Of a DNA stretch of 64,000 nt, positions 1 to 64,000 are shown piece by piece; within the stretch, counting starts at the first letter, position 1, and every line of letters begins with the position of its first letter. Origin of the DNA: Lentisphaera araneosa HTCC2155 (GTDB lineage: Bacteria > Verrucomicrobiota > Lentisphaeria > Lentisphaerales > Lentisphaeraceae); assembly GCF_000170755.1 (NCBI RefSeq), contig NZ_ABCK01000003.1, forward strand, positions 1-64,000, written 5' to 3'. The notes beneath the pieces are model-generated. The model made no database searches. It was not told where the DNA came from and saw nothing but the letters and a program-made list of their open reading frames with translations. Position numbers and translations under genes: made by a program.

Positions 1-550
1 AAACTATCAGAGAAATGATCCCGTGTAAATTGGAACTGTCTATTATCTTACCAGTATCTAAATCAAACACATACTTTTCTTTATGGGCTGTCTCTAAAAT
101 AAGTATATTATTTTCATCATTAACATCTATCGATTCGTAATATGTAAGAGAATTATTAATTTCCATTATTTTCATAAAATTAATTAAATCTGACTTTTGA
201 TAATAATTAACTTCTTGCCCATTTTTGTAGAATGTTATGTCTCCTTTTTTATGATTATTAAAACGAACGATACTACTACCGTCTAGAGACATATATACCA
301 TGAACGTGTACCAATCGATTGTCCAAATTGGATTAGATGTATCTTCGATATTGTACAAACCACTCTTGTTATATATTAATGAATTGCCTACATTTTTTCT
401 TTCACGCTCCAATTGTTTTGGATCAAGGGCATTCATAATAAATATATGTTTACCATCTCGAGTTTTCTGTTTCCAAGAATAAGGTGAATTTTCCACCAGT
501 CCCTGACATAGAAAAGGGGCAATTAGAATTACAAATAGTAGTTTTTTCAT
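1..550 (-). CDS. Partial exported protein of unknown function, possible immunity partner
   Basis: From the ATG at 550-548 the minus strand stays open for 183 codons and leaves the window at base 1, so the C-terminus is missing. The first 17 residues (MKKLLFVILIAPFLCQG) are a classical signal peptide; the rest is hydrophilic and AT-rich in codon use, with an aromatic stretch (WTIDWYTFMVYMSLDG, residues 76-91). I do not recognise the family. The ATG shares one base with the TGA of the upstream metallopeptidase-like gene (TGATG), so the two are translationally coupled. A secreted partner just downstream of a toxin-like Rhs tip fits an immunity protein, but that role is inferred from position only. 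Confidence 0.75.
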   Translation of the reverse strand, partial: MKKLLFVILIAPFLCQGLVENSPYSWKQKTRDGKHIFIMNALDPKQLERERKNVGNSLIYNKSGLYNIEDTSNPIWTIDWYTFMVYMSLDGSSIVRFNNHKKGDITFYKNGQEVNYYQKSDLINFMKIMEINNSLTYYESIDVNDENNILILETAHKEKYVFDLDTGKIIDSSNLHGIISLIV

Positions 551-1170
551 CATTTAAAAATTATAGTATCCGCTGCTTTTACATTATATTGTAAACGACC
601 GTCTGCAGCATCATTTATAAATAATCTTTTTGGGCGATAACTTCCCATTATAAAACCAGTAATTGTGTCAGAATTGTTGATTAATTGCGTATTTGATGGG
701 TACACCGGTTCTTTACTATCAATTTGACTCTTATTAGGCCAATCTCCCCCTGCCTCATATGTTCCATCAGAATTAAAGTATGCATAATCATCAATACTAA
801 TTTTGGAACCGTGTGATGTTTCGTGAATAATGATCCATTTTCTATGGTTATCTGTAAAGGCTTTAGTCCAAAATTGATTAGATAATAAATACTTTCCAAA
901 CAAACCAGTGTATTGTTCACTTTGATACCCCGCAACGCCAGCACCGAGCTCTATAAACTGCTGACATTTGAAAGAAAGTCCATCTTTAAACTCATCTAAC
1001 ATACCTTCTAATACTCCGTAAACCCTTTTTATATCATCTACTCCTAAATCTAAACTCGAGTTAGGATTATTACCAAAACCTGCCGCAAAATATCGGTTAA
1101 CGTCAGAAGTGTTCGGCATCTTTGGTCTTTTTTGAGAAAAACACCACGAATCGCAAAAAATGAAGCGCAC
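550..1170 (-). CDS. Orphan Rhs-type C-terminal tip with aspzincin (M35-like) metallopeptidase motif
   Basis: A 206-residue protein with the zinc motif HETSH (116-120) followed by IDDYAY (126-131). The HExxH plus downstream DxxY arrangement is that of aspzincin (M35, lysine-specific metalloendopeptidase) domains, which often form the variable toxic tip of Rhs and other polymorphic toxins. The frame starts at a GTG directly after an in-frame TAG (1171-1173); an ATG at 1119 (residue 18) is an alternative start. There is no signal peptide and no Rhs core, so this looks like an orphan tip separated from its scaffold, consistent with the Rhs fragment lying beyond the neighbouring IS element. It overlaps the next gene by one base. 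The metallopeptidase fold is likely; the toxin role is inference. Confidence 0.7.
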   Translation of the reverse strand: MRFIFCDSWCFSQKRPKMPNTSDVNRYFAAGFGNNPNSSLDLGVDDIKRVYGVLEGMLDEFKDGLSFKCQQFIELGAGVAGYQSEQYTGLFGKYLLSNQFWTKAFTDNHRKWIIIHETSHGSKISIDDYAYFNSDGTYEAGGDWPNKSQIDSKEPVYPSNTQLINNSDTITGFIMGSYRPKRLFINDAADGRLQYNVKAADTIIFK

Positions 1171-1210
1171 CTAAAGGCTTATCTCTAATTCTATAAAACA
1201 CCTATCAGAA

Positions 1211-2512
1211 TTAAGGTCTCATCCGGGCAGGGGTAGATTACAAGACCCCTGCGAAGCATGCGTCTATATTTTAGTTTTGTTTACTTTGTGCAATTGCATC
1301 ATCAAGTTCTTCAACTGAGGCATAGCGCAGGAAAAAGAACTGTATCATCTCCATTTGTCTTAAAGTTGGTTTCTTGCCAAACAAGTCAAACAGCATGATG
1401 GCGGCGATAAGCGCCGAATACATTTGTATTGCGACACCATTGGAAGATTCAGCGAGTAGTTTGCGACAGCCTAAAATGGATTTAAGCCATTTAAAAAACA
1501 CTTCAATTTGCCAGCGCTGACGATAAATCGTACTGATAATAGCGGCATTCAGTTTTTCAGGAGCTTCTGAGGTTACCAAAAGGATTTCTTTATCATTAAA
1601 TGCGCCCGTTCTTACCAGTCTTATTGGCTTGAGTTCGCGATCAGTGTCCCCAAGGTAGACTAACTGGTCAGAGATTACCCCTTCCTTGCGATCCTTTTCG
1701 GTGATTTCATACTCTTTGATCACAGTAAGTTTGGGTTTATTGCGAATGCGAATAGTAAAAAGTGCTCCACGTTGTTGAAGCTCTTCAAATAACTGTAATC
1801 CAAGCCGTAATAACGGTCGCAAACATACATGACGCCTGGTTGAACCATCTTGAGAAGAGCTTTCCGTTCACAGCTATTCCCGGCAGTTATAACAGCATCA
1901 ACAGCACTTTGCTTTAGTAGAGAAAAACCCAAATGAAGCTTTGCTGCTTTGTGGTTTTCATCGAGCCATTCAGCCCAGAGCACCCTCGTTAAGGTTTGAA
2001 ATAAAGATCCATCTACTGCAACTAAATCCTTGACAGCAGCTAAGAGACTTCGATCCTGGATTTTATTAATGGGAATTTTTGAGGATAACTTTTGAACTAA
2101 ATGTTGTAAAGAAGTCGCATCAAAAACATGTTGTGCCTCGGAAAAGCTTCCTAGACTTATTTTTCCAAGGGTCACATGTTCTTGAACTTTTTTTAACTCA
2201 CTGGCAGCACAAAGCCCTCGCATAGATTTCAACACAGGGTTAAACAAAGTAAAGAGAATAGCTGAGGCATAATCGAGGTAATGCAATTTGCGTCGAGGGT
2301 CATCTTCGGAGGGGTGACGCGGATGGTGCTCAAGCTCTTTTGTCAGTTTCTCTCTGAACTCTTGAACCAAGCACCAGCGCTTAAGGTTTCGTTCTTCTGT
2401 TTTGGTCATCTTCTTCATAGTTAGGAAGATATAGATATAATCCAGAAAGTAAAGTGTTCGTAAAGCGTTGATTTAAAGCAGTTTACAAAGTCTACAAATA
2501 GAGTGACCCTAA
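1211..2512 (-). mobile_element. IS4-family insertion sequence, approximate limits
   Basis: The element is defined by the transposase at 1271-2418. Imperfect inverted ends may lie at 1211-1220 (TTAAGGTCTC) and, on the other strand, 2512-2503 (TTAGGGTCAC), matching at 8 of 10 positions. No target-site duplication was found outside these ends, so the limits are tentative. It sits between two pieces of an Rhs/toxin locus. Confidence 0.4.
1271..2418 (-). pseudogene. IS4-family DDE transposase, disrupted by a -1 frameshift
   Basis: Two overlapping frames together make one IS4-type transposase. The upstream frame (2418-1720) carries the first two catalytic Asp regions, AVDGSLF and YVCDRYYGLDY. The downstream frame (1822-1271) carries the Y-(2)-R-(3)-E-(6)-K signature YRQRWQIEVFFKWLK with the catalytic Glu. 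The continuous protein would read DRYYGLDYSY then FEELQQRGALF: adding one T to the TTT run near 1804 restores the frame, so a single-base loss is the simplest explanation. No canonical slippery heptamer is visible, so programmed frameshifting is less likely. The element is probably inactive on its own. Confidence 0.85.
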
Positions 2513-2672
2513 GTACAGTTAGTCTCTTTTTTTGATCATGACAGAGGAAGAGTCGTGTTAATTACTTACGAGTGCGGTGTACTAAGCCTCAGGACGAAAA
2601 TAAATTCACCTATAAAAAAATCGCGAATTTTGGCACAATTACTGGTGGGATTAAAAAGGTTTAACTTTTTTC

Positions 2673-2702
2673 AAAATGCTTAAGCACTAACTTAAGCATT
2701 TT
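2673..2702 (-). terminator. AT-rich hairpin at the end of the Rhs fragment
   Basis: Perfect 12-bp inverted repeat (AAAATGCTTAAG / CTTAAGCATTTT) with a 6-base loop that contains the TAG stop of the Rhs fragment. The stem is AT-rich and followed by only a short T run on the minus strand, so it is a weak terminator candidate. Confidence 0.35.
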
Positions 2703-3442
2703 CGATGCCGAACACTTCTGCGGTTAACGTTTAATTCAGTTCTTGCTGTCGTTGGATTCAGCTCTTCTTTGTTAACCAACTGATGTACTAAGGCTGAAAC
2801 CATAACATATGACTTATATGTTTCTTTATACGCTTCTGATATTAACCTTTCTAAAACTTTAGCAGCTTCCTCTTCAGAACAACAATTTTCAACTTCAAAT
2901 GATATTTTTCCAGTTTTATGCCTCTCAAAATCATATTGATCAAAAGCTCCTGCCGAAACTTTCACTGAAAATTCTCTTTTTAATTTTAAACCACTGGGAT
3001 CTACCCCAAACTGTCTCGCAAAATACCCACTGTACATATTCATGCCGTCTACATACTCAAGTGGATCACGAGATATGAACTGGCCTAGTTCAGTTGAGTA
3101 GTAACGGGCTCTAAAGTCATCCGAATTGGCATCATAGGCATTGTGTGGACTTATGGAATCGTATTGCTTGGGGGAGGCGTCGTAGTTGTATGAGAAGATA
3201 AGGAATATAATGCAATAAGGGGTTGGGCTGTAGAGGATGTTGCAATTTCGATTTAGTTTGAGTGTGGTGCGATAGTCGAGAGTAGAGGTGCGGGTATCGT
3301 AGGCATAGTCTAAAGCAAGAGTATTACTATTGGGTCGATGAAGTTTTACGGGGAGAAGGCTAATGTTTTGGGAGTCGTAGGTATAGTTTTTATCTAGGGA
3401 GAGACGTAGAGCGTAGGCATTTTGATTGAAGAAAAATGCCAT
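2687..3442 (-). CDS. Rhs repeat-associated core fragment with an unidentified C-terminal tip
   Basis: The Rhs core signature is clear at residues 103-151: AYDANSDDFRARYY, LGQFISRDPLEY, GMNMYSGY and the closing VDPSG. The 100 residues before it hold degraded YD-type motifs (YTYDSQN, YAYDT, YNYDA) mixed with unrelated-looking sequence. Intact Rhs proteins usually exceed 1000 residues, so this is a remnant. The ~100 residues after DPSG are the position of a variable toxin tip; I do not recognise this tip. It starts with MAFFFNQNAY and has no good ribosome-binding site, so expression is doubtful. No immunity gene follows directly; the IS4 element begins about 170 bases downstream. Confidence 0.6.
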   Translation of the reverse strand: MAFFFNQNAYALRLSLDKNYTYDSQNISLLPVKLHRPNSNTLALDYAYDTRTSTLDYRTTLKLNRNCNILYSPTPYCIIFLIFSYNYDASPKQYDSISPHNAYDANSDDFRARYYSTELGQFISRDPLEYVDGMNMYSGYFARQFGVDPSGLKLKREFSVKVSAGAFDQYDFERHKTGKISFEVENCCSEEEAAKVLERLISEAYKETYKSYVMVSALVHQLVNKEELNPTTARTELNVNRRSVRHRKCLS

Positions 3443-3496
3443 GAGTAAAATAAAGGAGGTGTGAGTAATTTTAATGATATTATGCAGCTTTATAGA

Positions 3497-4456
3497 TTAG
3501 GAGGTTTCGTTGTGAAGGTGGTGGCAGGCGACTTGGTGGTTGGTTTCAATTGCTTTGAGTTCCGGGCGCTCGTTCTTGCAAAGGTCGCTGACATGCGGGC
3601 AGCGACTGGCAAAGGGGCAGCCGCGAAGGATTTCGGATGGCGAGGGGATTTCGCTATTATCCATTTGGATTGAGGGGCTTTCTCGTTCGCGTTTGGGGTC
3701 GGGTAGTGGATTCGAAGAGTTGAGCTTTTGCGTGTAGGGATGCTTGGCGTGGAAGAAAACTTGATCCGCAGGACCAATTTCCATGATTTGACCTAAGTAG
3801 AGCACGGCAATGCGATCAGAAATGTGGCGCACCATGGAAAGGTCGTGAGCAATAAAAAGTAAAGTGAGACCAAAGTAGTTCTTAAGCTTTTGCAGGAGTT
3901 TGATAACTTGTGCTTGAACTGAAACATCGAGGGCAGAAATAGGTTCGTCACAGATCACAAATTTAGGTTCGACAATGAGGGCGCGGGCAATACCGATGCG
4001 TTGACGTTGGCCTCCTGAAAATTCATGAGGGAAACGAGAGGCATGATCGGGATGAAGTCCCACTTTCAGTAGCCAGTCTTGAACTTTCTTTTGCACAGAA
4101 GCTTTGGCTTCTTTGCGTAAGCTTAAGCCCTCCCCAATAATTTCACCAACTGTCATGCGGGGATTGAGTGATGAGTAAGGGTCCTGAAAGATCATTTGGA
4201 TTTCTTTGGAGAGCCTAAGGAAATCTTTGGCCGAGTATTCATCAGGTAAAAGCTCGCCATTGTATTTGATGGAGCCCTTAGTTTTTGAATGGAGTCCCGC
4301 AATAACTTTGCCAAGGGTGGATTTGCCGGAACCGGATTCACCCACGAGGCCGAGGATTTCGTTGGCGTGAATTTCTAGGCTGACTTCATCGAGAGCTTTG
4401 ATGTGTTGCCCCTTAGAGAGGTGAAAGTGTTTGGAGAGCTGATTGATTTTGATCAT
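3497..4456 (-). CDS. oppF: Oligopeptide/dipeptide ABC transporter ATPase, OppF/DppF type
   Basis: Second ATPase of a peptide importer, driving uptake of oligopeptides or similar solutes through the OppB/OppC pore. Walker A GESGSGKST is near residues 39-47, the signature FSGGQ near 146-150, Walker B FVICDE near 166-171, and the H-loop is FIAHD. The Cys-rich end (CPFASRCPHVSDLC) is the C-terminal extension characteristic of Opp/Dpp ATPases. I chose the ATG at 4456 ([11 protein letters not shown]) because it makes a 4-base ATGA overlap with oppD; the frame also extends to a start at 4471. Last gene of the operon. The substrate cannot be told from sequence. Confidence 0.92.
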   Translation of the reverse strand: MIKINQLSKHFHLSKGQHIKALDEVSLEIHANEILGLVGESGSGKSTLGKVIAGLHSKTKGSIKYNGELLPDEYSAKDFLRLSKEIQMIFQDPYSSLNPRMTVGEIIGEGLSLRKEAKASVQKKVQDWLLKVGLHPDHASRFPHEFSGGQRQRIGIARALIVEPKFVICDEPISALDVSVQAQVIKLLQKLKNYFGLTLLFIAHDLSMVRHISDRIAVLYLGQIMEIGPADQVFFHAKHPYTQKLNSSNPLPDPKRERESPSIQMDNSEIPSPSEILRGCPFASRCPHVSDLCKNERPELKAIETNHQVACHHLHNETS

Positions 4457-5466
4457 TTGCGATCTCCGCAAAAAAGTTCAGGCTGATCTGGAGCTTGAGG
4501 GTGCTGTAACCAACAACGACTCAAGTGATTTTCTTCGGGCTCAAAGATTGCTGGGGCGCGATCTTGGCATACTTGATAAGCCATGGGGCAGCGAGCGGCG
4601 TAAGCACAGGCTTTGGGAGGTGAGAAGAGGTCGGGTGGGATGCCATCAATGGGGATGAGTTCGGAGGATTTTCCCTCTTGTGAATTGGGTAGGGCTTGTT
4701 TGAGACCGAGAGTGTATGGGTGAGCGGAACGATAAAAAATGTCGTCAACGGAACCGGTTTCTACGATTTGCCCAGCATACATCACGGCCACTTGATCAGC
4801 CATGCGAGCGACAACACCGAGGTCATGGGTAATGAGGATGAGTGACATTTCGTATTCTTTCTGGAGATCTTTTAATAAGGCTAGAATTTGGTCCTGAATT
4901 GTCACGTCGAGTGCGGTGGTGGGTTCGTCAGCAATGAGCAATTGCGGTTTGCAGGCAACGGCCATGGCAATCATCACGCGCTGGAGCATTCCACCAGAGA
5001 ATTCGAATGGGTACTGATTGAGGCGTTTCTTGGCTTCGGCAATGCGTGTGAGTTCAAGTAAGCGCAAGCTCTCTTTGAGCGCCACATGTTTGGTCATGCC
5101 TCTATGGATGATCAGCGATTCAGCGATTTGATCACCAATCTTTTTTGTGGGATTAAGGGAACTCATGGGGTCTTGGAAAATCATGGCGATTTGCGAACCT
5201 CGCAAACGGCGCATTTCACTTTCTTTGAGTTTGAGTAAATCTTGTCCAAGAAAGTTGGCGGTACCAGAAGCAATGCGTCCTGGAGGCATAGGAAGTAAAC
5301 CCATGATTGACTGAAAGCTGACTGATTTGCCGCAGCCCGATTCACCAACGACGGCTAAAGTTTCTCCCTTAGCAACGCTGACATCGAGTCCGCGCACGGC
5401 ATGCACCACGCCACCATAGGTATCGAACTCTACATGAAGATTATTTATTTCGAGTACATTTGTCAT
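4453..5466 (-). CDS. oppD: Oligopeptide/dipeptide ABC transporter ATPase, OppD/DppD type
   Basis: First ATPase of the importer. Walker A GESGCGKS is at residues 41-48, followed by [10 protein letters not shown] (Q-loop), signature FSGGM, Walker [13 protein letters not shown] and H-loop LITHDLG. The C-terminal Cys cluster ([15 protein letters not shown]) is the Opp/Dpp extension, reported in some relatives to bind an Fe-S cluster. Its start overlaps the stop of oppC and its stop overlaps the start of oppF, each by 4 bases, so the proteins should be made in balanced amounts. Length (337 residues) is normal. Confidence 0.93.
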
Positions 5467-6851
5467 TCTCGTGACCTCATTTTTGCGTCGAGTGCATCTC
5501 GTAGACCATCACCTAGGATATTGAAAGCGAGTACGGTGATACTAATAAAAACAGAAGGGACAATGAGTAAATAGGGGTAAGTGATCATCAGTTTGACGCC
5601 TTCGTTACACATGGAGCCCCAAGAAGTATCGGGCAGAACGACGCCCATGCCGATGAAAGACAGGAAGGCTTCCGTGAAAATACAGGAGGGAATCGCAAAA
5701 CTTAAGCTCACGAGGATGACCCCAAGTGTATTGGGAAGTAGGTGCCTGAAGATGATGTAGAGCGGGCTACCACCTAGGAGGCGTGACGCTTGTATGTAAG
5801 GCTCTTCTCTGAGTTGGAGGACTTGGCCGCGAATTAAACGTGCACTTCCTGGCCACGAGAGGATGATCAAAGAAATTAAAATGATATTAATCGAGTTTTC
5901 TGATGAATTGCCTGCGGCGACTTTAAAAAGGATCATGAAGAGGAGGAAGGGCAAGGCAATGACAAAGTCTGTAAAGCGCATGATGAGGCCGTCGGCTTTG
6001 CCGCCGAGATAGCCGGAGATGCCACCGATGAGGATGCCGAGGAAGATGTAGATGAGTGGGGCAATAATGCCGATGTAAAGTGAGACTTGCCCCCCTTTCA
6101 TGATGCGAGCGAGAAGGTCGCGACCGAGGCTATCTGTGCCGAGAGGATGCGCGTTGAGAGTGACGGTATCGCCGACTTTTACATCGTAGCCAAGTCGTTT
6201 GGCATCGGAAAGACTAAAGGCCTGTTCAACATTAACTTGCAGGGTGCTGTAAAGCGGACTTTCTTCACCATTCTGATCAATGGCGACCACGGAGTAATAG
6301 TAGTCGATGAGTTCGAGTTTAAGGGCGTCGCGGTATTCTGTGCCTTTGACTCTAGCGAGAGGAACGCCAAGGGTTTGGCGATCGAGAGGGACTAATTCAT
6401 TGCGGTAAATTTGGAAGGCATGGGCACATGGGGGTGCTTGCCAAGATAAATGAATTTGTACTGTGCTCGCTAAGCCGCGGGTCTCAAGGCCAGAAACGGC
6501 TGAGTTGAGTTCGCCAGCTTGAGGAATAAAAGTTTGTGAATCTGAACTGTCGGGGTCGGCAATGATTTTAGCTGCGCGGCCTTGGAAACTCCAAGATGGC
6601 GCCTGTAGAGCTTCGTTGAGTTGCTGTTGGTTAGGGTCCACAGTCCAAATGAAGGGGCCAAGTAGGCAAATGCATAGCATGAGAATTAAGCTGAATGCGG
6701 CGGCCATGGCGCGCTTGTTTTTGACAAAGCGACGCATGGCGTCCTGCCAATAGGATTGCGAAGGGCGCATTTTTTCATCGGCAGCATCGACTTTGGGTAA
6801 TGGTGTGAAGTCGAGTTCGGCGATCTCAGGAATTTCGGTAGATTTTTTCAT
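5463..6851 (-). CDS. oppC: ABC transporter permease OppC with a fibronectin-III-like insert
   Basis: Inner-membrane permease of the peptide importer. A first membrane helix lies near residues 46-70. The usual HPLGTDSLGRD motif comes only at about 235-245, followed by the remaining helices and the EAA loop (ASRLLGGSPLYIIFRHLLPN). Between helix 1 and that motif there are about 150 extra residues. The central part (about 130-208) reads like a fibronectin type III domain: IHLSWQAPPCAHAFQIYRN, then YYYSVVAIDQNGEESPLY. At 462 residues it is far longer than typical OppC (about 300). The insert should face the periplasm. I chose the ATG at 6851, one base after the oppB stop and behind GGTGGAG; the frame extends upstream to 6890. 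Confidence 0.9.
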   Translation of the reverse strand: MKKSTEIPEIAELDFTPLPKVDAADEKMRPSQSYWQDAMRRFVKNKRAMAAAFSLILMLCICLLGPFIWTVDPNQQQLNEALQAPSWSFQGRAAKIIADPDSSDSQTFIPQAGELNSAVSGLETRGLASTVQIHLSWQAPPCAHAFQIYRNELVPLDRQTLGVPLARVKGTEYRDALKLELIDYYYSVVAIDQNGEESPLYSTLQVNVEQAFSLSDAKRLGYDVKVGDTVTLNAHPLGTDSLGRDLLARIMKGGQVSLYIGIIAPLIYIFLGILIGGISGYLGGKADGLIMRFTDFVIALPFLLFMILFKVAAGNSSENSINIILISLIILSWPGSARLIRGQVLQLREEPYIQASRLLGGSPLYIIFRHLLPNTLGVILVSLSFAIPSCIFTEAFLSFIGMGVVLPDTSWGSMCNEGVKLMITYPYLLIVPSVFISITVLAFNILGDGLRDALDAKMRSRE

Positions 6852-6852
6852 T

Positions 6853-7788
6853 TTATTTCTCCACCTGGATACGTGGGTCAATGAAACCATAGAGGATGTC
6901 CACGGCTAAAACAGTGAGGACTAAAAAACTTCCGTAAAAAACGGTGGTTCCCATAATCACCGTGTAGTCGTTTTGCTGGACTGCTTGAACGAAAAATTTT
7001 CCGAGCCCAGGAATGGTGAAAATCGTTTCGATAACAAAACTCCCTGTGGTAATGGCCGCAATAGCAGGGCCAATAATTGTGATGACGGGAAGTACTGCAT
7101 TGCGCAGTTCGTGGCTGAAGAAAATTTGTTTTGGACTTAGACCTTTGGCGCGTGCGGTACGGATATAATCTGAGTGAATGACTTCAAGTAGCGAAGATCG
7201 CATAATTCTTGTGAGGAAGGCCATGGTGCCAAGGCCTAGGATCATGGCGGGAACAATTTGCGAGACAAATGATTCGGTGCCACGGTAGGGTAAATTCCAG
7301 CCAGTGGCAGCATTGAGTTTAACAATGAGTAATTGAGTACCACTGGCAAAGACAAAAGAGGGCACAGAGATAAAGAGGATGACGAGAATCATGCTCGTAT
7401 AATCTGGTAGTCGATTGCGGTATTTAGCAGCAATTGCACCCCACATGATGGCGCCTGTGGTGGCAAAGAAGATGGCGAGTAAGCCGAGCTTAGCTGAAAC
7501 GGGGAAGTGATTAGCAATAATATCATTGACTTTTGTGTTGCGATTCGTGTAGGAGAAACCGAGATCACCTTCGATAAAAGTCTTTTTGAGGAAAATGCCG
7601 TATTGAATCGCAATGGGTTTATCGATGCCATATTCGGCTTCAAGGGCCTTGCGAGTTTCGGGTGTAATCGCTTTTTCACTACTTAGAGGATCGCCCGGAA
7701 CCATGTGCATGGCAAAGAAAGTGGCGGTAGAAATAAAGAGGATGGTGATGATGCCGTGCCAAAGTCGCTTGAGAAGATATTTTTTCAT
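6853..7788 (-). CDS. oppB: ABC transporter permease, OppB/DppB type
   Basis: First permease of the peptide importer, 311 residues. The N-terminal helix is followed by MVPGDP, typical of OppB/DppB. Further helices follow, with the cytoplasmic EAA-type loop YIRTARAKGLSPKQIFFSHELRN that docks on the ATPases, and near the end FTIPGLGKFFVQAV, a family hallmark. Its start overlaps the oppA stop by 4 bases (ATGA). Third-from-last members of the operon follow in the order C, D, F. Confidence 0.93.
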   Translation of the reverse strand: MKKYLLKRLWHGIITILFISTATFFAMHMVPGDPLSSEKAITPETRKALEAEYGIDKPIAIQYGIFLKKTFIEGDLGFSYTNRNTKVNDIIANHFPVSAKLGLLAIFFATTGAIMWGAIAAKYRNRLPDYTSMILVILFISVPSFVFASGTQLLIVKLNAATGWNLPYRGTESFVSQIVPAMILGLGTMAFLTRIMRSSLLEVIHSDYIRTARAKGLSPKQIFFSHELRNAVLPVITIIGPAIAAITTGSFVIETIFTIPGLGKFFVQAVQQNDYTVIMGTTVFYGSFLVLTVLAVDILYGFIDPRIQVEK

Positions 7789-9383
7789 TCTTCAATCCTC
7801 GCATAAGTGAAATTGGGGTCACCGCCAGAAATGACGCGGAGAACATTTTTCAACCTTGAGTCTCTAACGTAGATGCCACCGCCTTCGAGAAGTGGGTGAA
7901 TGGGACATTCTTCTGTGAGGATTTGGTGCATGCGATGAAAATTACGACTGCGCACATGGGGGTCAATAGATTTATTCGCTTCGATCACGAGTTGATCGTA
8001 TTCCTCGTTTTTAAATTTGCCGCGATTATTATCGTTCCAGCTCGCGAAGAGGTCACCAAAAGTCATGGGGTCATAGTAGTCTGGTCCCCAGCCCGCACCA
8101 ACGAGGTCAAATTCGCCGCGGTTTGATTTTTCGATACGCAGTTTAAAAGTTTGAATATCGAGGTTGAGGTTTATATCGAGCTTGTCTTTGAGTTGGAATT
8201 GAATGTATTCTGCAGTTTTGATTGAGCCAGGAGAATCGGTGACTAGGTAGTTGAGCTTGATTTCGTCAATACCTAATTCTTGGCGAGCTTCGGCAATGAG
8301 TTTTTGAGCTTTATTGTAGTCGACGGGATTGGGTACGAAGTTGTGTTCGCTATGGAGTTCCTTTTCGGCTCCAGGAAGCCAGGAAGGAAAAATACTTGGG
8401 GCAGTTAAGTTGCCTGGCGTACCGAGGACTTTATTGACCACGTCGTAGGAACTAACGACCAATGAAATGGCTTGGCGAAGTTTTTTGTTCTGCGTGAGTC
8501 TTCCTTCACGTTGGTTGAATTCCACATAGAGCACAAAACCCGATTTATAGGTCAACATGGGGAGGCGTTGTTGCAGGGCACTTTTGATATTGTCGGCATC
8601 CAGGGAAGCCATGCTGACATCTTTAGAAACAAACATATTGAGAACCGTTTTTGGTTGGTCAATGATGGGCATTTTGATTTTGTTGAGCCAGACTTGGTCG
8701 CGATTCCAGTAATGCGGATTCTTGGTGAGGTTGATTTGAGTCTCTTTGGTCCAGCGAGTAATAGTGAAGGGGCCATTGTAGAGGATTTTCTCGGCGCTAG
8801 AGGCGTATTCGCGACCTGGGAATTTCTCGAAAAAACTTTGTTTAATGGGCATGAAACTAACAAAAGTTGTGAGGGTAGGGAAGTAGGCGCAGGGATAGGC
8901 GAATTCTACTGATAGGGTGTGGTCGTCGAGGGCTTTGACTCCCAGTTGATCAGGCTTGAGCTTCCCTTTTGCGACTTCCGCAGAATTTTTTAAGGGCGCC
9001 ATGATGAAATTATATTCGTTCTTGGGCGAGCTGGCGATGCGCCAACCATAGACGAAGTCGTGGGCAGTTACTGGGGATCCATCGGACCATTTGGCATTTT
9101 TGCGAAGTTTGAAAATGGCGGAGTCTTTTTTGATATCCCAAGATTCAGCCACTCCACCTACAAGCTTTTTGTTTTCATCCATGCGCATGAGGCCTTCGTA
9201 AATGTGTGCTTGCACCGTAAAGGCGACGGATGAAACGGGACCGATTGAGCTTAGTGTTGGGGGTTCTTGGGAGAGTGAGTAGGAAATACTACGCTCAGTA
9301 AAGTTAACGCCTTCACCCTCTTGTTCACAAGAGCAGAATGCTAATGCGAAAAGCGCAAAAGTAATGATGCGAAAAAATGACAA
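7785..9383 (-). CDS. oppA: Peptide-binding lipoprotein OppA, solute-binding protein family 5
   Basis: Extracytoplasmic binding protein that delivers the ligand to OppBC. I chose a TTG start at 9383: it sits 7 bases after AGGAG and gives a clean lipoprotein signal (LSFFRIITFALFALAFCSC), with the lipid on a Cys around residue 17-19. The frame also extends to a TTG at 9437, which lacks a ribosome-binding site and would bury the signal. Family 5 features include LRKNAKWSDGSPVTAHDFVYGW, YWNRDQVWLNKI and WGPDYYDPMTFGDLF. About 532 residues, normal length. First gene of the five-gene operon; its promoter should lie between 9384 and 9590, shared with the divergent gene. Confidence 0.9.
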   Translation of the reverse strand: MSFFRIITFALFALAFCSCEQEGEGVNFTERSISYSLSQEPPTLSSIGPVSSVAFTVQAHIYEGLMRMDENKKLVGGVAESWDIKKDSAIFKLRKNAKWSDGSPVTAHDFVYGWRIASSPKNEYNFIMAPLKNSAEVAKGKLKPDQLGVKALDDHTLSVEFAYPCAYFPTLTTFVSFMPIKQSFFEKFPGREYASSAEKILYNGPFTITRWTKETQINLTKNPHYWNRDQVWLNKIKMPIIDQPKTVLNMFVSKDVSMASLDADNIKSALQQRLPMLTYKSGFVLYVEFNQREGRLTQNKKLRQAISLVVSSYDVVNKVLGTPGNLTAPSIFPSWLPGAEKELHSEHNFVPNPVDYNKAQKLIAEARQELGIDEIKLNYLVTDSPGSIKTAEYIQFQLKDKLDINLNLDIQTFKLRIEKSNRGEFDLVGAGWGPDYYDPMTFGDLFASWNDNNRGKFKNEEYDQLVIEANKSIDPHVRSRNFHRMHQILTEECPIHPLLEGGGIYVRDSRLKNVLRVISGGDPNFTYARIEE

Positions 9384-9598
9384 ATTGACAACTCCTAATT
9401 GATCTATGTATTTTAATCGGATCGAGCCTGTATTCAAGCGAGTTTTTAGGGGAGGCGAAGATTATCTGAACTCTTATTTTATTGAAGTTTTCTGTTTTGA
9501 ATAAGCAAAATTTTTCTCTAAGCAAAGATAAAAGGATAATTTCGCTTGTAGAAGGACTAAGTTTTCACTACATTTTAGTAAGATAAAGAGGAGTGTTT

Positions 9599-10252
9599 AT
9601 GTATAAGTGTCCAGGATGTAATAGCGAAATTAGTCTAGATGATGTGAATGTGAGTACTGATATAGCTTTGTGTAGGGCTTGTGGTCAGACGAATTCTTTC
9701 GCCGAAATGAACGAAACTGCGGGGCTTCCTGATTTTAATGAATTAAAGCAACCTAAACATATTAGGATTGAGCCCGACTTTAGCGATGGGAAAAGTTTAG
9801 TTTGTAAAAAAATGAGTCCGATTGCGCTGTTTCTGATTCCTTTTACTGCCGTGTGGAGCGGGATGTCGATGTGGGGGATTTATGGGACACAGTTTATGAA
9901 AGGGGAATTTAACCTAACCATGTCATTGTTTGGTCTGCCCTTTTTATTTGGGACAGTTGTTTTAGTGAGTGTTTGCCTATTTTCTCTTTTTGGAAAACGA
10001 GTAGTGACTATGGGCAATGGGCGCGGCTTAGTTTTTGTGGGCGTTGGTCCTCTGGGATGGAAACGTCGCTTCTTATATACAAAAAATTTAAAAGTCAGCG
10101 TGGACTATTCGGCTATGCGACAAAATAACCGCCCAGTAAAATGTATTTACATTAAGGGTGGATCGAAAGAACTTAAATTAGGCTGGGGAATGAAAGATGA
10201 GCTTTTGGAATACATTGCAGCTTTCATCAGATACGAAGCCGATAAAGCTTAA
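9599..10252 (+). CDS. Zinc-ribbon membrane protein of unknown function
   Basis: The N-terminus is a four-Cys zinc ribbon (CPGC near residue 5, CRAC near residue 27). Two hydrophobic segments follow (around residues 78-98 and 110-132), then a soluble C-terminal part with WKRRFLYTKNLKVSVDYS, resembling the short beta-rich modules of other small membrane proteins. I do not recognise a named family. The ATG at 9599 is preferred because AGAGGAG lies 6 bases upstream; a GTG at 9593 is inside that site. Divergent from the opp operon and 15 bases upstream of the esterase gene, so those two may be co-transcribed. Confidence 0.75.
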   Translation: MYKCPGCNSEISLDDVNVSTDIALCRACGQTNSFAEMNETAGLPDFNELKQPKHIRIEPDFSDGKSLVCKKMSPIALFLIPFTAVWSGMSMWGIYGTQFMKGEFNLTMSLFGLPFLFGTVVLVSVCLFSLFGKRVVTMGNGRGLVFVGVGPLGWKRRFLYTKNLKVSVDYSAMRQNNRPVKCIYIKGGSKELKLGWGMKDELLEYIAAFIRYEADKA

Positions 10253-10267
10253 AATCATAGGATAAAT

Positions 10268-11065
10268 ATGAGTAAATACGATAAGATAGATTTGTGGGGT
10301 GACTTATACCCAAACTTGCCGAAAAGAGTAACTTTAACGCCTTTTGCGCTCGAAAGTGGTGAAGATTTTGCAGCCGTCTTAGTTTTGCCTGGCGGTGGTT
10401 ATGGTTTTTGTTCCGAGCAAGAGGGTGACCCCGTAGCCGCTTGGTTTAATAGTATGGGGATGAGTGCTTTTGTGCTCGACTACTCCGTTGAGCCTTGCAG
10501 GTATCCTCAGCCCTTAAATGATGCTCGCCGTGCAATGCAGTACATTCGCACCCATGCTAAAAAGTTTAATATTGACCCGAATCGTGTGGGTGTAATTGGT
10601 TTTTCAGCTGGTGGTCATTTAGCTGCTAGCTTATGCAACCTGCATGATGAAGCCAATATAGAGTTAAGTGATGAGCTTGAAGCTGTGAGTGCACGCCCAG
10701 ATTTATGTATTCTTTCTTATCCCGTTATTTCTTGGGGAGAGTTTGTACACGAAGGTTCTAGAGGAAATCTTTTGGGCGAAAACCCAGGTGAGGCCTTGCT
10801 CGATCACACGTCTATGGAGAATGCAGTGAAGCCATCAACGCCACCGACCTTTTTGTGGCATACCGCTGAAGATGAACCAGTTCCCGTGGAAAATTCTTAT
10901 CTCTATGCAATGGCTTTACAAAAAAATAAGGTCCCACATGAATTGCATGTGTATCCTGATGGTGAACATGGAGTGGGATTAGGTATGATTGATTACCGTC
11001 GGGATGCTCACTACAGTCAGTGGCGTCATTCTTGTGAGAAGTGGCTCTTAAAGAATGGGTTTTAA
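10268..11065 (+). CDS. Alpha/beta hydrolase, acetyl-xylan-esterase-like
   Basis: A 265-residue cytoplasmic esterase with a complete serine-hydrolase layout: oxyanion motif LPGGGYGF, nucleophile elbow GFSAGGH, acid region TAEDEPVPVENS and catalytic His in PDGEHGVGL. The HGGG-like start and GFSAGGHLAAS are typical of the BD-FAE/acetyl-xylan esterase branch often linked to polysaccharide breakdown. There is no signal peptide, so it would deacetylate imported oligosaccharides or small esters in the cytosol; the substrate is inferred from family only. It begins with MSKYDKIDLW after a weak ribosome-binding site (AGGAT). Confidence 0.85.
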   Translation: MSKYDKIDLWGDLYPNLPKRVTLTPFALESGEDFAAVLVLPGGGYGFCSEQEGDPVAAWFNSMGMSAFVLDYSVEPCRYPQPLNDARRAMQYIRTHAKKFNIDPNRVGVIGFSAGGHLAASLCNLHDEANIELSDELEAVSARPDLCILSYPVISWGEFVHEGSRGNLLGENPGEALLDHTSMENAVKPSTPPTFLWHTAEDEPVPVENSYLYAMALQKNKVPHELHVYPDGEHGVGLGMIDYRRDAHYSQWRHSCEKWLLKNGF

Positions 11066-11184
11066 AACACCTTTGTTTTAAAGGGTTTACAACTAATTTC
11101 GGTTAAATGTATAAAAGAAGTGTAAGGAATTGCGGTAAAAAAGGAATTGTCTACAGATCTTCAAAATTAGATAGGATAGAAAAC

Positions 11185-13284
11185 ATGAATAAACTTTTAC
11201 TCTTACTTTGCTTCTTTGCGAGTCAGATGACTTGGGCGCAATTTGGTGCTCCGTCGTATGAGGAGCTGATTACAACAAAAATCATTCCTGAGTATAGCTC
11301 TTGGGAGAAAGAGACTCAGAGAGTCTTAGTTAAAACCACAATTGCAGATGGTTTTAGTTATTACTGGCGAAATGGTGGTGAAAGTGGGGTGCCATTCAAT
11401 ATAGAAGCTAACTTACCTGAAGGTGTGGAGCTCGTCGAAGTCCTGTGGGGCTCTCCTAAATATAAAATGTTCTTTGGTCAAAAAACTTTTGCCTACGTGG
11501 GGGGCTCTTATCATCTTCTAACGGTAAAGAAGAATTCGGATCTAAGTGGTGAATATGATTTTGATCTGAATAATCTCTTTCAGGTCTGCAATGATGCGAA
11601 CTGCTTTGCTCCCAAGCGAGTGAAATTTACTGGTAAATTCAATATAGGGTCAGAACAAATTAACCCCGAATTTGCTGAGTACTATAAAAAGGCTCAAGCT
11701 TATTTACCTCAAAAACCAAGTGATGATTTGGGGATTTCTGTAAAGCGCGATGGCAGTGGTTTTAGCTTAAATTTAAATAAGCAGGCAAGTGATGATAAAC
11801 TCTTTTTCTTTAATGACTCAGAGAATCTCGTTGCTTTTGGACAAGAATGGAAGGAAGAGGGCGAGTCTCAAGTAGCGCGTCTCGATTTTAAGGAGGATTC
11901 AGAGCTTAAAGAAGAAGTTTTAAAAGGAACTTTGCTCATTAAGTCAGCTGCTGGTCAAAAGGCTTACTTAATTGATAGTTCAAAGTTAGCTGATGGTGCA
12001 ATGCTAAGTGATGCTTCCGCAAAAGAAGAAATTCCTGTGGATGAAATGGTTGTCGAAGGTGAGAAGCCAAATTTCTTTATTACGATTGCTTACATGTTTA
12101 TTGGCGGTTTACTATTAAACTTAATGCCTTGTGTATTCCCTGTTTTAGCCTTAAAAATTCAAAGCTTCCTCAATCAATCGTCTGAAGGTAAAGGTAGTGC
12201 GCTTAAGCACGGTTTGGCTTACTCATCTGGTGTGTTGATGTCCTTTTGGGTACTCTCTTTAGTTATAATTATTCTTAAATCAAAGAACGGTAATTTGAAC
12301 TGGGGTTTCCAGCTTCAAGATCCTGCCTTCGTACTTGGCATGGTGGTCTTACTCTTTGTCATTGCCTTGAATTTCTTCGGCGTCTTTGAAATGGGTGTTT
12401 CTTTAACCGGAGCAGGACAAAAAGTGAAAAAGGAGGGTGCGGGCGGATCTTTTATGAGTGGAGTACTCGCCACAGTCGTTGCAACGCCTTGTGCAGGTCC
12501 ATTCTTAGGTGTGGCACTCGCAGCGACCTTCAGTATGTCTTCGTTCCCCTTATTGCTATCTTTTACCGCGATGGGCTTAGGTCTGAGTTTTCCCTATTTG
12601 ATTTTGGGTGTAAAACCCGAGTTGCTTAAGTTTTTACCTAGGCCAGGAGCTTGGATGGAGCGCTTTAAGCAATCAATGGGCTTTTTGATGTTGCTCGCAG
12701 TGGTTTACTTCTTTTGGACTTTAGCCGCAATGATTGATGTGGACTGGGCGGTAAGAGTGTTGGCTTCTTTGGTCGGCCTTGCTTTAGCACTTTGGATTTA
12801 CGGTGCATGGGGCGCTCCATGGGTAGCTGCAAAAGTTCGTTGGACATGCATAGCTTTAGCCGTCTTAGTGGGTGGTTTCAGTGCGGTGTTTGCGTATGAC
12901 GCCAGTCAGCAAGGTGGAGTTATTACTACAAAAGCTCCTGATGAAATTGTATGGCATCCTTATAATGAGGCGGCAATAGAAAAAATTGAAGCCGAAGGCA
13001 AGCCGTACTTTGTCGATTTTACAGCTAAGTGGTGCAGTATTTGCCAGTGGAACAAAAATACAGCCATTCGCAAAGAGGAGACTTACCAAGCGTTTATTGC
13101 TAAAGGTGTAACTCTTTATGAAGCAGATTTAACCAAAGAAAACATAGAGTTATCTAAAGCCATGAGAAAGTATGGCCGTACAGCAGTACCAGTTTATGTA
13201 TTATTTGATGGTAAGGAATGGAAGATCTTGCCCAATACTTTGACTCAAGGTTTACTCATTGACGCAATCAATGAACTTCCATAA
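11185..13284 (+). CDS. dsbD: DsbD-family thiol:disulfide reductase
   Basis: Carries electrons from cytoplasmic thioredoxin across the membrane to periplasmic thiol proteins. The order is signal peptide (MNKLLLLLCFFASQMTWA); N-terminal DsbD-like periplasmic domain with the pair C135 and C140 (CNDANC); an eight-helix core whose redox cysteines are C316 (NLMPCVFPVL) and C436 (ATPCAGPFLG); and a C-terminal thioredoxin domain with WCSIC (C617, C620). All six redox cysteines are present. The start at 11185 gives the signal peptide directly; an in-frame ATG at 11107 would add 26 unlikely residues. Possible clients include the c-type cytochromes encoded at 19619 and 56033. Confidence 0.93.
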   Translation: MNKLLLLLCFFASQMTWAQFGAPSYEELITTKIIPEYSSWEKETQRVLVKTTIADGFSYYWRNGGESGVPFNIEANLPEGVELVEVLWGSPKYKMFFGQKTFAYVGGSYHLLTVKKNSDLSGEYDFDLNNLFQVCNDANCFAPKRVKFTGKFNIGSEQINPEFAEYYKKAQAYLPQKPSDDLGISVKRDGSGFSLNLNKQASDDKLFFFNDSENLVAFGQEWKEEGESQVARLDFKEDSELKEEVLKGTLLIKSAAGQKAYLIDSSKLADGAMLSDASAKEEIPVDEMVVEGEKPNFFITIAYMFIGGLLLNLMPCVFPVLALKIQSFLNQSSEGKGSALKHGLAYSSGVLMSFWVLSLVIIILKSKNGNLNWGFQLQDPAFVLGMVVLLFVIALNFFGVFEMGVSLTGAGQKVKKEGAGGSFMSGVLATVVATPCAGPFLGVALAATFSMSSFPLLLSFTAMGLGLSFPYLILGVKPELLKFLPRPGAWMERFKQSMGFLMLLAVVYFFWTLAAMIDVDWAVRVLASLVGLALALWIYGAWGAPWVAAKVRWTCIALAVLVGGFSAVFAYDASQQGGVITTKAPDEIVWHPYNEAAIEKIEAEGKPYFVDFTAKWCSICQWNKNTAIRKEETYQAFIAKGVTLYEADLTKENIELSKAMRKYGRTAVPVYVLFDGKEWKILPNTLTQGLLIDAINELP

Positions 13285-13302
13285 GTACAAATAACAATCA
13301 TA

Positions 13303-13337
13303 AAAAAAGCCCCGCATCAATGATACGGGGCTTTTTT
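13303..13337. terminator. Bidirectional intrinsic terminator between dsbD and the cold-shock gene
   Basis: Stem AAAAAAGCCCCG / CGGGGCTTTTTT with the inner ATCA/TGAT extending the pairing, and T runs on both strands. It separates two convergent genes. Confidence 0.9.
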
Positions 13338-13354
13338 ATAAAAAAGAAATGCTC

Positions 13355-13561
13355 TTAAAGAACTGTAAGGTTTACAGCTTGAGGACCTTTCTGTCCGTCT
13401 TCAACATCAAATTCTACTTTTTGTCCTTCTTCAAGAGTTTTGAAACCTTGACCTTGGATTGCGCTAAAGTGAACAAAAACATCTTTGCCACCATCTTGTT
13501 CGATAAAGCCGAAGCCTTTCGTTTCATTGAACCATTTTACACGGCCTTGTACTGTAGACAT
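13355..13561 (-). CDS. Cold-shock domain protein
   Basis: A 68-residue single cold-shock domain that binds single-stranded RNA/DNA. The RNP1-like KGFGFIE and RNP2-like VFVHFSAI motifs are intact, as is the opening [11 protein letters not shown]. The ATG at 13561 ([12 protein letters not shown]) follows GGAG at a proper distance; the frame continues upstream to 13600 but those residues do not belong to the family. The 239 bases upstream, up to the transporter gene, are gene-free and likely hold the promoter and leader. Whether it is cold-induced or constitutive cannot be told. Confidence 0.95.
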
Positions 13562-13800
13562 AAATAATCTCCAATTTTTTAATATTACCATGTGATACAA
13601 AGTACCACAACGACTGGAAAGATGCAGAAATTATTTACTTACCAAGAACGGAACGACTTCACTAAAAGTTGTGTTGCTATAAAGTAGATACTGAAATCTT
13701 ACCTGCAGAAAGGTACAGGGTATTTTTTATAATACTCAGTCAACTGCATTAAAACATTATTGATTTTTCGCAAATTTTCGATGAAAATGAGCTAAATTCC

Positions 13801-15678
13801 TCAGAATTTGAAGAAAAGAGGGATAATTATCGCTGAACATGCAATCACAATGAGTGAAAGAGGAAGTCCACTTTTTAGGTAATCAGAGAATTTATAATTA
13901 CCGGGTGCATAGACCATCATGTTGGTTTGGTAGCCAATGGGAGTGGCAAAAGATGCGGAGCCCGCAATGGCGAGGCCAATCACAAAAGGCAATGGCGAGA
14001 CAGTCATTGAATTGGCGACATCGACCACAATCGGGAAAGTGAGAGCTACAGCAGCGGTATTAGTGATGAGCTCAGTTAAAAACCAAGTGAGTAAGCAGCA
14101 AAGAAGTAAAGCGAGATGAGGATTGTCGGCGGGGATTAAAAAAGTGAGCCCATGGGCAATTTGTGCAGCAGCACCACTACTTTCTAGTCCAACCGAGAGT
14201 CCGAGTGCTGCACCAATAACAACGAGGATGTTGAGATCCACTGATTTTAGGGGGCTGACTTGAAGGTCTTTTTCTAGAGCAATCATCAGTAGGGCAGCCG
14301 TTAAAGCGGAAGTCATGATGTTAATGATTCCCAAAGCTGGTAAGGCTGACATGATGGCTGTAATTAAAATCGGGTATAAAGGTGGACGACTTTTTTTCTC
14401 TTCAGTTTCTTCAATCTCTGATAAAATAGTGAAATCTGAGCTGTTTTTCCAGAATTCTACAAAGGTTGGGCGAGCTGCAATGAGCAGGGTGTCGCTCGTT
14501 TTGAGCGAAGTACTGAAAAAGTTGTCGATCTCTTGAGAGCCACGGTGGAGTGAAAGTACGGCAGCCATGTAGCGTTGACGGAACCAGATTTGCTCAATGC
14601 TTTTACCGGTGAGAGCTGAGTTTTGTGGGATCAGCAATTCATAGAGCTGATATTCTTCGCTATCGGCATCTAAATCAACGGGGACGAGCCCAGGAATATC
14701 CTGTAGTTCATCCATGTGACTTTTTTCACCTGAAAAAGTCAAGATATCACCACTGAGCAAGATCCAATTTCGAATATTGGTGTTGGCCGTATTGCCGGAG
14801 GGACGGCTGGCACTCATGATAACAAGGCCATCGATTTTTTGTAGGTTGGTTTCTTTGACGCGCTTGCCGTCGACAGGGCTTACGGGGCTTACTTTCATTT
14901 TCATGATATAAGTACGAATTTGTTCGCTATCGTGACTGTTGTTTTTCGGAAGTAACTTAATGGCGAAAAAGATGATCCAAATGATACCGAGGGCGAGGCA
15001 GAAGAGGGCGACAGGAGAGAGTGTAAACATACCGAGGCCCTCTTCGAGTGCAGGGATGCCAGAGCGGCGCATTTTACCATGGACAATGAGGTTGGTTGAT
15101 GTACCGATAAGTGTGCACATGCCACCCAGAGTCGTAAAAAATACCATGGGGAGCAGCAGTCGTGAAGGAGAGATTTTATGTTGATTCGCCCAGCGCTTAA
15201 TAGCGGGGATAAACATCGCCACAACGGGGGTGTTGTTCATAAAGGCCGAGAGCGGGGTGACAACACAGGCGATTCGGAGGGCAGCTTTTTTCTCATTAGT
15301 TTCATTATTGAGGATTTTTTGTGAGGCATACTCAAGCCAGCCACTGCAGCGGACCCCCTCGGCAACAACAAATAGGGCGCCTACGGTGATGAGGGTTGGT
15401 GAGCTGAAGCCAGAGAGAAGTTGACGGCTGTTTTCTAGGACTTGTTCACTTGTGAGGCCATGTTCCTTGTCGTAGATAACTGAACCGAGAAGCAGGAAGG
15501 TGAAGCTACCACCAGCGCAGATGGAGGGTTGTGCCACGTCTTTAAAAATTGACAGGAACATCAACCCGGTGAGTAACATGGTGAATGTGGCAAAGGAGAA
15601 AAGGTCTAGAGTAAACATGGCGATGAGGATCATGCCAGGAACAATTAAGTAAGTGCAGATGCCACCAGGTTTATTCAC
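13801..15678 (-). CDS. SLC13/DASS-type permease with TrkA-C domain
   Basis: Inner-membrane carrier of the citrate/sulfate ion-transporter superfamily. N-terminal helices hold TPLSAFMNNTPVVAMFIP and IGTSTNLIVHG, the paired SNT-like motifs of DASS carriers. A cytosolic TrkA-C-like regulatory domain follows (about residues 260-400: LLIPQNSALTGKSIEQIWFRQRY), then the second half of the membrane domain (ELITNTAAVALTFPIV, FATPIGYQTNMMVY). The GTG at 15678 follows GAGGTG and overlaps the upstream flavoprotein stop by 8 bases. Relatives move sulfate or dicarboxylates with Na+; sulfate would suit a sulfatase-rich genome, but this is inference. Confidence 0.87.
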   Translation of the reverse strand: MNKPGGICTYLIVPGMILIAMFTLDLFSFATFTMLLTGLMFLSIFKDVAQPSICAGGSFTFLLLGSVIYDKEHGLTSEQVLENSRQLLSGFSSPTLITVGALFVVAEGVRCSGWLEYASQKILNNETNEKKAALRIACVVTPLSAFMNNTPVVAMFIPAIKRWANQHKISPSRLLLPMVFFTTLGGMCTLIGTSTNLIVHGKMRRSGIPALEEGLGMFTLSPVALFCLALGIIWIIFFAIKLLPKNNSHDSEQIRTYIMKMKVSPVSPVDGKRVKETNLQKIDGLVIMSASRPSGNTANTNIRNWILLSGDILTFSGEKSHMDELQDIPGLVPVDLDADSEEYQLYELLIPQNSALTGKSIEQIWFRQRYMAAVLSLHRGSQEIDNFFSTSLKTSDTLLIAARPTFVEFWKNSSDFTILSEIEETEEKKSRPPLYPILITAIMSALPALGIINIMTSALTAALLMIALEKDLQVSPLKSVDLNILVVIGAALGLSVGLESSGAAAQIAHGLTFLIPADNPHLALLLCCLLTWFLTELITNTAAVALTFPIVVDVANSMTVSPLPFVIGLAIAGSASFATPIGYQTNMMVYAPGNYKFSDYLKSGLPLSLIVIACSAIIIPLFFKF

Positions 15679-16276
15679 TTTTAAGCACCTCGATACAGTC
15701 ATTGACGAGAGTCTTGATTTCGGGGAGTTTATTCTTGCCATCTTCTTGGCGCGGTTGGATGAATTTTACTCCTAAATCAGCGAGGCTTTTCATTGAGTCA
15801 ACGAGGATTTGGTTATGCATGATACCATTCATGCAAGGAGCAATTAAAATCGGAGTTTTCCGAAATTCTAAACAGCCAAGGGCGCAAGCCATAGCAGTCG
15901 ACAATGCATTGTCAGCAATTCCCTGTGCCATTTTGTTGATGCTATTGTAGCTGGCGGGAGCGATAAGAAAAAGATCGTAGGGATAATCAGATTCGAGGTG
16001 CTCTGCGTCGGCGCTTAAAGAAGTGATGACTGGATGGGTGGAAGTCCAGTGAAGGCTGGTTTCGCTGACGAAGTTGAGGGCGCTTTCGCTAGCAAAGACT
16101 GTGACAGATGCGCCATTTTTGCGAAGTTCGCGAATGAGGTCGGGGCAGCGGTAGGCAGCGATGCTGCCAGAAATGAATAGAGCAATATTTTTACCTGATA
16201 GAGCTTGGCTGCTGGGCTTAACGGCATGATCACTTAGATCACTGAAAGCGGGAGGTGAAAAATTCCACTCACTCAT
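15671..16276 (-). CDS. Flavoprotein, phosphopantothenoylcysteine-decarboxylase-like
   Basis: A 201-residue HFCD-superfamily flavoprotein (the family of CoaC/Dfp and EpiD). FMN-binding GSIAAYRCPDLIREL starts after a ~28-residue leader. The PASANT-type motif appears as APASYNSINKMAQGIADNALS, and the catalytic region as APCMNGIMHN in place of APAMNxxM. The CoaB synthetase half of bifunctional Dfp is absent, so this is a stand-alone decarboxylase-like protein. It may be the CoA-pathway enzyme or a paralogue acting on another cysteine-like substrate. It is coupled to the downstream SLC13 carrier, which is an unusual pairing. Confidence 0.82.
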   Translation of the reverse strand: MSEWNFSPPAFSDLSDHAVKPSSQALSGKNIALFISGSIAAYRCPDLIRELRKNGASVTVFASESALNFVSETSLHWTSTHPVITSLSADAEHLESDYPYDLFLIAPASYNSINKMAQGIADNALSTAMACALGCLEFRKTPILIAPCMNGIMHNQILVDSMKSLADLGVKFIQPRQEDGKNKLPEIKTLVNDCIEVLKSE

Positions 16277-16392
16277 TTTGACTATCCTATTAATTTGGAC
16301 TCAATATAAGACCTTGTGCGAAAGTCGCAAGTTTAGCGGGATGAGCTATCGGCTAAATATGAAGAGGGTTTCTCGGGAGATGAGAGAGGGGC

Positions 16393-17103
16393 TTACTTTA
16401 CAACCGTTGCAGCTTCTGTGTTACCACAAAGAATATTTTTAAGTACGCCTTCTTGGTGGAAGTCAAAAACAACAATCGGGAGTTTGTTATCCATGCATAA
16501 AGTGAAAGCGGTTGAGTCCATAACTTGAAGTTGCTTGCTTAAGCAATCGGTATAAGAGATCTCTTTGTACTTCACTGCATCGTCGTATTTGACGGGGTCC
16601 TTATCGTAGATGCCATCAACTTTTGTACCTTTAAGGACAAGTTCAGCGTTGATTTCGTTAGCTCTAAGAGCCGCAGTTGTATCAGTAGAGAAATAGGGGC
16701 TGCCAGTTCCGGCAGCAAAAATCACGACGCGACCTTTCTCTAGGTGTCTTACGGCTTTACGTCGGATGTAGGGTTCGCAGATCTGCTGCATAGCTATGGC
16801 AGATTGAACGCGAGTGGGGATGCCAAGACTCTCCAAGCCATCTTGAAGAGCCAGGGCATTGATGCAAGTTGCCATCATTCCCATGTAGTCACCTGTGGTA
16901 CGATCCATTCCTTTGCGAGAAGCACTAAGGCCGCGGAAAATATTTCCACCGCCAATAACAAGCGCAACTTCGACGCCCATGTCAACAACTGATTTGATGG
17001 CTTCGGACATTTCTTGAACGATAGCCGGGCTAATGCAGTTGTCGTCGGAGCGAAGAACTTCGCCACTGAGCTTTAGGATGATTCGTTTATATACAGGTGA
17101 CAT
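16393..17103 (-). CDS. pyrH: UMP kinase
   Basis: Phosphorylates UMP to UDP in pyrimidine biosynthesis; bacterial UMP kinases belong to the amino-acid kinase fold. Visible motifs are [17 protein letters not shown], the [15 protein letters not shown] nucleotide/UMP region and [19 protein letters not shown]. Residues [10 protein letters not shown] complete the family pattern. The ATG at 17103 ([14 protein letters not shown]) is preferred over the TTG at 17109; neither has a strong ribosome-binding site, so translation probably depends on coupling with tsf, which ends 9 bases upstream. The order rpsB-tsf-pyrH is widely conserved. Confidence 0.96.
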
Positions 17104-17112
17104 GGGCAATGA

Positions 17113-17904
17113 TTACTTGCCGATCTTGCAGAGAGCGAAACGCTTTACAGAAGCTTTAGGGTAAGCTTGTGTAATAGTGATTTTGTCATCCATGATCCAA
17201 GGTTGGTTAACGAGACATACGTCTTTGAACCATTTTTGAACTGAACCATTAATGATTTTGTCAGCGATTTCAGCAGGCTTGCCTTTTGCTTTTTCAGCGA
17301 AGATATTTTTTTCTTTTTCGATGTCTTCAGCAGGAACGCCAGTTTCATCAACATAAGAAGGGTTGAATGCAGCGATGTGCATGCCGATAGCTTTGAGGCC
17401 AGCTTCGTCGATTTCGCCTTCAACGTCAACGAGAACGCCGATGCGACCGTTACCGTGAATGTAAGTGTGGAGTTGACCTTCAGTAGTCCAAGACTGAGCT
17501 GAAACGATCTGCATATTTTCGCCAATAGTAGCGATCATAGTTACGAGGTCTTCTTTCTCTTGACTTGCTAACTCTTCAGTAACGTCGCCGTTAGAGTCTT
17601 TAGCAATAGTCTTGTCGAGGAGTGAAGCTGCATAGTCGCGGAAACGGTCAGTGTTACCTACGAAGTCAGTTTCACAAGAAAGTTGAGTGATAGCAGCTTT
17701 GTTACCGTCAACCTTAGCAACAACTACACCTTCGTTAGCTTCGCGACCAGCTTTTTTAACAGCCTTAGCTTGGCCTCTTTTACGGAGGATTTCAACAGCT
17801 TTATCGAAGTCGCCTTCAGATTCAGTGAGTGCTTTTTTGCAATCGAGGAGGCCGCAGTTAGTAGCTTTGCGGAGTGCAGCGATGTCTTTAGCAGAAATAG
17901 CCAT
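17113..17904 (-). CDS. tsf: Translation elongation factor Ts
   Basis: Nucleotide exchange factor for EF-Tu. The N-terminal UBA-like domain reads IAALRKATNCGLLDCKKALTES, and the diagnostic core is LSCETDFVGNTDRFRDYA. Then come two dimerisation subdomains and the C-terminal module (about residues 240-263). At 263 residues it is somewhat shorter than the E. coli protein. It starts with MAISAKDI behind AAGGAAAAATGAC. A stable UUCG-capped hairpin lies between rpsB and this gene, so the relative amounts of S2 and EF-Ts may be set by RNA processing or attenuation there. Confidence 0.97.
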   Translation of the reverse strand: MAISAKDIAALRKATNCGLLDCKKALTESEGDFDKAVEILRKRGQAKAVKKAGREANEGVVVAKVDGNKAAITQLSCETDFVGNTDRFRDYAASLLDKTIAKDSNGDVTEELASQEKEDLVTMIATIGENMQIVSAQSWTTEGQLHTYIHGNGRIGVLVDVEGEIDEAGLKAIGMHIAAFNPSYVDETGVPAEDIEKEKNIFAEKAKGKPAEIADKIINGSVQKWFKDVCLVNQPWIMDDKITITQAYPKASVKRFALCKIGK

Positions 17905-17930
17905 TTGTCATTTTTCCTTAAGTTTTGTTT

Positions 17931-17950
17931 ATGCGACCCGAAGGTCGCAT
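17931..17950 (-). promoter_or_regulatory. UUCG-tetraloop hairpin in the rpsB-tsf spacer
   Basis: On the minus strand ATGCGACC-TTCG-GGTCGCAT forms an 8-bp stem closed by C(UUCG)G, one of the most stable RNA tetraloops. No T run follows, so it is not a normal intrinsic terminator. A role as RNase barrier or partial attenuator between rpsB and tsf is inferred. Confidence 0.6.
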
Positions 17951-17965
17951 GGTATCAAAAAGTTC

Positions 17966-19003
17966 TTACGCTTTAGCTTCAGGCTCAGCAGCCTCTTCAG
18001 CTTTTTCTTCTTTAGCAGGAGCAGCTTTTTCAGCAGTCTCTTTCTTAGGAGCGGCTTTTTTAGCTTTAGTCTCTTTCTTAGGAGCAGCTTTTTCAGCTTT
18101 TTCTTCCTTAGCAGGAGCAGCCTTTTCAGCTTTAGCTTCTTCAGCTTTTTTAGCTTTAGCGTCAGCAGCTCTCTTAGCTTTAGCTTCTTCAGCTTTTTTA
18201 GCCTTTTCAGCTTTAGCTTTCTCAGCTTTCTCTTTGTCAGCTTTGATTTTCTCAGCTTTTTCAGCTTTGGCTTTCTCAGCTTTGATTTTGTCTTCTTTAG
18301 CTTTTTCAGCAGCTTTAGCGTCAGCAATACCTTTACCCGCAACAACAGCAGCGCTGAGTTGGTCGAAGATAACTTGTACTGAACGTACAGCGTCATCGTT
18401 ACCAGGGATACCGTAAGCAACAGTGTCAGGATTTGAGTTTGAGTCGAGGATAGCAACTACTGGAATACCGAGTGATTGAGCTTCTTTAATAGCGATGTGT
18501 TCTTTGTTGATGTCAACAATTACAACAACTGCTGGTGGTTTTTGAAGGTCAACGATACCAGAAAGAGAGTTCTCAAGTTTAGTTTTTTCACGACGGATTT
18601 GTGAAGCAGCTTTCTTCTTCATTGCGTCGAGAGTGCCGTCTTCTTCCATCTTAGTGTATTTTTTAAGCTTAGCAACACTCTTACGGATAGTAGTAAGGTT
18701 AGTAAGTGTACCACCTAACCAGCGGTATGAGATGTAGTGCATGTTGCTTGCTTTTGCAGCTTCTTCCACAATCTCTTGTGATTGACGCTTAGTACCAATG
18801 AAGAGTACATCGCCGCCATCAGCAACTGTTGAATAGAGGAATTTACAAGCATTATTAAGAGCAACCATAGTTTTGCTCAGGTCGAAAATGTGGATACCGT
18901 TTCTAGAACCATAAATGTATGGCTTCATTTTTGGGTTCCAGCGACGAGTTTGGTGGCCGAAGTGTACGCCGGCTTCAAGTAGGTCAGTAATTTTGATTGA
19001 CAT
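17966..19003 (-). CDS. rpsB: Ribosomal protein S2 with long Lys/Ala/Glu-rich tail
   Basis: The S2 domain is complete in about residues 1-225: LLEAGVHFGHQTRRWNPKM, YIYGSRNGIHIFDL, RWLGGTLTNL and the conserved GIPVVAILDSNSNPD. A tail of about 120 residues follows, made almost only of A, K and E in short repeats (AEKAK, KAAPKKE, APAKEEKAE). Typical S2 is about 240 residues, so the tail adds roughly half again. It is predicted to be highly charged, helical or disordered. The same DNA yields Leu/Lys- or Ser/Phe-rich shadow frames, which are artefacts of the repeats. First gene of the rpsB-tsf-pyrH unit; ribosome-binding site AGGAAGAG. Confidence 0.96.
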   Translation of the reverse strand: MSIKITDLLEAGVHFGHQTRRWNPKMKPYIYGSRNGIHIFDLSKTMVALNNACKFLYSTVADGGDVLFIGTKRQSQEIVEEAAKASNMHYISYRWLGGTLTNLTTIRKSVAKLKKYTKMEEDGTLDAMKKKAASQIRREKTKLENSLSGIVDLQKPPAVVVIVDINKEHIAIKEAQSLGIPVVAILDSNSNPDTVAYGIPGNDDAVRSVQVIFDQLSAAVVAGKGIADAKAAEKAKEDKIKAEKAKAEKAEKIKADKEKAEKAKAEKAKKAEEAKAKRAADAKAKKAEEAKAEKAAPAKEEKAEKAAPKKETKAKKAAPKKETAEKAAPAKEEKAEEAAEPEAKA

Positions 19004-19022
19004 ATCTCTTCCTATTGGTTTT

Positions 19023-19052
19023 GAATGCTTTGGTTTCGGTAGTCAAGCATTC
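19023..19052 (-). promoter_or_regulatory. Inverted repeat in the rpsB leader
   Basis: GAATGCTT and AAGCATTC pair across a 14-base loop, 20 bases before the rpsB start. S2 operons in several bacteria are autoregulated through leader RNA; a role here is only suggested by position. Confidence 0.3.
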
Positions 19053-19083
19053 TGGATTAAATTTTATTTTTGGTAAAGTTAAA

Positions 19084-19350
19084 TTATTTGCTAGCTTTAT
19101 TTAAAGCGAGATTAAGACGTGATTTTCTACGGTCAGCAGTTGCTCTTTTGACGACGCCTTTTTTAACGGCTCTATCGTATGCAGAGAAACAAACTTGAAG
19201 AGCTTTTTTAGCTTCTTCAGTGTTGCCTTCAGTAAGTGCAGCGTTGAACTTCTTTTCAAGAGTCGTGATCGCGCTTTTGCGAGCCTTGTTGCGGACGCGT
19301 TTTTTCTCGTCGGCTCTTATATGTCTTTTCGCAGAAGGTGCGTGTGCCAT
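19084..19350 (-). CDS. rpsT: Ribosomal protein S20
   Basis: A small (88 residues), very basic protein of the 30S subunit that binds 16S rRNA. The opening SAKRHIRADEKKRVRNKARKSAI and the later YDRAVKKGVVKRATADRRKSRLN match the S20 three-helix pattern. It starts behind AGGAATTAA. It lies 80 bases upstream of rpsB on the same strand, so it may share that transcript or be separately terminated; no clear terminator is seen between them. Confidence 0.96.
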   Translation of the reverse strand: MAHAPSAKRHIRADEKKRVRNKARKSAITTLEKKFNAALTEGNTEEAKKALQVCFSAYDRAVKKGVVKRATADRRKSRLNLALNKASK

Positions 19351-19618
19351 ATTTAATTCCTATGATTTTGTTTATAATTATGCTTGTCCTCATGTCCTGA
19401 GACAAAAGGTCGCGGAAAATAGCGTTTCTTCTATGACTTTCAAGCTAGTAAAATACTTTTTTTTAAGTCTGTGGAAATGAAGTGATTTATGTGAGAATTT
19501 TGACCTTTGAATAAAGCTGTTTTTATGGACTTATAATGAAGTGCTGTTAACCCTATATTATTTGCAACATAGAGTTTATATATTAACTTAACTACAATAA
19601 ATAAGTTTAAAGGGTTTC

Positions 19619-20230
19619 ATGAAAAAGTTCATGGTTTTATCGGCGTGTCTCTTATCGGGAGTGTTATCAGCAGAATCAACAGTGGCTGAGCAGGCGGAAC
19701 AGATTTTTAAAGAGCGTTGTACGGCTTGCCATTTGGATGATGGCCATGGCTTGAAATCAATGAAGGTGGCTTCGATTGCGGGTTTGCCCCGCTGGTACGT
19801 AGCACAGCAATTACGGCATTTTCGCGATGGCAAGCGTGGTGCGCATATCAATGACGTGGAAGGCAAGATGATGCAAAGCATGACTCAAACATTAGATGAT
19901 AAGAGTGTGGCTTTTTTAGGAAAGCACATCCAGGGAATGAAGCCCCTTAAAAAACGTCAGACAATAAAAGGAGGCGATAAAGTCGTAGGTGAAAAGATCT
20001 ACAAAAAGGATTGTGCTTCTTGTCATGGAGAAAATGCTGAAGGTGTAAGGAGTTTGCTAGCGCCGCCTTTGACAGTTCAAATAGATTGGTATTTAGAAGG
20101 CCAACTCAAGAAGTTTAATGAAGGCATTCGCTCACATGTTGAGGGGAGCAAGAATCCTACGAAAGATCAAACAAAAGATTTGCTAGCTTATTTATCGAGT
20201 ATAGATAATAGCAAAGATGAGGAAAAGTAA
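19619..20230 (+). CDS. Periplasmic dihaem cytochrome c (c4-like)
   Basis: Electron carrier with two class I haem domains in tandem. A signal peptide (MKKFMVLSACLLSGVLSAES) precedes the haem motifs CTACH (C34-H38) and CASCH (C132-H136). Each domain ends with a Met-containing segment that could give the sixth ligand (for example EGKMMQSMTQTL). The two-domain layout, 203 residues, is that of cytochrome c4. It lies alone between the ribosomal cluster and the convergent FecR-like gene. The partner oxidase is not in this window. Confidence 0.9.
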   Translation: MKKFMVLSACLLSGVLSAESTVAEQAEQIFKERCTACHLDDGHGLKSMKVASIAGLPRWYVAQQLRHFRDGKRGAHINDVEGKMMQSMTQTLDDKSVAFLGKHIQGMKPLKKRQTIKGGDKVVGEKIYKKDCASCHGENAEGVRSLLAPPLTVQIDWYLEGQLKKFNEGIRSHVEGSKNPTKDQTKDLLAYLSSIDNSKDEEK

Positions 20231-20246
20231 GGTAAATCGAAACTCA

Positions 20247-21830
20247 TTAGGGGGTTTTTGATTTCTTATAAAAATCCAAAACTTCTTCAGCTGAAAAAGC
20301 GCGTCGATGAATAGAGAGGAAGTCCACCTGTCCAGGTGTACTTCTGATATCTTGAGAATTTAAAGGAACCCAATTCATTAAGTCGCACCAACCGATAAAA
20401 GGTGGTGTCATTGATTGTTGGTGAATTTTTGACTGCTTGTCAATACTTTTACCATTGAGGTAAAGATGAATTCCTTTTTCTTCTATGTTAAAGGTAAATG
20501 AGATTAAAAGCCACTGCCCAAGGATTTGTTCAGGTTTTAAGAAAATGCTGTTATGGACAAAATTTTCTCGACTATCAATTTTGAAAAAAGCACCTTTCGG
20601 CAAAGTAACATACTGTAAAGTGATCTGATTGGGATCCCATTTTTCACTTAGGAAAATTCCCAGGTGATTGTTGTTTTTATTGAGCTCATCTATTTTTACC
20701 CACATATGATAGGTCATGGCATCGAACTTTTCATTTAGGAAAAATTTGACGCGATCATTGGGGCTGTCGAATTTTAAACTACTGGTACCAGGGAAGCGTC
20801 CTTGATCCCAGTTTGCGCCAATGATTTTACCATGAGCGGGCTCGACTTCACTGCGATGTACTTCTTGGATGAGTTCCTGAGGGTTGTTGATATTTGGAGC
20901 AAACTGATAGAGGAAAGCTGTGTCGGGATCATATTTAAGTTGATGAATATAGCGACGCCAAGCAGCTAGCTTTTCTTTTGAAGCAAGTTGAGCTTCTGCA
21001 CGAACACTTTCGGTGCTTTCGTAAATTTCTTGCTCAATGAATTTTTCATCTTTTAAAGAATAGTTTTGACCTGCATGGATCATTTGCACCAGTTCGCCAT
21101 CAATAAACGCGACTTCTCCAGTGAAGCAGTTGCTCGTTGCAATAGAATCTTCGATGTGAACGCCAAAATCGGCTCCTTGATCACTGAGCTTGCCGTGTTT
21201 GGTGATGACTGAAAAGCCTTTTCTTGCCAATGAAGATTTAAGTCGCATTTTTCCATAGTCTAATTTTAGAGAGCTACTATCGATGAGTTCGATTTTTGCA
21301 GGAGCCTCGACACTGATTTCCATGCCACTACTCATTCCTAGGATAATTTTCCCTTTTTTGAGGGTGAGCCAGCCAGCTTTGAGGTCTTGGCCTTTTTTGA
21401 GGCGAGAATCAAAAGTGTTTATACTTGAGCTAATGGTGGCAATGTGATGTTCAAACTGGCTAGGGATGTCTTCTAATGTGGGCTCAATTTTTTCAGAACT
21501 ATGATTTGATTTCAGAGAACCGATTGCGAAACCCGCAGCTAAAAGGCTGACGATAAGAAATAATTTCAAGAAAAATTTTGAGGACTCTTTGGGTTCTTGA
21601 GGGGAATCGACAAAGCCCAAGACCTGATCATTAGTACGGCGATTTTTTAAACGTTCGTCGAGACTGATGTGTTGATCACGTATGCTGAGAAAGATGAGGC
21701 GAAGCTCTTCGCTTTCTTTGAGTAGGGTATTGAGCTCAAGCACTTCTTTCTCATTGAGTTCAGCTTCATGGGATTGATGGATGAGCTCAAAAAGCCGACG
21801 TGATTGACGGTTAAGTTTTAGTTTTTCCAT
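20247..21830 (-). CDS. FecR-domain membrane protein with C-terminal LamG-like domain (putative anti-sigma)
   Basis: A cytoplasmic N-terminus (about 85 residues) precedes one membrane helix (FLKLFLIVSLLAAGFAIGSL). A periplasmic FecR-like part follows (LKKGKIILGMSSGMEISVEAPAKIELIDSSSLKLDYGKMRL), then a C-terminal concanavalin/LamG-like domain (about residues 330-520: SLKFDSPNDRVKFFL, WVKIDEL, HLYLNGKSID). This architecture is common in PVC bacteria beside ECF sigma genes and suggests a sensor/anti-sigma whose LamG domain sees a carbohydrate. Its ATG overlaps the sigma-gene stop (TAATG). The likely target is the divergent PSD1 locus; all regulation is inferred. Confidence 0.85.
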   Translation of the reverse strand: MEKLKLNRQSRRLFELIHQSHEAELNEKEVLELNTLLKESEELRLIFLSIRDQHISLDERLKNRRTNDQVLGFVDSPQEPKESSKFFLKLFLIVSLLAAGFAIGSLKSNHSSEKIEPTLEDIPSQFEHHIATISSSINTFDSRLKKGQDLKAGWLTLKKGKIILGMSSGMEISVEAPAKIELIDSSSLKLDYGKMRLKSSLARKGFSVITKHGKLSDQGADFGVHIEDSIATSNCFTGEVAFIDGELVQMIHAGQNYSLKDEKFIEQEIYESTESVRAEAQLASKEKLAAWRRYIHQLKYDPDTAFLYQFAPNINNPQELIQEVHRSEVEPAHGKIIGANWDQGRFPGTSSLKFDSPNDRVKFFLNEKFDAMTYHMWVKIDELNKNNNHLGIFLSEKWDPNQITLQYVTLPKGAFFKIDSRENFVHNSIFLKPEQILGQWLLISFTFNIEEKGIHLYLNGKSIDKQSKIHQQSMTPPFIGWCDLMNWVPLNSQDIRSTPGQVDFLSIHRRAFSAEEVLDFYKKSKTP

Positions 21831-22342
21831 TAGGCATCACCTCTTTTGCTACGTACGCAGAGGTAAAGGTTTTGCCTAATTTTTTGCAAAGCTTTACTAA
21901 GAGCATTGGCTGTGGTGTTCTGCTTTTCGGCGAGATCATTAATTTTGCCATCTTCGCAATAACGATATTCGATGAGACGACGGTCGCTATTTTTGAGTTT
22001 ACAGATGCATTCATCTAGAGAGGCTTTGAGATCATCGAGTTGGGATGAGTACTTTTCTGAGGTGTCGACTAGTTGATCAATGCAGTCGGGGTCGAGGATG
22101 AGTTTTTTCGTTTTCTCGTTTTTGCGGTAGTAATTGCGCATTTCATTATAAGCAAATTTATAAGCCCAAGGAAGGAAAGGTTGATCCTCTTTGTATTGTT
22201 CGTGTTTTTTCCACAAAAGCATGGCAGTACTCTGCATGATGTCTTCGGCATCACTAGAATTGAAGACGAGTCGCTGAATATAAGCGCGGACTTGGCCTTC
22301 GTGGCGGATGTAGAGATTAACGAACTGTTCTGAAGGATGCAT
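21830..22342 (-). CDS. ECF RNA polymerase sigma factor, PVC-type
   Basis: A 170-residue two-domain sigma factor. Region 2 includes NSSDAEDIMQSTAMLLWKK and PFLPWAYKFAYNEMRNYYRK; region 4 has LKNSDRRLIEYRYCEDGKINDLAEKQNTTANALSKAL, an HTH that recognises the -35 element. The sequence resembles the small ECF factors expanded in Rhodopirellula, Verrucomicrobium and relatives. It is coupled to the downstream FecR/LamG gene and diverges from the PSD1-DUF1501 operon, the usual genetic context of this group. Confidence 0.92.
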   Translation of the reverse strand: MHPSEQFVNLYIRHEGQVRAYIQRLVFNSSDAEDIMQSTAMLLWKKHEQYKEDQPFLPWAYKFAYNEMRNYYRKNEKTKKLILDPDCIDQLVDTSEKYSSQLDDLKASLDECICKLKNSDRRLIEYRYCEDGKINDLAEKQNTTANALSKALQKIRQNLYLCVRSKRGDA

Positions 22343-22491
22343 AAAATAAATTGACTTTTTCTTTATTATCGTGCCTAAAATAAGAAATCTGCTTCAGTAA
22401 ATGATAAAAAAGTGAAAAAAATTTCAAAAAGCTAGGCAGATTGATGAAATCATTGACGAAAAGAGGTGGAATGAACGAAAAAGGAACCCTA

Positions 22492-25233
22492 ATGAAAAAA
22501 GTATTTATCTCCACCTTCTTACTCTTCAGCCTCGTTTTAGGCGCAGAAGAAAAAATTAGTTTTAATGAACAAGTTCGCCCAATTTTGGCCGACCGCTGTT
22601 ATCATTGTCACGGGCCAGATGCCAAAGAAATTAAAGGTAAGCTTCAACTACATACAGAAGACTTGGCCACGCAGGAAAGGGTTTACAAAACAAAGAGTGG
22701 GCGCGAACGCCGTCGTGATGCAGCGATTATTCCTGGCAAGCCTCATGAGAGTATTGTTTGGCAGCGTCTTATTACAGATGATGAAGATGAGATTATGCCG
22801 CCGATTGATAGCGTTGCAAAGCAATTGACTAAGGATGAGAAAGAAATTATTCGCAAGTGGATTGAGCAGGGTGCCAATTACGAAAAGCACTGGGCCTTTG
22901 TGCCGCCTCAGAAAAAGAAAGTTGATCTAAAGAATGATGACTGGTGCAAAAATGATATCGACCGCCATATAGGTCGCCAACTTGAGGACTTAAAGCTTCA
23001 GCCCAATCCGGAGGCAAGTAAAGAGCAGCTAATTCGTCGTCTTTCATTGGACTTGAGAGGTACGCCACCGAGCCTTAATGAGGTTGATGCCTTTTTAGCG
23101 GATCAAAAAGAGGGTTCCTATGAGCGTCTAGTCGATCGCATACTGGCAGATAAAGCCGTGGGAGAACGCTTGGCTGTTGAGTGGCTCGACGTAGCGAGTT
23201 ATGGAGATTCGCAGGGGCTTTTTGAAGATGGAGCCAGAAGTATGTGGCCTTGGCGTGACTGGGTCATGAAAGCCTTCAATGACAATAAACCTTTTGATCA
23301 GTTTATAACTGAGCAGGTTGCAGGTGATTTACTGCCGAACTCTAGCCGCGACCAAAAAGTAGCGACGGGTTTTTATCGTAATAATCCTGTGTCAAATGAA
23401 GGTGGAATTATCGACGAAGAGTACCTCCTTCAGTATGCTGGAGATCGCGTGCGCACAACCTCAGTTGCTTTCTTGGGCATGAGTTTAGATTGTGCTTCCT
23501 GTCACGATCACAAGTACGACCCCTTAAGCCAGAAAAATTTTTATGAGATGTCAGCCTTCTTTAGAAGTATTGATGAAAAGGGTAAAGTGGGCAAAGGTGC
23601 TGCTGCACCATTTATTAACTTACCTTCTAAAGAACAGTCAGGAAAGAAGACGAGCTTAGAGGAACAGATGGCTCAGCTTCAAAAAGATTTAAAGGCTGAA
23701 AACGATAAGGCAAAAGCTGAATCTATCTTAGTGAAGAAAGTTAAGCTCTTTAGAAATGATAAGTCTCCACTCATTTTAACGGGTGTGAAGTTTTTAGACT
23801 ACGTGGGAAACAATCCAAAAGTGAAAGCCTCTAAAAAAATTAAGTCAGATCCATTATTTCTTATTGATAATAAAGATGAGGTTCGAGTTAATGGTCACAA
23901 GGCCTTTATCGAGTTTGAATTTGAAAAAGAAATTCAAATCTCTGGCTTAGAACTACGAGCGACAAAGAAAAATATACGCTTCTTAAAAGATGCAGAGATT
24001 CATTACTTTGATGCAAAAGGCAAGCTTGTGAATCAGGATAAAATCTTAGAAAGCGCTGAAGTGTTAGTTCGTAAGCCTAATACAAAGAAATACATAAGCT
24101 TATTAGCGCAACTCAATAAAGCTGATCGGGAATTGAAAAATTTGAATGGCACGATTCCGACAACGCTTGTAATGAAAGAGCGTAAAGAGCCGCGTAAAAC
24201 TCATATTCTCGAACGTGGTAGCTACGAAAATAAAGGCGAAGAAGTTTTTCCTGGAGTGCCAGAAAGTATCTTAGTTATGGATCCTTCTTACCCCAAAAAC
24301 CGTTTGGGTTTAGCCAAATGGTTAGTAGATGAACGCAATCCCCTAACTGCAAGAGTTACCATTAATCGTTATTGGCAGTTGCTCTTTGGTCGAGGCATTG
24401 TGAGAACGGCAGAAGACTTTGGACTTCAAGGAGATTTGCCTACGAATCAAGCCTTACTAGATTACTTAGCCGTAGATTTTGTTGAGAATTCTTGGGACCT
24501 TAAGTATATGATCAAGCAAATGGTGATGAGCGCGACCTACCGTCAATCGAGTACCCAAGTGAAGAGTAAAGTCCAAGTTGACGGTGAAAATAAATACCTC
24601 AGCTACTTTAGTAGAAGACGTTTGGATGCTGAGTTTATACGTGATAATGCCTTAAGTATTAGCGGGTTATTAGTGGATAAAAAAGGTGGACGTCCAGTGA
24701 AGCCTTACCAACCCGCAGGGCTATGGAAAGAAAAGGGGAATGCAACCTTCAAGCAAGACAAGGGTGAGGCTCTCTACCGTAAGACGGTTTATACTTTCTG
24801 GAAACGCACGGTACCACACCCTTCAAGTGTTGTCTTTGATGCGACTGATCGAACAACTTGTGTAGCCCGTAGGAATCCGACAAATACACCACTACAAGCA
24901 CTTGTGACTTTGAATGATGTTCAATACGTCGAGGCAGCTAGAGCTTTAGCTCAACGCATGATGCTCGAGGGGGGGAGTCAGTTAGATCAACGGGTTCAGT
25001 TTGGCTGGCGCTTAGCGACCGCACGCAAAGCAAACTCAGCAGAATTAGCACTCTTGAAAAAAGAATTTAATTATCGCTTAAATGAATACAAGAAAAACCC
25101 TGCTTTAGCCAAAGAGCGACTCACAGTGGGAGATTCAGTTCAAGTAGCTTCATCAGATAAAAATGAATTAGCCTCTTACATGGCAGTCGCTCAGTTACTA
25201 TTGAATTTAGATGAAACAATTACACGGAACTAA
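22492..25233 (+). CDS. PSD1 protein: planctomycete-type cytochrome C plus DUF1549 and DUF1553
   Basis: A large exported protein, 913 residues with the chosen start. After the signal peptide (MKKVFISTFLLFSLVLGAEE) comes a c-type haem motif CYHCH (C36-H40) in the domain NEQVRPILADRCYHCHGPDA. DUF1549 follows (LSLDLRGTPPSLNEVDAFL; DVASYGDSQGLFEDG) with a second haem-like motif CASCH (C334-H338, in CASCHDHKYDPLSQ). DUF1553 closes it (NPLTARVTINRYWQLLFGRGIV; RRNPTNTPLQALVTLNDVQYVEAARAL). These proteins are abundant in PVC bacteria and linked to polysaccharide use, but the reaction is not established. The ATG at 22492 follows AAGGA; the frame extends to a TTG at 22441. Confidence 0.93.
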   Translation: MKKVFISTFLLFSLVLGAEEKISFNEQVRPILADRCYHCHGPDAKEIKGKLQLHTEDLATQERVYKTKSGRERRRDAAIIPGKPHESIVWQRLITDDEDEIMPPIDSVAKQLTKDEKEIIRKWIEQGANYEKHWAFVPPQKKKVDLKNDDWCKNDIDRHIGRQLEDLKLQPNPEASKEQLIRRLSLDLRGTPPSLNEVDAFLADQKEGSYERLVDRILADKAVGERLAVEWLDVASYGDSQGLFEDGARSMWPWRDWVMKAFNDNKPFDQFITEQVAGDLLPNSSRDQKVATGFYRNNPVSNEGGIIDEEYLLQYAGDRVRTTSVAFLGMSLDCASCHDHKYDPLSQKNFYEMSAFFRSIDEKGKVGKGAAAPFINLPSKEQSGKKTSLEEQMAQLQKDLKAENDKAKAESILVKKVKLFRNDKSPLILTGVKFLDYVGNNPKVKASKKIKSDPLFLIDNKDEVRVNGHKAFIEFEFEKEIQISGLELRATKKNIRFLKDAEIHYFDAKGKLVNQDKILESAEVLVRKPNTKKYISLLAQLNKADRELKNLNGTIPTTLVMKERKEPRKTHILERGSYENKGEEVFPGVPESILVMDPSYPKNRLGLAKWLVDERNPLTARVTINRYWQLLFGRGIVRTAEDFGLQGDLPTNQALLDYLAVDFVENSWDLKYMIKQMVMSATYRQSSTQVKSKVQVDGENKYLSYFSRRRLDAEFIRDNALSISGLLVDKKGGRPVKPYQPAGLWKEKGNATFKQDKGEALYRKTVYTFWKRTVPHPSSVVFDATDRTTCVARRNPTNTPLQALVTLNDVQYVEAARALAQRMMLEGGSQLDQRVQFGWRLATARKANSAELALLKKEFNYRLNEYKKNPALAKERLTVGDSVQVASSDKNELASYMAVAQLLLNLDETITRN

Positions 25234-25244
25234 GGAGAAATAAG

Positions 25245-26699
25245 ATGAAAAACAATTTTGCTAAACCAATGGATCGTCGTGGATTTTTCAAAATGGGTGG
25301 AGCTGGCTTGGGAGGCCTAGCTCTAAGTTCCATGATAAACCCTGAAGCCATGGCAGCTGACATCCAGAAACAATTACCTCATTTTGCGCCTAAGGCCAAA
25401 AGAATTATTTTCCTCTTTATGAATGGCGGTCCCTCACAACACGACCTCTTTGATCACAAGCCACTTCTTCGTGAACATCATGGTAAAGAACTCTTTATAC
25501 GCGAAGGGAAAGAGGGGGGCTTTATTAAATCGGAACAGCGTTTAACGGGCATGAGTTCTGGACAAGCAAGTTTTCCGATTGCGGGCCATCAATGGGATTT
25601 TAAACAACATGGCAAGAGCGGTGCCTGGATAAGTGACCTGATGCCACATACGGCTAAGATTGCCGATGATCTCTGCTTTGTGAAAAGTATGTATACCGAG
25701 GCGATTAATCATGATCCTGCCGTAACCTTTTTTCAAACGGGTCATCAGATTCCGGGTCGTCCTAGTTTTGGCTCTTGGTTGAGCTACGGCCTAGGTACTG
25801 CCAATAAGAACTTACCAGATTTCTCTGTTTTGGTTTCTCAAGGGACGGGCCGCCCAGGTGGTCAGCCAATTTACACGAAACTTTGGGGCAATGGCTTTTT
25901 GCCTTCAGTTCATCAAGGTGTTCAATTTCGTGCGGGTAATGACCCTGTACTTTATTTAAGTAATCCCAAGGGTGAGCGTCGTAAAGACCGTCGTCATTTA
26001 TTAGATAATTTAAATGGACTGAATCAATTGGCGATGGAGCAGCATCATGATGCTGAGACCCAGACGCGTATCGAGCAATATGAGATGGCCTACCGTATGC
26101 AGATGTCGGTTCCCGAGGCGCTTTCCTTGGGAGATGAGCCCAAAAGTACTTTTGAGCTCTATGGTGAAGCTTCGAAAACACCGGGTACATTTGCGGCGAA
26201 CTGTATTATGGCACGTCGCCAAGCGGAACGAGGCGTACGCTTTATTCAGCTTTATCATCGCGGTTGGGATCAGCACAACAATATACCTACAGCTTTACCG
26301 AAGCAGTGCATGGATGTGGATCAAGCTTCTGCAGCTCTTGTAACAGATTTGAAGCAACGTGGCTTACTTGATGACACCCTAGTTGTTTGGGGCGGAGAGT
26401 TTGGCCGTACGGCATATTGTCAGGGGAAATTGACTGAAGATGAGTACGGACGCGATCATCACCCGCGTTGCTTTACTTATTGGATGGCTGGCGGCGGTAT
26501 TAAGCCAGGTATCACTCATGGTGAAACGGATGAGTTTGGGTATAACGTGGTTGATGGTGGAGTACACGTACACGACTTCCATGCAACGATGTTGCATCAG
26601 TTAGGGATTGATCACGAAAAACTCACTTTTAAGTATCAGGGACGTGCTTTCCGTCTCACAGATGTTCATGGGCATGTGGTCAAGGACATTTTAGTTTAA
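25245..26699 (+). CDS. DUF1501 protein with Tat signal
   Basis: A 484-residue exported protein of the alkaline-phosphatase-like DUF1501 family, almost always encoded next to PSD1. The N-terminus MDRRGFFKMGGAGLGGLALS is a twin-arginine signal, so it is exported folded, probably with a metal cofactor. Conserved segments are FLFMNGGPSQHDLFDHKP, FVKSMYTEAINHDPAVTFFQTG, GGEFGRTAYCQGK and GRDHHPRCFTYWMAGGG, which look like metal-site regions. It starts 11 bases after the PSD1 stop behind AAGGAG, so they form an operon. Function is unknown; a hydrolytic or sulfatase-like role is proposed for the family. Confidence 0.93.
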   Translation: MKNNFAKPMDRRGFFKMGGAGLGGLALSSMINPEAMAADIQKQLPHFAPKAKRIIFLFMNGGPSQHDLFDHKPLLREHHGKELFIREGKEGGFIKSEQRLTGMSSGQASFPIAGHQWDFKQHGKSGAWISDLMPHTAKIADDLCFVKSMYTEAINHDPAVTFFQTGHQIPGRPSFGSWLSYGLGTANKNLPDFSVLVSQGTGRPGGQPIYTKLWGNGFLPSVHQGVQFRAGNDPVLYLSNPKGERRKDRRHLLDNLNGLNQLAMEQHHDAETQTRIEQYEMAYRMQMSVPEALSLGDEPKSTFELYGEASKTPGTFAANCIMARRQAERGVRFIQLYHRGWDQHNNIPTALPKQCMDVDQASAALVTDLKQRGLLDDTLVVWGGEFGRTAYCQGKLTEDEYGRDHHPRCFTYWMAGGGIKPGITHGETDEFGYNVVDGGVHVHDFHATMLHQLGIDHEKLTFKYQGRAFRLTDVHGHVVKDILV

Positions 26700-26730
26700 T
26701 TTCAAAAGATTTTTTTTGGTCTGAATGAAC

Positions 26731-28107
26731 TTATTCTTGTGAGTGTTTAAAAACTTCTTCCCAGAAAACGGGGCTCAAAAATGAGTCATGACCCCCAGGA
26801 AGGATTTTGAAACTTAAGCCCCGATGGCAATGCTTTTGCAGTTCTTCAAAGGTTTCAGGGGGAGCGACGCTATCAATTTCACCAGCGTAGAGGTGAAAGT
26901 TTAAATGAGGCGTGTTTTTTAAAGCTTTGGCAATGTCTTTGGGGCGCAAAGGGTCGGCCGGGCCTAAATCATAGCTGTCCGCCAAGTTATGCATAGGAGC
27001 ATCTATGCAAAAATGCATGAGCGCTTCTTCACCCATTGACCATTTGTCAGTGTCGATGTCCTGCTTTTTGAGTTTAGTAATAATCTCTTTATAATAGTTA
27101 CTAAGTGATTGGCCAACTTGCGTTACATAGGCTTCATGACGATTGAAAACCACATTGAGAACATCTTGTTCTTTACCGAGGTGAAGAAAGCTTTTGTTGA
27201 AATAGAAGTTGTTGATCATGAGTTTTAATTTATGGGGATCAACGGTGTTCTCTGGGCAAATCATCGTTAAAATATTTGATAAATCCTTCCAGTAATTGGG
27301 TGCAGAGAGAAAAACCATGCCAGCAAAGGAGAAGCTATGCCGTCCCTGGATTTTGATTTGGGGTTCATTTTTTGGCGAAAACGTATTTGTTTTGCAATAT
27401 TGAGCAATCAATTCCAAGCGCTTTTTATCTTTGGGATACTTCTTGAGATACTCATTTAAGACTTCTTTGTGTTTAATTATGCGCGCTTCTGCAAAGGGTG
27501 TGGGTAAAGACGTGGCCGCAAAACCATGTGCATGGGCCGAGTAGAGTGAGTTTGGGTACATAGTGATATACCGTTGGATAATGAGCGAGCCAAAGCTTTG
27601 GCCAGTGACCACCCAAGCTTGATGATCAAAGATTTTTTTGCGAATGATTTCAGCATCTTGGACAATGGCTCGACTCAGGTAGTTTTTATAGCGCAGGATA
27701 TCGGAGTCGTGCTGGATTTTAGGTAGGGGAGAAGAAAGTCCAGTGCCTCTCTGGTGGATGATGAGGATGCCATTCTCTTTGGTCATGGGCAGTAAGGAAT
27801 GCACCGCTGAACGAGGATCTAGCCCAGGACCACCATAAAAAAAGCAAATGGGACGTTTGTTTTTATCTGTTTTTTTTGGAAGGCGGTATTCGTAAAAAAC
27901 TCTAAGTGTTTCACCGTCTTTTATTTGGTGACTTTCAGGAACTTGCACCCAATCAAATATGACTTGATCCGGAAGCTTTTCTATATAGTGCCGATCTTGC
28001 GCACTCAGCTCAGATTTTAAACTCTCATAAGGAAATTGCGAGTTTGCTGCTTGCTCTCCCGCATGAGCAAACAAGTAAAGAAAAGCGATACAAATAAATA
28101 AACGCAT
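26731..28107 (-). CDS. Exported alpha/beta hydrolase, S33 proline-iminopeptidase-like
   Basis: A signal peptide (MRLFICIAFLYLFAHAGEQAA) is followed by an S33-type hydrolase. The oxyanion strand reads FFYGGPGLDPRSA, the HxRGTG motif HQRGTGLSSPLP, the nucleophile elbow GQSFGS, the acid region LYAGEIDSVAPPETF and the catalytic His in LPGGHDSFL. Such enzymes cleave N-terminal proline or other small amides/esters in the periplasm. Length is 458 residues, with a long cap domain. It stands alone, convergent with the DUF1501 gene. The true substrate is unknown. Confidence 0.85.
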   Translation of the reverse strand: MRLFICIAFLYLFAHAGEQAANSQFPYESLKSELSAQDRHYIEKLPDQVIFDWVQVPESHQIKDGETLRVFYEYRLPKKTDKNKRPICFFYGGPGLDPRSAVHSLLPMTKENGILIIHQRGTGLSSPLPKIQHDSDILRYKNYLSRAIVQDAEIIRKKIFDHQAWVVTGQSFGSLIIQRYITMYPNSLYSAHAHGFAATSLPTPFAEARIIKHKEVLNEYLKKYPKDKKRLELIAQYCKTNTFSPKNEPQIKIQGRHSFSFAGMVFLSAPNYWKDLSNILTMICPENTVDPHKLKLMINNFYFNKSFLHLGKEQDVLNVVFNRHEAYVTQVGQSLSNYYKEIITKLKKQDIDTDKWSMGEEALMHFCIDAPMHNLADSYDLGPADPLRPKDIAKALKNTPHLNFHLYAGEIDSVAPPETFEELQKHCHRGLSFKILPGGHDSFLSPVFWEEVFKHSQE

Positions 28108-28249
28108 AAAGACCTCCTAATTAATCAATCTCTTACTCTGTTTTGTACTTCATACATTGCAAGGGAAATGAATTAAAAGCTCTTTGAAAAGCAAGAGACT
28201 CAGAGCGTGATTTAGAAAATTATCATCGCTCGGTCTAATAAACTGTATT

Positions 28250-28771
28250 TTAGAGTTTAGTAAGATGTAAATCTTTAATTTGAAATTTGCCGTGAAAAGC
28301 CCCGAATTGAATAGAGATATGGGGGCGGTGTTCTTTTGAAGCTAATTCCTTTGCAGTAAAGGTGTAGGAATGGTTCTGCCAAGTCTTCTGAGGGCTTACA
28401 TTTTTAGTGAGGCCCATGGGAACAAAACGGTTAAGTTTGATTTTTTTTGCTTTAAGATCCAACGGTGGCCTAGATACGAGGCTAAATCTTAATTCGCCTT
28501 CACCTTGCGCCAGAGTGCTGATATTAAGTTCATAAGTTTCTCCGGGTTTTACGTCTACTTCAGTAATTAATGAGAGATAAAAGCTTTCTGAACTATGGGG
28601 AGTTTGGATGGTGAAAAGGTTTCGTGAAAATCTAGGTTTCACCTTAGAGAATTCAGGTTTCTTTTTTAAAATCCAGTATTTTTCCTTGTGCTTAAACTGA
28701 GGGTCTTTAAATAGTTCCTGGGCACTTAGGCAAAAACAAAAAATTGTTATAAGTAGAATAAATTTTTTCAT
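28250..28771 (-). CDS. Small exported beta-rich protein, possible carbohydrate-binding
   Basis: 173 residues with a signal peptide (MKKFILLITIFCFCLSAQ). The rest looks like one beta-sandwich: LFKDPQFKHKEKYWIL near the start, VDVKPGETYELNISTLAQGEGELRFSL in the middle and WQNHSYTFTAKEL later. The pattern of an opening damaged segment plus WQxxSYTFTA resembles carbohydrate-binding modules of the CBM4/9 type, but this is by eye only. The ATG at 28771 lies 8 bases after the upstream lipoprotein gene with AGGAA as ribosome-binding site; the frame extends to 28825 inside that gene. Likely co-expressed with the glycosidase-like protein. Confidence 0.7.
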   Translation of the reverse strand: MKKFILLITIFCFCLSAQELFKDPQFKHKEKYWILKKKPEFSKVKPRFSRNLFTIQTPHSSESFYLSLITEVDVKPGETYELNISTLAQGEGELRFSLVSRPPLDLKAKKIKLNRFVPMGLTKNVSPQKTWQNHSYTFTAKELASKEHRPHISIQFGAFHGKFQIKDLHLTKL

Positions 28772-28778
28772 AGTGTTC

Positions 28779-30131
28779 CTAGTAAAAAGTTGTGAATTGA
28801 TTGGAGTGAGAGATTTCTTTCTCAAGTTGATTGACGCGGTCTTTTAACCACTTTATGGCATTCTGTCTAAACTCATCTGGCTGCGATTCGATTTCTTGTG
28901 CAGCCCACATATTATAGGAGTGGAATTCGTGCCAAAGGCGAGTTTTGTGTCCTGATTTTTGATCGATGATTCCAAAACCTTTGAATTTGTGATTAGGGTA
29001 TTTTTTTGATTCAATTTCTTCATTATGATGGATGCCCCACCACAGCCAGAAAGGGGTTCCCCATTCCAGATTAACTCGAGCAGAAAGTAGTGCTAATCTT
29101 GCCTGAATGAGCTCGGCTTCCCGTTCTTTGACTTTGTAGGAATTCATAACGTGAACGATTGGGTAACCGATTTCTCCAATTCCGATGCGTTTACCGATAA
29201 TTCCAGGGCGAGGCGGAAGTGAATTTTCTACATAGTTGAGGTCATTATAGAGGTCAGCTTTTAATGAATCTGCACTGTGAGGACTCGCCCAGGCTACGAT
29301 TCCTTGAGTTTCATAACTGGAGATAGATACATAATCCAGGTATTCACAACGTGGGAGCACGCTGTTGGTCATGCGCTTGAGTCCAGTTTTGCGGGAGTGG
29401 CGAACTAAGTTGACTTCGGCATAGAAAAAAACTTTTACATTGTTGTGAGCCACTGTTTTTTTTGCATCGTCGATGGCTTTGCCACGGATATTCATCCAGC
29501 TAACCATTTTATCGATTTGTTCGGGAGTCATGTCTTCGTTTTGACCCACTTCCTTCGCTCCCATGAGCCAATCACCTTCCCAGTTACCAATCATGAAAGT
29601 TTTACCGGATTCGTTATAGTTCTTCAGTAGGTAGGAAGTAAATTCGTAGAATTCATCATAAATTTCCTGATCCTTAGAGGGCTTATAATACTTGAAGAGG
29701 GTTTTTCCGTGGGCCCAAAAGAAGGCTAAACGATAGGGAAGATCCAGACTATTTTGATAAACCTGATGTTGAGCTAAGTCGGCGAGACTTGTGTGTTTGT
29801 CGACCTTATACCCTTGTTTGTGAAGGGTTTTGTGGCTTAAGCTGAGTTTAATAATGTCTGATCCGAGGTCCTTTGTGAGGTGCTGGGTCGTCCAAAGTAA
29901 AGTCGCTGTGTCACCATGAATTTCAGGGTTGCGTTCTTCCAAGGGGAGTGCGTGGGGTTGCTGCGGAGCAATCATAAAGCTCTGCAAAGTATTTTCGGAG
30001 GTGATTTTTTCTTGAAGAACGGATTCTTCTTTTACAGTATTTGAAACTGACTTTGTGTGGTTTTGAGTATAAAACATTCCTGGTTGATCGCAGGAAATTA
30101 AAGTGAAAAGTGTGATGAAAATAAAGCGCAT
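28779..30131 (-). CDS. Lipoprotein with a possible TIM-barrel glycosidase domain
   Basis: Lipoprotein signal MRFIFITLFTLISC with the lipid Cys at residue 14, then about 430 soluble residues. Several segments read like a clan-A glycoside hydrolase barrel: FMIGNWEGDWLM (possible acid/base Glu), VFFYAEVNLV, YLDYVSISSYETQG, RIGIGEIGYPIVH (possible nucleophile Glu at a strand end) and PFWLWWGIHHNEE. I cannot assign a GH family. The order on the minus strand is sulfatase, this gene, then the small beta-rich protein, which would suit outer-surface attack on a sulfated glycan. Enzyme activity is inference. Confidence 0.6.
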   Translation of the reverse strand: MRFIFITLFTLISCDQPGMFYTQNHTKSVSNTVKEESVLQEKITSENTLQSFMIAPQQPHALPLEERNPEIHGDTATLLWTTQHLTKDLGSDIIKLSLSHKTLHKQGYKVDKHTSLADLAQHQVYQNSLDLPYRLAFFWAHGKTLFKYYKPSKDQEIYDEFYEFTSYLLKNYNESGKTFMIGNWEGDWLMGAKEVGQNEDMTPEQIDKMVSWMNIRGKAIDDAKKTVAHNNVKVFFYAEVNLVRHSRKTGLKRMTNSVLPRCEYLDYVSISSYETQGIVAWASPHSADSLKADLYNDLNYVENSLPPRPGIIGKRIGIGEIGYPIVHVMNSYKVKEREAELIQARLALLSARVNLEWGTPFWLWWGIHHNEEIESKKYPNHKFKGFGIIDQKSGHKTRLWHEFHSYNMWAAQEIESQPDEFRQNAIKWLKDRVNQLEKEISHSNQFTTFY

Positions 30132-30190
30132 GGGAAACCTTAATATTTGTCTTTATTACTTATTCGCGTGTGAATGAGAAAAGGGACAGG

Positions 30191-31531
30191 TTATTGAGAT
30201 TTCTTTTGAGAAGGTCGCTTCCAGTTGATCTGATTTGCTTTGGAGAGGTAAGCATCCATCGCTTTGCGCATGTCGCTAAATTTTTCAGGGTGTTTTTCAC
30301 TCAAGTCTTTTTTTTCAAAAGGGTCATTTTTGAGATTAAAGAGTTCGTATTGAGATTTTTTACTATTGTTAACCAATTTCCAGTCATCTATTCGCAGGGC
30401 ATGTTTTTTATAAATCTGAAGCCAGGTATAAAACTGCTTTCGTTTTGTGAAATTTTCTTGTTGACCAAATAGAAGCTCGGGTAAAAACGATTTGCCATCC
30501 ATGTGCCCAGAGTAATCAATATTGACTGCATCCAAAAGGGTGGGCATGAAATCCATCGTCATAGCTCTAAAATCTGATAGGCTTTTGGATCTGATTTTTT
30601 CAGGCCAAGTGAATGAAGTACAGACGCGAAGACCACCTTCATACATGTGAGTTTTATCAGCGCGTAATTCGCCATTGTCTGCACCATATTTGATTTTTCC
30701 GCCATTGTCGGAGGTGAAAATAACTAGAGTGTTTTTGTCGATTTCCAGCTCATTCAAAGTATCTAACACACGCCCTATTGAGTAGTCGAGGTGTTCGATG
30801 AGACCACCAATCTTGGCGCGTTTTTCACTCGTGTTTGGCTGTTTCTTTTTAAAATATTCGTAATATTTTTTAGGAGGGTGGATGGGGTCGTGAGGAGCGT
30901 TATAGGAAAGGAATTGAAAAAAAGGTCGCGGATCTTTTTGTGCCTGTTTTATTTCCTCGATTGCCCAATTTGTAAACAGTTCTGTGGCGTGGGTGCCCTT
31001 TGTTTCAACTGCTGTTGAATTATGGTACATATAGGCAACTCCATGTCGAGTGTGCTCCCAATAGTCATCCATCATATCCCCAAGGAAACCATGGAAAATT
31101 TCGAAGCCACGCTCGTTAGGGTGGTTAGGCGATTGCAGTCCAAGGTGCCACTTGCCAATAAGACTCGTGCGGTAGTTATTGCTTTTGAATACATCGGCAA
31201 TGGTGACGGCTTCTGGGTCGAGGTAACCCCAGGAATTATGGTCATGGGTTCTAACGACGCCTGGGACGCCAACCATGTCCTGATTGCGACCTGTTAAGAA
31301 GGCGGCTCGTGATGGGGAGCAGACACAACTATTCGCAGTGAATTGCGTAAAGCGCATTCCTCTATCCATAAGTTGATCTATTTGTGGGGTTTGAATATCC
31401 TTGGAACCATACGCCGAGAGGTCACGGGAGCCTAGGTCATCGACCATGATGAAGAGGATATTGGGTCGTTCGTTGCTAAGTGATATTTGAGCTAGAAGGA
31501 GTAAAAGTAAAGTAAAAGATTTATGGAGCAT
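30191..31531 (-). CDS. Exported sulfatase (formylglycine type), first of the cluster
   Basis: Hydrolyses sulfate esters. A signal peptide (MLHKSFTLLLLLLAQISLS) is followed by the metal-binding PNILFIMVDDLG, then the formylglycine motif CSPSRAAFLTGR with C71 as the residue to be oxidised, GKWHLGLQ, and FTSDNGGKIKYG for the second metal ligands. A short C-terminal domain (DDWKLVNNSKKSQYELFNLKNDP) completes the S1 fold. The ATG at 31531 follows AAGGTG; a GTG at 31540 is in frame upstream. The substrate cannot be fixed, but algal sulfated polysaccharides are usual in this group. Confidence 0.93.
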   Translation of the reverse strand: MLHKSFTLLLLLLAQISLSNERPNILFIMVDDLGSRDLSAYGSKDIQTPQIDQLMDRGMRFTQFTANSCVCSPSRAAFLTGRNQDMVGVPGVVRTHDHNSWGYLDPEAVTIADVFKSNNYRTSLIGKWHLGLQSPNHPNERGFEIFHGFLGDMMDDYWEHTRHGVAYMYHNSTAVETKGTHATELFTNWAIEEIKQAQKDPRPFFQFLSYNAPHDPIHPPKKYYEYFKKKQPNTSEKRAKIGGLIEHLDYSIGRVLDTLNELEIDKNTLVIFTSDNGGKIKYGADNGELRADKTHMYEGGLRVCTSFTWPEKIRSKSLSDFRAMTMDFMPTLLDAVNIDYSGHMDGKSFLPELLFGQQENFTKRKQFYTWLQIYKKHALRIDDWKLVNNSKKSQYELFNLKNDPFEKKDLSEKHPEKFSDMRKAMDAYLSKANQINWKRPSQKKSQ

Positions 31532-31589
31532 GGAAAACACCTTTTTAATTTACTTGTTCGTCACGAATTGAGCTGACGGGACAGGTCGT

Positions 31590-33599
31590 TTATAAAACTT
31601 CTATGTAGATCGATGTTTTAAGTTTATTAATCTGTTTTGATGGCAGTTGACCCCGATGAATAATAAGCTTTTTGAGACTTTTAACTTTATAGATTTTATC
31701 GAGCTGCGATATACCGCTATTACTTATGTCCAAGGTAGAGATTTTGAGGCCTTCAACTTCAGTAATATCTTGTATTGAGGTCTTAGAAATTTTTAAGGTG
31801 CTTAGGTTGAGAAAAGAGAGTGGGTTTTTTCCGGAGGCGTAATATTCGGGACTCTTGAGGAATTCAATACCTTGTGAATTTATGATCAAGGATTGCTCAC
31901 GATAGGAATAGTTAAAACCCTTCGCATCCCACTTGGGATTGATCATTTTTAGTAATTCAATGACGACTTGGTCATAATAATTTGGGTTCCCTCTCACACT
32001 GCTGTCGTAGGCAAGTAATCGCAAAGCCACGGGGTAATCGTATCGTATGTTATTACGGAGGTCGGCTATTAGTTTAGCTAGAGATTCAATTTTTAGTAAG
32101 CCAATGGGGGCTCGAGTTGCATCTACATATTTTTTGCTGAGGTCGCGAAGTGTTTTGGATTCTTTATAAGGCAGCTCGTTGATTTCTTTGAATCGCTGCA
32201 TGAGAAAAAGCGAGAGGATTAAATGATGCCTAGCAGCTATGTTTTTAGGATCTATTTTCAGGAGCTCCTTGGCATTGGTGAGGGTTTTGTTGAGAGATTG
32301 GCGGGGGTACTCATAGATAAAAGTTTTTGAAGTTAATTCAGATTCGGAAAGGAAGCTGTTCATAAGGCGATTGACGAGTTCTTTACTTTCTTGGAGTAAT
32401 TGATCTGATTTGTTTTTTTCTTGTTCAAGATTATGAGCTGATTCTTCGGCTCTCAAGGTTTCTATTTGAGCCACTTTGACTTGTTCCTGAAGGGCATTGA
32501 TGAAATAAAAGCAGAGTGCAAAAATGATCAGAAGAGCACTGAAGCTGGTAACTGAAGCAGCTTTATTTCGCTTGATGAGGAGTCTTAGTTCTTTGAGAAG
32601 ACTCGCTTCTTCAGCTTCAGTAGAAAAGCCTGAGAGATATTTTTGTATATCGAGTTTAACTTGAGCGACGGAATTATAGCGTTCGTCTTTGTTGACTTTC
32701 ATACACCGTTTAATGACGGCAAGTAAACTTTGTGGAAGAGGTCGCCCTAAATTATTTGACGGTTCAAGAAAATCACCCTGGCGTGTTTTTTTCAAAATAT
32801 CCTCAAAAGTACTCCCTGAAAATGGAGGCTTTAGACAGAGGATTGAGTATAGCATACAACCAAGAGCAAAAACATCTGCTTTTTCGTCTAGTAGGCTTTT
32901 AGTTTCTGTTTGTTCTGGTGCCATGTAGCCCGGTGTTCCGATGATCTCGTTTCTTTGAGTAACGTGATTGAGTAGATCGGTATTGAGAAGAAGCTCCTCG
33001 AAGTCCTGAGTTTCATGTTGGTTGAGTGTTTTGCCGAGGCCCCAATCACAGACGAGGACCTCACCAAAGCGACCCACTTGGATGTTAGCAGGCTTGAGGT
33101 CTAAATGGATGATTCCACGAGAATGAGCAAAGGAAATTGCATCACAGATTTTTATGAATATGAGAAGAAGTTCATGTAGAGGGTAAGTGTTTTCATAATG
33201 CTTATCACTTTGACTAAGTCGTCGAAGGATGTCTTGGAGTGAATTGCCTTCCTTGAGATCCATTGTGAAAAAAGGGAGACCTTTTTCATTGACGCCAATA
33301 TCGTGTATTGAAATGATATTGGGATGCTCGAGCATAGCGGTTAAGCGAGCTTCTTTGAGGAATAATTCATTGAATGAGGTGTCAATATCAGGGAGGAGCT
33401 CAGCCATGGCGACATGACGAGAGGTCGATTGATCAAAGACTTTGGTAATTTTTTTCATCCCGCCGGTGGCAACGGTTTCGACAAAGCGGTAGCGACTTTC
33501 GATGTCTTGAAGTTCCGCATAAATGGGGGTGTTTTCAGCGGGTTCTTCGTGAAAGAGGTCGGAGAATTTTCGAGCAAAGTCTTGGTTATTATTACTCAT
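31590..33599 (-). CDS. PVC-type Ser/Thr protein kinase with transmembrane and LRR-like C-terminal part
   Basis: The kinase domain spans about residues 38-315. The Gly-rich loop region is GGMKKITKV, the helix-C Glu is E83 (LKEARLTAML), the catalytic loop HLDLKPAN (D167), the metal loop DWG (D185, not DFG), and the activation end GTPGYMAPEQ. The strand-3 VAIK motif reads VAMA (63-66), so the usual ATP-anchoring Lys is missing. A membrane helix follows (around 350-370), then a soluble part ending in short leucine-rich-like repeats (LSTLKISKTSIQDI; ISTLDISNSGISQL). It overlaps the ECF sigma gene by 8 bases. A signalling role with that sigma is inferred; active kinase or pseudokinase is open. Confidence 0.88.
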   Translation of the reverse strand: MSNNNQDFARKFSDLFHEEPAENTPIYAELQDIESRYRFVETVATGGMKKITKVFDQSTSRHVAMAELLPDIDTSFNELFLKEARLTAMLEHPNIISIHDIGVNEKGLPFFTMDLKEGNSLQDILRRLSQSDKHYENTYPLHELLLIFIKICDAISFAHSRGIIHLDLKPANIQVGRFGEVLVCDWGLGKTLNQHETQDFEELLLNTDLLNHVTQRNEIIGTPGYMAPEQTETKSLLDEKADVFALGCMLYSILCLKPPFSGSTFEDILKKTRQGDFLEPSNNLGRPLPQSLLAVIKRCMKVNKDERYNSVAQVKLDIQKYLSGFSTEAEEASLLKELRLLIKRNKAASVTSFSALLIIFALCFYFINALQEQVKVAQIETLRAEESAHNLEQEKNKSDQLLQESKELVNRLMNSFLSESELTSKTFIYEYPRQSLNKTLTNAKELLKIDPKNIAARHHLILSLFLMQRFKEINELPYKESKTLRDLSKKYVDATRAPIGLLKIESLAKLIADLRNNIRYDYPVALRLLAYDSSVRGNPNYYDQVVIELLKMINPKWDAKGFNYSYREQSLIINSQGIEFLKSPEYYASGKNPLSFLNLSTLKISKTSIQDITEVEGLKISTLDISNSGISQLDKIYKVKSLKKLIIHRGQLPSKQINKLKTSIYIEVL

Positions 33600-34203
33600 T
33601 AAAAAGGTGCATTTCCTGTTTTAAAACTTGGATTTCACTTAGAAGTCTTTCTTTGACTCGGTTTTTTAGTTTGTTGACCGAGTTGCGTTGCAAGTCGAGT
33701 TTTTCTGCAATGACATCTGAAGGGATGCTTTCCATACTCATCTTAAAGACTTCCATCGCTTTCCCGGAGAAGATGGGAGTGACGCGATCCATGGCGGCTT
33801 GGACAACATAGACTTCCCACTCAGACTGAATGAGTTTTTCAATTTCAGGCTGAGAAATCGGAGCACTCAACTCCTCTTCGTTACGAAATTTTTCGATTTT
33901 ATTTGATTGACGATGGACTTTTCGATAGTGATCCATGACACGGCGGTGGATAATGGAACTCATCCAGGTGCGGAACCTGGCGCGATTGCTATCAAACTCT
34001 AGCTTTGGCAAAGATTTCCATAATGAGATTAATACTTCTTGTGCAAGATCGGCTTTGTCGTTTTCATTTACGCCCATTTGATGAAGGATGACCATGACAA
34101 ATTTATGATAGTAGTTGGCGAAGTCATCCCAAGCCTGCTCATCGTCAGGGTTCTGTGCTCTTTGCAAAAGAGTTAATCGTGTATTCCAATCACCTGCGCT
34201 CAT
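33592..34203 (-). CDS. ECF RNA polymerase sigma factor paired with a kinase
   Basis: A 203-residue ECF factor. Region 2 contains NDKADLAQEVLISLWKSLPKLEFDSNRARFRTWMSSIIHRRVMDH (quoted in parts: DLAQEVLISLW and FRTWMSSIIHRRVMD), and region 4 the HTH SMESIPSDVIAEKLDLQRNS then VNKLKNRVKERL. Its stop overlaps the kinase start, a pairing frequent in planctomycetes, verrucomicrobia and lentisphaeres. The gene lies between two sulfatases on the same strand, with only 71 bases to the end of the upstream sulfatase. The simplest guess is control of the sulfatase/pseudopilin block. Confidence 0.92.
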   Translation of the reverse strand: MSAGDWNTRLTLLQRAQNPDDEQAWDDFANYYHKFVMVILHQMGVNENDKADLAQEVLISLWKSLPKLEFDSNRARFRTWMSSIIHRRVMDHYRKVHRQSNKIEKFRNEEELSAPISQPEIEKLIQSEWEVYVVQAAMDRVTPIFSGKAMEVFKMSMESIPSDVIAEKLDLQRNSVNKLKNRVKERLLSEIQVLKQEMHLFNE

Positions 34204-34274
34204 AAAATGCCTGCTTTTCTATTCTAAAGATAATCTTATTTAATATTTTAAAACCTGTGAAGGAGAAAAACAAT

Positions 34275-35822
34275 TTAAAGATTGGCTGGTGATACAAAGA
34301 GTTCTTTGTTTTTTCCAGTACCACCAATACGATTTTTAAACCTTTTCCATTGAATTGACAGGGCTCTCTTGATTGATTCTGCATCTTGCTTTTCCATGAA
34401 GTACGCAAGTTTTTCAGGTGATTGACGATTTTTCATGGCCTCAAGAGCATAATCATTGATTTTAGTCATGTGTTGAGTGAGTTTCATGCGCATTTGTTTA
34501 AGTTGATTGAGGTATTCAGGGTTTTGAGCGAGATTGTTGAGGCAGTTAGGGTCTTTTTCTAAATCATAAAGTTCTTCAAGTTCTCTATAGACAAGGTGAT
34601 TGTAGCGTTTGGCAAGCTCGGAGTCAGTTTTTGCCAATTCTTTAATGACCTTGTATGATTTATGGAATGAAGAAGCACTCGTAAAAGATCTGCTACCATC
34701 AGACCAAGGATTGAAGACGTAGGCAAATTTTTTATTATGAACAGCGCGTGTGGGGAAGACATTGCCGATGGCATTTTCGTTGAATTCTGCAAAAATATGA
34801 TCGCGATGTTTTTGGGTTTTTCCTGCGAGAATCGACGCAAATGAGCGACCTTCTAGCCCTTTGGGTTTGCTGATCTCGCAAATATCTAAGATAGTTGGCA
34901 TGAAATCAACTGCAGAGATCATGTGTTCGGTGTCGACTGATTTCGGTTTAATTTTATTGGGCCATTTGATAACCCAAGGGGTTCTAATGCCATGTTCATA
35001 AAGAGATGATTTGGCAAAGGGCAGGGGCATGCCGTGATCAGAGATAAAAATGACGACAGTATTGTCTTCGTATGTGCTCTCTTTGAGGCTCTTGAGTATA
35101 GCCCCTACACAGTCATCGGCACGTTTAACAGAGTTGTAATAGTTGCGCATTTCAATGCGCACACCTGGGTGTTTGGGGAGGAATTCAGGAACGGTAATTT
35201 CCGAGGCAGCGTAAATGCGGCTGGGACCATATTCATCGAAGCCAGATTCAGTGGATTTTGGGTCATTGAAAAAGGGTTTGTGTGGGTCAGCAATATTGAC
35301 GACACAGTAAAAGGGCTGTTGCTTTTGATCGACGATAGCAAAAAACTCATTCATTCCTTTTTCATAAGTTATTGCGCCACGCTTTTCTGCACCTTTGAGA
35401 ATAGTGGAGTAATCCCAAAATTGTTCGTAATTCCCGTGAAAACTCGTGTCGCGAGGTTTATTAATAACGGCGGTGAAATAACCCTTGTTTTTAAGTACTT
35501 CAGGGAGCATGGGATAATTGGCATCGACCATATAAAAGCCGCGCATGCCACTGCTACTTGGGTAACGTCCGCTTTGGAAAACGACTCTTGAGGGTGAGCA
35601 GTTAGAAGCTTGTACATAAGCGCGTTCAAAAAGCATGCCTTCAGTAGCTAAGCTATCTATATGTTGAGTGATTTCTGGAATTGGACAACCATAAGCACCA
35701 ACGGAGTCCCAGTTCATGTCATCTACAGTGATGAAGAGGATGTTGGGTTTTGCGGACTCCGCAAGGAGTAAGGGGATTTGGGAAATGAGCAAAAGCGTAG
35801 CTGTGAGTATCTTGTAAAACAT
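34275..35822 (-). CDS. Exported sulfatase, heparan-N-sulfatase/iduronate-sulfatase-like
   Basis: Signal peptide MFYKILTATLLLISQIPLLLA, then PNILFITVDDMNWDSVGAYG with the metal Asp pair. The formylglycine motif is CSPSRVVFQSGR (C75). FISDHGMPLPFAKSSLYEHG gives the other metal ligands, and RTPWVIKWPNKI follows. The variant VFQSGRYPSSSGMRGFY and the SDHGMP motif resemble the sulfamidase/N-sulfoglucosamine sulfohydrolase branch, so an N- or O-sulfated glycan is plausible. 515 residues, normal length. A C-terminal region (ELYDLEKDPNCLNNLAQNP) is typical of S1 sulfatases. Confidence 0.92.
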   Translation of the reverse strand: MFYKILTATLLLISQIPLLLAESAKPNILFITVDDMNWDSVGAYGCPIPEITQHIDSLATEGMLFERAYVQASNCSPSRVVFQSGRYPSSSGMRGFYMVDANYPMLPEVLKNKGYFTAVINKPRDTSFHGNYEQFWDYSTILKGAEKRGAITYEKGMNEFFAIVDQKQQPFYCVVNIADPHKPFFNDPKSTESGFDEYGPSRIYAASEITVPEFLPKHPGVRIEMRNYYNSVKRADDCVGAILKSLKESTYEDNTVVIFISDHGMPLPFAKSSLYEHGIRTPWVIKWPNKIKPKSVDTEHMISAVDFMPTILDICEISKPKGLEGRSFASILAGKTQKHRDHIFAEFNENAIGNVFPTRAVHNKKFAYVFNPWSDGSRSFTSASSFHKSYKVIKELAKTDSELAKRYNHLVYRELEELYDLEKDPNCLNNLAQNPEYLNQLKQMRMKLTQHMTKINDYALEAMKNRQSPEKLAYFMEKQDAESIKRALSIQWKRFKNRIGGTGKNKELFVSPANL

Positions 35823-35846
35823 AAATAACCTTTGGATTAAGTGAGC

Positions 35847-37424
35847 TTAGTTAATAACTTCAGCTTCGTGATTGGTGATGTATTTTTGACTAGGATTTGA
35901 AACGTCTTTAATCTTGTTTTTAGGAACTTGATGTTGAGAACGTAGTTTTTGCAGTTCTTGTTTCATGTGGGTGAGCACGGAGCTGTATTCTGGGTTGTTA
36001 AATTGATTGGTCATTTCTTCTGGATCAGCTTTTAAGTCGTAAAGTTCCCATTCGTCAATATCGTAAAAATACATGAGTTTATAACGACCATCATAAGCTC
36101 CTTCATGACGTTGAACCATATGCCACCCTGGGAATTCATAATAATGGTAGTAGTGGCTTTTTCTCCAATGTTTTGGGTCCTCTCCTTTGAGTAATGGAAC
36201 GAGGGATGCACCCTGCATATCTGAAGGAATCTCTTCTCCAGCAATCTCTAAAAATGTTTCTGCAAAATCTAGGTTAGAGACGAGTTTGCTAGTTTTTGAG
36301 CCTTCCTTCGTGTGTCCAGGCCAGCGGATAAGCAATGGTGTGCGGTAGGATTCATCGTACATGAAACGTTTGTCAAACCAGCCATGTTCACCTAAATAGA
36401 AGCCTTGGTCAGAAGAGTAGATGACAATGGTGTTTTGAGCGAGGCCTGATTCATCGAGGTAATCGAGGAGTTGGCCAAGCGAGTCGTCTACAGACTTGAT
36501 GCAACGCAAGTAGTCTTTGACATAGCGTTGATATTTCCAACGAATCAGATCTTTTCCTTGAGGTTTTGCCTCTAATAAAGCTTGGTTTTTCGGTTCGTAG
36601 GCTGCGTTCCAAGCTTTGAGTTGTGCAGCTGTCATACGTTTATGAATACGTCCTGCGAGATGACCTTTTTTGTCAAATTCTTTAACTTTTAAGTCTTTGC
36701 CGAGTTCCATAGAAATATCAATAGACATGTCTTGGTTGCGGGCGGCTTTTCCCCGTCCTTCATAATCATCAAAAAGACTACTAGGTTCTGGCATCTTTAC
36801 ATCATCAAAAGCATTGAGATACTTGAGGGCAGGTGACCATTCGCGATGGGGAGCTTTATGCTGAACCATGAGCATGAATGGTTTTGATGAGTCTCGTTCT
36901 TTTTTGAGCCATGTCAGTGCTTTGTCTGTGACGACTTCGGTGCAGTAGCCTTCTACTCTTGAGCGTCCTTGTGGGCTATCAAAGTCGGGATTATAGTACA
37001 TGCCTTGTCCAGGAAGAATGTCCCAGTGATCGAATCCAGTTGGCTTGGATCCAAGGTGCCATTTTCCGATGATGGAGGTTTCATAACCCGCTTTTTGAAG
37101 GAGCTTGGGGAAGGTTTGTTGTGCGCCATTAAATGTAGTTTTCTCATTCACCATAAAGCCATTGAGGTGACTATATTTTCCCGTGAGTATAGTCGCGCGA
37201 CTGGGGCCACAGATGGAATTGGTAACCATGCATCTTTTAAAGAGCATACCTTCGTCAGCAAGACGATCTAGATTGGGTGTGGGTGCGACTTTAGCAAAGC
37301 GTCCTCCGTAAGCACTGATGGCCTGAGTGGCATGATCGTCACTGAAGATAAAGAGGATATTAGTTTTATTGGCAAGTAAAGAAGAAGCCAAAGCAAGGCT
37401 AAGAGTGAGAGTTTTTTTAATCAT
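35847..37424 (-). CDS. Exported sulfatase, GlcNAc-6-sulfatase/mucin-desulfating-like
   Basis: Signal peptide [18 protein letters not shown], metal motif [20 protein letters not shown], formylglycine motif [19 protein letters not shown] with C72, [15 protein letters not shown], and [21 protein letters not shown] for the C-terminal metal ligands. The CGPSR and [12 protein letters not shown] versions are those of the GlcNAc-6-sulfatase (S1_11-like) branch. 525 residues. It lies 24 bases before the next sulfatase on the same strand and just downstream of the pseudopilin genes, so transcription through the block is likely. Confidence 0.93.
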
Positions 37425-37443
37425 TTAAAAATCCAAAGTTAAA

Positions 37444-38091
37444 TTAGGGAATCCAAAATTCAGTCGTGTTGGCTTCGCTACCAATAATCAGTAGTTGACT
37501 ACCAGTGAGAACGCTTACATGTCCATCCAAGTAAGCTATATTAGCGCGACTTTGGTGGCGGATGATAGCCTGTTGATCGTCGGAATCATAGACCTTATTC
37601 TCGACAAGATTGTATTTGAATAGAGTGTTTTTTACGTACCATGAATCCATGTAGGAAACTGTTTTGTTGCCATGAGTGCTAGTGATCGGGTAGGGTGTGT
37701 ATGTTGTACCATTTTCATCAATATGACCTAATCGGTAATTTTGTGAATAATTGTTTGTGTAGTAAGTGACAAGAGCTGACCCATTGGGGCATTTGTAGGG
37801 GCTAGAATTCTCGTTGCTGGTTGACGCAGTAATTTCAGGTAGATAGCCTTGCTGAGAAAGTCTTGCTGACCAATATCCATTATTCGAAGCATCGTTGAGC
37901 GGTGCGTAGTTATCATTGTCATCAGAATAAATGAATGATGCTGAGGCAATTTGTTTAAGCTTGTTCTTACATAGACTTGCCTGCGCTGTTTTTCTAGCGT
38001 TTGCTAATGAAGGTAGAAGTAGGCTAGATAAAATACCAAAAATGGCGACAACGACGAGCAGTTCAACGAGACTGAATTTTTGTTTTTTCAT
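37444..38091 (-). CDS. Pseudopilin-like exported protein, H-X9-DG type (copy 1)
   Basis: N-terminal class III signal MKKQKFSLVELLVVVAIFGI with the Glu at +5 of the mature end; the residue before the cleavage site is Lys, not the usual Gly. The hydrophobic helix is followed by SLANARKTAQASLCKNKLKQIASA, common to DUF1559-like pseudopilins. The C-terminus has the H-X9-DG motif (HQSRANIAYLDGHV). Such proteins are expanded in lentisphaeres and verrucomicrobia and are thought to go through a type II/IV-pilin-like system; their job is unknown. Closely related to copy 2, 109 bases upstream. Confidence 0.9.
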   Translation of the reverse strand: MKKQKFSLVELLVVVAIFGILSSLLLPSLANARKTAQASLCKNKLKQIASASFIYSDDNDNYAPLNDASNNGYWSARLSQQGYLPEITASTSNENSSPYKCPNGSALVTYYTNNYSQNYRLGHIDENGTTYTPYPITSTHGNKTVSYMDSWYVKNTLFKYNLVENKVYDSDDQQAIIRHQSRANIAYLDGHVSVLTGSQLLIIGSEANTTEFWIP

Positions 38092-38200
38092 TAGGCGACC
38101 TCAATTTTGATTACACATACCAGTTCGTCGTTTAGAAAATAAGAGGGACAGGTAATAATTAATTTTTCTAATTTAATTCATTTTTCATCAAAAAGGAAGT

Positions 38201-38845
38201 CTAAGGTATCCAGAAATTTGTAGTTGAGGCTTCACTTTCTATTTGGATTAGACGAGTTCCGTTCATAGATTCTATGTGGCCATCAAGGAATGAGGTGTTG
38301 GCTTTTTGTAGATGTCTTGCAACACTTGTATTTGGGTCAGCATTAAAAACTTTATTTTCTTGTAGGTTTCCCTTCCATAGCGTTATAGCAGTTCCGAAGG
38401 AGTCCATGTGCAAGACGGTGGAGGAGGCATGCTCACTACTCATGTTATATTTTTCGTAGGCTACTCCGCCCTCAGACCTTAAGCCCAATCGAAAATTTTG
38501 TGAATAGTTACTGGTGTAATAGCTGTCGAGTTCGGCACCTTCTGGACATTTATAGGGGCTCGTATTTGCATTGCTATTAAGTGTATTAATTTCTGGTAAG
38601 TAGGCTTGGGTAGAGAGGCGTCTTGTCCAATAAGATGTTGCAGAAGAATCATTGTAAGCGGCGTAGTTATTGTTGTCAGTTGAATAAGCAAACGTGGCCA
38701 TGCCAATTTGTCTGATTTTACTTTGGCAGAGAGTTGAACGTGCTTGTTTTCGCGATTTGCTTAGTGTGGGTAATAAGAAACTCGCCAAAATGCCAATAAT
38801 GGCGATTGAGACCAATAATTCGATAAGAGTGAAATGTTTTTTCAT
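38201..38845 (-). CDS. Pseudopilin-like exported protein, H-X9-DG type (copy 2)
   Basis: A paralogue of the neighbouring copy: same length (214 vs 215), same central blocks (TSPYKCPEGAELDSYYTSNY here, NSSPYKCPNGSALVTYYTNN there) and the same ending (TTNFWIP vs TTEFWIP). The signal reads MKKHFTLIELLVSIAIIGIL with His before the cleavage site. H-X9-DG appears as HLQKANTSFLDGHI. A tandem duplication inside the sulfatase cluster is the simplest origin. It is the first gene of this minus-strand block; its promoter lies between it and the divergent sulfatase (38846-38958). Confidence 0.9.
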   Translation of the reverse strand: MKKHFTLIELLVSIAIIGILASFLLPTLSKSRKQARSTLCQSKIRQIGMATFAYSTDNNNYAAYNDSSATSYWTRRLSTQAYLPEINTLNSNANTSPYKCPEGAELDSYYTSNYSQNFRLGLRSEGGVAYEKYNMSSEHASSTVLHMDSFGTAITLWKGNLQENKVFNADPNTSVARHLQKANTSFLDGHIESMNGTRLIQIESEASTTNFWIP

Positions 38846-38958
38846 GTTGCTCCAGCTTTTGTTGTTTTATAATTTTTCGCTGGCTGTTACTTTTGGGGGA
38901 CAGTGGTGTAATGGTTTTATGTAAAAGATTCTGAATTTTAAAACCTAAAGGAATGTCA

Positions 38959-40323
38959 ATGAGAATAAAATTTGCTGTTTTATTTATTTTGTTTGCGCTC
39001 GTCGCAAAAGCTGAAAAACCGAATGTGATTATCATTTTTGCTGATGATATGGGTTACGGTGATATGAGCTGTAACGGTAATCCATCAATTAAGACGCCAC
39101 ACCTAGATAGGATGGCCTATGAAGGCCAGAAGTGGACTAACTTTTACGTGGCAGCGCCAGTCTGCACGCCGAGTCGTGCGGGGCTTTTAACAGGCCGTTT
39201 GCCTATCCGCAATGGCATGTGTTCTAATAAGAGACGGGTGCTTTTTCCTGATTCTCAGGGTGGCTTGCCACAGAGTGAGTACACGCTCGCGGAAATGTTT
39301 AAATCGGCAGGTTACGAAACGGGTATGGTGGGGAAATGGCACTTGGGTCATAAGGCTGAGTTTTTACCCATCAAGCATGGTTTTGATTCTTGGTACGGGA
39401 TTCCTTACTCGAATGATATGGATGCCAATCGTGAGCTGATTAATAAAGTGAAAAAAGATAAATCTTTACCCTGGCACAAGGGCAAGCACTGGGAAGAGCC
39501 GAAGTCTGAATACTGGGAAGTCCCCCTCATGCAAGGTGAGACTGTTTTAGAACGTGCGCCAAATCAAGAATTACTTACAAAGACTTATACTGAGAAGTCG
39601 CAACAATTTATTAGGGTCAATAAAGATAAACCTTTTTTCCTGTACTTAGCGCATAGTATGCCGCACGTACCCTTATTTCGATCAAATAAATTTAAAGATA
39701 TGAGTACAATGGGTTTGTATGGCGACGTGATCGAAGAACTCGATTGGTCTGTGGGGCAAGTTCTCAAAACTGTTAAAGAAATGGGTTTAGAGCAACAGAC
39801 TATTGTTGTGTTTACATCTGATAATGGACCATGGTTGAGCTTCAAGACTCAAGGTGGGATAGCAGGCCCATTACGAGATGGCAAAGGTTCGACTTGGGAA
39901 GGTGGCATGCGGGAGCCCACAGTGATTTGGGGGCCAGGATATGTGAAGCCGGGGATTATTCATGATTTGGGAAGTACTCTTGATATGATGGCGACCTTCG
40001 CAAAAATGAGCGGGGGTAAAATGCCAGAAGTGAAACACGATAGTTATGATCTCAGCTCAGTGTTGCAGTATAAAAAAGCAAGTCCGCGCAAAGAGATGTT
40101 TTATTACCATGGCGAAAAACTTCAAGCAGTGCGTTCAGGTCGACATAAAGCTATTTTTAATCAAGCTGGCAAAGCGACTGAGTTATATGATCTTAATCTC
40201 GATCCCGGAGAAAATTACAATCTCCTAGACAAGAAACTTGAAGTGATCACAGAGATTAGTTCATTGCGTGAGGCACACCTCAAGGGCGTAGAGAAAGCTA
40301 AAAATCAGCTTATTTTGCGTTAA
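38959..40323 (+). CDS. Exported arylsulfatase-A-like sulfatase
   Basis: Signal peptide MRIKFAVLFILFALVAKA, metal motif NVIIIFADDMGYGDMSCNG, formylglycine motif CTPSRAGLLTGRLPIRNGM (C69), GKWHLGHKAEF, SMPHVPLF and FTSDNGPWLSFKTQGG, all as in arylsulfatase A-type (S1) enzymes. I prefer the ATG at 38959, six bases from AAAGGA, over the ATG at 38953, which directly abuts that site. It is the only sulfatase of the cluster on the plus strand and diverges from the pseudopilin/sulfatase block, so a shared regulatory region is likely at 38846-38958. Confidence 0.93.
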   Translation: MRIKFAVLFILFALVAKAEKPNVIIIFADDMGYGDMSCNGNPSIKTPHLDRMAYEGQKWTNFYVAAPVCTPSRAGLLTGRLPIRNGMCSNKRRVLFPDSQGGLPQSEYTLAEMFKSAGYETGMVGKWHLGHKAEFLPIKHGFDSWYGIPYSNDMDANRELINKVKKDKSLPWHKGKHWEEPKSEYWEVPLMQGETVLERAPNQELLTKTYTEKSQQFIRVNKDKPFFLYLAHSMPHVPLFRSNKFKDMSTMGLYGDVIEELDWSVGQVLKTVKEMGLEQQTIVVFTSDNGPWLSFKTQGGIAGPLRDGKGSTWEGGMREPTVIWGPGYVKPGIIHDLGSTLDMMATFAKMSGGKMPEVKHDSYDLSSVLQYKKASPRKEMFYYHGEKLQAVRSGRHKAIFNQAGKATELYDLNLDPGENYNLLDKKLEVITEISSLREAHLKGVEKAKNQLILR

Positions 40324-40439
40324 ACTGTCAATTTTCACCTCTTTTTGATAATAAATATCTTTAGAGGCGTAGTTATCTTAGATTAGGTGACGAATAAATG
40401 CCGAAGCTTCTATTAATTTAATTAAATTCAAGGATCCAG

Positions 40440-41357
40440 ATGAAAAAAATTCTTTCTCTATGTACAATGTTTACTATGGCAACGAGCTTGATGGCTCAAA
40501 AACCTCATGCCCCTGAGAAGCAGGCTGAGTTAGATGCTCAGGTTGTCAAAGCTATGCCGTCGGTGAAGGCACTTGCGAAGCCCGCAAAAACGCGCAAAAT
40601 CCTCGTCTTATCCAAGGTTGCGGGTTGGTACCATAGCTCAATTGAAACGGGAAAGACTTGTTTCAAAGAAATGGCTAAGGTAAGTGGTGCGTTTGAGGCG
40701 GTATTTAACGATGATTCATCTTATTATACAAATGCGAACCTCGCAAAATATGATGCAATTCTTTTCAATAACACATCTTATTCACAAGATTATTTTAACG
40801 CTGAACAGCGCAAGGCGATTCTTGACTTCATTCGCAATGGCGGTGGTTTTATTGGCGTTCATGCAGCGTCAGATTGTGGGACTTCAGCTAAAAAGGCAAA
40901 AACGACTTGGCCTGAAATTACAGAGATGATTGGTGGTGCGTTTGATGGCCATCCCTGGACGAGAAAAGGCATGTATGGAATTCGTAATGAGGATCCCGAG
41001 CACAAAATCCTTCAGCCCCTAAAAGGTAAAGGCTTTAAGATTTCCGATGAACTTTACAAGTACAAAGATTACAAACGTGAGAATCAGCGTGTTTTATTGA
41101 CAATTGATATGGAAGAGTCCTATCACAAAAATGGTCGAAAAGATCACGATCACGCCCTTTTGTGGGTTAAGAATTATGGTAAAGGGCGTGTTTTTTTCAG
41201 TGCCTTCGGTCACAATGAACATGTTTTCTATAATCCAATGATACTTCAAACATGGTTGAATGGGATTCAATTTGCACTCGGTGATCTCGATGTAAAAACG
41301 GAAGCGTTACCAATTCCTAAAGAGCATAAGGATTTTAAGCCGCAAGAAAATAAATAA
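40440..41357 (+). CDS. Exported ThuA-like protein
   Basis: A signal peptide (MKKILSLCTMFTMATSLMAQ) is followed by a ThuA domain, a class I glutamine-amidotransferase-like fold linked to sugar use. Family segments are KILVLSKVAGWYHSSIETG, YDAILFNNTSYSQDYFN, FIRNGGGFIGVHAASD, GGAFDGHPW, ISDELYKYKDY and GKGRVFFSAFGHNEHVFYNP. No canonical amidotransferase Cys is present in the usual place, as in other ThuA proteins. In PVC bacteria secreted ThuA proteins accompany glycan loci, which fits the sulfatases here. The reaction is unknown. 305 residues. Confidence 0.88.
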   Translation: MKKILSLCTMFTMATSLMAQKPHAPEKQAELDAQVVKAMPSVKALAKPAKTRKILVLSKVAGWYHSSIETGKTCFKEMAKVSGAFEAVFNDDSSYYTNANLAKYDAILFNNTSYSQDYFNAEQRKAILDFIRNGGGFIGVHAASDCGTSAKKAKTTWPEITEMIGGAFDGHPWTRKGMYGIRNEDPEHKILQPLKGKGFKISDELYKYKDYKRENQRVLLTIDMEESYHKNGRKDHDHALLWVKNYGKGRVFFSAFGHNEHVFYNPMILQTWLNGIQFALGDLDVKTEALPIPKEHKDFKPQENK

Positions 41358-41422
41358 TTTGCTGTTTGGAGATTTGTTATTTTTTTAAATATCCATTGAT
41401 TTATTAAAAATGGATATAGAAA

Positions 41423-41845
41423 ATGTTTTATAATACCTCATACAGAAACAAAAGTATAGACAAAGAGATTGATGGTCACTTGGGAGAATCTTACGGCTTA
41501 ATAAAAACATTTCAGTTAAGGGGTAAAGGTTCTGGGAGGATGTTAATTGAAGAAATGAGTCAAAAGTTATTTGACAGTTTAGATGGTCACGCTGGGATGC
41601 ATTTCACAAATATTGAGCAGAGACCTAAAGGTGTATTGCTTTTTTTTAAGAGAAATACAAGTGAATTCACTTGGGCAGTGCCCTTTCATCATTTATCGGT
41701 TTTTAAAACAAATACTTACAATATCCATGCTCAGGGACAGTATGTGAAATTGCGATTATCCACGGTGTTTCCCTATAACGAAAAGTTTTTAAAAAGAATG
41801 CTGAAGTTTCGTAATGATTATATGGAACTAGGTATTTGTGGATAA
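41423..41845 (+). CDS. Conserved hypothetical protein
   Basis: 140 residues without signal or membrane helix. The sequence is compact and looks coding, with HFTNIEQRPKGVLLFFKRN and FTWAVPFHHLSVFKTNTYNIHAQGQYVKLR, a beta-rich pattern seen in small uncharacterised proteins of environmental bacteria. I cannot name a family. The ribosome-binding site is weak (GGATATAGAAA). It ends just before a long gene-free stretch. Confidence 0.65.
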   Translation: MFYNTSYRNKSIDKEIDGHLGESYGLIKTFQLRGKGSGRMLIEEMSQKLFDSLDGHAGMHFTNIEQRPKGVLLFFKRNTSEFTWAVPFHHLSVFKTNTYNIHAQGQYVKLRLSTVFPYNEKFLKRMLKFRNDYMELGICG

Positions 41846-42497
41846 TAGAACTGGCTAGTTTTATTAAAGATCACGCTTAACTTTTTTTTTGATGTTTCCT
41901 GTTTCATTTTAATTTTCTTAAAATGAAATGACTCTTCGGCCAATTTTAATATTTGACCTTTCCTTTTAAAAATATATTGGCTTATTTTCTTAAGGCCGTC
42001 AGGCATTCCTTAAATCTAGCCTTTTTTTTGCTGTAAAACAATTACCTCATCGCGTAAGTCAGTTTAAATCTAAAATTTAATTAAAGTTTTCTAGGTTTTT
42101 AAGCTTCGGTCAGTTCACTGACAAACTCTTCGGCTAAATGATCTTTTTTTTTAACTCTAAATTTTAAATCTTTTTCTTGATTGCGCGCGATATCTTTTTA
42201 CGTGTTAACTCCTCTGGGCCATTGCTCACAAGCATGCGTTGTTATTCATAGGAATGGTCTGGATGGCTATCTAACTCGTCAGAAAATACTGATACCTCGG
42301 CTCTTTCGAATCAATGACTTTTATTAGCTAAAGCTTCTCTGATCTACTAATATGTTCTCTTACTTATTTTATTGATATATAAAGTGTACTTATTAGCTTA
42401 TTGATAAAAACACCATAAAATCTGACTATTTCCTCACATACTTTTCTACTTTTAAGTTTACTTTTTTAACATATCAATACAAACAAATGTGTAAAAA
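41846..42497. other. Gene-free AT-rich stretch with decayed coding remnants
   Basis: No intact gene is seen in 652 bases. On the minus strand 42330-42099 broken frames read like protein: FERAEVSVFSDELDSHPDHSYE, a stop, then QRMLVSNGPEELTRK and, after a one-base slip, DIARNQEKDLKFRVKKKDHL to a stop. The NGPEExxRxxIAR-like block resembles the C-terminal end of acyl-CoA dehydrogenases. A second short frame (42006-41818) has no recognisable match. Confidence 0.4.
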
Positions 42498-42911
42498 ATG
42501 GATAAAACAAAAAAAAAGACTGCAAATAAGATGATTTTGATAGGCACCAACTTATGTAAAAAAAGTGACCTTGGAATACACAACAATTTATTTGGCGGCA
42601 CTATGCTTTCTTGGATTGATGAAGCTGCAGTAGCCTATTGCGCAGCGGTTTGTTATACTCCAAACCTTGTTACTCTCAAACTTGATGAAGTTACTTTTAA
42701 AGCTCCAGTAAAAGAAAATAACCTAATTAAGCTTTATGGCGAAGTCATAAAAGTGGGAGGTTCAACAATAACTATCCACGTGGAAGCAAGAAAGTTTAAC
42801 GTCTATACTCATGAAGAAACAACTGTAACAGATACTAAACTAATTTTTGTTAGAATAGATGAAGAGGGGAATCCAGTGCCAATTGCCGAGCATGTAAGAG
42901 AACGTTTTTAA
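42498..42911 (+). CDS. Acyl-CoA thioesterase, hotdog fold (YciA/ACOT-like)
   Basis: A 137-residue single hotdog domain that hydrolyses acyl-CoA to acid and CoA. The key segment is NLFGGTMLSWIDEAAVAYCAA, where the Asp of the WIDEAA helix is the catalytic acid in YciA/ACOT enzymes; LVTLKLDEVTFKAPVKENNLIKLYGEV is the central strand region and GGSTITIHVEA the dimer strand. No signal peptide, so it is cytosolic. The decayed acyl-CoA-dehydrogenase-like remnant just upstream suggests a former fatty-acid gene group. Flanked on both sides by long AT-rich stretches, with many Lys/AAA codons at the start. Confidence 0.9.
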   Translation: MDKTKKKTANKMILIGTNLCKKSDLGIHNNLFGGTMLSWIDEAAVAYCAAVCYTPNLVTLKLDEVTFKAPVKENNLIKLYGEVIKVGGSTITIHVEARKFNVYTHEETTVTDTKLIFVRIDEEGNPVPIAEHVRERF

Positions 42912-43391
42912 ACTAAAGCGATTGATTTGAAGTTAGACTTAAAAACGAAACTTTATTTGTGTAGACGCAATTACTTGTCTTAAAATCAATTTTTTGTTTT
43001 AGGACTTAAAAAAGTATAGTTTCTGGTATAGCACTTAGGATTTCCTGTCATATCAAAAAGTACGTAACTAAAAAATACTTTTTGTAGTTTTTGATTTCTA
43101 GCTTATGACTTTGTGCTACGCTGTTATTGTTCAGGTTAGTGTTTCGTTTGGGTTATTAAAACTCAAATTCACAACATCTCAATTTTGAACTTTTAAGTGA
43201 CGAAGGACAAATAGAACAATACTATATCATTGTAAAGTTGTTGAAGTCTTCCTTTGAAATAGACTTTTTATCAAACTCATTTCCAGGGAGATATTTTTAA
43301 ATTGTAAATACTCATTTCTTTTTATAGCTATGTTTTCAAGATTTATTTCAGAGCTATATTAGCGGCTATATTTAATTTAGGATTTACCCAT
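42912..43391. other. Gene-free intergenic stretch before cysM
   Basis: 480 AT-rich bases with no credible gene on either strand. A 9-bp inverted repeat (CAAAAAGTA / TACTTTTTG, 43054-43084) could form a weak hairpin. No riboswitch was recognised upstream of cysM. Confidence 0.5.
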
Positions 43392-44264
43392 ATGGACTTT
43401 ACTGATTTAATCGGCAAGACACCGCTACTAGAACTTAAAAACTTGTCTCCCAATAAGAAGGTTAAGGTCTTTGCGAAGCTTGAGGGGAATAACCCAGGTG
43501 GTAGCGTTAAAGATCGTGCTGCTTTTTATATGATTTCTGATGCGGAAATGCAGGGCACCTTAAAGCCTGGAATGAAAATCATTGAGGCTACTAGCGGCAA
43601 TACTGGTATTGCTTTGTCAATGATTGCTTCAGTTAAAGGTTATGAAATTGAGTTGGCTATGCCCGAAAACTCTACTCAAGAACGTGTTGATGCTATGAAA
43701 GCTTTTGGTGCGAAAGTTACTTTGACAGAGTCTATGGAGACGGCCATTGACTATGCGAAAAGCAAGGTGGAAGAGGGCGGTTATGTGATGCTCAATCAAT
43801 TTGGTAATAAAGCTAACCCTGAGGCGCATTATCGTGGGACTGCTCCAGAGATTTGGGCTGCGACTCAAGGTCAAGTAACTCATTTTGTATCTTCAATGGG
43901 AACAACTGGTACAATTATGGGAACTTCACGTTATTTAAAGGAACGTAATCCAAATATTCAAATTGTGGGCTGTCAGCCTGCAGATGGAGCAAAAATCCCT
44001 GGTATAAGACGGTGGCCTAAGGAATACCTTCCAACAATTTATGAGGAGGACCGCGTCGATAAAATTTACGATATTAGGCAGGAAGATGCCGAAGAGATGA
44101 TGCGTCAGTTAGGTCGTCAGGAGGGCGTCTTCTGTGGTATCTCATCAGGTGGTTCTGTATGGGCCGCAATAGAGTTAGCAAAGACTTTGGAAGAGGGCTT
44201 AATTGTTGCTATTGTTTGTGATCGTGGTGATCGCTATTTATCAACAGGGCTTTTTGGTCAATAA
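43392..44264 (+). CDS. cysM: Cysteine synthase B-type enzyme
   Basis: PLP enzyme making cysteine from O-acetylserine and sulfide or thiosulfate. K40 in NNPGGSVKDR binds PLP; ATSGNTGIALSMIA and the phosphate loop VSSMGTTGTIMGTSRYLK follow, and GISSGGSVWAAIELA closes the fold. The 290-residue length and the RxxxPxEYLP region favour CysM over CysK. The two genes that follow (rhodanese, OsmC) handle sulfane sulfur and peroxides, so the operon looks like a sulfur assimilation/repair unit. In a sulfatase-rich organism it could use released sulfate after reduction. Confidence 0.93.
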   Translation: MDFTDLIGKTPLLELKNLSPNKKVKVFAKLEGNNPGGSVKDRAAFYMISDAEMQGTLKPGMKIIEATSGNTGIALSMIASVKGYEIELAMPENSTQERVDAMKAFGAKVTLTESMETAIDYAKSKVEEGGYVMLNQFGNKANPEAHYRGTAPEIWAATQGQVTHFVSSMGTTGTIMGTSRYLKERNPNIQIVGCQPADGAKIPGIRRWPKEYLPTIYEEDRVDKIYDIRQEDAEEMMRQLGRQEGVFCGISSGGSVWAAIELAKTLEEGLIVAIVCDRGDRYLSTGLFGQ

Positions 44265-44285
44265 TTTTTTAATTAAGGAAGAAAC

Positions 44286-44591
44286 ATGAAAGCACATTTA
44301 GAACAAATGAAAGAAGAGCTAGCAGCTGGTACAGCACAGCTTCTCGACGTAAGAGAATTTAATGAATGGCAGGAAGGCCACCTCAAACAAGCTCTTTTCG
44401 CCCCTCTATCAAATCTCGAAGCAGGTGATGAACCTGATGATGTAGATTTAGAATTAAAAACATACCTCCATTGCCGCAGTGGTCAGCGTGTGCACATGGC
44501 TGCTCCACTTCTCGAAGACCTTGGCATTAATGAAGTCATCCCACTCGATGAAGGTTTTGTTGAATTAGTAACAGAAGGTTTCGAAGCCTAA
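44286..44591 (+). CDS. Rhodanese-like single-domain sulfurtransferase
   Basis: A 101-residue rhodanese domain. LLDVREFNEWQEGHL is the N-terminal signature, and LHCRSGQRVHMAA holds the active Cys C63 in a six-residue loop, which would carry a persulfide. No signal peptide, so it acts in the cytosol. It starts 21 bases after cysM behind AAGGAAG, and its TAA shares a base with the ATG of the OsmC gene, so all three are co-translated. Likely a sulfane-sulfur donor or acceptor for the neighbouring enzymes. Confidence 0.93.
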   Translation: MKAHLEQMKEELAAGTAQLLDVREFNEWQEGHLKQALFAPLSNLEAGDEPDDVDLELKTYLHCRSGQRVHMAAPLLEDLGINEVIPLDEGFVELVTEGFEA

Positions 44592-45001
44592 TGGAAATCA
44601 AATTAAAACGCGTTGAGGGAATGCAGTTTGACTGCGTCAGTGGTGAAGGCCACACAGTAAGAATTGATGGTCCTCCTTCAATTGGTGGTACGGATACGGG
44701 TCCTCGCCCAATGGAAATGGTTTTAGTGGGCCTTGCGGGTTGTTCAGCAGTTGACGTGTTGATGATTTTAGGCAAGCAACGCCAAAACCCTGCTGATGTT
44801 GAATTGACTGTCACGGCTGAACGCGCAGATGCCGTTCCTGCGGTATTCACAAAAATTAATATCCACGTAAGTTGCATTGGTGGTGACGTTAGCCTCAAAA
44901 AATTAGAGAAAGCTTGTGAGCTTTCTATGGAAAAATATTGTTCTGTTTCACGCATGCTTGAGCCAACGGTAGAAATCACCCATACTTGCGCTGTAAAATA
45001 G
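44591..45001 (+). CDS. OsmC-family thiol peroxidase-like protein
   Basis: 136 residues of the OsmC/Ohr fold. The redox Cys pair is in the usual places: C51 in LVGLAGCSAVDV and C117 in MEKYCSVSRML. The sequence MxxVLVGLAGCSAVDVLMIL is closest to the YhfA-like branch rather than classical Ohr. Such proteins reduce organic peroxides or handle sulfane sulfur with a dithiol. Last gene of the cysM operon; coupling through TAATG argues for function with the rhodanese. Confidence 0.92.
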   Translation: MEIKLKRVEGMQFDCVSGEGHTVRIDGPPSIGGTDTGPRPMEMVLVGLAGCSAVDVLMILGKQRQNPADVELTVTAERADAVPAVFTKINIHVSCIGGDVSLKKLEKACELSMEKYCSVSRMLEPTVEITHTCAVK

Positions 45002-45092
45002 TATTAATTTTCATGGTTGAGTCGAATAGAGTCACTGTGATTTCGAAAGTTTATTCTTGTACTAAAGCTAAAGCTAAAGATAAGTGAAATAA

Positions 45093-46454
45093 ATGAAAAA
45101 AAAGCTCCTAGTCATTAATGCGGTCGGTTTAACGGAAAGTTTAATTAACGATGACTGCCCTAACCTTAAGTATTACTTCGAAAAAAATCGTCAGTACTTA
45201 AAGCCGCCGCTTCCAGCGGTGACTTGTACATCACAGGCAACGCTTTTGACCGGGAAGAGTCCTCAAGAACACGGCATAGTTGCCAATGGTTGGTACTTCC
45301 GTGATTTAGCTCAAGTCTGGCTTTGGAGACAGTCGAATCAGTTAGTGGCTGGAGATAAAGTTTGGGAAACTCTTCGTGAGAAAGATCCTAGCTTTACGAC
45401 CGCTAAAATGTTTTGGTGGTACAATATGTACTCCAGCGCCGAGTGGTCAGCCACACCACGACCCATTTATCGTGCCGATGGCGCCAAGCACCCCGGTTCT
45501 TATACCTACCCCATGGAGCTCAATGATGAATTGGAAGCTGAGCTTGGAACCTTTCCCTTGTTCAAGTTTTGGGGGCCGATGACGACGATTGAATCGACGA
45601 AATGGATTAGCGATAGCACAATTCATGTGATGAAGAAAAATAAACCCAATTTATCACTTGTTTACTTACCCCATTTGGATTACAATTTGCAGAGATTAGG
45701 TCCCAATGACCCTGCGATGGCCAAAGATGTCCGTGAGCTAGATGAATGTATTGGCGATTTACGCAAGTGCGCCGAGGAGCTTGATTACGAAGTTCTTATC
45801 CTCTCCGAATACGGTATACAAGAAGTGGATAAGCCGATCCATATCAATCGCGAACTTCGCAAAGCTGGACTTATTAAAGTTCGCATGGAGTGCGGTGAGG
45901 AACAATTTGATGCGGGGGCTTCGGATGCTTTTGCAGTTGCCGATCACCAGCTAGCCCATGTCTACGTCAATGATAAAACTAAGCTTGCAGAAGTAGAAGA
46001 ACTTTTAAAGAAAGTCGATGGCATAGCCGATGTATGCAGTGGTGCGGATCGTGCAAAATATGATTTAGATCACGAACGTTCAGGTGAAATTGTGTGCTTA
46101 GCAGAAAAAAATGCCTGGTTCACTTATTATTACTGGTTAGATGATAGTTTAGCACCTGATTATGCGCGAGCGGTGGATATTCATCGTAAGCCAGGTTATG
46201 ACCCCGTTGAACTCTTTATGCGCAAAGGCGGTGAACTGAGTGCGGCAAAAACACTTTTAAAGAAAAAATTAGGTTTTCGTTATTTGATGGATGTGATTCC
46301 ATTGGATGCAACTCTCGTCAAAGGTTCGCATGGAGTGCACCCTGAGAAGCTACAAGATGGTCCCTTGCTAATTGGGGACTTGAGCCTAGGAGATGAAAAA
46401 ATTCGTGATATGAAAGATTTTAAACAACTTGTCGAAGCTTACTTCGAAGCATAA
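45093..46454 (+). CDS. Cytosolic alkaline-phosphatase-superfamily phosphodiesterase
   Basis: 453 residues related to type I phosphodiesterase/nucleotide pyrophosphatase. The nucleophile Thr sits in AVTCTSQATLLTGKSPQEHG. Metal sites read LPHLDYNLQRLG (Asp/His), ILSEYGIQEV (SEYG instead of the usual SDHG), and GSHGVHP for a final His. The first-strand motif is VINAVGL, with Asn where an Asp is usual. Changes in several ligands suggest a distinct subfamily with altered metal use. There is no signal peptide. The next gene starts 13 bases later, so they likely share a pathway. Substrate unknown. Confidence 0.8.
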   Translation: MKKKLLVINAVGLTESLINDDCPNLKYYFEKNRQYLKPPLPAVTCTSQATLLTGKSPQEHGIVANGWYFRDLAQVWLWRQSNQLVAGDKVWETLREKDPSFTTAKMFWWYNMYSSAEWSATPRPIYRADGAKHPGSYTYPMELNDELEAELGTFPLFKFWGPMTTIESTKWISDSTIHVMKKNKPNLSLVYLPHLDYNLQRLGPNDPAMAKDVRELDECIGDLRKCAEELDYEVLILSEYGIQEVDKPIHINRELRKAGLIKVRMECGEEQFDAGASDAFAVADHQLAHVYVNDKTKLAEVEELLKKVDGIADVCSGADRAKYDLDHERSGEIVCLAEKNAWFTYYYWLDDSLAPDYARAVDIHRKPGYDPVELFMRKGGELSAAKTLLKKKLGFRYLMDVIPLDATLVKGSHGVHPEKLQDGPLLIGDLSLGDEKIRDMKDFKQLVEAYFEA

Positions 46455-46466
46455 AAAAGGATAGAG

Positions 46467-47561
46467 ATGAAGTCACTGTACATAGCTGCAACCAGCCAAC
46501 ACGTAGGTAAGACAACAAATACATTGGGGATGCTAGCTGCTTTGCAGAAGCGCAATGTGAAAGTGGGTTATTCAAAACCTTTGGGACAGCAATTTCATAC
46601 AGTTAAAGGAAAACGTGTAGACAAGGATGCGGTTCTTTTTTCCGAAACTTTGAAGACTTTTGAACTTATCCCAGATATTCATTCGCCCGTCATTTTAGGG
46701 CCGGGCGACACCGCGGAACTTTTGGATGATCCAAAAACAGATGTACTTGAACGTAAAATTCTCCATGCGGCGGAAACCCTCAATAAAGATTATGAATTCA
46801 CTCTCTACGAAGGGACTGGGCATCCTGGTGTTGGTTCCGTTGTGGGCTTGTCGAATGCACGTGTTGCGGAGCTCTTAGAGACCCGTGTGGTGTTAGTTCT
46901 CGAAGGTGGAATTGGTAATACGATTGACCGCTTGGCCCTCTGTAAAGCTTTATTCGATGCTCATGGTGTTCAGATTGTTGGCGTCATTCTCAATAAAGTA
47001 CTACCTCAAAAAATGGATAAAATTCGTCAGTATGTGGAGCCTTGGATCGAAGCCAATGGAATGCAGTTGCTCGGACTAATGCCTTATGATTCACAGCTTG
47101 TTTATCCATCGATTAAGCACGTCGTTAAAGTCGTAAAAGGTGAAGTGATTAGTGGAGCTCAGGAAACGATGAACACTCTAGTGCATGAAGCTTTGGCGGG
47201 TGGTACTTCAAATCCTAGTGGCGATCACCCTCCAGAAAATCTTCTTTTGGTCGTGAGTCGTGGCCGTTTCTTAGAGTCTTTGCATCATCAACAAAAATTA
47301 GCAAGTGAGCAAGGTCGTGACTTTAAGCTCGCAGGTGTGATGTTAACTTCCAAGGGGCATGTGAGTTCAAAAGCTCTGAAGATATGTGAAGAGCAAGGCA
47401 TTCCAGTGATTACAACTGATTTTGATACCTATCAGGCAGTCGTTAAGATGAGCCACCTCGTGGCAAAGATTGATACCAAGAGTCCTGCAAAAGTTCAGCG
47501 AGCTATCGATCTTTTTGAAGAGAATATTGACATGGAAAAGCTTCTCAAGCTCGTCGAATAA
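46467..47561 (+). CDS. P-loop ATPase with DRTGG domain, like the N-terminus of long phosphotransacetylase
   Basis: Residues 1-210 form a BioD/CobB-like P-loop domain with Walker A SQHVGKTT (10-17), EGTGHPGVGSVVGLSNARVA and VVGVILNKVL-type strands. Residues about 250-350 look like a DRTGG domain (LLVVSRGRFLESLHHQQ, GVMLTSKGHVS, GIPVITTDFDTYQAV). The pair matches the regulatory N-terminal half of long Pta enzymes, here without the catalytic half. 364 residues. Such proteins often act as ligand-sensing regulators. Operon partner of the phosphodiesterase-like gene. Confidence 0.82.
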   Translation: MKSLYIAATSQHVGKTTNTLGMLAALQKRNVKVGYSKPLGQQFHTVKGKRVDKDAVLFSETLKTFELIPDIHSPVILGPGDTAELLDDPKTDVLERKILHAAETLNKDYEFTLYEGTGHPGVGSVVGLSNARVAELLETRVVLVLEGGIGNTIDRLALCKALFDAHGVQIVGVILNKVLPQKMDKIRQYVEPWIEANGMQLLGLMPYDSQLVYPSIKHVVKVVKGEVISGAQETMNTLVHEALAGGTSNPSGDHPPENLLLVVSRGRFLESLHHQQKLASEQGRDFKLAGVMLTSKGHVSSKALKICEEQGIPVITTDFDTYQAVVKMSHLVAKIDTKSPAKVQRAIDLFEENIDMEKLLKLVE

Positions 47562-47562
47562 A

Positions 47563-48714
47563 TTATCGACAAGTCATAAAGAAGATGACGGCGATAACGA
47601 CGCCTATAATGCAGCCGACGTTATTGTTTTTCTCTTCGGGACTTTTGTAGAGTTTCTTCTTGGATGAGAGCTTAAGTTTTTTCTCGAGTTCACCCTGAAG
47701 TTTATTGATAATGATTTGTTGACCTTCGATGCGCTTTTGGAGTGCTTCAATCTGAGAGTCTTCTTTGGGTGAGGCCTTTTTTGCTGAGAATTCGATGCGC
47801 TCTTTATTGAGTTGTTCTTTTTCTCCGACCCAGCGCTTACGTTCTTTGAGGAAGGCCTCATTGGTTTGACTTAGGTCATTTTGGAGTTTTTGGATTTCCT
47901 TTTGAAGTTTTTTGATTGTCTCTGATTTATCTTCTGAAGTTTCAGCCTTTTGCCTGTCGAGATCGGTTTGCAGTGATTCACGGAGCTTCTGTTCCTCTTT
48001 GAATAATTCCTCTTGTTCGCAGCGTAGGTTCTCTGAGGCTAAGAAATTATTTTTCATTTGGGCGAGTGATTTGCGAAGCTTTTGGTTTTCGAGATCGCTG
48101 GCCATGAGTTCAATATCGCTTTCTCTATCGCTATCATCATCAAAGTTTGAATCTGATATGATGTCGACTGAATCAGAGCTTAAATTGATTGGGTCTGATG
48201 TGATTTTTACTGGATCAGAGGAGGGCTCTTTGCGTGCTTGTTCCATCGCGATAATCGCAGATTTTTTAAATTCGTCTATGGCATTTTGAACTTCTTCTAA
48301 TTCATTTTCGATGAGCTCTTTGATATTGGGCTCTTTACGTTCGATCTCACGCATGGCGCGTTTGGCATCGTAGGAATTTACCCCTTTGTCTTTATCGATG
48401 TTGAGTAGGTAGTGATAGGCTTTGGTGCCACCAATTTTCCCGAGGGCTTGAACGGCATAACGGCTATTCATACCTTTGCCTTGGGTGATGGGAAAAATGA
48501 CGTCGGAAGCTTGATAGATTGCCATGTCCCCGGCAATTTTAAGGCAATCGCGTTGGAGTGCTTCATCCTCCATGTTCTGGACGAGCTTAATAACAGAGTT
48601 GGTGAGTTCTAAACCTTTTTTCGCTGTGCGAATTTTTCTGAGTGCGGTTCTTCTGACAACAATGCTGACCGACACATCCAGAGCGGTTTTGATTAGATCA
48701 TCTAAATTATACAT
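47563..48714 (-). CDS. HEAT-like/coiled-coil protein with a C-terminal membrane anchor
   Basis: 383 residues, family not recognised. The first 150 residues are helical with a HEAT-like feel (VVRRTALRKIRTAKKGLEL, SRYAVQALGKIGGTKAYHYL). An acidic Ser/Asp-rich linker follows (about 165-200, SDPVKITSDPINLSSDSVD). A long coiled coil covers about 205-345, and the last 20 residues are one membrane helix (NVGCIIGVVIAVIFFMTC) ending in a single Arg. This is a tail-anchored layout. It ends convergently with the ATPase gene. A scaffold role is possible but not shown. Confidence 0.7.
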   Translation of the reverse strand: MYNLDDLIKTALDVSVSIVVRRTALRKIRTAKKGLELTNSVIKLVQNMEDEALQRDCLKIAGDMAIYQASDVIFPITQGKGMNSRYAVQALGKIGGTKAYHYLLNIDKDKGVNSYDAKRAMREIERKEPNIKELIENELEEVQNAIDEFKKSAIIAMEQARKEPSSDPVKITSDPINLSSDSVDIISDSNFDDDSDRESDIELMASDLENQKLRKSLAQMKNNFLASENLRCEQEELFKEEQKLRESLQTDLDRQKAETSEDKSETIKKLQKEIQKLQNDLSQTNEAFLKERKRWVGEKEQLNKERIEFSAKKASPKEDSQIEALQKRIEGQQIIINKLQGELEKKLKLSSKKKLYKSPEEKNNNVGCIIGVVIAVIFFMTCR

Positions 48715-48772
48715 AAATCCTCCTGTAGATTAATCCAACATACCATAATGGAAGCCTTAGATCAAATGCAGA

Positions 48773-49474
48773 TTAGAGATAGCAGCGTTGGACGAAGGGA
48801 GTTTGATTGAATATTGGGGGAGAAACTCGATCAAATTGTTTAGCAATAGCTGGGGAACAGTCAATTATTTTACACTTAGGGTAAAGCTTGCTAATTTCAT
48901 CTTTAATAAGGTGATAATGCGTACAAGCTAAAGCAATGGTGTCGAGTTCTGCAATATTTGCGAGGGGCGCAAGTTCTTTGCTAAGTGATTCCTGGCAAAA
49001 AGATTGATTAGCGACGTAGTTTTCACTAATGCTGGCTAAGAGTGGAGTCGGGATGAGATGGATTTTTGCGTCTTGCGCAAAATCGTTAATAAGTTGTTTT
49101 GTGTAAGAGCTGTGAGTTGTTGCCGGAGTGGCGAGTAGTGCGATGCATTTGTTTGGGCTATTAGCGACGGCCAGTTTAATAGGCGGAACAGTGCCGATGA
49201 CGGGGCAATCAAGGATGTTTCTGAAAATTTCTAAGGCATGAGTACTGGCGGTGTTACAGGCTAGGATGAGAGAAATAGGTTTTGTGTTCTTGATCGTCTG
49301 AGCTATTTCTCTGAAATTTTCTTCAAGTTGGGCAATGCTTTTGTTGCCGTAGGGAAAAAAGCTTTTGTCTTCTATGATGATATAATTTGAGTTGGGACGG
49401 AGTTTTTTACATTCACGACAAATACTGTGTGCCCCCGCACCAAAATCTCATATCATGACTGCCGATTGCATCAT
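48773..49474 (-). pseudogene. murI: Glutamate racemase gene interrupted by an in-frame TGA at codon 9
   Basis: Supplies D-glutamate for peptidoglycan. Read from the ATG at 49474 the frame is 234 codons long and ends at TAA 48775-48773. It keeps the racemase hallmarks: C73 in LACNTAS, C184 in ALACTHYHLI, and SFFPYGNKS, IGTVPPIK and LLATPATT in between. The only break is a TGA at 49450-49448, in MI(stop)DFGAGAHSIC, the spot of the N-terminal VFDSG motif. No later in-frame start could save the catalytic N-terminus. The rest shows no decay. It may be a recent nonsense change, a sequence error, or read through. It follows ribF by 7 bases. The DSG motif is DFG here, so the enzyme is divergent as well. 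Confidence 0.85.
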
Positions 49475-49481
49475 ATCGAGT

Positions 49482-50408
49482 TCACAGAATTTGACGAGCT
49501 TGGGCAATGTCATGTTGGATCTGCTTTTTTAATTCATCTGGTGAATCAAACTTTTTTTCGTCTCTAATAAATCTATGGATATGAATACTCACTTCTTTGT
49601 CGTAAAGTTCTCCTGAAAAGTCAAAGATATGAAGTTCCACATGTTGGTTGTGTTGCTGTTTTTCTAGAAAAGTAGGCGCGGAACCAATATTTAAAATTCC
49701 TGTGTAAACTTGGCGATCAATTTTTGCGTGAACGGCAAACACACCCGATATCGGCAAGAGTGGGATGCCAGTATCAATATTTGCGGTTGGCGTTTTTAGT
49801 TTTTCGCTAGCGAGTCCAAGGCCTTTGACGACTTTGCCCGAAAGATACCACTTGTGGCTGAGCAGGCGCTCGGCTTCGGCGAACTTGTGTTCTTCGAGCG
49901 CTTTGCGGATGCGAGAGCTAGAAACTGCTTCGCCATCGAGGAGGTATTCGTCTACGGGGTGAGTGGTAAAATGGTCTGAATATTCTTGAAGAAGATTGAT
50001 GTCGCCCTTACGGTCTGCACCAAAGAGCCATTCGCGACCAACGCAAAAGTCAGTCAAATTGATTCCACTTTCTAAAAGGTGATTTTTGATGAAATCACGA
50101 GGTGGTGTCTCGGCTAATCCTTTGTTAAAAGGGAGGATGACGAGGGCTTTGATACCCAGTGACTCAAAAGTCTTGAGTCGCCTCTCTAATGAGGAGAGGG
50201 TGGGGATGCATTGGCCTGTAAAGAATTCTCGCGGATGTGGAGAAAAACTTAAAACCACTGGTGTGGAATTGTTTTCTTTCCCTTGATCGATAGCTTTTTG
50301 GAGAAGCTTGCGATGTCCGCGATGAATTCCGTCAAAGTTTCCACAGGCAATGCTGACATCATTGATGCCATGGTTTTGAAGTTCCTGTAAAGAATGGCAG
50401 AGGAGCAT
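49482..50408 (-). CDS. ribF: Bifunctional riboflavin kinase / FAD synthetase
   Basis: Makes FMN from riboflavin and then FAD. The N-terminal nucleotidyltransferase has VSIACGNFDGIHRGHRKLL and later FCVGREWLFGADRKGD and SSSRIRKALEE. The C-terminal flavokinase has GLASEKLKTPTANIDTG, the PTAN motif, and LHIFDFSGELYDKEVSIHIHRFIRDE. 308 residues, normal. Stop-start spacing to truB is one base and to murI 7 bases; the order rbfA-truB-ribF is a common bacterial arrangement. Confidence 0.95.
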   Translation of the reverse strand: MLLCHSLQELQNHGINDVSIACGNFDGIHRGHRKLLQKAIDQGKENNSTPVVLSFSPHPREFFTGQCIPTLSSLERRLKTFESLGIKALVILPFNKGLAETPPRDFIKNHLLESGINLTDFCVGREWLFGADRKGDINLLQEYSDHFTTHPVDEYLLDGEAVSSSRIRKALEEHKFAEAERLLSHKWYLSGKVVKGLGLASEKLKTPTANIDTGIPLLPISGVFAVHAKIDRQVYTGILNIGSAPTFLEKQQHNQHVELHIFDFSGELYDKEVSIHIHRFIRDEKKFDSPDELKKQIQHDIAQARQIL

Positions 50409-50409
50409 T

Positions 50410-51147
50410 TTAGTCTTCGGCTATTTCCACTTGATCAATAGGGATAATAAATTTCTCAGCGTCTTCGCGCTCAATTGTTTTTAAGTGAGCGACTTCAACG
50501 GCATTATCGAGTAAGAATTGTCCGCTTTGCGTTCTTCGCAAATTGCTCATGTATGCGGCTGTCTCAAGCTTTCTTCCCATGTCGTGGCAAAGAACCCGAA
50601 CATAGGAGCCTTTAGAACAATGAAGTGTGAAGTGAACTTTTGGGAGATCAATTTTATCGATGTCTAGACTATGGAAAGTGACGGGGCGAGCTTCGCGTTC
50701 AACTTCAATTCCTTGGCGTGCGAGCTCGTAAAGTTTTTTCCCATCTTTTTTGAGAGCAGAAACCATGGGCGGAATTTGCATTTGATCGCCAGTGAAATCT
50801 TTGGCGCATTGCTGGATTTGTTCTTCAGTCACGTGATCAAAGCTCGCTTCGCGAGTTGTTTCCCCTTCTTCATCATGAGAGGCTGTCTCGCGACCTAAAG
50901 TCATTTCAGTGATATAAGTTTTATCATCGGAAGTAAGTTTGCTAGCGAGTTTTGTGGCTTTGCCAATAACGACGACAATGAGCCCCGTCGCTAAAGGATC
51001 GAGTGTGCCACAGTGGCCAACTTTGTTAAATCGGTAACGATTGCGAACTAAGTTGACAACGTCATGAGATGTCCACTCTTTGGGCTTGTCAACGAGGAGG
51101 ATGCCATCAAAATCTGGTGTGGGGTTTTTTCTACGGCGACGTCCCAT
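50410..51147 (-). CDS. truB: tRNA pseudouridine(55) synthase
   Basis: Isomerises U55 in the T-loop of tRNAs. The catalytic Asp is D50 in GHCGTLDPLATGLIVV. DGILLVDKPKEWTSHDVV precedes it, and the conserved MQIPPMVSALKKDGKKLYELARQGIEVEREAR and HCSKGSYVRVLCHDMG follow. A basic leader MGRRRRKN opens the protein. 245 residues, so the C-terminal PUA-like extension of longer forms is short or missing. It starts directly after rbfA. Confidence 0.95.
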   Translation of the reverse strand: MGRRRRKNPTPDFDGILLVDKPKEWTSHDVVNLVRNRYRFNKVGHCGTLDPLATGLIVVVIGKATKLASKLTSDDKTYITEMTLGRETASHDEEGETTREASFDHVTEEQIQQCAKDFTGDQMQIPPMVSALKKDGKKLYELARQGIEVEREARPVTFHSLDIDKIDLPKVHFTLHCSKGSYVRVLCHDMGRKLETAAYMSNLRRTQSGQFLLDNAVEVAHLKTIEREDAEKFIIPIDQVEIAED

Positions 51148-51507
51148 TTAGTCTTCGTCTTCGCTAGGGATATCAATAGAATCGATGAGTGAAGAAAGAC
51201 GATCAGCCGTTTCTGGTGTGTCATCACAATGCCAGTGAATCACTGGGGTGAACTTCATGCGAATACGCTTACTGAGGTGATTAAAGAACTCTTCTGAGCG
51301 GTCGCGGAGAAAACGAATGACGTCTTCTTTTTGTTGGTTTGACCCCATCACGCTGACGTAGACGTTGCAGTGCCTGAGATCAGCAGATGTTTTAACGCCA
51401 GTTACGGTAATGAGGCATTCGAAGCAGGGGAAGACCTCTCGGATGAATACTGAACTGAGCTCTTTTTGGATCGTTGAATCCACGCTACGCATTCTGTCTT
51501 TTGACAT
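51148..51507 (-). CDS. rbfA: Ribosome-binding factor A
   Basis: Late 30S maturation factor that binds near helix 1 of 16S rRNA. About 119 residues with a KH-like fold: MRSVDSTIQKELSSVFIREV, VTGVKTSADLRHCNVYVSVMG and LRDRSEEFFNHLSKRIRMKFTPVIHWHCDDT, the usual block near the end. The ATG at 51507 follows AAGGA; the frame extends upstream to 51540 with residues that do not fit. First gene of the rbfA-truB-ribF-murI unit. Confidence 0.94.
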   Translation of the reverse strand: MSKDRMRSVDSTIQKELSSVFIREVFPCFECLITVTGVKTSADLRHCNVYVSVMGSNQQKEDVIRFLRDRSEEFFNHLSKRIRMKFTPVIHWHCDDTPETADRLSSLIDSIDIPSEDED

Positions 51508-51689
51508 TTGATTTTCCTTTATTAAATAAATTTCGAGCAATATAGGCTCAAAGTATCGATTTCCTAATTAAGCCGAGTAAAAGAGCTGAGTATTGATAAA
51601 AGTGAATCTGAGTAGTGAAAATATTTCTTTAAATTAATGGAAAGATGGAATATGCTTAGGCATGAAATTAATAAATCGAGGGAAACGAC

Positions 51690-52277
51690 ATGCAATCAGA
51701 AATTGAACATATTGAGTCATTGGTAAAGCCGGGGGATTTTGTTTTCACGCGCATTGATAATATTCTCTACAAAAAGGTGGCAGATACGAGTTGCAGTTGG
51801 AGTTCTCATGTGGGACTTATCATAGATCAAAATGATGATGGTTCTTTTGTGGTGGCCGAAAGTAAAGTTCCTCGCAGTACCTATTCAGATTTTCGTAGTT
51901 TTGTGGATCGCTCTGAAGGGGGGCGCTTAGAAGTTAGGCGCTTGAAGGGTGGTTTAGAAAGCAAGCAGTTACTCAAGTTACAAAAAGAAGCAGAATCTCG
52001 CATGGGTTTGTGGTATCATTTTCGATTTAATTATGATAGTAAAAAGCAGTTTTGTTCAAAGTTTGCCTATGATGTTTATCGTCACGCTCTAGGAATTGAA
52101 GTAGGGCAGATCGAAACCTTTACAGAGCTTTTGCATAGGAATCCTCAGACGCCAATGGGCTTTTGGAATTTATGGTTCTTTGGTCGCATTCCCATGGGTC
52201 AGCGCACCGTAACTCCAGCAAGTCAGCTGGAGTCCGATAAACTCGAGACGGTTTATAGCAACCTCCATAAGTTCTGA
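51690..52277 (+). CDS. YiiX-like permuted NlpC/P60 cysteine hydrolase
   Basis: 195 residues of the circularly permuted papain-like group (YiiX/YebB-like). The catalytic His is H40 in SWSSHVGLIID and the Cys is C122 in KKQFCSKFAYDVYRHAL, the reversed order that defines permutation. KPGDFVFTRIDNILYKKVA opens the domain. No signal peptide is present, so unlike cell-wall NlpC/P60 enzymes this one probably acts in the cytosol, perhaps on amide or lipid substrates. It follows a clear AGGGAAACGAC ribosome-binding region. No partner gene. Confidence 0.85.
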   Translation: MQSEIEHIESLVKPGDFVFTRIDNILYKKVADTSCSWSSHVGLIIDQNDDGSFVVAESKVPRSTYSDFRSFVDRSEGGRLEVRRLKGGLESKQLLKLQKEAESRMGLWYHFRFNYDSKKQFCSKFAYDVYRHALGIEVGQIETFTELLHRNPQTPMGFWNLWFFGRIPMGQRTVTPASQLESDKLETVYSNLHKF

Positions 52278-52282
52278 GGATG

Positions 52283-53662
52283 TTAAGCCTTTAGAGTCCA
52301 CTTAAGCTTTTTCTCAATAGCATAAATCATTTCTGCAGCGATGTCTTTGCCCGTGGCGGTTTCAATTCCTTCCAAGCCTGGAGAAGAATTGACTTCTAGA
52401 AGAAGAGGCCCGCGACTCGAGCGAATAATATCCACACCAGCTACTGCGAGGCCTAAAGTCTTTGCTGCTTTCAAGGCAATTTTCCTCTCATCAGGAGTGA
52501 CTTTTACAACTTCTGTCGACCCACCTTGGTGAACATTAGCGCGGAACTCGCCAGGAGCAGCGGTTCGCTGCATGGCGGCTACGACTTTTCCATTGATAAC
52601 AAAAAGGCGTAAGTCTTTTCCATTAGCTTCTTTAATGAATTCCTGAACGAGTAGGTTTGCGCGTAGTGATTTAAAGGCATTGATAACCGATTCTGATGCT
52701 TTCTTTGTTTCTGCAAGTACAACGCCACGGCCTTGAGTACCTTCAAGTAATTTAATGATTAAAGGAGCTCCACCAACCATATCGATGAGGTCAGTTGTGT
52801 CAATTGGTGAGTTGGCAAAACCGGAAGTTGGAATCTGTAGGCCACTGCGCTGAAGTAGTTGTAGTGAAAAAAGTTTATCTCTAGACTGAGTAATAGCTTC
52901 TGCAGTGTTTAGTGGATAAATACCTAGGCTTTGAAAATGTCGCGTTAGAGCACAGCCATAAAAGGTTAAGCTAGGTCTGATTCTTGGTATGATGGCATCT
53001 AAGCTATTTAGTATACTGCCACCTCGATAGTGAACTTCAGGTGTTTCGGCATCGAGTTTTAGGTAGCATTGCTTGATGTTGAAAAAGGTAATTCTGTGCC
53101 CTCGTGATTCGGCGGCTTCTATGATTCGGCGATTACTATATAATTCCGGATCGCTAGCTAGAAGGCCAATGTTTAGTCCATTGGGTTGGCTATCGGATGA
53201 GCCGTAGAGTTTGTGCACTTCATTAGAATCTTTATCTCCACCCAAAAAGCTACTTGAAGGGTCGACAAGAATTCTGTCATGCATAGCCTCTCTTCCAAGA
53301 AGCATTCTATAGCCCATCGAGTCGCGATTTGTTAAGGTGAGTTCCACTTCCCAGCTTTCTCCATTGTAGGAGATGGGGGTGCGAATGACATATCGTCTTT
53401 CTGTTGTTCCATTGGAACTTTTAATTAGGCGTTTATCAATGACAGGAGCCTGGCAATGAACGACTGTTTTTCTATTGTTTTGAACAGGATGGATATCAAA
53501 GCTGACCCAAGTGCAGGAATCCCTTTTAAAAGTTTTGATATTAAAAGCGTGAATTGATGAAGTTTTGGCACCGGAATCTACTCTTGCTTTAATTGCGGGT
53601 ACTCCAAGTTGTGAAAAACCGCACCACTCCTCGCTGCCGACGATAATTTTATTCGAAAACAT
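52283..53662 (-). CDS. Fusion of RimB-type aspartic protease domain and RimK-type ATP-grasp ligase
   Basis: 459 residues in two parts. Residues 1-140 match the retropepsin-like ATP-dependent zinc protease family (RimB): GVPAIKARVDSGAKTSSIHA with D29 as catalytic Asp, then RYVIRTPISYNGESWEVELTLTNR and MLLGREAM. Residues about 165-459 are RimK: ITQSRDKLFSLQLLQRSGLQ, LIIKLLEGTQGRGVVLAE, LVQEFIKEANGKDLRLFVINGKVVAAMQR, and GVDIIRSSRGPLLLEVNSSPGLEGIE. RimK adds Glu residues to ribosomal protein S6 and RimB trims them; having both on one chain suggests add-and-trim control. Target unknown. Confidence 0.9.
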   Translation of the reverse strand: MFSNKIIVGSEEWCGFSQLGVPAIKARVDSGAKTSSIHAFNIKTFKRDSCTWVSFDIHPVQNNRKTVVHCQAPVIDKRLIKSSNGTTERRYVIRTPISYNGESWEVELTLTNRDSMGYRMLLGREAMHDRILVDPSSSFLGGDKDSNEVHKLYGSSDSQPNGLNIGLLASDPELYSNRRIIEAAESRGHRITFFNIKQCYLKLDAETPEVHYRGGSILNSLDAIIPRIRPSLTFYGCALTRHFQSLGIYPLNTAEAITQSRDKLFSLQLLQRSGLQIPTSGFANSPIDTTDLIDMVGGAPLIIKLLEGTQGRGVVLAETKKASESVINAFKSLRANLLVQEFIKEANGKDLRLFVINGKVVAAMQRTAAPGEFRANVHQGGSTEVVKVTPDERKIALKAAKTLGLAVAGVDIIRSSRGPLLLEVNSSPGLEGIETATGKDIAAEMIYAIEKKLKWTLKA

Positions 53663-54017
53663 TTCTATCTCTATATAAGTTTTAATCTAGTTAGGGGAAT
53701 GTGTGACGCAGAAGTTAAAAAGGACGATAAATCATTAGGAAGAGGTAAACACACATTTGAATTCGTTAAAATATAATTATAGGGTGAGTCAAGTGCAAGA
53801 AAGATAAAGAATGATTTTGGTCATTTTTCTGTTAAGAACTATGGCTAAAGATTAACTTTCTTTTGGCTTTTCAGCCTATTCGTATAGTTTTGAATTGGTA
53901 GCAGTGTTCAGAGAGTCTTTATATAAAATTGTTTTCATCTTTATTGATGTGTTTCGTTAACTGAAGCCTGCAAAGACTAAAGTGATATTTAACAAAGTAT
54001 ATAAAATTTTGGAAATT
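53663..54017. other. Gene-free intergenic stretch
   Basis: 355 AT-rich bases between divergent genes. I see no RNA gene, repeat or convincing small gene; it likely carries the promoters of the two neighbours. Confidence 0.5.
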
Positions 54018-54332
54018 ATGAAAAAAGTCCGACTCCTTTTACTTTTATCCATGTGTGTTGTCTTGTGTAGCTGTGGAAGCTTTTTTCAAGACCTAGATGA
54101 TGACGATAAATATTCTTACCGTAGAAATAGTGCTTACAGCAATTTGACGTGGGAGCAAAGAGTCCAGAAAACCATTGATGGTTTTTGGTATTGGTTTATT
54201 GCTTTGGACGATGTTTATGAGGGGCCGATTTATGACTGGAAATACAATTCGTCGAAATCGGTAGAAATCTTTGGTGCTAAGTTTAAAATCACCGAAATTA
54301 ATGGCCTCAATAGGGTGCCGATGAAGCGTTGA
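54018..54332 (+). CDS. Small lipoprotein of unknown function
   Basis: A lipoprotein signal (MKKVRLLLLLSMCVVLCSC) places the lipid on Cys 17 or 19. The mature part is short (about 86 residues), acidic at first (FFQDLDDDDKYSYRR) and aromatic later (TWEQRVQKTIDGFWYWFIALDDVYEGPIYDW). I do not recognise a family. The start at 54018 gives the signal directly, with GGA just upstream; an in-frame ATG at 53982 would add 12 residues. It lies 105 bases before ilvC, with a promoter-like box in between. Confidence 0.7.
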   Translation: MKKVRLLLLLSMCVVLCSCGSFFQDLDDDDKYSYRRNSAYSNLTWEQRVQKTIDGFWYWFIALDDVYEGPIYDWKYNSSKSVEIFGAKFKITEINGLNRVPMKR

Positions 54333-54391
54333 ATTCTTTTTTAAAACAAGGCGACTTTCTGCTTTTGAAAAAATGACTTTGGCGTGTAAAC

Positions 54392-54418
54392 TTGCTTGCT
54401 CTTAAAATCTAATATAAT
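54392..54418 (+). promoter_or_regulatory. Sigma-70-like promoter for ilvC
   Basis: A perfect -10 box TATAAT (54413-54418) lies 18 bases before the ilvC ATG. The upstream TTGCTT (54392) is a weak -35 with a short 15-base spacer. Confidence 0.4.
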
Positions 54419-54436
54419 ATACACAGAGGTTTATTA

Positions 54437-55906
54437 ATGAACTACTACAATACTTTACCCCAGAGAATTAAGCTGGAAGAACTCGGTACTTGCCGCTTTA
54501 TGTCAAAAAGCGAATTCAACGGCGTTGAAAAGCTTAAAGGCAAAAAAATCGTTATCGTTGGTTGCGGTGCTCAAGGTCTTAATCAAGGTTTAAATCTTCG
54601 CGATTCAGGTCTTGACGTTTCTTACGCACTCCGTGGCGCGGCAATCGAATCTAAGCGTCAGTCTTTCCTTAATGCGACTGAGAACGGTTTTGTAGTTGGT
54701 ACTTATGAAGAGCTCATCCCATCTGCGGATCTCGTAGCTAACCTCACTCCTGATAAACAGCACACAAACGTTGTTGAAACAGTTATGCCTCTTATGAAAG
54801 ATGGTTCGACTCTTCTTTACTCACACGGTTTCAATGTTGTAGAGGAAGGGATGCAGATCCGTGAAGATATCACGGTCGTAATGGTGGCTCCTAAGTCTCC
54901 TGGTTCAGAAGTTCGCAACGAGTACAAGCGTGGTTTTGGTGTGCCAACTCTTATCGCCGTTCACCGTGAAAATAATCCTAACGGCGATGGCCTTGATATT
55001 GCTAAGGCTTACTGCTGTGGTACTGGTGGCGATCGTGCTGGCGTTCTCATGTCATCTTTCGTTGCTGAAGTAAAATCTGACCTCATGGGCGAGCAAACAA
55101 TTCTTTGCGGTCTACTCCAGGCGGGTTCTATCCTTTCTTTCAACAAAATGGTTGAAGAAGGTATCGATGCTGGCTGGGCTTCTAAGTTCATTCAATACGG
55201 TTGGGAAACAATCACTGAAGCACTTAAGATTGGTGGTGTAAGTGGTATGGTTGATCGTCTTTCTAATCCTGCAAAAGTTAAATGTTTCGAGCTCATCACT
55301 GAGTTGAAAACAATCATGCGCCCACTTTTTGAGAAGCACATGGATGATATCATTGAGGGCGACTTCTCAGAAGGCATGATGGCTGACTGGGCTAAGGACG
55401 ATATTAAGCTTCTCACTTGGAGAGAAGAAACAGGTCAAACTGATTTCGAGAAAACTCCTGCTGGCGACGTAGAAATTTCTGAGCAAGAATACTTCGACAA
55501 AGGTGTTCTTATGGTTGCTTTCGTAGCTGCTGGTGTGGATCTTGCTTTTGATGCAATGGTTGAAGCTGGTATCAAAGAAGAGTCGGCTTACTACGAGTCA
55601 CTTCACGAGACTCCACTCATCGCTAACACAATCGCTCGTAAGAAGCTTTACGAAATGAATCGTGTTATCTCTGATACGGCTGAATACGGTTGCTACCTTT
55701 TCTCACACGCATGTGTGCCACTCCTCACTGATTTCATGAAGTCAATCGACACTTCAGTTATTGGTAAAGAGTACAACGAAGGTGGTTCAAACTCTGTTAA
55801 TAATAAGCAGATCGTTGAAATTAACCGCGCTCTTCGCAGTACTGGCTGTGAAAAAGTTGGTGAAGAACTTCGTGGTTACATGACTGCAATGAAAGAGATT
55901 ATTTAA
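54437..55906 (+). CDS. ilvC: Ketol-acid reductoisomerase, class II
   Basis: NADPH enzyme of valine/isoleucine synthesis, converting acetolactate and acetohydroxybutyrate. The Rossmann motif is [24 protein letters not shown] and [14 protein letters not shown] follow, and the Mg sites lie in [10 protein letters not shown] and the two repeated C-terminal domains. The 489-residue length with a duplicated knotted domain defines class II (the E. coli type), longer than the 330-residue class I. Codon use here is richer in C-ending codons than in most neighbours, consistent with high expression. A strong terminator follows. Confidence 0.96.
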
Positions 55907-55928
55907 GTTTTTTACTTAAAATAGTTTA

Positions 55929-55958
55929 AAAAAGCGAGTGCATATGCACTCGCTTTTT
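55929..55958. terminator. Palindromic terminator after ilvC
   Basis: A perfect 20-bp palindrome (GCGAGTGCATATGCACTCGC) flanked by five A and five T. It would work in both directions and separates ilvC from the cytochrome gene. Confidence 0.9.
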
Positions 55959-56032
55959 GTTTTTATGGAAAAATGCGGTATGTTCTGAAAAATTGTAGGC
56001 AATTGATATAATAACGCAAAGGAAAAAAAAAT

Positions 56033-56401
56033 ATGAAAAAATTAATGTTACTTGGTATGGCTTGTTTCATGGGTTCAGCTACCTATGCAGAAAGTGTAGA
56101 TGACAAAGTTTTAGCTATTATGGAAGAGCTTGGTGCAGCTAAAAAACTTAAGCGTTTGGATAAGAAAAAAGATTATAAGAACGCTGATTGGAATAAGTAC
56201 TCGATGGAACTCATCGAAGAGTATAATGGTATGAAAGACATTAAGCATAGCGAAAAAATGTTCAATGATTTCAATGTAAAAATGTTAAAAGCTCTCGAAG
56301 ACTACAAGAAAGTTCTCGAAGGTAAAGACTATGATGCAATTGCTAAGAGCTGGAAAGACGTTGGCGCTGCATGTAAAGCTTGTCACGAAGAGTACAAGTA
56401 A
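56033..56401 (+). CDS. Periplasmic class II cytochrome c (C-terminal haem)
   Basis: A signal peptide (MKKLMLLGMACFMGSATYA) precedes about 103 residues of mostly helical protein. The single haem motif CKACH is at the very C-terminus (C114-H118), as in cytochrome c-prime and c556 four-helix bundles. Mature length is near the lower end for the class. It is a monocistronic gene between two terminators. Such proteins carry electrons or bind NO. The DsbD-like protein at 11185 could keep its cysteines reduced for haem attachment. Confidence 0.88.
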   Translation: MKKLMLLGMACFMGSATYAESVDDKVLAIMEELGAAKKLKRLDKKKDYKNADWNKYSMELIEEYNGMKDIKHSEKMFNDFNVKMLKALEDYKKVLEGKDYDAIAKSWKDVGAACKACHEEYK

Positions 56402-56415
56402 GTCTCACTCAACGT

Positions 56416-56453
56416 AAAAAAAATGGCCTCTCGTTTGAGAGGCCATTTTTTTT
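56416..56453. terminator. Bidirectional terminator after the class II cytochrome
   Basis: Stem AATGGCCTCTC / GAGAGGCCATT with a GTTT loop and runs of A and T outside, strong on both strands. It serves the cytochrome gene and the convergent small membrane protein gene. Confidence 0.92.
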
Positions 56454-56466
56454 ATTTAAATTAGTT

Positions 56467-56646
56467 CTATTGAATCATAAAGATTAAAAAGTAAAATAGG
56501 GCAAAGTTAACACCTGCCAAAATGCTGATGACAACTTGGCTTTCAAGGCTTAGTTGTTTGCCTTTAACTTTGTCGACTTGTGGAGCGTTATAAAACTCTT
56601 CGTCTTCGACAACTATTTCTTCTATGGCGTTCTTGCTTCTCTTCAT
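56467..56646 (-). CDS. Small single-helix membrane protein
   Basis: 59 residues with an acidic cytoplasmic N-terminus (MKRSKNAIEEIVVEDEEF) and one C-terminal membrane helix (VISILAGVNFALFYFLIFMIQ). The ATG at 56646 sits behind GGAGGAAC, a strong ribosome-binding site, which supports a real gene; the frame continues to 56715 without such support. No family recognised. It may be a subunit or regulator of a membrane complex. Confidence 0.7.
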   Translation of the reverse strand: MKRSKNAIEEIVVEDEEFYNAPQVDKVKGKQLSLESQVVISILAGVNFALFYFLIFMIQ

Positions 56647-56801
56647 TACTGTTCCTCCAGTATTAATATTTCGTCCATTGAGAGTGACATTAATACATGG
56701 AGCTTGTAGAGGCAAATTTTAGTTGTAAAGCTTTGGGGTAAAAATATTCCGTAAGGTAATTACTTGGAATAAATCGGTGGTAAAGCGTTGTTTGAGTCGT
56801 T

Positions 56802-57287
56802 TTAGACTTTTTCTAAAGTGACAAAGCTGTAGTCATAATCGTTTTTGCTATCGGCTTTATGGCGCTCTCGAGAAGTTTCTTTCCACTGGCTGTGGTCGAA
56901 TTCAGGGAAGAAAGCATCTGCTACGATTTCGGCATCGATTAGCGTTAGATGGAGTGTGTCGACTTCGTCAAAAAGGATTTCGTAAATTTGTGCCCCGCCA
57001 ATGATGAAGACTTCTTCTTCCTGAGCACAGTTTTCACGAATCTCATCATAGGACGTGAAACATTCAGTTCCAGGGATTTCTAAATTTGGATCACGTGAGA
57101 GAATTAAGTTTCGTCTTCCAGGTAAGGGGCGTCCAATAGATTCGTAAGTTTTACGACCCATGACAATAGCCTTGCCCATAGTGAGAGCTTTGAAATGTTG
57201 GAGGTCATTGCTGAGTCGCCAAGGTAAAGTGTTTTTATAGCCGATACCACGGTTGCTCGCCATGGCACAGATCATGCTTGTTTTCAT
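56802..57287 (-). CDS. folA: Dihydrofolate reductase
   Basis: Reduces dihydrofolate to tetrahydrofolate with NADPH, restoring the cofactor used by the thymidylate synthase encoded just upstream. 161 residues. Family motifs are [46 protein letters not shown] and [12 protein letters not shown]. Its ATG overlaps the thyA stop by 4 bases, the classical thyA-folA coupling. Confidence 0.96.
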
Positions 57288-58078
57288 ATGGCAACCGGAG
57301 CCTTAATGTGAGGGTGGGGGTCATAGCCTTCTAAAGTGAAATCTTCGAAAGTGAAAGAGAAGATATCTTTGACATCGGGATTGATTTTCATTGTCGGCAG
57401 AGGGCGTGTGTCACGGCTGAGTTGTAGTTTAGCTTGTTCAAAATGATTGCTGTAGATATGAGCGTCACCAAAAGTGTGAACGAAGTCGCCGTATTCTAAG
57501 TCGCAGACTTGAGCGACCATCATCGTGAGTAGAGCATAGGAAGCAATATTAAAGGGTACGCCTAGAAAAATATCTGCGGAACGTTGATAGAGCTGGCAAG
57601 AAAGTTTGTTATCGGCAACATAAAACTGAAACAAGCTATGGCATGGAGGTAAGGCCATGTTATCCACATCAGAGACATTCCATGCACTTACAATGAGTCG
57701 GCGTGAATCAGGCTTAGTTTTAATCGTTTCAATAAGCTGTGCGATTTGGTCAATTGTACGGCCATCGGGAGTTTTCCAGCTACGCCATTGGTAGCCATAT
57801 ACGGGCCCGAGATTGCCTTCTTCGTCAGCCCATTCATCCCAAATTGAAACGCCATTATCTTTTAAATACTTAATATTGGTGTCTCCGGTGAGAAACCATA
57901 ATAACTCGTGAATAATCGATCTTAAGTGGCATTTTTTTGTGGTGACTAAAGGAAAGCCATCTTGAAGATTGAAGCGCATCTGGTGACCGAAAACACTACG
58001 TGTGCCTGTTCCAGTACGGTCACTTTTGTCAACGCCATTTTTTATGACGTGATCGAGTAAATCGAGGTATTGTTTCAT
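57284..58078 (-). CDS. thyA: Thymidylate synthase (ThyA)
   Basis: Converts dUMP to dTMP with methylene-tetrahydrofolate. 264 residues, same as the E. coli enzyme. The catalytic Cys is in [13 protein letters not shown]; the N-terminal [16 protein letters not shown], the folate/dUMP region [11 protein letters not shown]-like ([11 protein letters not shown]) and [20 protein letters not shown] are all present. First gene of the thyA-folA operon. Its promoter should lie in 58079-58292, shared with the divergent phosphatase. Confidence 0.97.
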
Positions 58079-58292
58079 TGCGTTATTTCCTAAAATTGAG
58101 CAGTTTCAATCAATCTAACTTAAGTTTGAAAAAATCCTATCGTAATAGGCAATGAATTAAGGCTGCGTAAATTGTGAAAAATGTAAAGATTTTCATGACT
58201 TATTCTGCATTTGAGAAAGGGATTTTTTGACAAAGGCACATAGATTAGTTAATGAACCAAAAAAATAATTAATTGCACACTATCGGAGTTCA

Positions 58293-59690
58293 ATGGAAAT
58301 TTTCATCTACGTTCTTCTGGGGATAATCATTTGTATATTAGTGGTTATTCACTTGTTGAAAATACGGGAGTTACAGGAAGCCAATCGCCGTTATGGCGAA
58401 GATCGCAAAGCTGTAGCGAATTTCCTGAATCGTTTTGCCCACTCGGTAGCAATGGCAGGTGGGAATATTGATTCCACGATGGTGTCTTTGGGACGCTTTA
58501 TTGTAAGTACGATTCACGCTGAATCACTTTGTATATTTTTCACCAATGATGATGAGAAAACGATGGACGCCGTTACGTCAATAGGTCCCTTTCCTTCAAT
58601 GACAGCTTTTGAGGGTGGAGAAAAAGTTGATATTGCCTCAATTCTCGAAAGGAAATTTGTTATTGGGGATGGTTTTTTTGGGAAGATATCTAAAAACATG
58701 AAACCGACTTTGGTGGGTGAGTACGAACTCTCAGAAAGTCAGGTGGAAGCAGGAATCAAATCATTGATGGTCGTTCCCATTGTCTTGTTTGACGAAATGC
58801 AGGGTATGATCTGTGCCGTGAATTCTCAAGGTGTGAGTGGGCGTTTTGAGCAGGATGACTTAGAACTTTTTGCCTCCTTAGCGGTGGTCGCAACGCTTTC
58901 TAAAAATATGATCGAAACTTATAGTCAGATGGCCGATCAGCAAAGAATGCAACAAGAGCTTGAGTTCGCGAGACAAATTCAGCAGACTTTGACACCAGAA
59001 GAAATGCCCAATTTCGCTCACTTAGATATTTTTGCTCATAATATTCCAGCCAAGGAAGTGAGTGGCGATTTTTACGACTTTATTAAAATTGATGAGCATC
59101 GAACTTTGTTTGTACTTGCAGACGCTAGTGGTAAAGGTCTACCGGCTTGTCTTATTATGATTATGACTCGTTCAGTATTGCGAGCAATTTGTTCTCGTTT
59201 TACTGACATGGAAAGTTTACTCTTAGAGTTGAATCAATATTTGGTTCAAGATACCGATATGGCGCGTTTTGTGACCATGGTCTTCTGTTTAGCGGATTCG
59301 AGTAATAACACTATGGAAATGGCTCGTGCCGGTCATACTGAAGTGCTCCTTAAAAATGAAGGCGGTGAAGTTTTTGAAATTGTTCCAGAGGGTCCTGCAA
59401 TTGGCTTGATGCCAAATGATATGGGAGTGAGTTTCGATACGTTCTCAATGGCTATGCAAGAAGGGTTTTGCTTCCTGTTCTACACGGATGGTTTAACTGA
59501 AGCTGAGAATGAAGATGGAGCGGAATATAGTTTGCCTAGGTTGAAAGAAACTTGGTGTCATCATGAGGGGAGTAGTAAAGATCAGGCAATGGGGCTACTG
59601 AATGATATTCAGCGTTTCACTGGTGATTATCCTCAATCCGATGACCAAACAATCATGATTATGTCTGTGAGTGACCTTTACCGTGATTAA
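58293..59690 (+). CDS. Membrane-anchored GAF-PP2C (SpoIIE/RsbU-type) phosphatase
   Basis: One N-terminal membrane helix (FIYVLLGIIICILVVIHLL) is followed by a GAF domain (about 65-205: LCIFFTNDDEKT, LMVVPIVLFDEMQGMICAVN) and a PP2C-type domain (about 215-465). The latter has the linker RQIQQTLTPEEMP, the metal motifs SGDFYDFIKID and DASGKGLPACLIM, and FLFYTDGLTEAENEDG. Such phosphatases usually act on anti-anti-sigma STAS proteins. Here the gene overlaps mreC by about 20 bases, which points to a link with cell-shape control. No STAS or anti-sigma gene is nearby. Confidence 0.9.
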   Translation: MEIFIYVLLGIIICILVVIHLLKIRELQEANRRYGEDRKAVANFLNRFAHSVAMAGGNIDSTMVSLGRFIVSTIHAESLCIFFTNDDEKTMDAVTSIGPFPSMTAFEGGEKVDIASILERKFVIGDGFFGKISKNMKPTLVGEYELSESQVEAGIKSLMVVPIVLFDEMQGMICAVNSQGVSGRFEQDDLELFASLAVVATLSKNMIETYSQMADQQRMQQELEFARQIQQTLTPEEMPNFAHLDIFAHNIPAKEVSGDFYDFIKIDEHRTLFVLADASGKGLPACLIMIMTRSVLRAICSRFTDMESLLLELNQYLVQDTDMARFVTMVFCLADSSNNTMEMARAGHTEVLLKNEGGEVFEIVPEGPAIGLMPNDMGVSFDTFSMAMQEGFCFLFYTDGLTEAENEDGAEYSLPRLKETWCHHEGSSKDQAMGLLNDIQRFTGDYPQSDDQTIMIMSVSDLYRD

Positions 59691-60456
59691 GTGGTTTAAG
59701 GCAGGCTTGTCTTTTGTCCTCTTTTGCGTTGTGGTTATTTTGGCACTGCCAAAGCTTTTTCCTGCCTTAGACCCCTTAATAAAAAGTTTTTTCAGCCCTT
59801 TTTTACCTGAAGAATCTTTCGTCACAGAAATGACTGTACGTGAAGAGAACCGTGAGTTTCGTCGTCAGCTATCACAGAAAACATTTGACGAGAATGAATT
59901 GCTTCGCCTCAAAGAAGAAAATAGTGAGTTGCGTAGGCAACTCAAGTTAAAAAACATTAATTTCTATACGACAGAAGTCCTTCCCATCTATCAACGTCAT
60001 CCCAAAACATGGAACTATGAATTTAGTGTTCAAACGGCAGGCTCGAAAGCCATTAAGCAAAATTACGGAGTGATGATAGGGGGCTATTTAATTGGTAAAG
60101 CGCGACGAGAGAATAAGGAGAGTTTGCGCATAAAAACATTTTTGAGCTCAGAAGAAGAGTTTGCGGTCAATATAAAAGGTACGCCTTGGAATGGCCTTTT
60201 GAGAGGAGAGTATCAAAATGAATCAAAAAAATCTGGACGTTTGCTGTGCCTCGTAGATTACTTGCCTCGTGACGCTGAAATTAAAGAAGGAATGCTTTTG
60301 CAAAGTACGGGCACCTTGGGTATTCCGAAAGGCTTACAAATTGCTCGCGTAGTTAGAACTGAGCGTGATGAAGTTGTTCAGAGGGCTTATGTAGAATTAC
60401 TTGCTCCCCTAACCGAGGCAGGCTATGTAAGTTTAATTGTGGATGCTGAAAAATGA
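59671..60456 (+). CDS. mreC: Cell-shape protein MreC
   Basis: Periplasmic scaffold of the elongasome. A short cytoplasmic start and a helix (WFKAGLSFVLFCVVVILALPKLF) are followed by a coiled coil (about 50-90: EENREFRRQLSQK, LKEENSELRRQLKLKN) and a beta-rich domain (INFYTTEVLPIYQRHPKTWNYEFSV through the end). 261 residues, within the MreC range. The GTG at 59671 overlaps the phosphatase; a GTG at 59683 is another possible start. mreB is not in this window. The order mreC-mreD-pbp2 is typical of shape operons. Confidence 0.88.
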   Translation: MTFTVIKWFKAGLSFVLFCVVVILALPKLFPALDPLIKSFFSPFLPEESFVTEMTVREENREFRRQLSQKTFDENELLRLKEENSELRRQLKLKNINFYTTEVLPIYQRHPKTWNYEFSVQTAGSKAIKQNYGVMIGGYLIGKARRENKESLRIKTFLSSEEEFAVNIKGTPWNGLLRGEYQNESKKSGRLLCLVDYLPRDAEIKEGMLLQSTGTLGIPKGLQIARVVRTERDEVVQRAYVELLAPLTEAGYVSLIVDAEK

Positions 60457-60941
60457 TTTTCCGGGCCTTAAGTTTTTACTTGCTTAACTTTTTTTTTGTG
60501 GCTTGGGCGGAAAGCTTTTGTGCTAGCAAAGGTTTTTTCTTGCCTTTATCTGCGATTTATGTCTTCTACCTCACTGTTTCTAGGGGGATTTATCAGTCGC
60601 TAATTGCTTCGGCTATTTTGTTGGTTCTAGTCAGTGCAATATGTTCGTATAATAATGCTTTGTTTAGTTTAGGTGCCTTTTTTGTCGCCTACCTTTGGCG
60701 TGATATGGGGGATTGCCAAAGCTTCCCTCCTCAGATATTGCCTATTTTTTGTGCTCTATTGCCCGCCTATCTTTTGGAGTTTGGACTTTCATCACCGTGG
60801 TTAATGACGAAGTTTATGCTGCCTTCAATTATTATTAGCTCTTTATTAGCGCCGCTTTTTTTGTGGTTTTGGGATTTTATTTCCGATTCATTGACATTGC
60901 CTCGTTTCTCTGTTTTAGATAATTATGCAGAAGATGTTTGA
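60453..60941 (+). CDS. mreD: MreD-like membrane protein
   Basis: 162 residues with about five hydrophobic segments, with no strong motif match; MreD is poorly conserved. The call rests on size, topology and position: it overlaps mreC by 4 bases (ATGA) and lies just before PBP2. It would be part of the elongasome with MreC and PBP2. Confidence 0.72.
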   Translation: MIFRALSFYLLNFFFVAWAESFCASKGFFLPLSAIYVFYLTVSRGIYQSLIASAILLVLVSAICSYNNALFSLGAFFVAYLWRDMGDCQSFPPQILPIFCALLPAYLLEFGLSSPWLMTKFMLPSIIISSLLAPLFLWFWDFISDSLTLPRFSVLDNYAEDV

Positions 60942-60944
60942 GCG

Positions 60945-63209
60945 ATGAGTTTTAAGGAGAGGTTCAACAAGGAGTTTAGTCCAAGGATGTTGGTTTTGCT
61001 GATTTTAGCAATATTAATGTCAGTGGTTTTGGTTTGGAGGCTCTATTATGTCCAGTTACTCGATCGCGGTGAGTATACAGATGAAATGAAAAAACAAATC
61101 ATTCGACCCGTTAGAAAACCGCCTGTACGCGGGAGGATAGAGGCTCGAAAAGGTGAAATCTTAGCTAATAATCAACCCTCGTTTTCATTAGATTTTTATT
61201 TGCCTGAATATCGTCGTCCAGGTGTGTCAAAATATTGGACGGCAGCAGAAAATGTGACTCTCTTTGTCAAAGAGATCGAGAAACGGATTCATCATAAAGC
61301 AAAACTCAGTACTTCGATGATTGAAAAGGATTTGAGAAGACGAGAGAAAGATCTCGGGATCACGCAGAAAAAAAAACCTAAGGATGAGAAACTTTATAAA
61401 AAATATAAAGAAGAAAACAAAAGTTTACGTCAGCAGAAAATAGCAACTCGTCTTGTTTTTAGTGGCGTATTGCCTGGTCTTATTGATCAAGTGAAAAGTA
61501 TTAACTTACCTGAGTATTTAGAATGGCAAGATGATCAGTTGCTGTGTCATTTACACAAAGTTCCCGTGGATGAGGGTTTGGGTTCTTATAGCCGTACTGC
61601 TAAGGCTTTAATTCAAGAACTTGATGCCTTGTGCTTAGCAATGGATAGATCTCATGAAGTGACGATGGATGATATAGTCAGGCACCTCTATCGTAAACCT
61701 GCACTACCTTTTCGAGGCTTAAGCGATTTGAGTCTTAAGGATCGTTCAATTTTAGCGGGGCGAAAAACAAAGCGTTACCAAGTTGTGATGACGCCCAAGA
61801 GGATTTATCAAAATGATTATGCTTTTTCTCATATTACGGGCTACACGGGCCGCAGAGAACCCTCGACTCATGAAGATATAGATGAGTATTTTTATTTTAC
61901 TCCAGAGTTATGGGGGCGCACGGGAATTGAATATGCCTATGATAAACTTTTAGCAGGAAAGGGGGGGAAGGAATTACTATATGTTAATCGTACTGGCTTT
62001 GCTGTTGATAAAGTTAGAGATTTAGAGGGGAGTGATTCACTAATCGAAGCCAAACATGGTGAGAATATAAAGTTGACCATCGATGAAGAGGCTCAGAAAA
62101 TTGCTTATAATCTCATGAAAGATAAGCATGGCTCTATGGTGGTGATGGATATATATACGGGTGCTATTCTAGTGATGGTTTCGACTCCCTCTTTCGATTT
62201 AAGTCGAATTAGAGAAGTGGATTATTATAGACAAATAGTTTCCGATGATAAGACAAAGCCTTGGGTTCAACTGCCTCGTCCCATGCATAATCGTGCTGTA
62301 CAGGGAGCTTATATGCCTGGATCTATTATAAAGCCCTTAGTAGCTGGTTTGGCTTTGGAGCGTGGAATTATTGATGAGCATAGTACATATGATTGCGATG
62401 GCGCCTATCACTTAGGACCTCGTAGTAGAATAAGATGTGCGGCTAGGTGGGGGCATGGCAAGATTAATGTGACGAAAGCTTTGGAAGTCAGTTGTAACCC
62501 GTTTTTTATTGACCTTGCGGTGCGCTTGGGGATGGAAGATTTGGTTGGCTTTTATGAGCATGTAGGTTTAGGTAAAATGCCGATTTATGAAGAGGGCGTC
62601 CATAAGCGTTTGTCTTATGAGAGCGCTGGGACTTTAGCAGATGTGGAAATCCACAATCGAATAGGTGAACTGGCTTACCTTGGTATCGGGCAGGGCAAGA
62701 TTGAGCTCAGTCCTGTGCAGGCTTGTGCGTATATTGCGGCTATCGCAAATGGAGGCAAACTTGTTAAGCCCTACATTGTTGATGAGGTATGGAATTCATT
62801 AGAAGAAAAGATGATCAGTAAACACAAAAATTACTTTCATGGAGATTTAAATTTCTCACCAAAAACAATGAATTTAGTGAGTCAGGGAATGTATGATGTG
62901 ATTCATGGTCGCAATGCTTCTGCAAAAACAGCGCGTTCTGATGATGGCATTGTTTTAGCGGGTAAGACAGGTACGGCACAGGTGCCCTATTATGAAAAAA
63001 ATGCCGAGGGTAAAACAAAGCTTGGTCCAGATGGTAAAGCTATAAGGAAAATCCAAAAGAATTGTTGGTTCGCAAGTTATGGCCCCTATAAAAGTCCAAA
63101 GTATGCAGTTATTGTTTTGGTGGAAGCAGGAGAGAGCGGGGGTACGAGTGCGGCCCCAGTGGTGCGTCAGTTTTTTGATACTTGGAGCGAGACAAAGCCT
63201 GCTGAGTAA
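60945..63209 (+). CDS. mrdA: Penicillin-binding protein 2, elongation transpeptidase
   Basis: Class B PBP cross-linking peptidoglycan during elongation, 754 residues. A membrane helix (MLVLLILAILMSVVLVWRLYYVQLL) is followed by the dimerisation part (PVRGRIEARKGEILANN). The transpeptidase has all three motifs: S460-I-I-K (in GSIIKP), S516-C-N (VSCNPFF) and K674-T-G (AGKTGTAQ). A stretch of about 170 charged residues between the pedestal and catalytic domains (residues about 95-265) is longer than in E. coli PBP2. Last gene of the operon. Confidence 0.95.
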   Translation: MSFKERFNKEFSPRMLVLLILAILMSVVLVWRLYYVQLLDRGEYTDEMKKQIIRPVRKPPVRGRIEARKGEILANNQPSFSLDFYLPEYRRPGVSKYWTAAENVTLFVKEIEKRIHHKAKLSTSMIEKDLRRREKDLGITQKKKPKDEKLYKKYKEENKSLRQQKIATRLVFSGVLPGLIDQVKSINLPEYLEWQDDQLLCHLHKVPVDEGLGSYSRTAKALIQELDALCLAMDRSHEVTMDDIVRHLYRKPALPFRGLSDLSLKDRSILAGRKTKRYQVVMTPKRIYQNDYAFSHITGYTGRREPSTHEDIDEYFYFTPELWGRTGIEYAYDKLLAGKGGKELLYVNRTGFAVDKVRDLEGSDSLIEAKHGENIKLTIDEEAQKIAYNLMKDKHGSMVVMDIYTGAILVMVSTPSFDLSRIREVDYYRQIVSDDKTKPWVQLPRPMHNRAVQGAYMPGSIIKPLVAGLALERGIIDEHSTYDCDGAYHLGPRSRIRCAARWGHGKINVTKALEVSCNPFFIDLAVRLGMEDLVGFYEHVGLGKMPIYEEGVHKRLSYESAGTLADVEIHNRIGELAYLGIGQGKIELSPVQACAYIAAIANGGKLVKPYIVDEVWNSLEEKMISKHKNYFHGDLNFSPKTMNLVSQGMYDVIHGRNASAKTARSDDGIVLAGKTGTAQVPYYEKNAEGKTKLGPDGKAIRKIQKNCWFASYGPYKSPKYAVIVLVEAGESGGTSAAPVVRQFFDTWSETKPAE

Positions 63210-63229
63210 AGAATTTAGGCAAAAAAAAT

Positions 63230-63315
63230 GACAAGAACAATAGTCGCTCAGTCTTATAATAACTTTAGGGCTGCAAGGCCCGGATGCATGAATTACACAG
63301 AGGATTGTTCTTGTC
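63230..63315. repeat. 86-base inverted-repeat element downstream of PBP2
   Basis: Perfect 12-bp ends (GACAAGAACAAT at 63230-63241, ATTGTTCTTGTC at 63304-63315) enclose 62 bases with an inner GGGC/GCCC hairpin (63268-63281). No poly-T follows, so it is not a standard terminator. It could be a small palindromic repeat or MITE-like unit. Confidence 0.55.
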
Positions 63316-63421
63316 GTATTAATATAATAATCATAAAAGAATGAATAGCAAATAGCTGTCGTAAAGAAAGTGGGAATATTCTGTAACTGATCTGTATAAA
63401 GTATCCTTGAGCAGGACGAAA

Positions 63422-63448
63422 AAAGCCGAACAGAATTTGTTCGGCTTT
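63422..63448 (-). terminator. Terminator of the window-end pseudopilin gene
   Basis: Stem AAAGCCGAACA / TGTTCGGCTTT with a 5-base loop. On the minus strand it is followed by six T (63424-63419), giving a good intrinsic terminator for leftward transcription; on the plus strand the T run is short. Confidence 0.8.
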
Positions 63449-63470
63449 AAGAGTTGTCTTTAGCGCTTGC

Positions 63471-63947
63471 TTATTCCCAAGTGCTGATCTCATCACCATC
63501 TTTGTCTAAACACCAAAGAGCGACTTTGTCAGCGACGTCTTGGTCAGAATTTTTGCCTATGCCAGTGATTTGATTTGTGTAGTCATCGTCTACTGCTAGG
63601 TTGTAGACACCTCCCCAAGGGTTTTGGTTAAGTTCACCCTTGATAAAGGATTGTTTTCTAGCATTCGTCGGGTTGCTTTTATAGGGGGCTCCTGTCAAAT
63701 ATGCCCATGTAGTTTCCCAGGCAGGGTCGTCGCTTTTGATACTTGTTCCGGTAAATGGAAACTCCTTAAAGGTTGATAGGTATTGCGTAACCGCCATTTT
63801 AATTTGTTGCATTTCTGCTTTAGCTCGGGTTTCTCGTGCGGACTCACGGGCAATGCCGATACCAACGAGTAGCATGCCGACAATCAAGGAGATGATGGCG
63901 AGGACGACTAACATTTCGATAATTGTGAATTGTTTAGATTTTTTCAT
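63471..63947 (-). CDS. Type II secretion GspG-like pseudopilin
   Basis: 158 residues. The class III signal is MKKSKQFTIIEMLVVLAIISLIV with Glu at +5; the residue before the cleavage Phe is Gln, not Gly. The mature part has KAEMQQIKMAVTQYLSTFKEFPFTG, then NPWGGVYNLAVDDD and WCLDKDGDEISTW, which match the GspG-type C-terminal calcium-site region (asparagine/glycine turn, Asp-rich loop). It would be a major pseudopilin of a type II-like system. No other gsp genes are in the window; more may lie beyond the right edge. Confidence 0.85.
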   Translation of the reverse strand: MKKSKQFTIIEMLVVLAIISLIVGMLLVGIGIARESARETRAKAEMQQIKMAVTQYLSTFKEFPFTGTSIKSDDPAWETTWAYLTGAPYKSNPTNARKQSFIKGELNQNPWGGVYNLAVDDDYTNQITGIGKNSDQDVADKVALWCLDKDGDEISTWE

Positions 63948-64000
63948 AAGTGTTTACCTAATTAGTTTTAAATCTTATTAAAAGCTAAGACAAGGGGCTA

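Follow-up and report, generated by a model that had tools for sequence, protein, structure and literature searches.

Does Lentisphaera araneosa HTCC2155 have a broken gene for glutamate racemase (MurI) and, if so, is the break a property of the organism or of its deposited sequence? The gene murI is usually essential, and in the window (the whole stretch of DNA that was analysed, 64,000 nucleotides) a murI-like frame is interrupted by a stop codon. A sequence-only reading of this DNA had described a 234-codon frame at 49474-48773 (-) with a single in-frame stop, the TGA at 49450-49448 inside MI*DFGAG (the asterisk being the stop), and both the frame and the stop were confirmed. We nevertheless moved the start upstream: MTLPK begins murI in all three Lentisphaera genomes, at an ATG (49513) lying 13 codons upstream of the start noted earlier, and because this ATG is conserved in both congeners, the frame (48773..49513, -) comprises 247 codons, with a terminal TAA, and the TGA becomes codon 22. 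The new start lies inside the 3' end of ribF, producing an overlap of 32 nt (49482..49513, -) that is the same in the two congeners, G001 and G002 (L. marina IMCC11369).

The identification of the frame as murI was likewise borne out, by profile matches and by synteny common to both congeners. The TIGR00067 match spans the TGA (E 3.4e-40; 139.3 bits vs a cut-off of 146.65, near which the congeners also score, G001 at about 141-142 and G002 at 156) and, far stronger than chance would give, is significant over 210 profile positions. In addition, a profile built from the three genus murI sequences finds glutamate racemases of solved structure (best 2jfn_A, E 2.4e-43), and the congener orthologues are intact and occupy the same place. 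As in other MurI proteins (TIGR00067; PF01177; 2jfn), the active-site Asp, both catalytic Cys, the Glu and the His are kept; the two racemase cysteines, previously numbered C73 and C184, correspond to codon 86 in the ACNTAST motif (49256..49258, -) and codon 197 in the CTHYH motif (48923..48925, -), each an invariant alignment column. Unlike other MurI, the gene has an in-frame TGA and a Ser-to-Phe change in the N-terminal catalytic motif, both in the L. araneosa genome only, and throughout the genus the C-terminal segment is incomplete. Judged by these matches, 48773-49513 (-) is an ordinary chromosomal glutamate racemase gene, the enzyme activity of which is predicted. The racemase of all three Lentisphaera genomes stops 50 residues past the second catalytic Cys (the median for the protein family is 85), and all three have GAGAHS where others have GxGGLS.

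The gene is the last of an rbfA-truB-ribF-murI run, in which rbfA (51148..51540, -; PF02033) and truB (50410..51147, -; PF01509) are followed by the upstream neighbour of murI, ribF, encoding FAD synthetase / riboflavin kinase (49482..50408, -; PF06574, PF01687). Gene order is common to L. marina IMCC11369 over most of the window, and the local order is also common to G001. Directly downstream of murI, a 383-aa gene (47563-48714, -) is kept in both congeners and has no Pfam match.

The TGA (codon 22; 49448..49450, -) is aligned to a Leu codon in the congeners (CTC / CTA). It had been taken to be the only defect, which proved wrong. Two codons further on, codon 24 (49442..49444, -) is TTT (Phe), although the DSG motif has an invariant active-site Ser there; in the alignment this column holds Ser in both congeners and in 61/61 outgroup racemases, with Phe only in L. 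araneosa, and S24F is the sole private change at an invariant site in murI. For MurI, Asp7, Ser8, Cys70 and Thr72 have been named as N-terminal residues of the active site (PMC11801594), and of the Asp-Ser pair the Asp is kept in L. araneosa whereas the Ser is replaced by Phe. Assuming that TTA was the Leu codon lost (it is the most frequent one for Leu in twelve genes of the window, 182/724), the changed positions span seven bases. The placement of the TGA in the catalytic N-terminus stands, and the accompanying claim that a restart downstream would give a dead enzyme has to be corrected: codons 23-246, scanned in frame, contain no ATG, GTG or TTG, so that an ordinary restart is unavailable. 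An alternative start or a frameshift around the TGA was rejected because no in-frame start codon lies downstream. From the gene as written, the TGA would act as a plain stop and only a 21-residue peptide would be made. A scan of 2.29 Mb (38%) of the genome for frames whose coding sequence runs on beyond an in-frame stop, with no new start, ranked murI first (score 64; the next were 45, 35 and 27).

Comparison at the ribF-murI junction, which the sequence-only reading had proposed as a check, placed an intact murI at the same position in both other Lentisphaera genomes, with Leu at the TGA codon. More widely, a TIGR00067 murI is kept in 6/6 genomes of the bacterial family and is intact in all five besides L. 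araneosa. Protein distances among the three congeners are 0.35/0.35/0.38 for murI and 0.38/0.36/0.38 for murD, and the L. araneosa murI branch, at 28% of the three-branch total, is not long. As the murI distances equal those of murD and the branch is not long, normal constraint acted on the gene up to a very recent time. The lesion is, by these measures, young, and age alone does not tell a new mutation from a base-call error. In a scan of named genomes, the single murI sequence matched nothing, and the genus alignment matched outgroups and L. marina, the latter at 100% to G002.

We also assessed whether L. araneosa could obtain D-glutamate elsewhere. A second racemase or a D-amino-acid transaminase (Dat) had been suggested as a rescue, and neither was found: searches of the genome with TIGR00067 and PF01177 returned no second murI, and no Dat was detected. 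The only other PF01177 match, on contig C8, falls in a frame that we read from its sequence as PanB and that adjoins PanC. The two Aminotran_4 proteins of the genome were rejected as Dat, one being a type II IlvE (TIGR01123 over the cut-off) and the other a 599-aa protein read from sequence as a PabB-PabC fusion. In Xanthomonas, MurD2/MurL provide a route to D-Glu-containing peptidoglycan without murI or dat; the MurD residues that decide for D-Glu are Asp and Lys, and MurD2 has Glu and Arg instead (PMC8788868). In contrast to that route, L. araneosa MurD lacks the MurD2-type Glu and Arg and reads EDH and RDK, that is, the D-Glu-type Asp and Lys. With no other D-Glu source found and a MurD of the D-Glu type, a true murI null would be hard to survive and, as far as tested, L. 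araneosa should need MurI. Among the explanations first offered for the stop, a very recent break or an error has held up, and those that lost support were rescue, for which no second racemase or Dat was found, and read-through, for which no machinery was found.

The explanation that we place first, and would accept about as readily as reject, is a small patch of miscalled bases in the draft consensus (6,023,180 bases in 81 contigs), which we consider slightly likelier than a real fixed mutation. The lesion would be very young and confined to seven bases, with TGA standing where a Leu codon should be and Phe replacing the Ser two codons on. We put error above real loss because the two changes occur together, the gene is otherwise constrained and no backup was found. 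The position of S24F beside the TGA, and not elsewhere in the 247 codons, favours a bad patch, since independent decay would scatter its changes. However, the locus sits at about 49 kb in a contig of 346 kb, ambiguous bases are absent from the window and, apart from murI, none of the window genes with a counterpart in L. marina IMCC11369 is broken in L. araneosa, all of which speaks against an error; so does the fact that a single multi-base mutation would cluster in the same way. Should the patch be erroneous, the result would be a correction to the draft genome of a type species.

A real recent inactivation, in which the strain has lost MurI and makes D-Glu in another way missed by our searches, is a serious contender that we are somewhat more inclined to doubt than to accept. 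D-Glu can evidently be made without murI in the class, as a TIGR00067 match is absent in 21/40 Lentisphaeria genomes (G006, G007, G010, the single-contig G011, G014, G018, G021, G022 and others), most of which also have no match to PF01177 (the Asp/Glu racemase family), and a canonical MurD is present in 7/7 of the murI-less genomes tested. Nor was a D-amino-acid transaminase seen in the murI-less members tested, in which the class IV aminotransferases seen were limited to IlvE or one other. Going by these profile searches, either the class must have an unrecognised D-Glu source or the searches must miss the source. The presence of S24F as a second damaging change would also fit a gene freed from selection, and the early C-terminal end of the genus racemase is compatible with the same reading. 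On the other side, the retention of murI in all six family genomes and a constraint like that of murD argue against redundancy, and the former makes it uncertain whether L. araneosa shares an unrecognised source; the alternative source itself was not found; and two changes in seven bases with none elsewhere are unlike ordinary decay. A more specific proposal, which we consider unlikely, is that L. araneosa lives without MurI on a D-Glu source that is neither MurI nor Dat and is common to the murI-less Lentisphaeria, the loss having been caught at its first step. A real loss would mean that a free-living bacterium has only just given up a cell-wall gene that is normally essential, and would point towards a D-glutamate route in Lentisphaeria that has gone unrecognised.

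Behind the error and the real loss come the explanations in which the UGA is translated. Near-cognate misreading or an unrecognised factor might read through it and yield some full-length protein, in keeping with a frame that is intact past the TGA to its natural end in a gene that few bacteria can spare. We consider this improbable, as the full-length product would still have Phe at the invariant active-site Ser, no anticodon-UCA tRNA occurs among the tRNA genes found (33 anticodon types), and a Hirsh-type tRNA-Trp mutation was not found, the tRNA-Trp (CCA) having the normal G24. Moreover, TGA is a usual terminator in this genome (193/1008 long frames), and the interruption scan of 2.29 Mb contained no other strong case caused by TGA. 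Both congeners use a Leu codon at this position, so no conserved recoding is indicated. Recoding of the murI TGA is unlikely, and the lesion, whether a real loss or an error, provides no evidence of it.

An old murI pseudogene after long decay would account for a stop accompanied by a missense mutation at an invariant position, but is very improbable and, on the sequence comparisons, excluded: the 247 codons contain just one stop and no frameshift, changes at sites at least 90% conserved in outgroups number 7 in L. araneosa vs 6 and 6 in the congeners, and the L. araneosa branch is not accelerated. Weakest of all, with next to no probability, is selenocysteine recoding, in which the gene resembles UGA-recoded selenoprotein genes by its lone in-frame TGA near the active site with the frame open beyond it, but differs from them in that the L. 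araneosa genome yielded no tRNA-Sec (the best RF01852 match is a tRNA-Ser with a UGA anticodon) and no SelB over the cut-off, both of which were detected in the positive control G005, a member of the family, while the RNA past the UGA is no more stably folded than its shuffled versions (z = -0.01) and has no SECIS-like hairpin, and the congener orthologues have Leu, not Cys, at the UGA. Among the six family genomes, tRNA-Sec and SelB exceed the cut-off in G005 alone (L032, L091).

Several other interruptions were observed. The two ranked next after murI in the scan, named from their sequences, are a GxxExxY-like gene (ACFEVYNEIGPGFLEAV*QECLELEF; G000:C3:244652, -; L137), with a single interruption, and a transposase-like gene (G000:C15:7364, -), both broken by TAA; an AlbA-like gene (G000:C11:51784, -), also named from its sequence, likewise has one in-frame TAA. 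A GTPase match with one TAA on contig C29 was rejected, as it proved to be an intact EngB-like gene. Within the window, the gene at 7785-9437 (-) is intact, whereas its counterpart in L. marina IMCC11369 is split by about 1.3 kb encoding a transposase-like protein (ISL3-like by eye).
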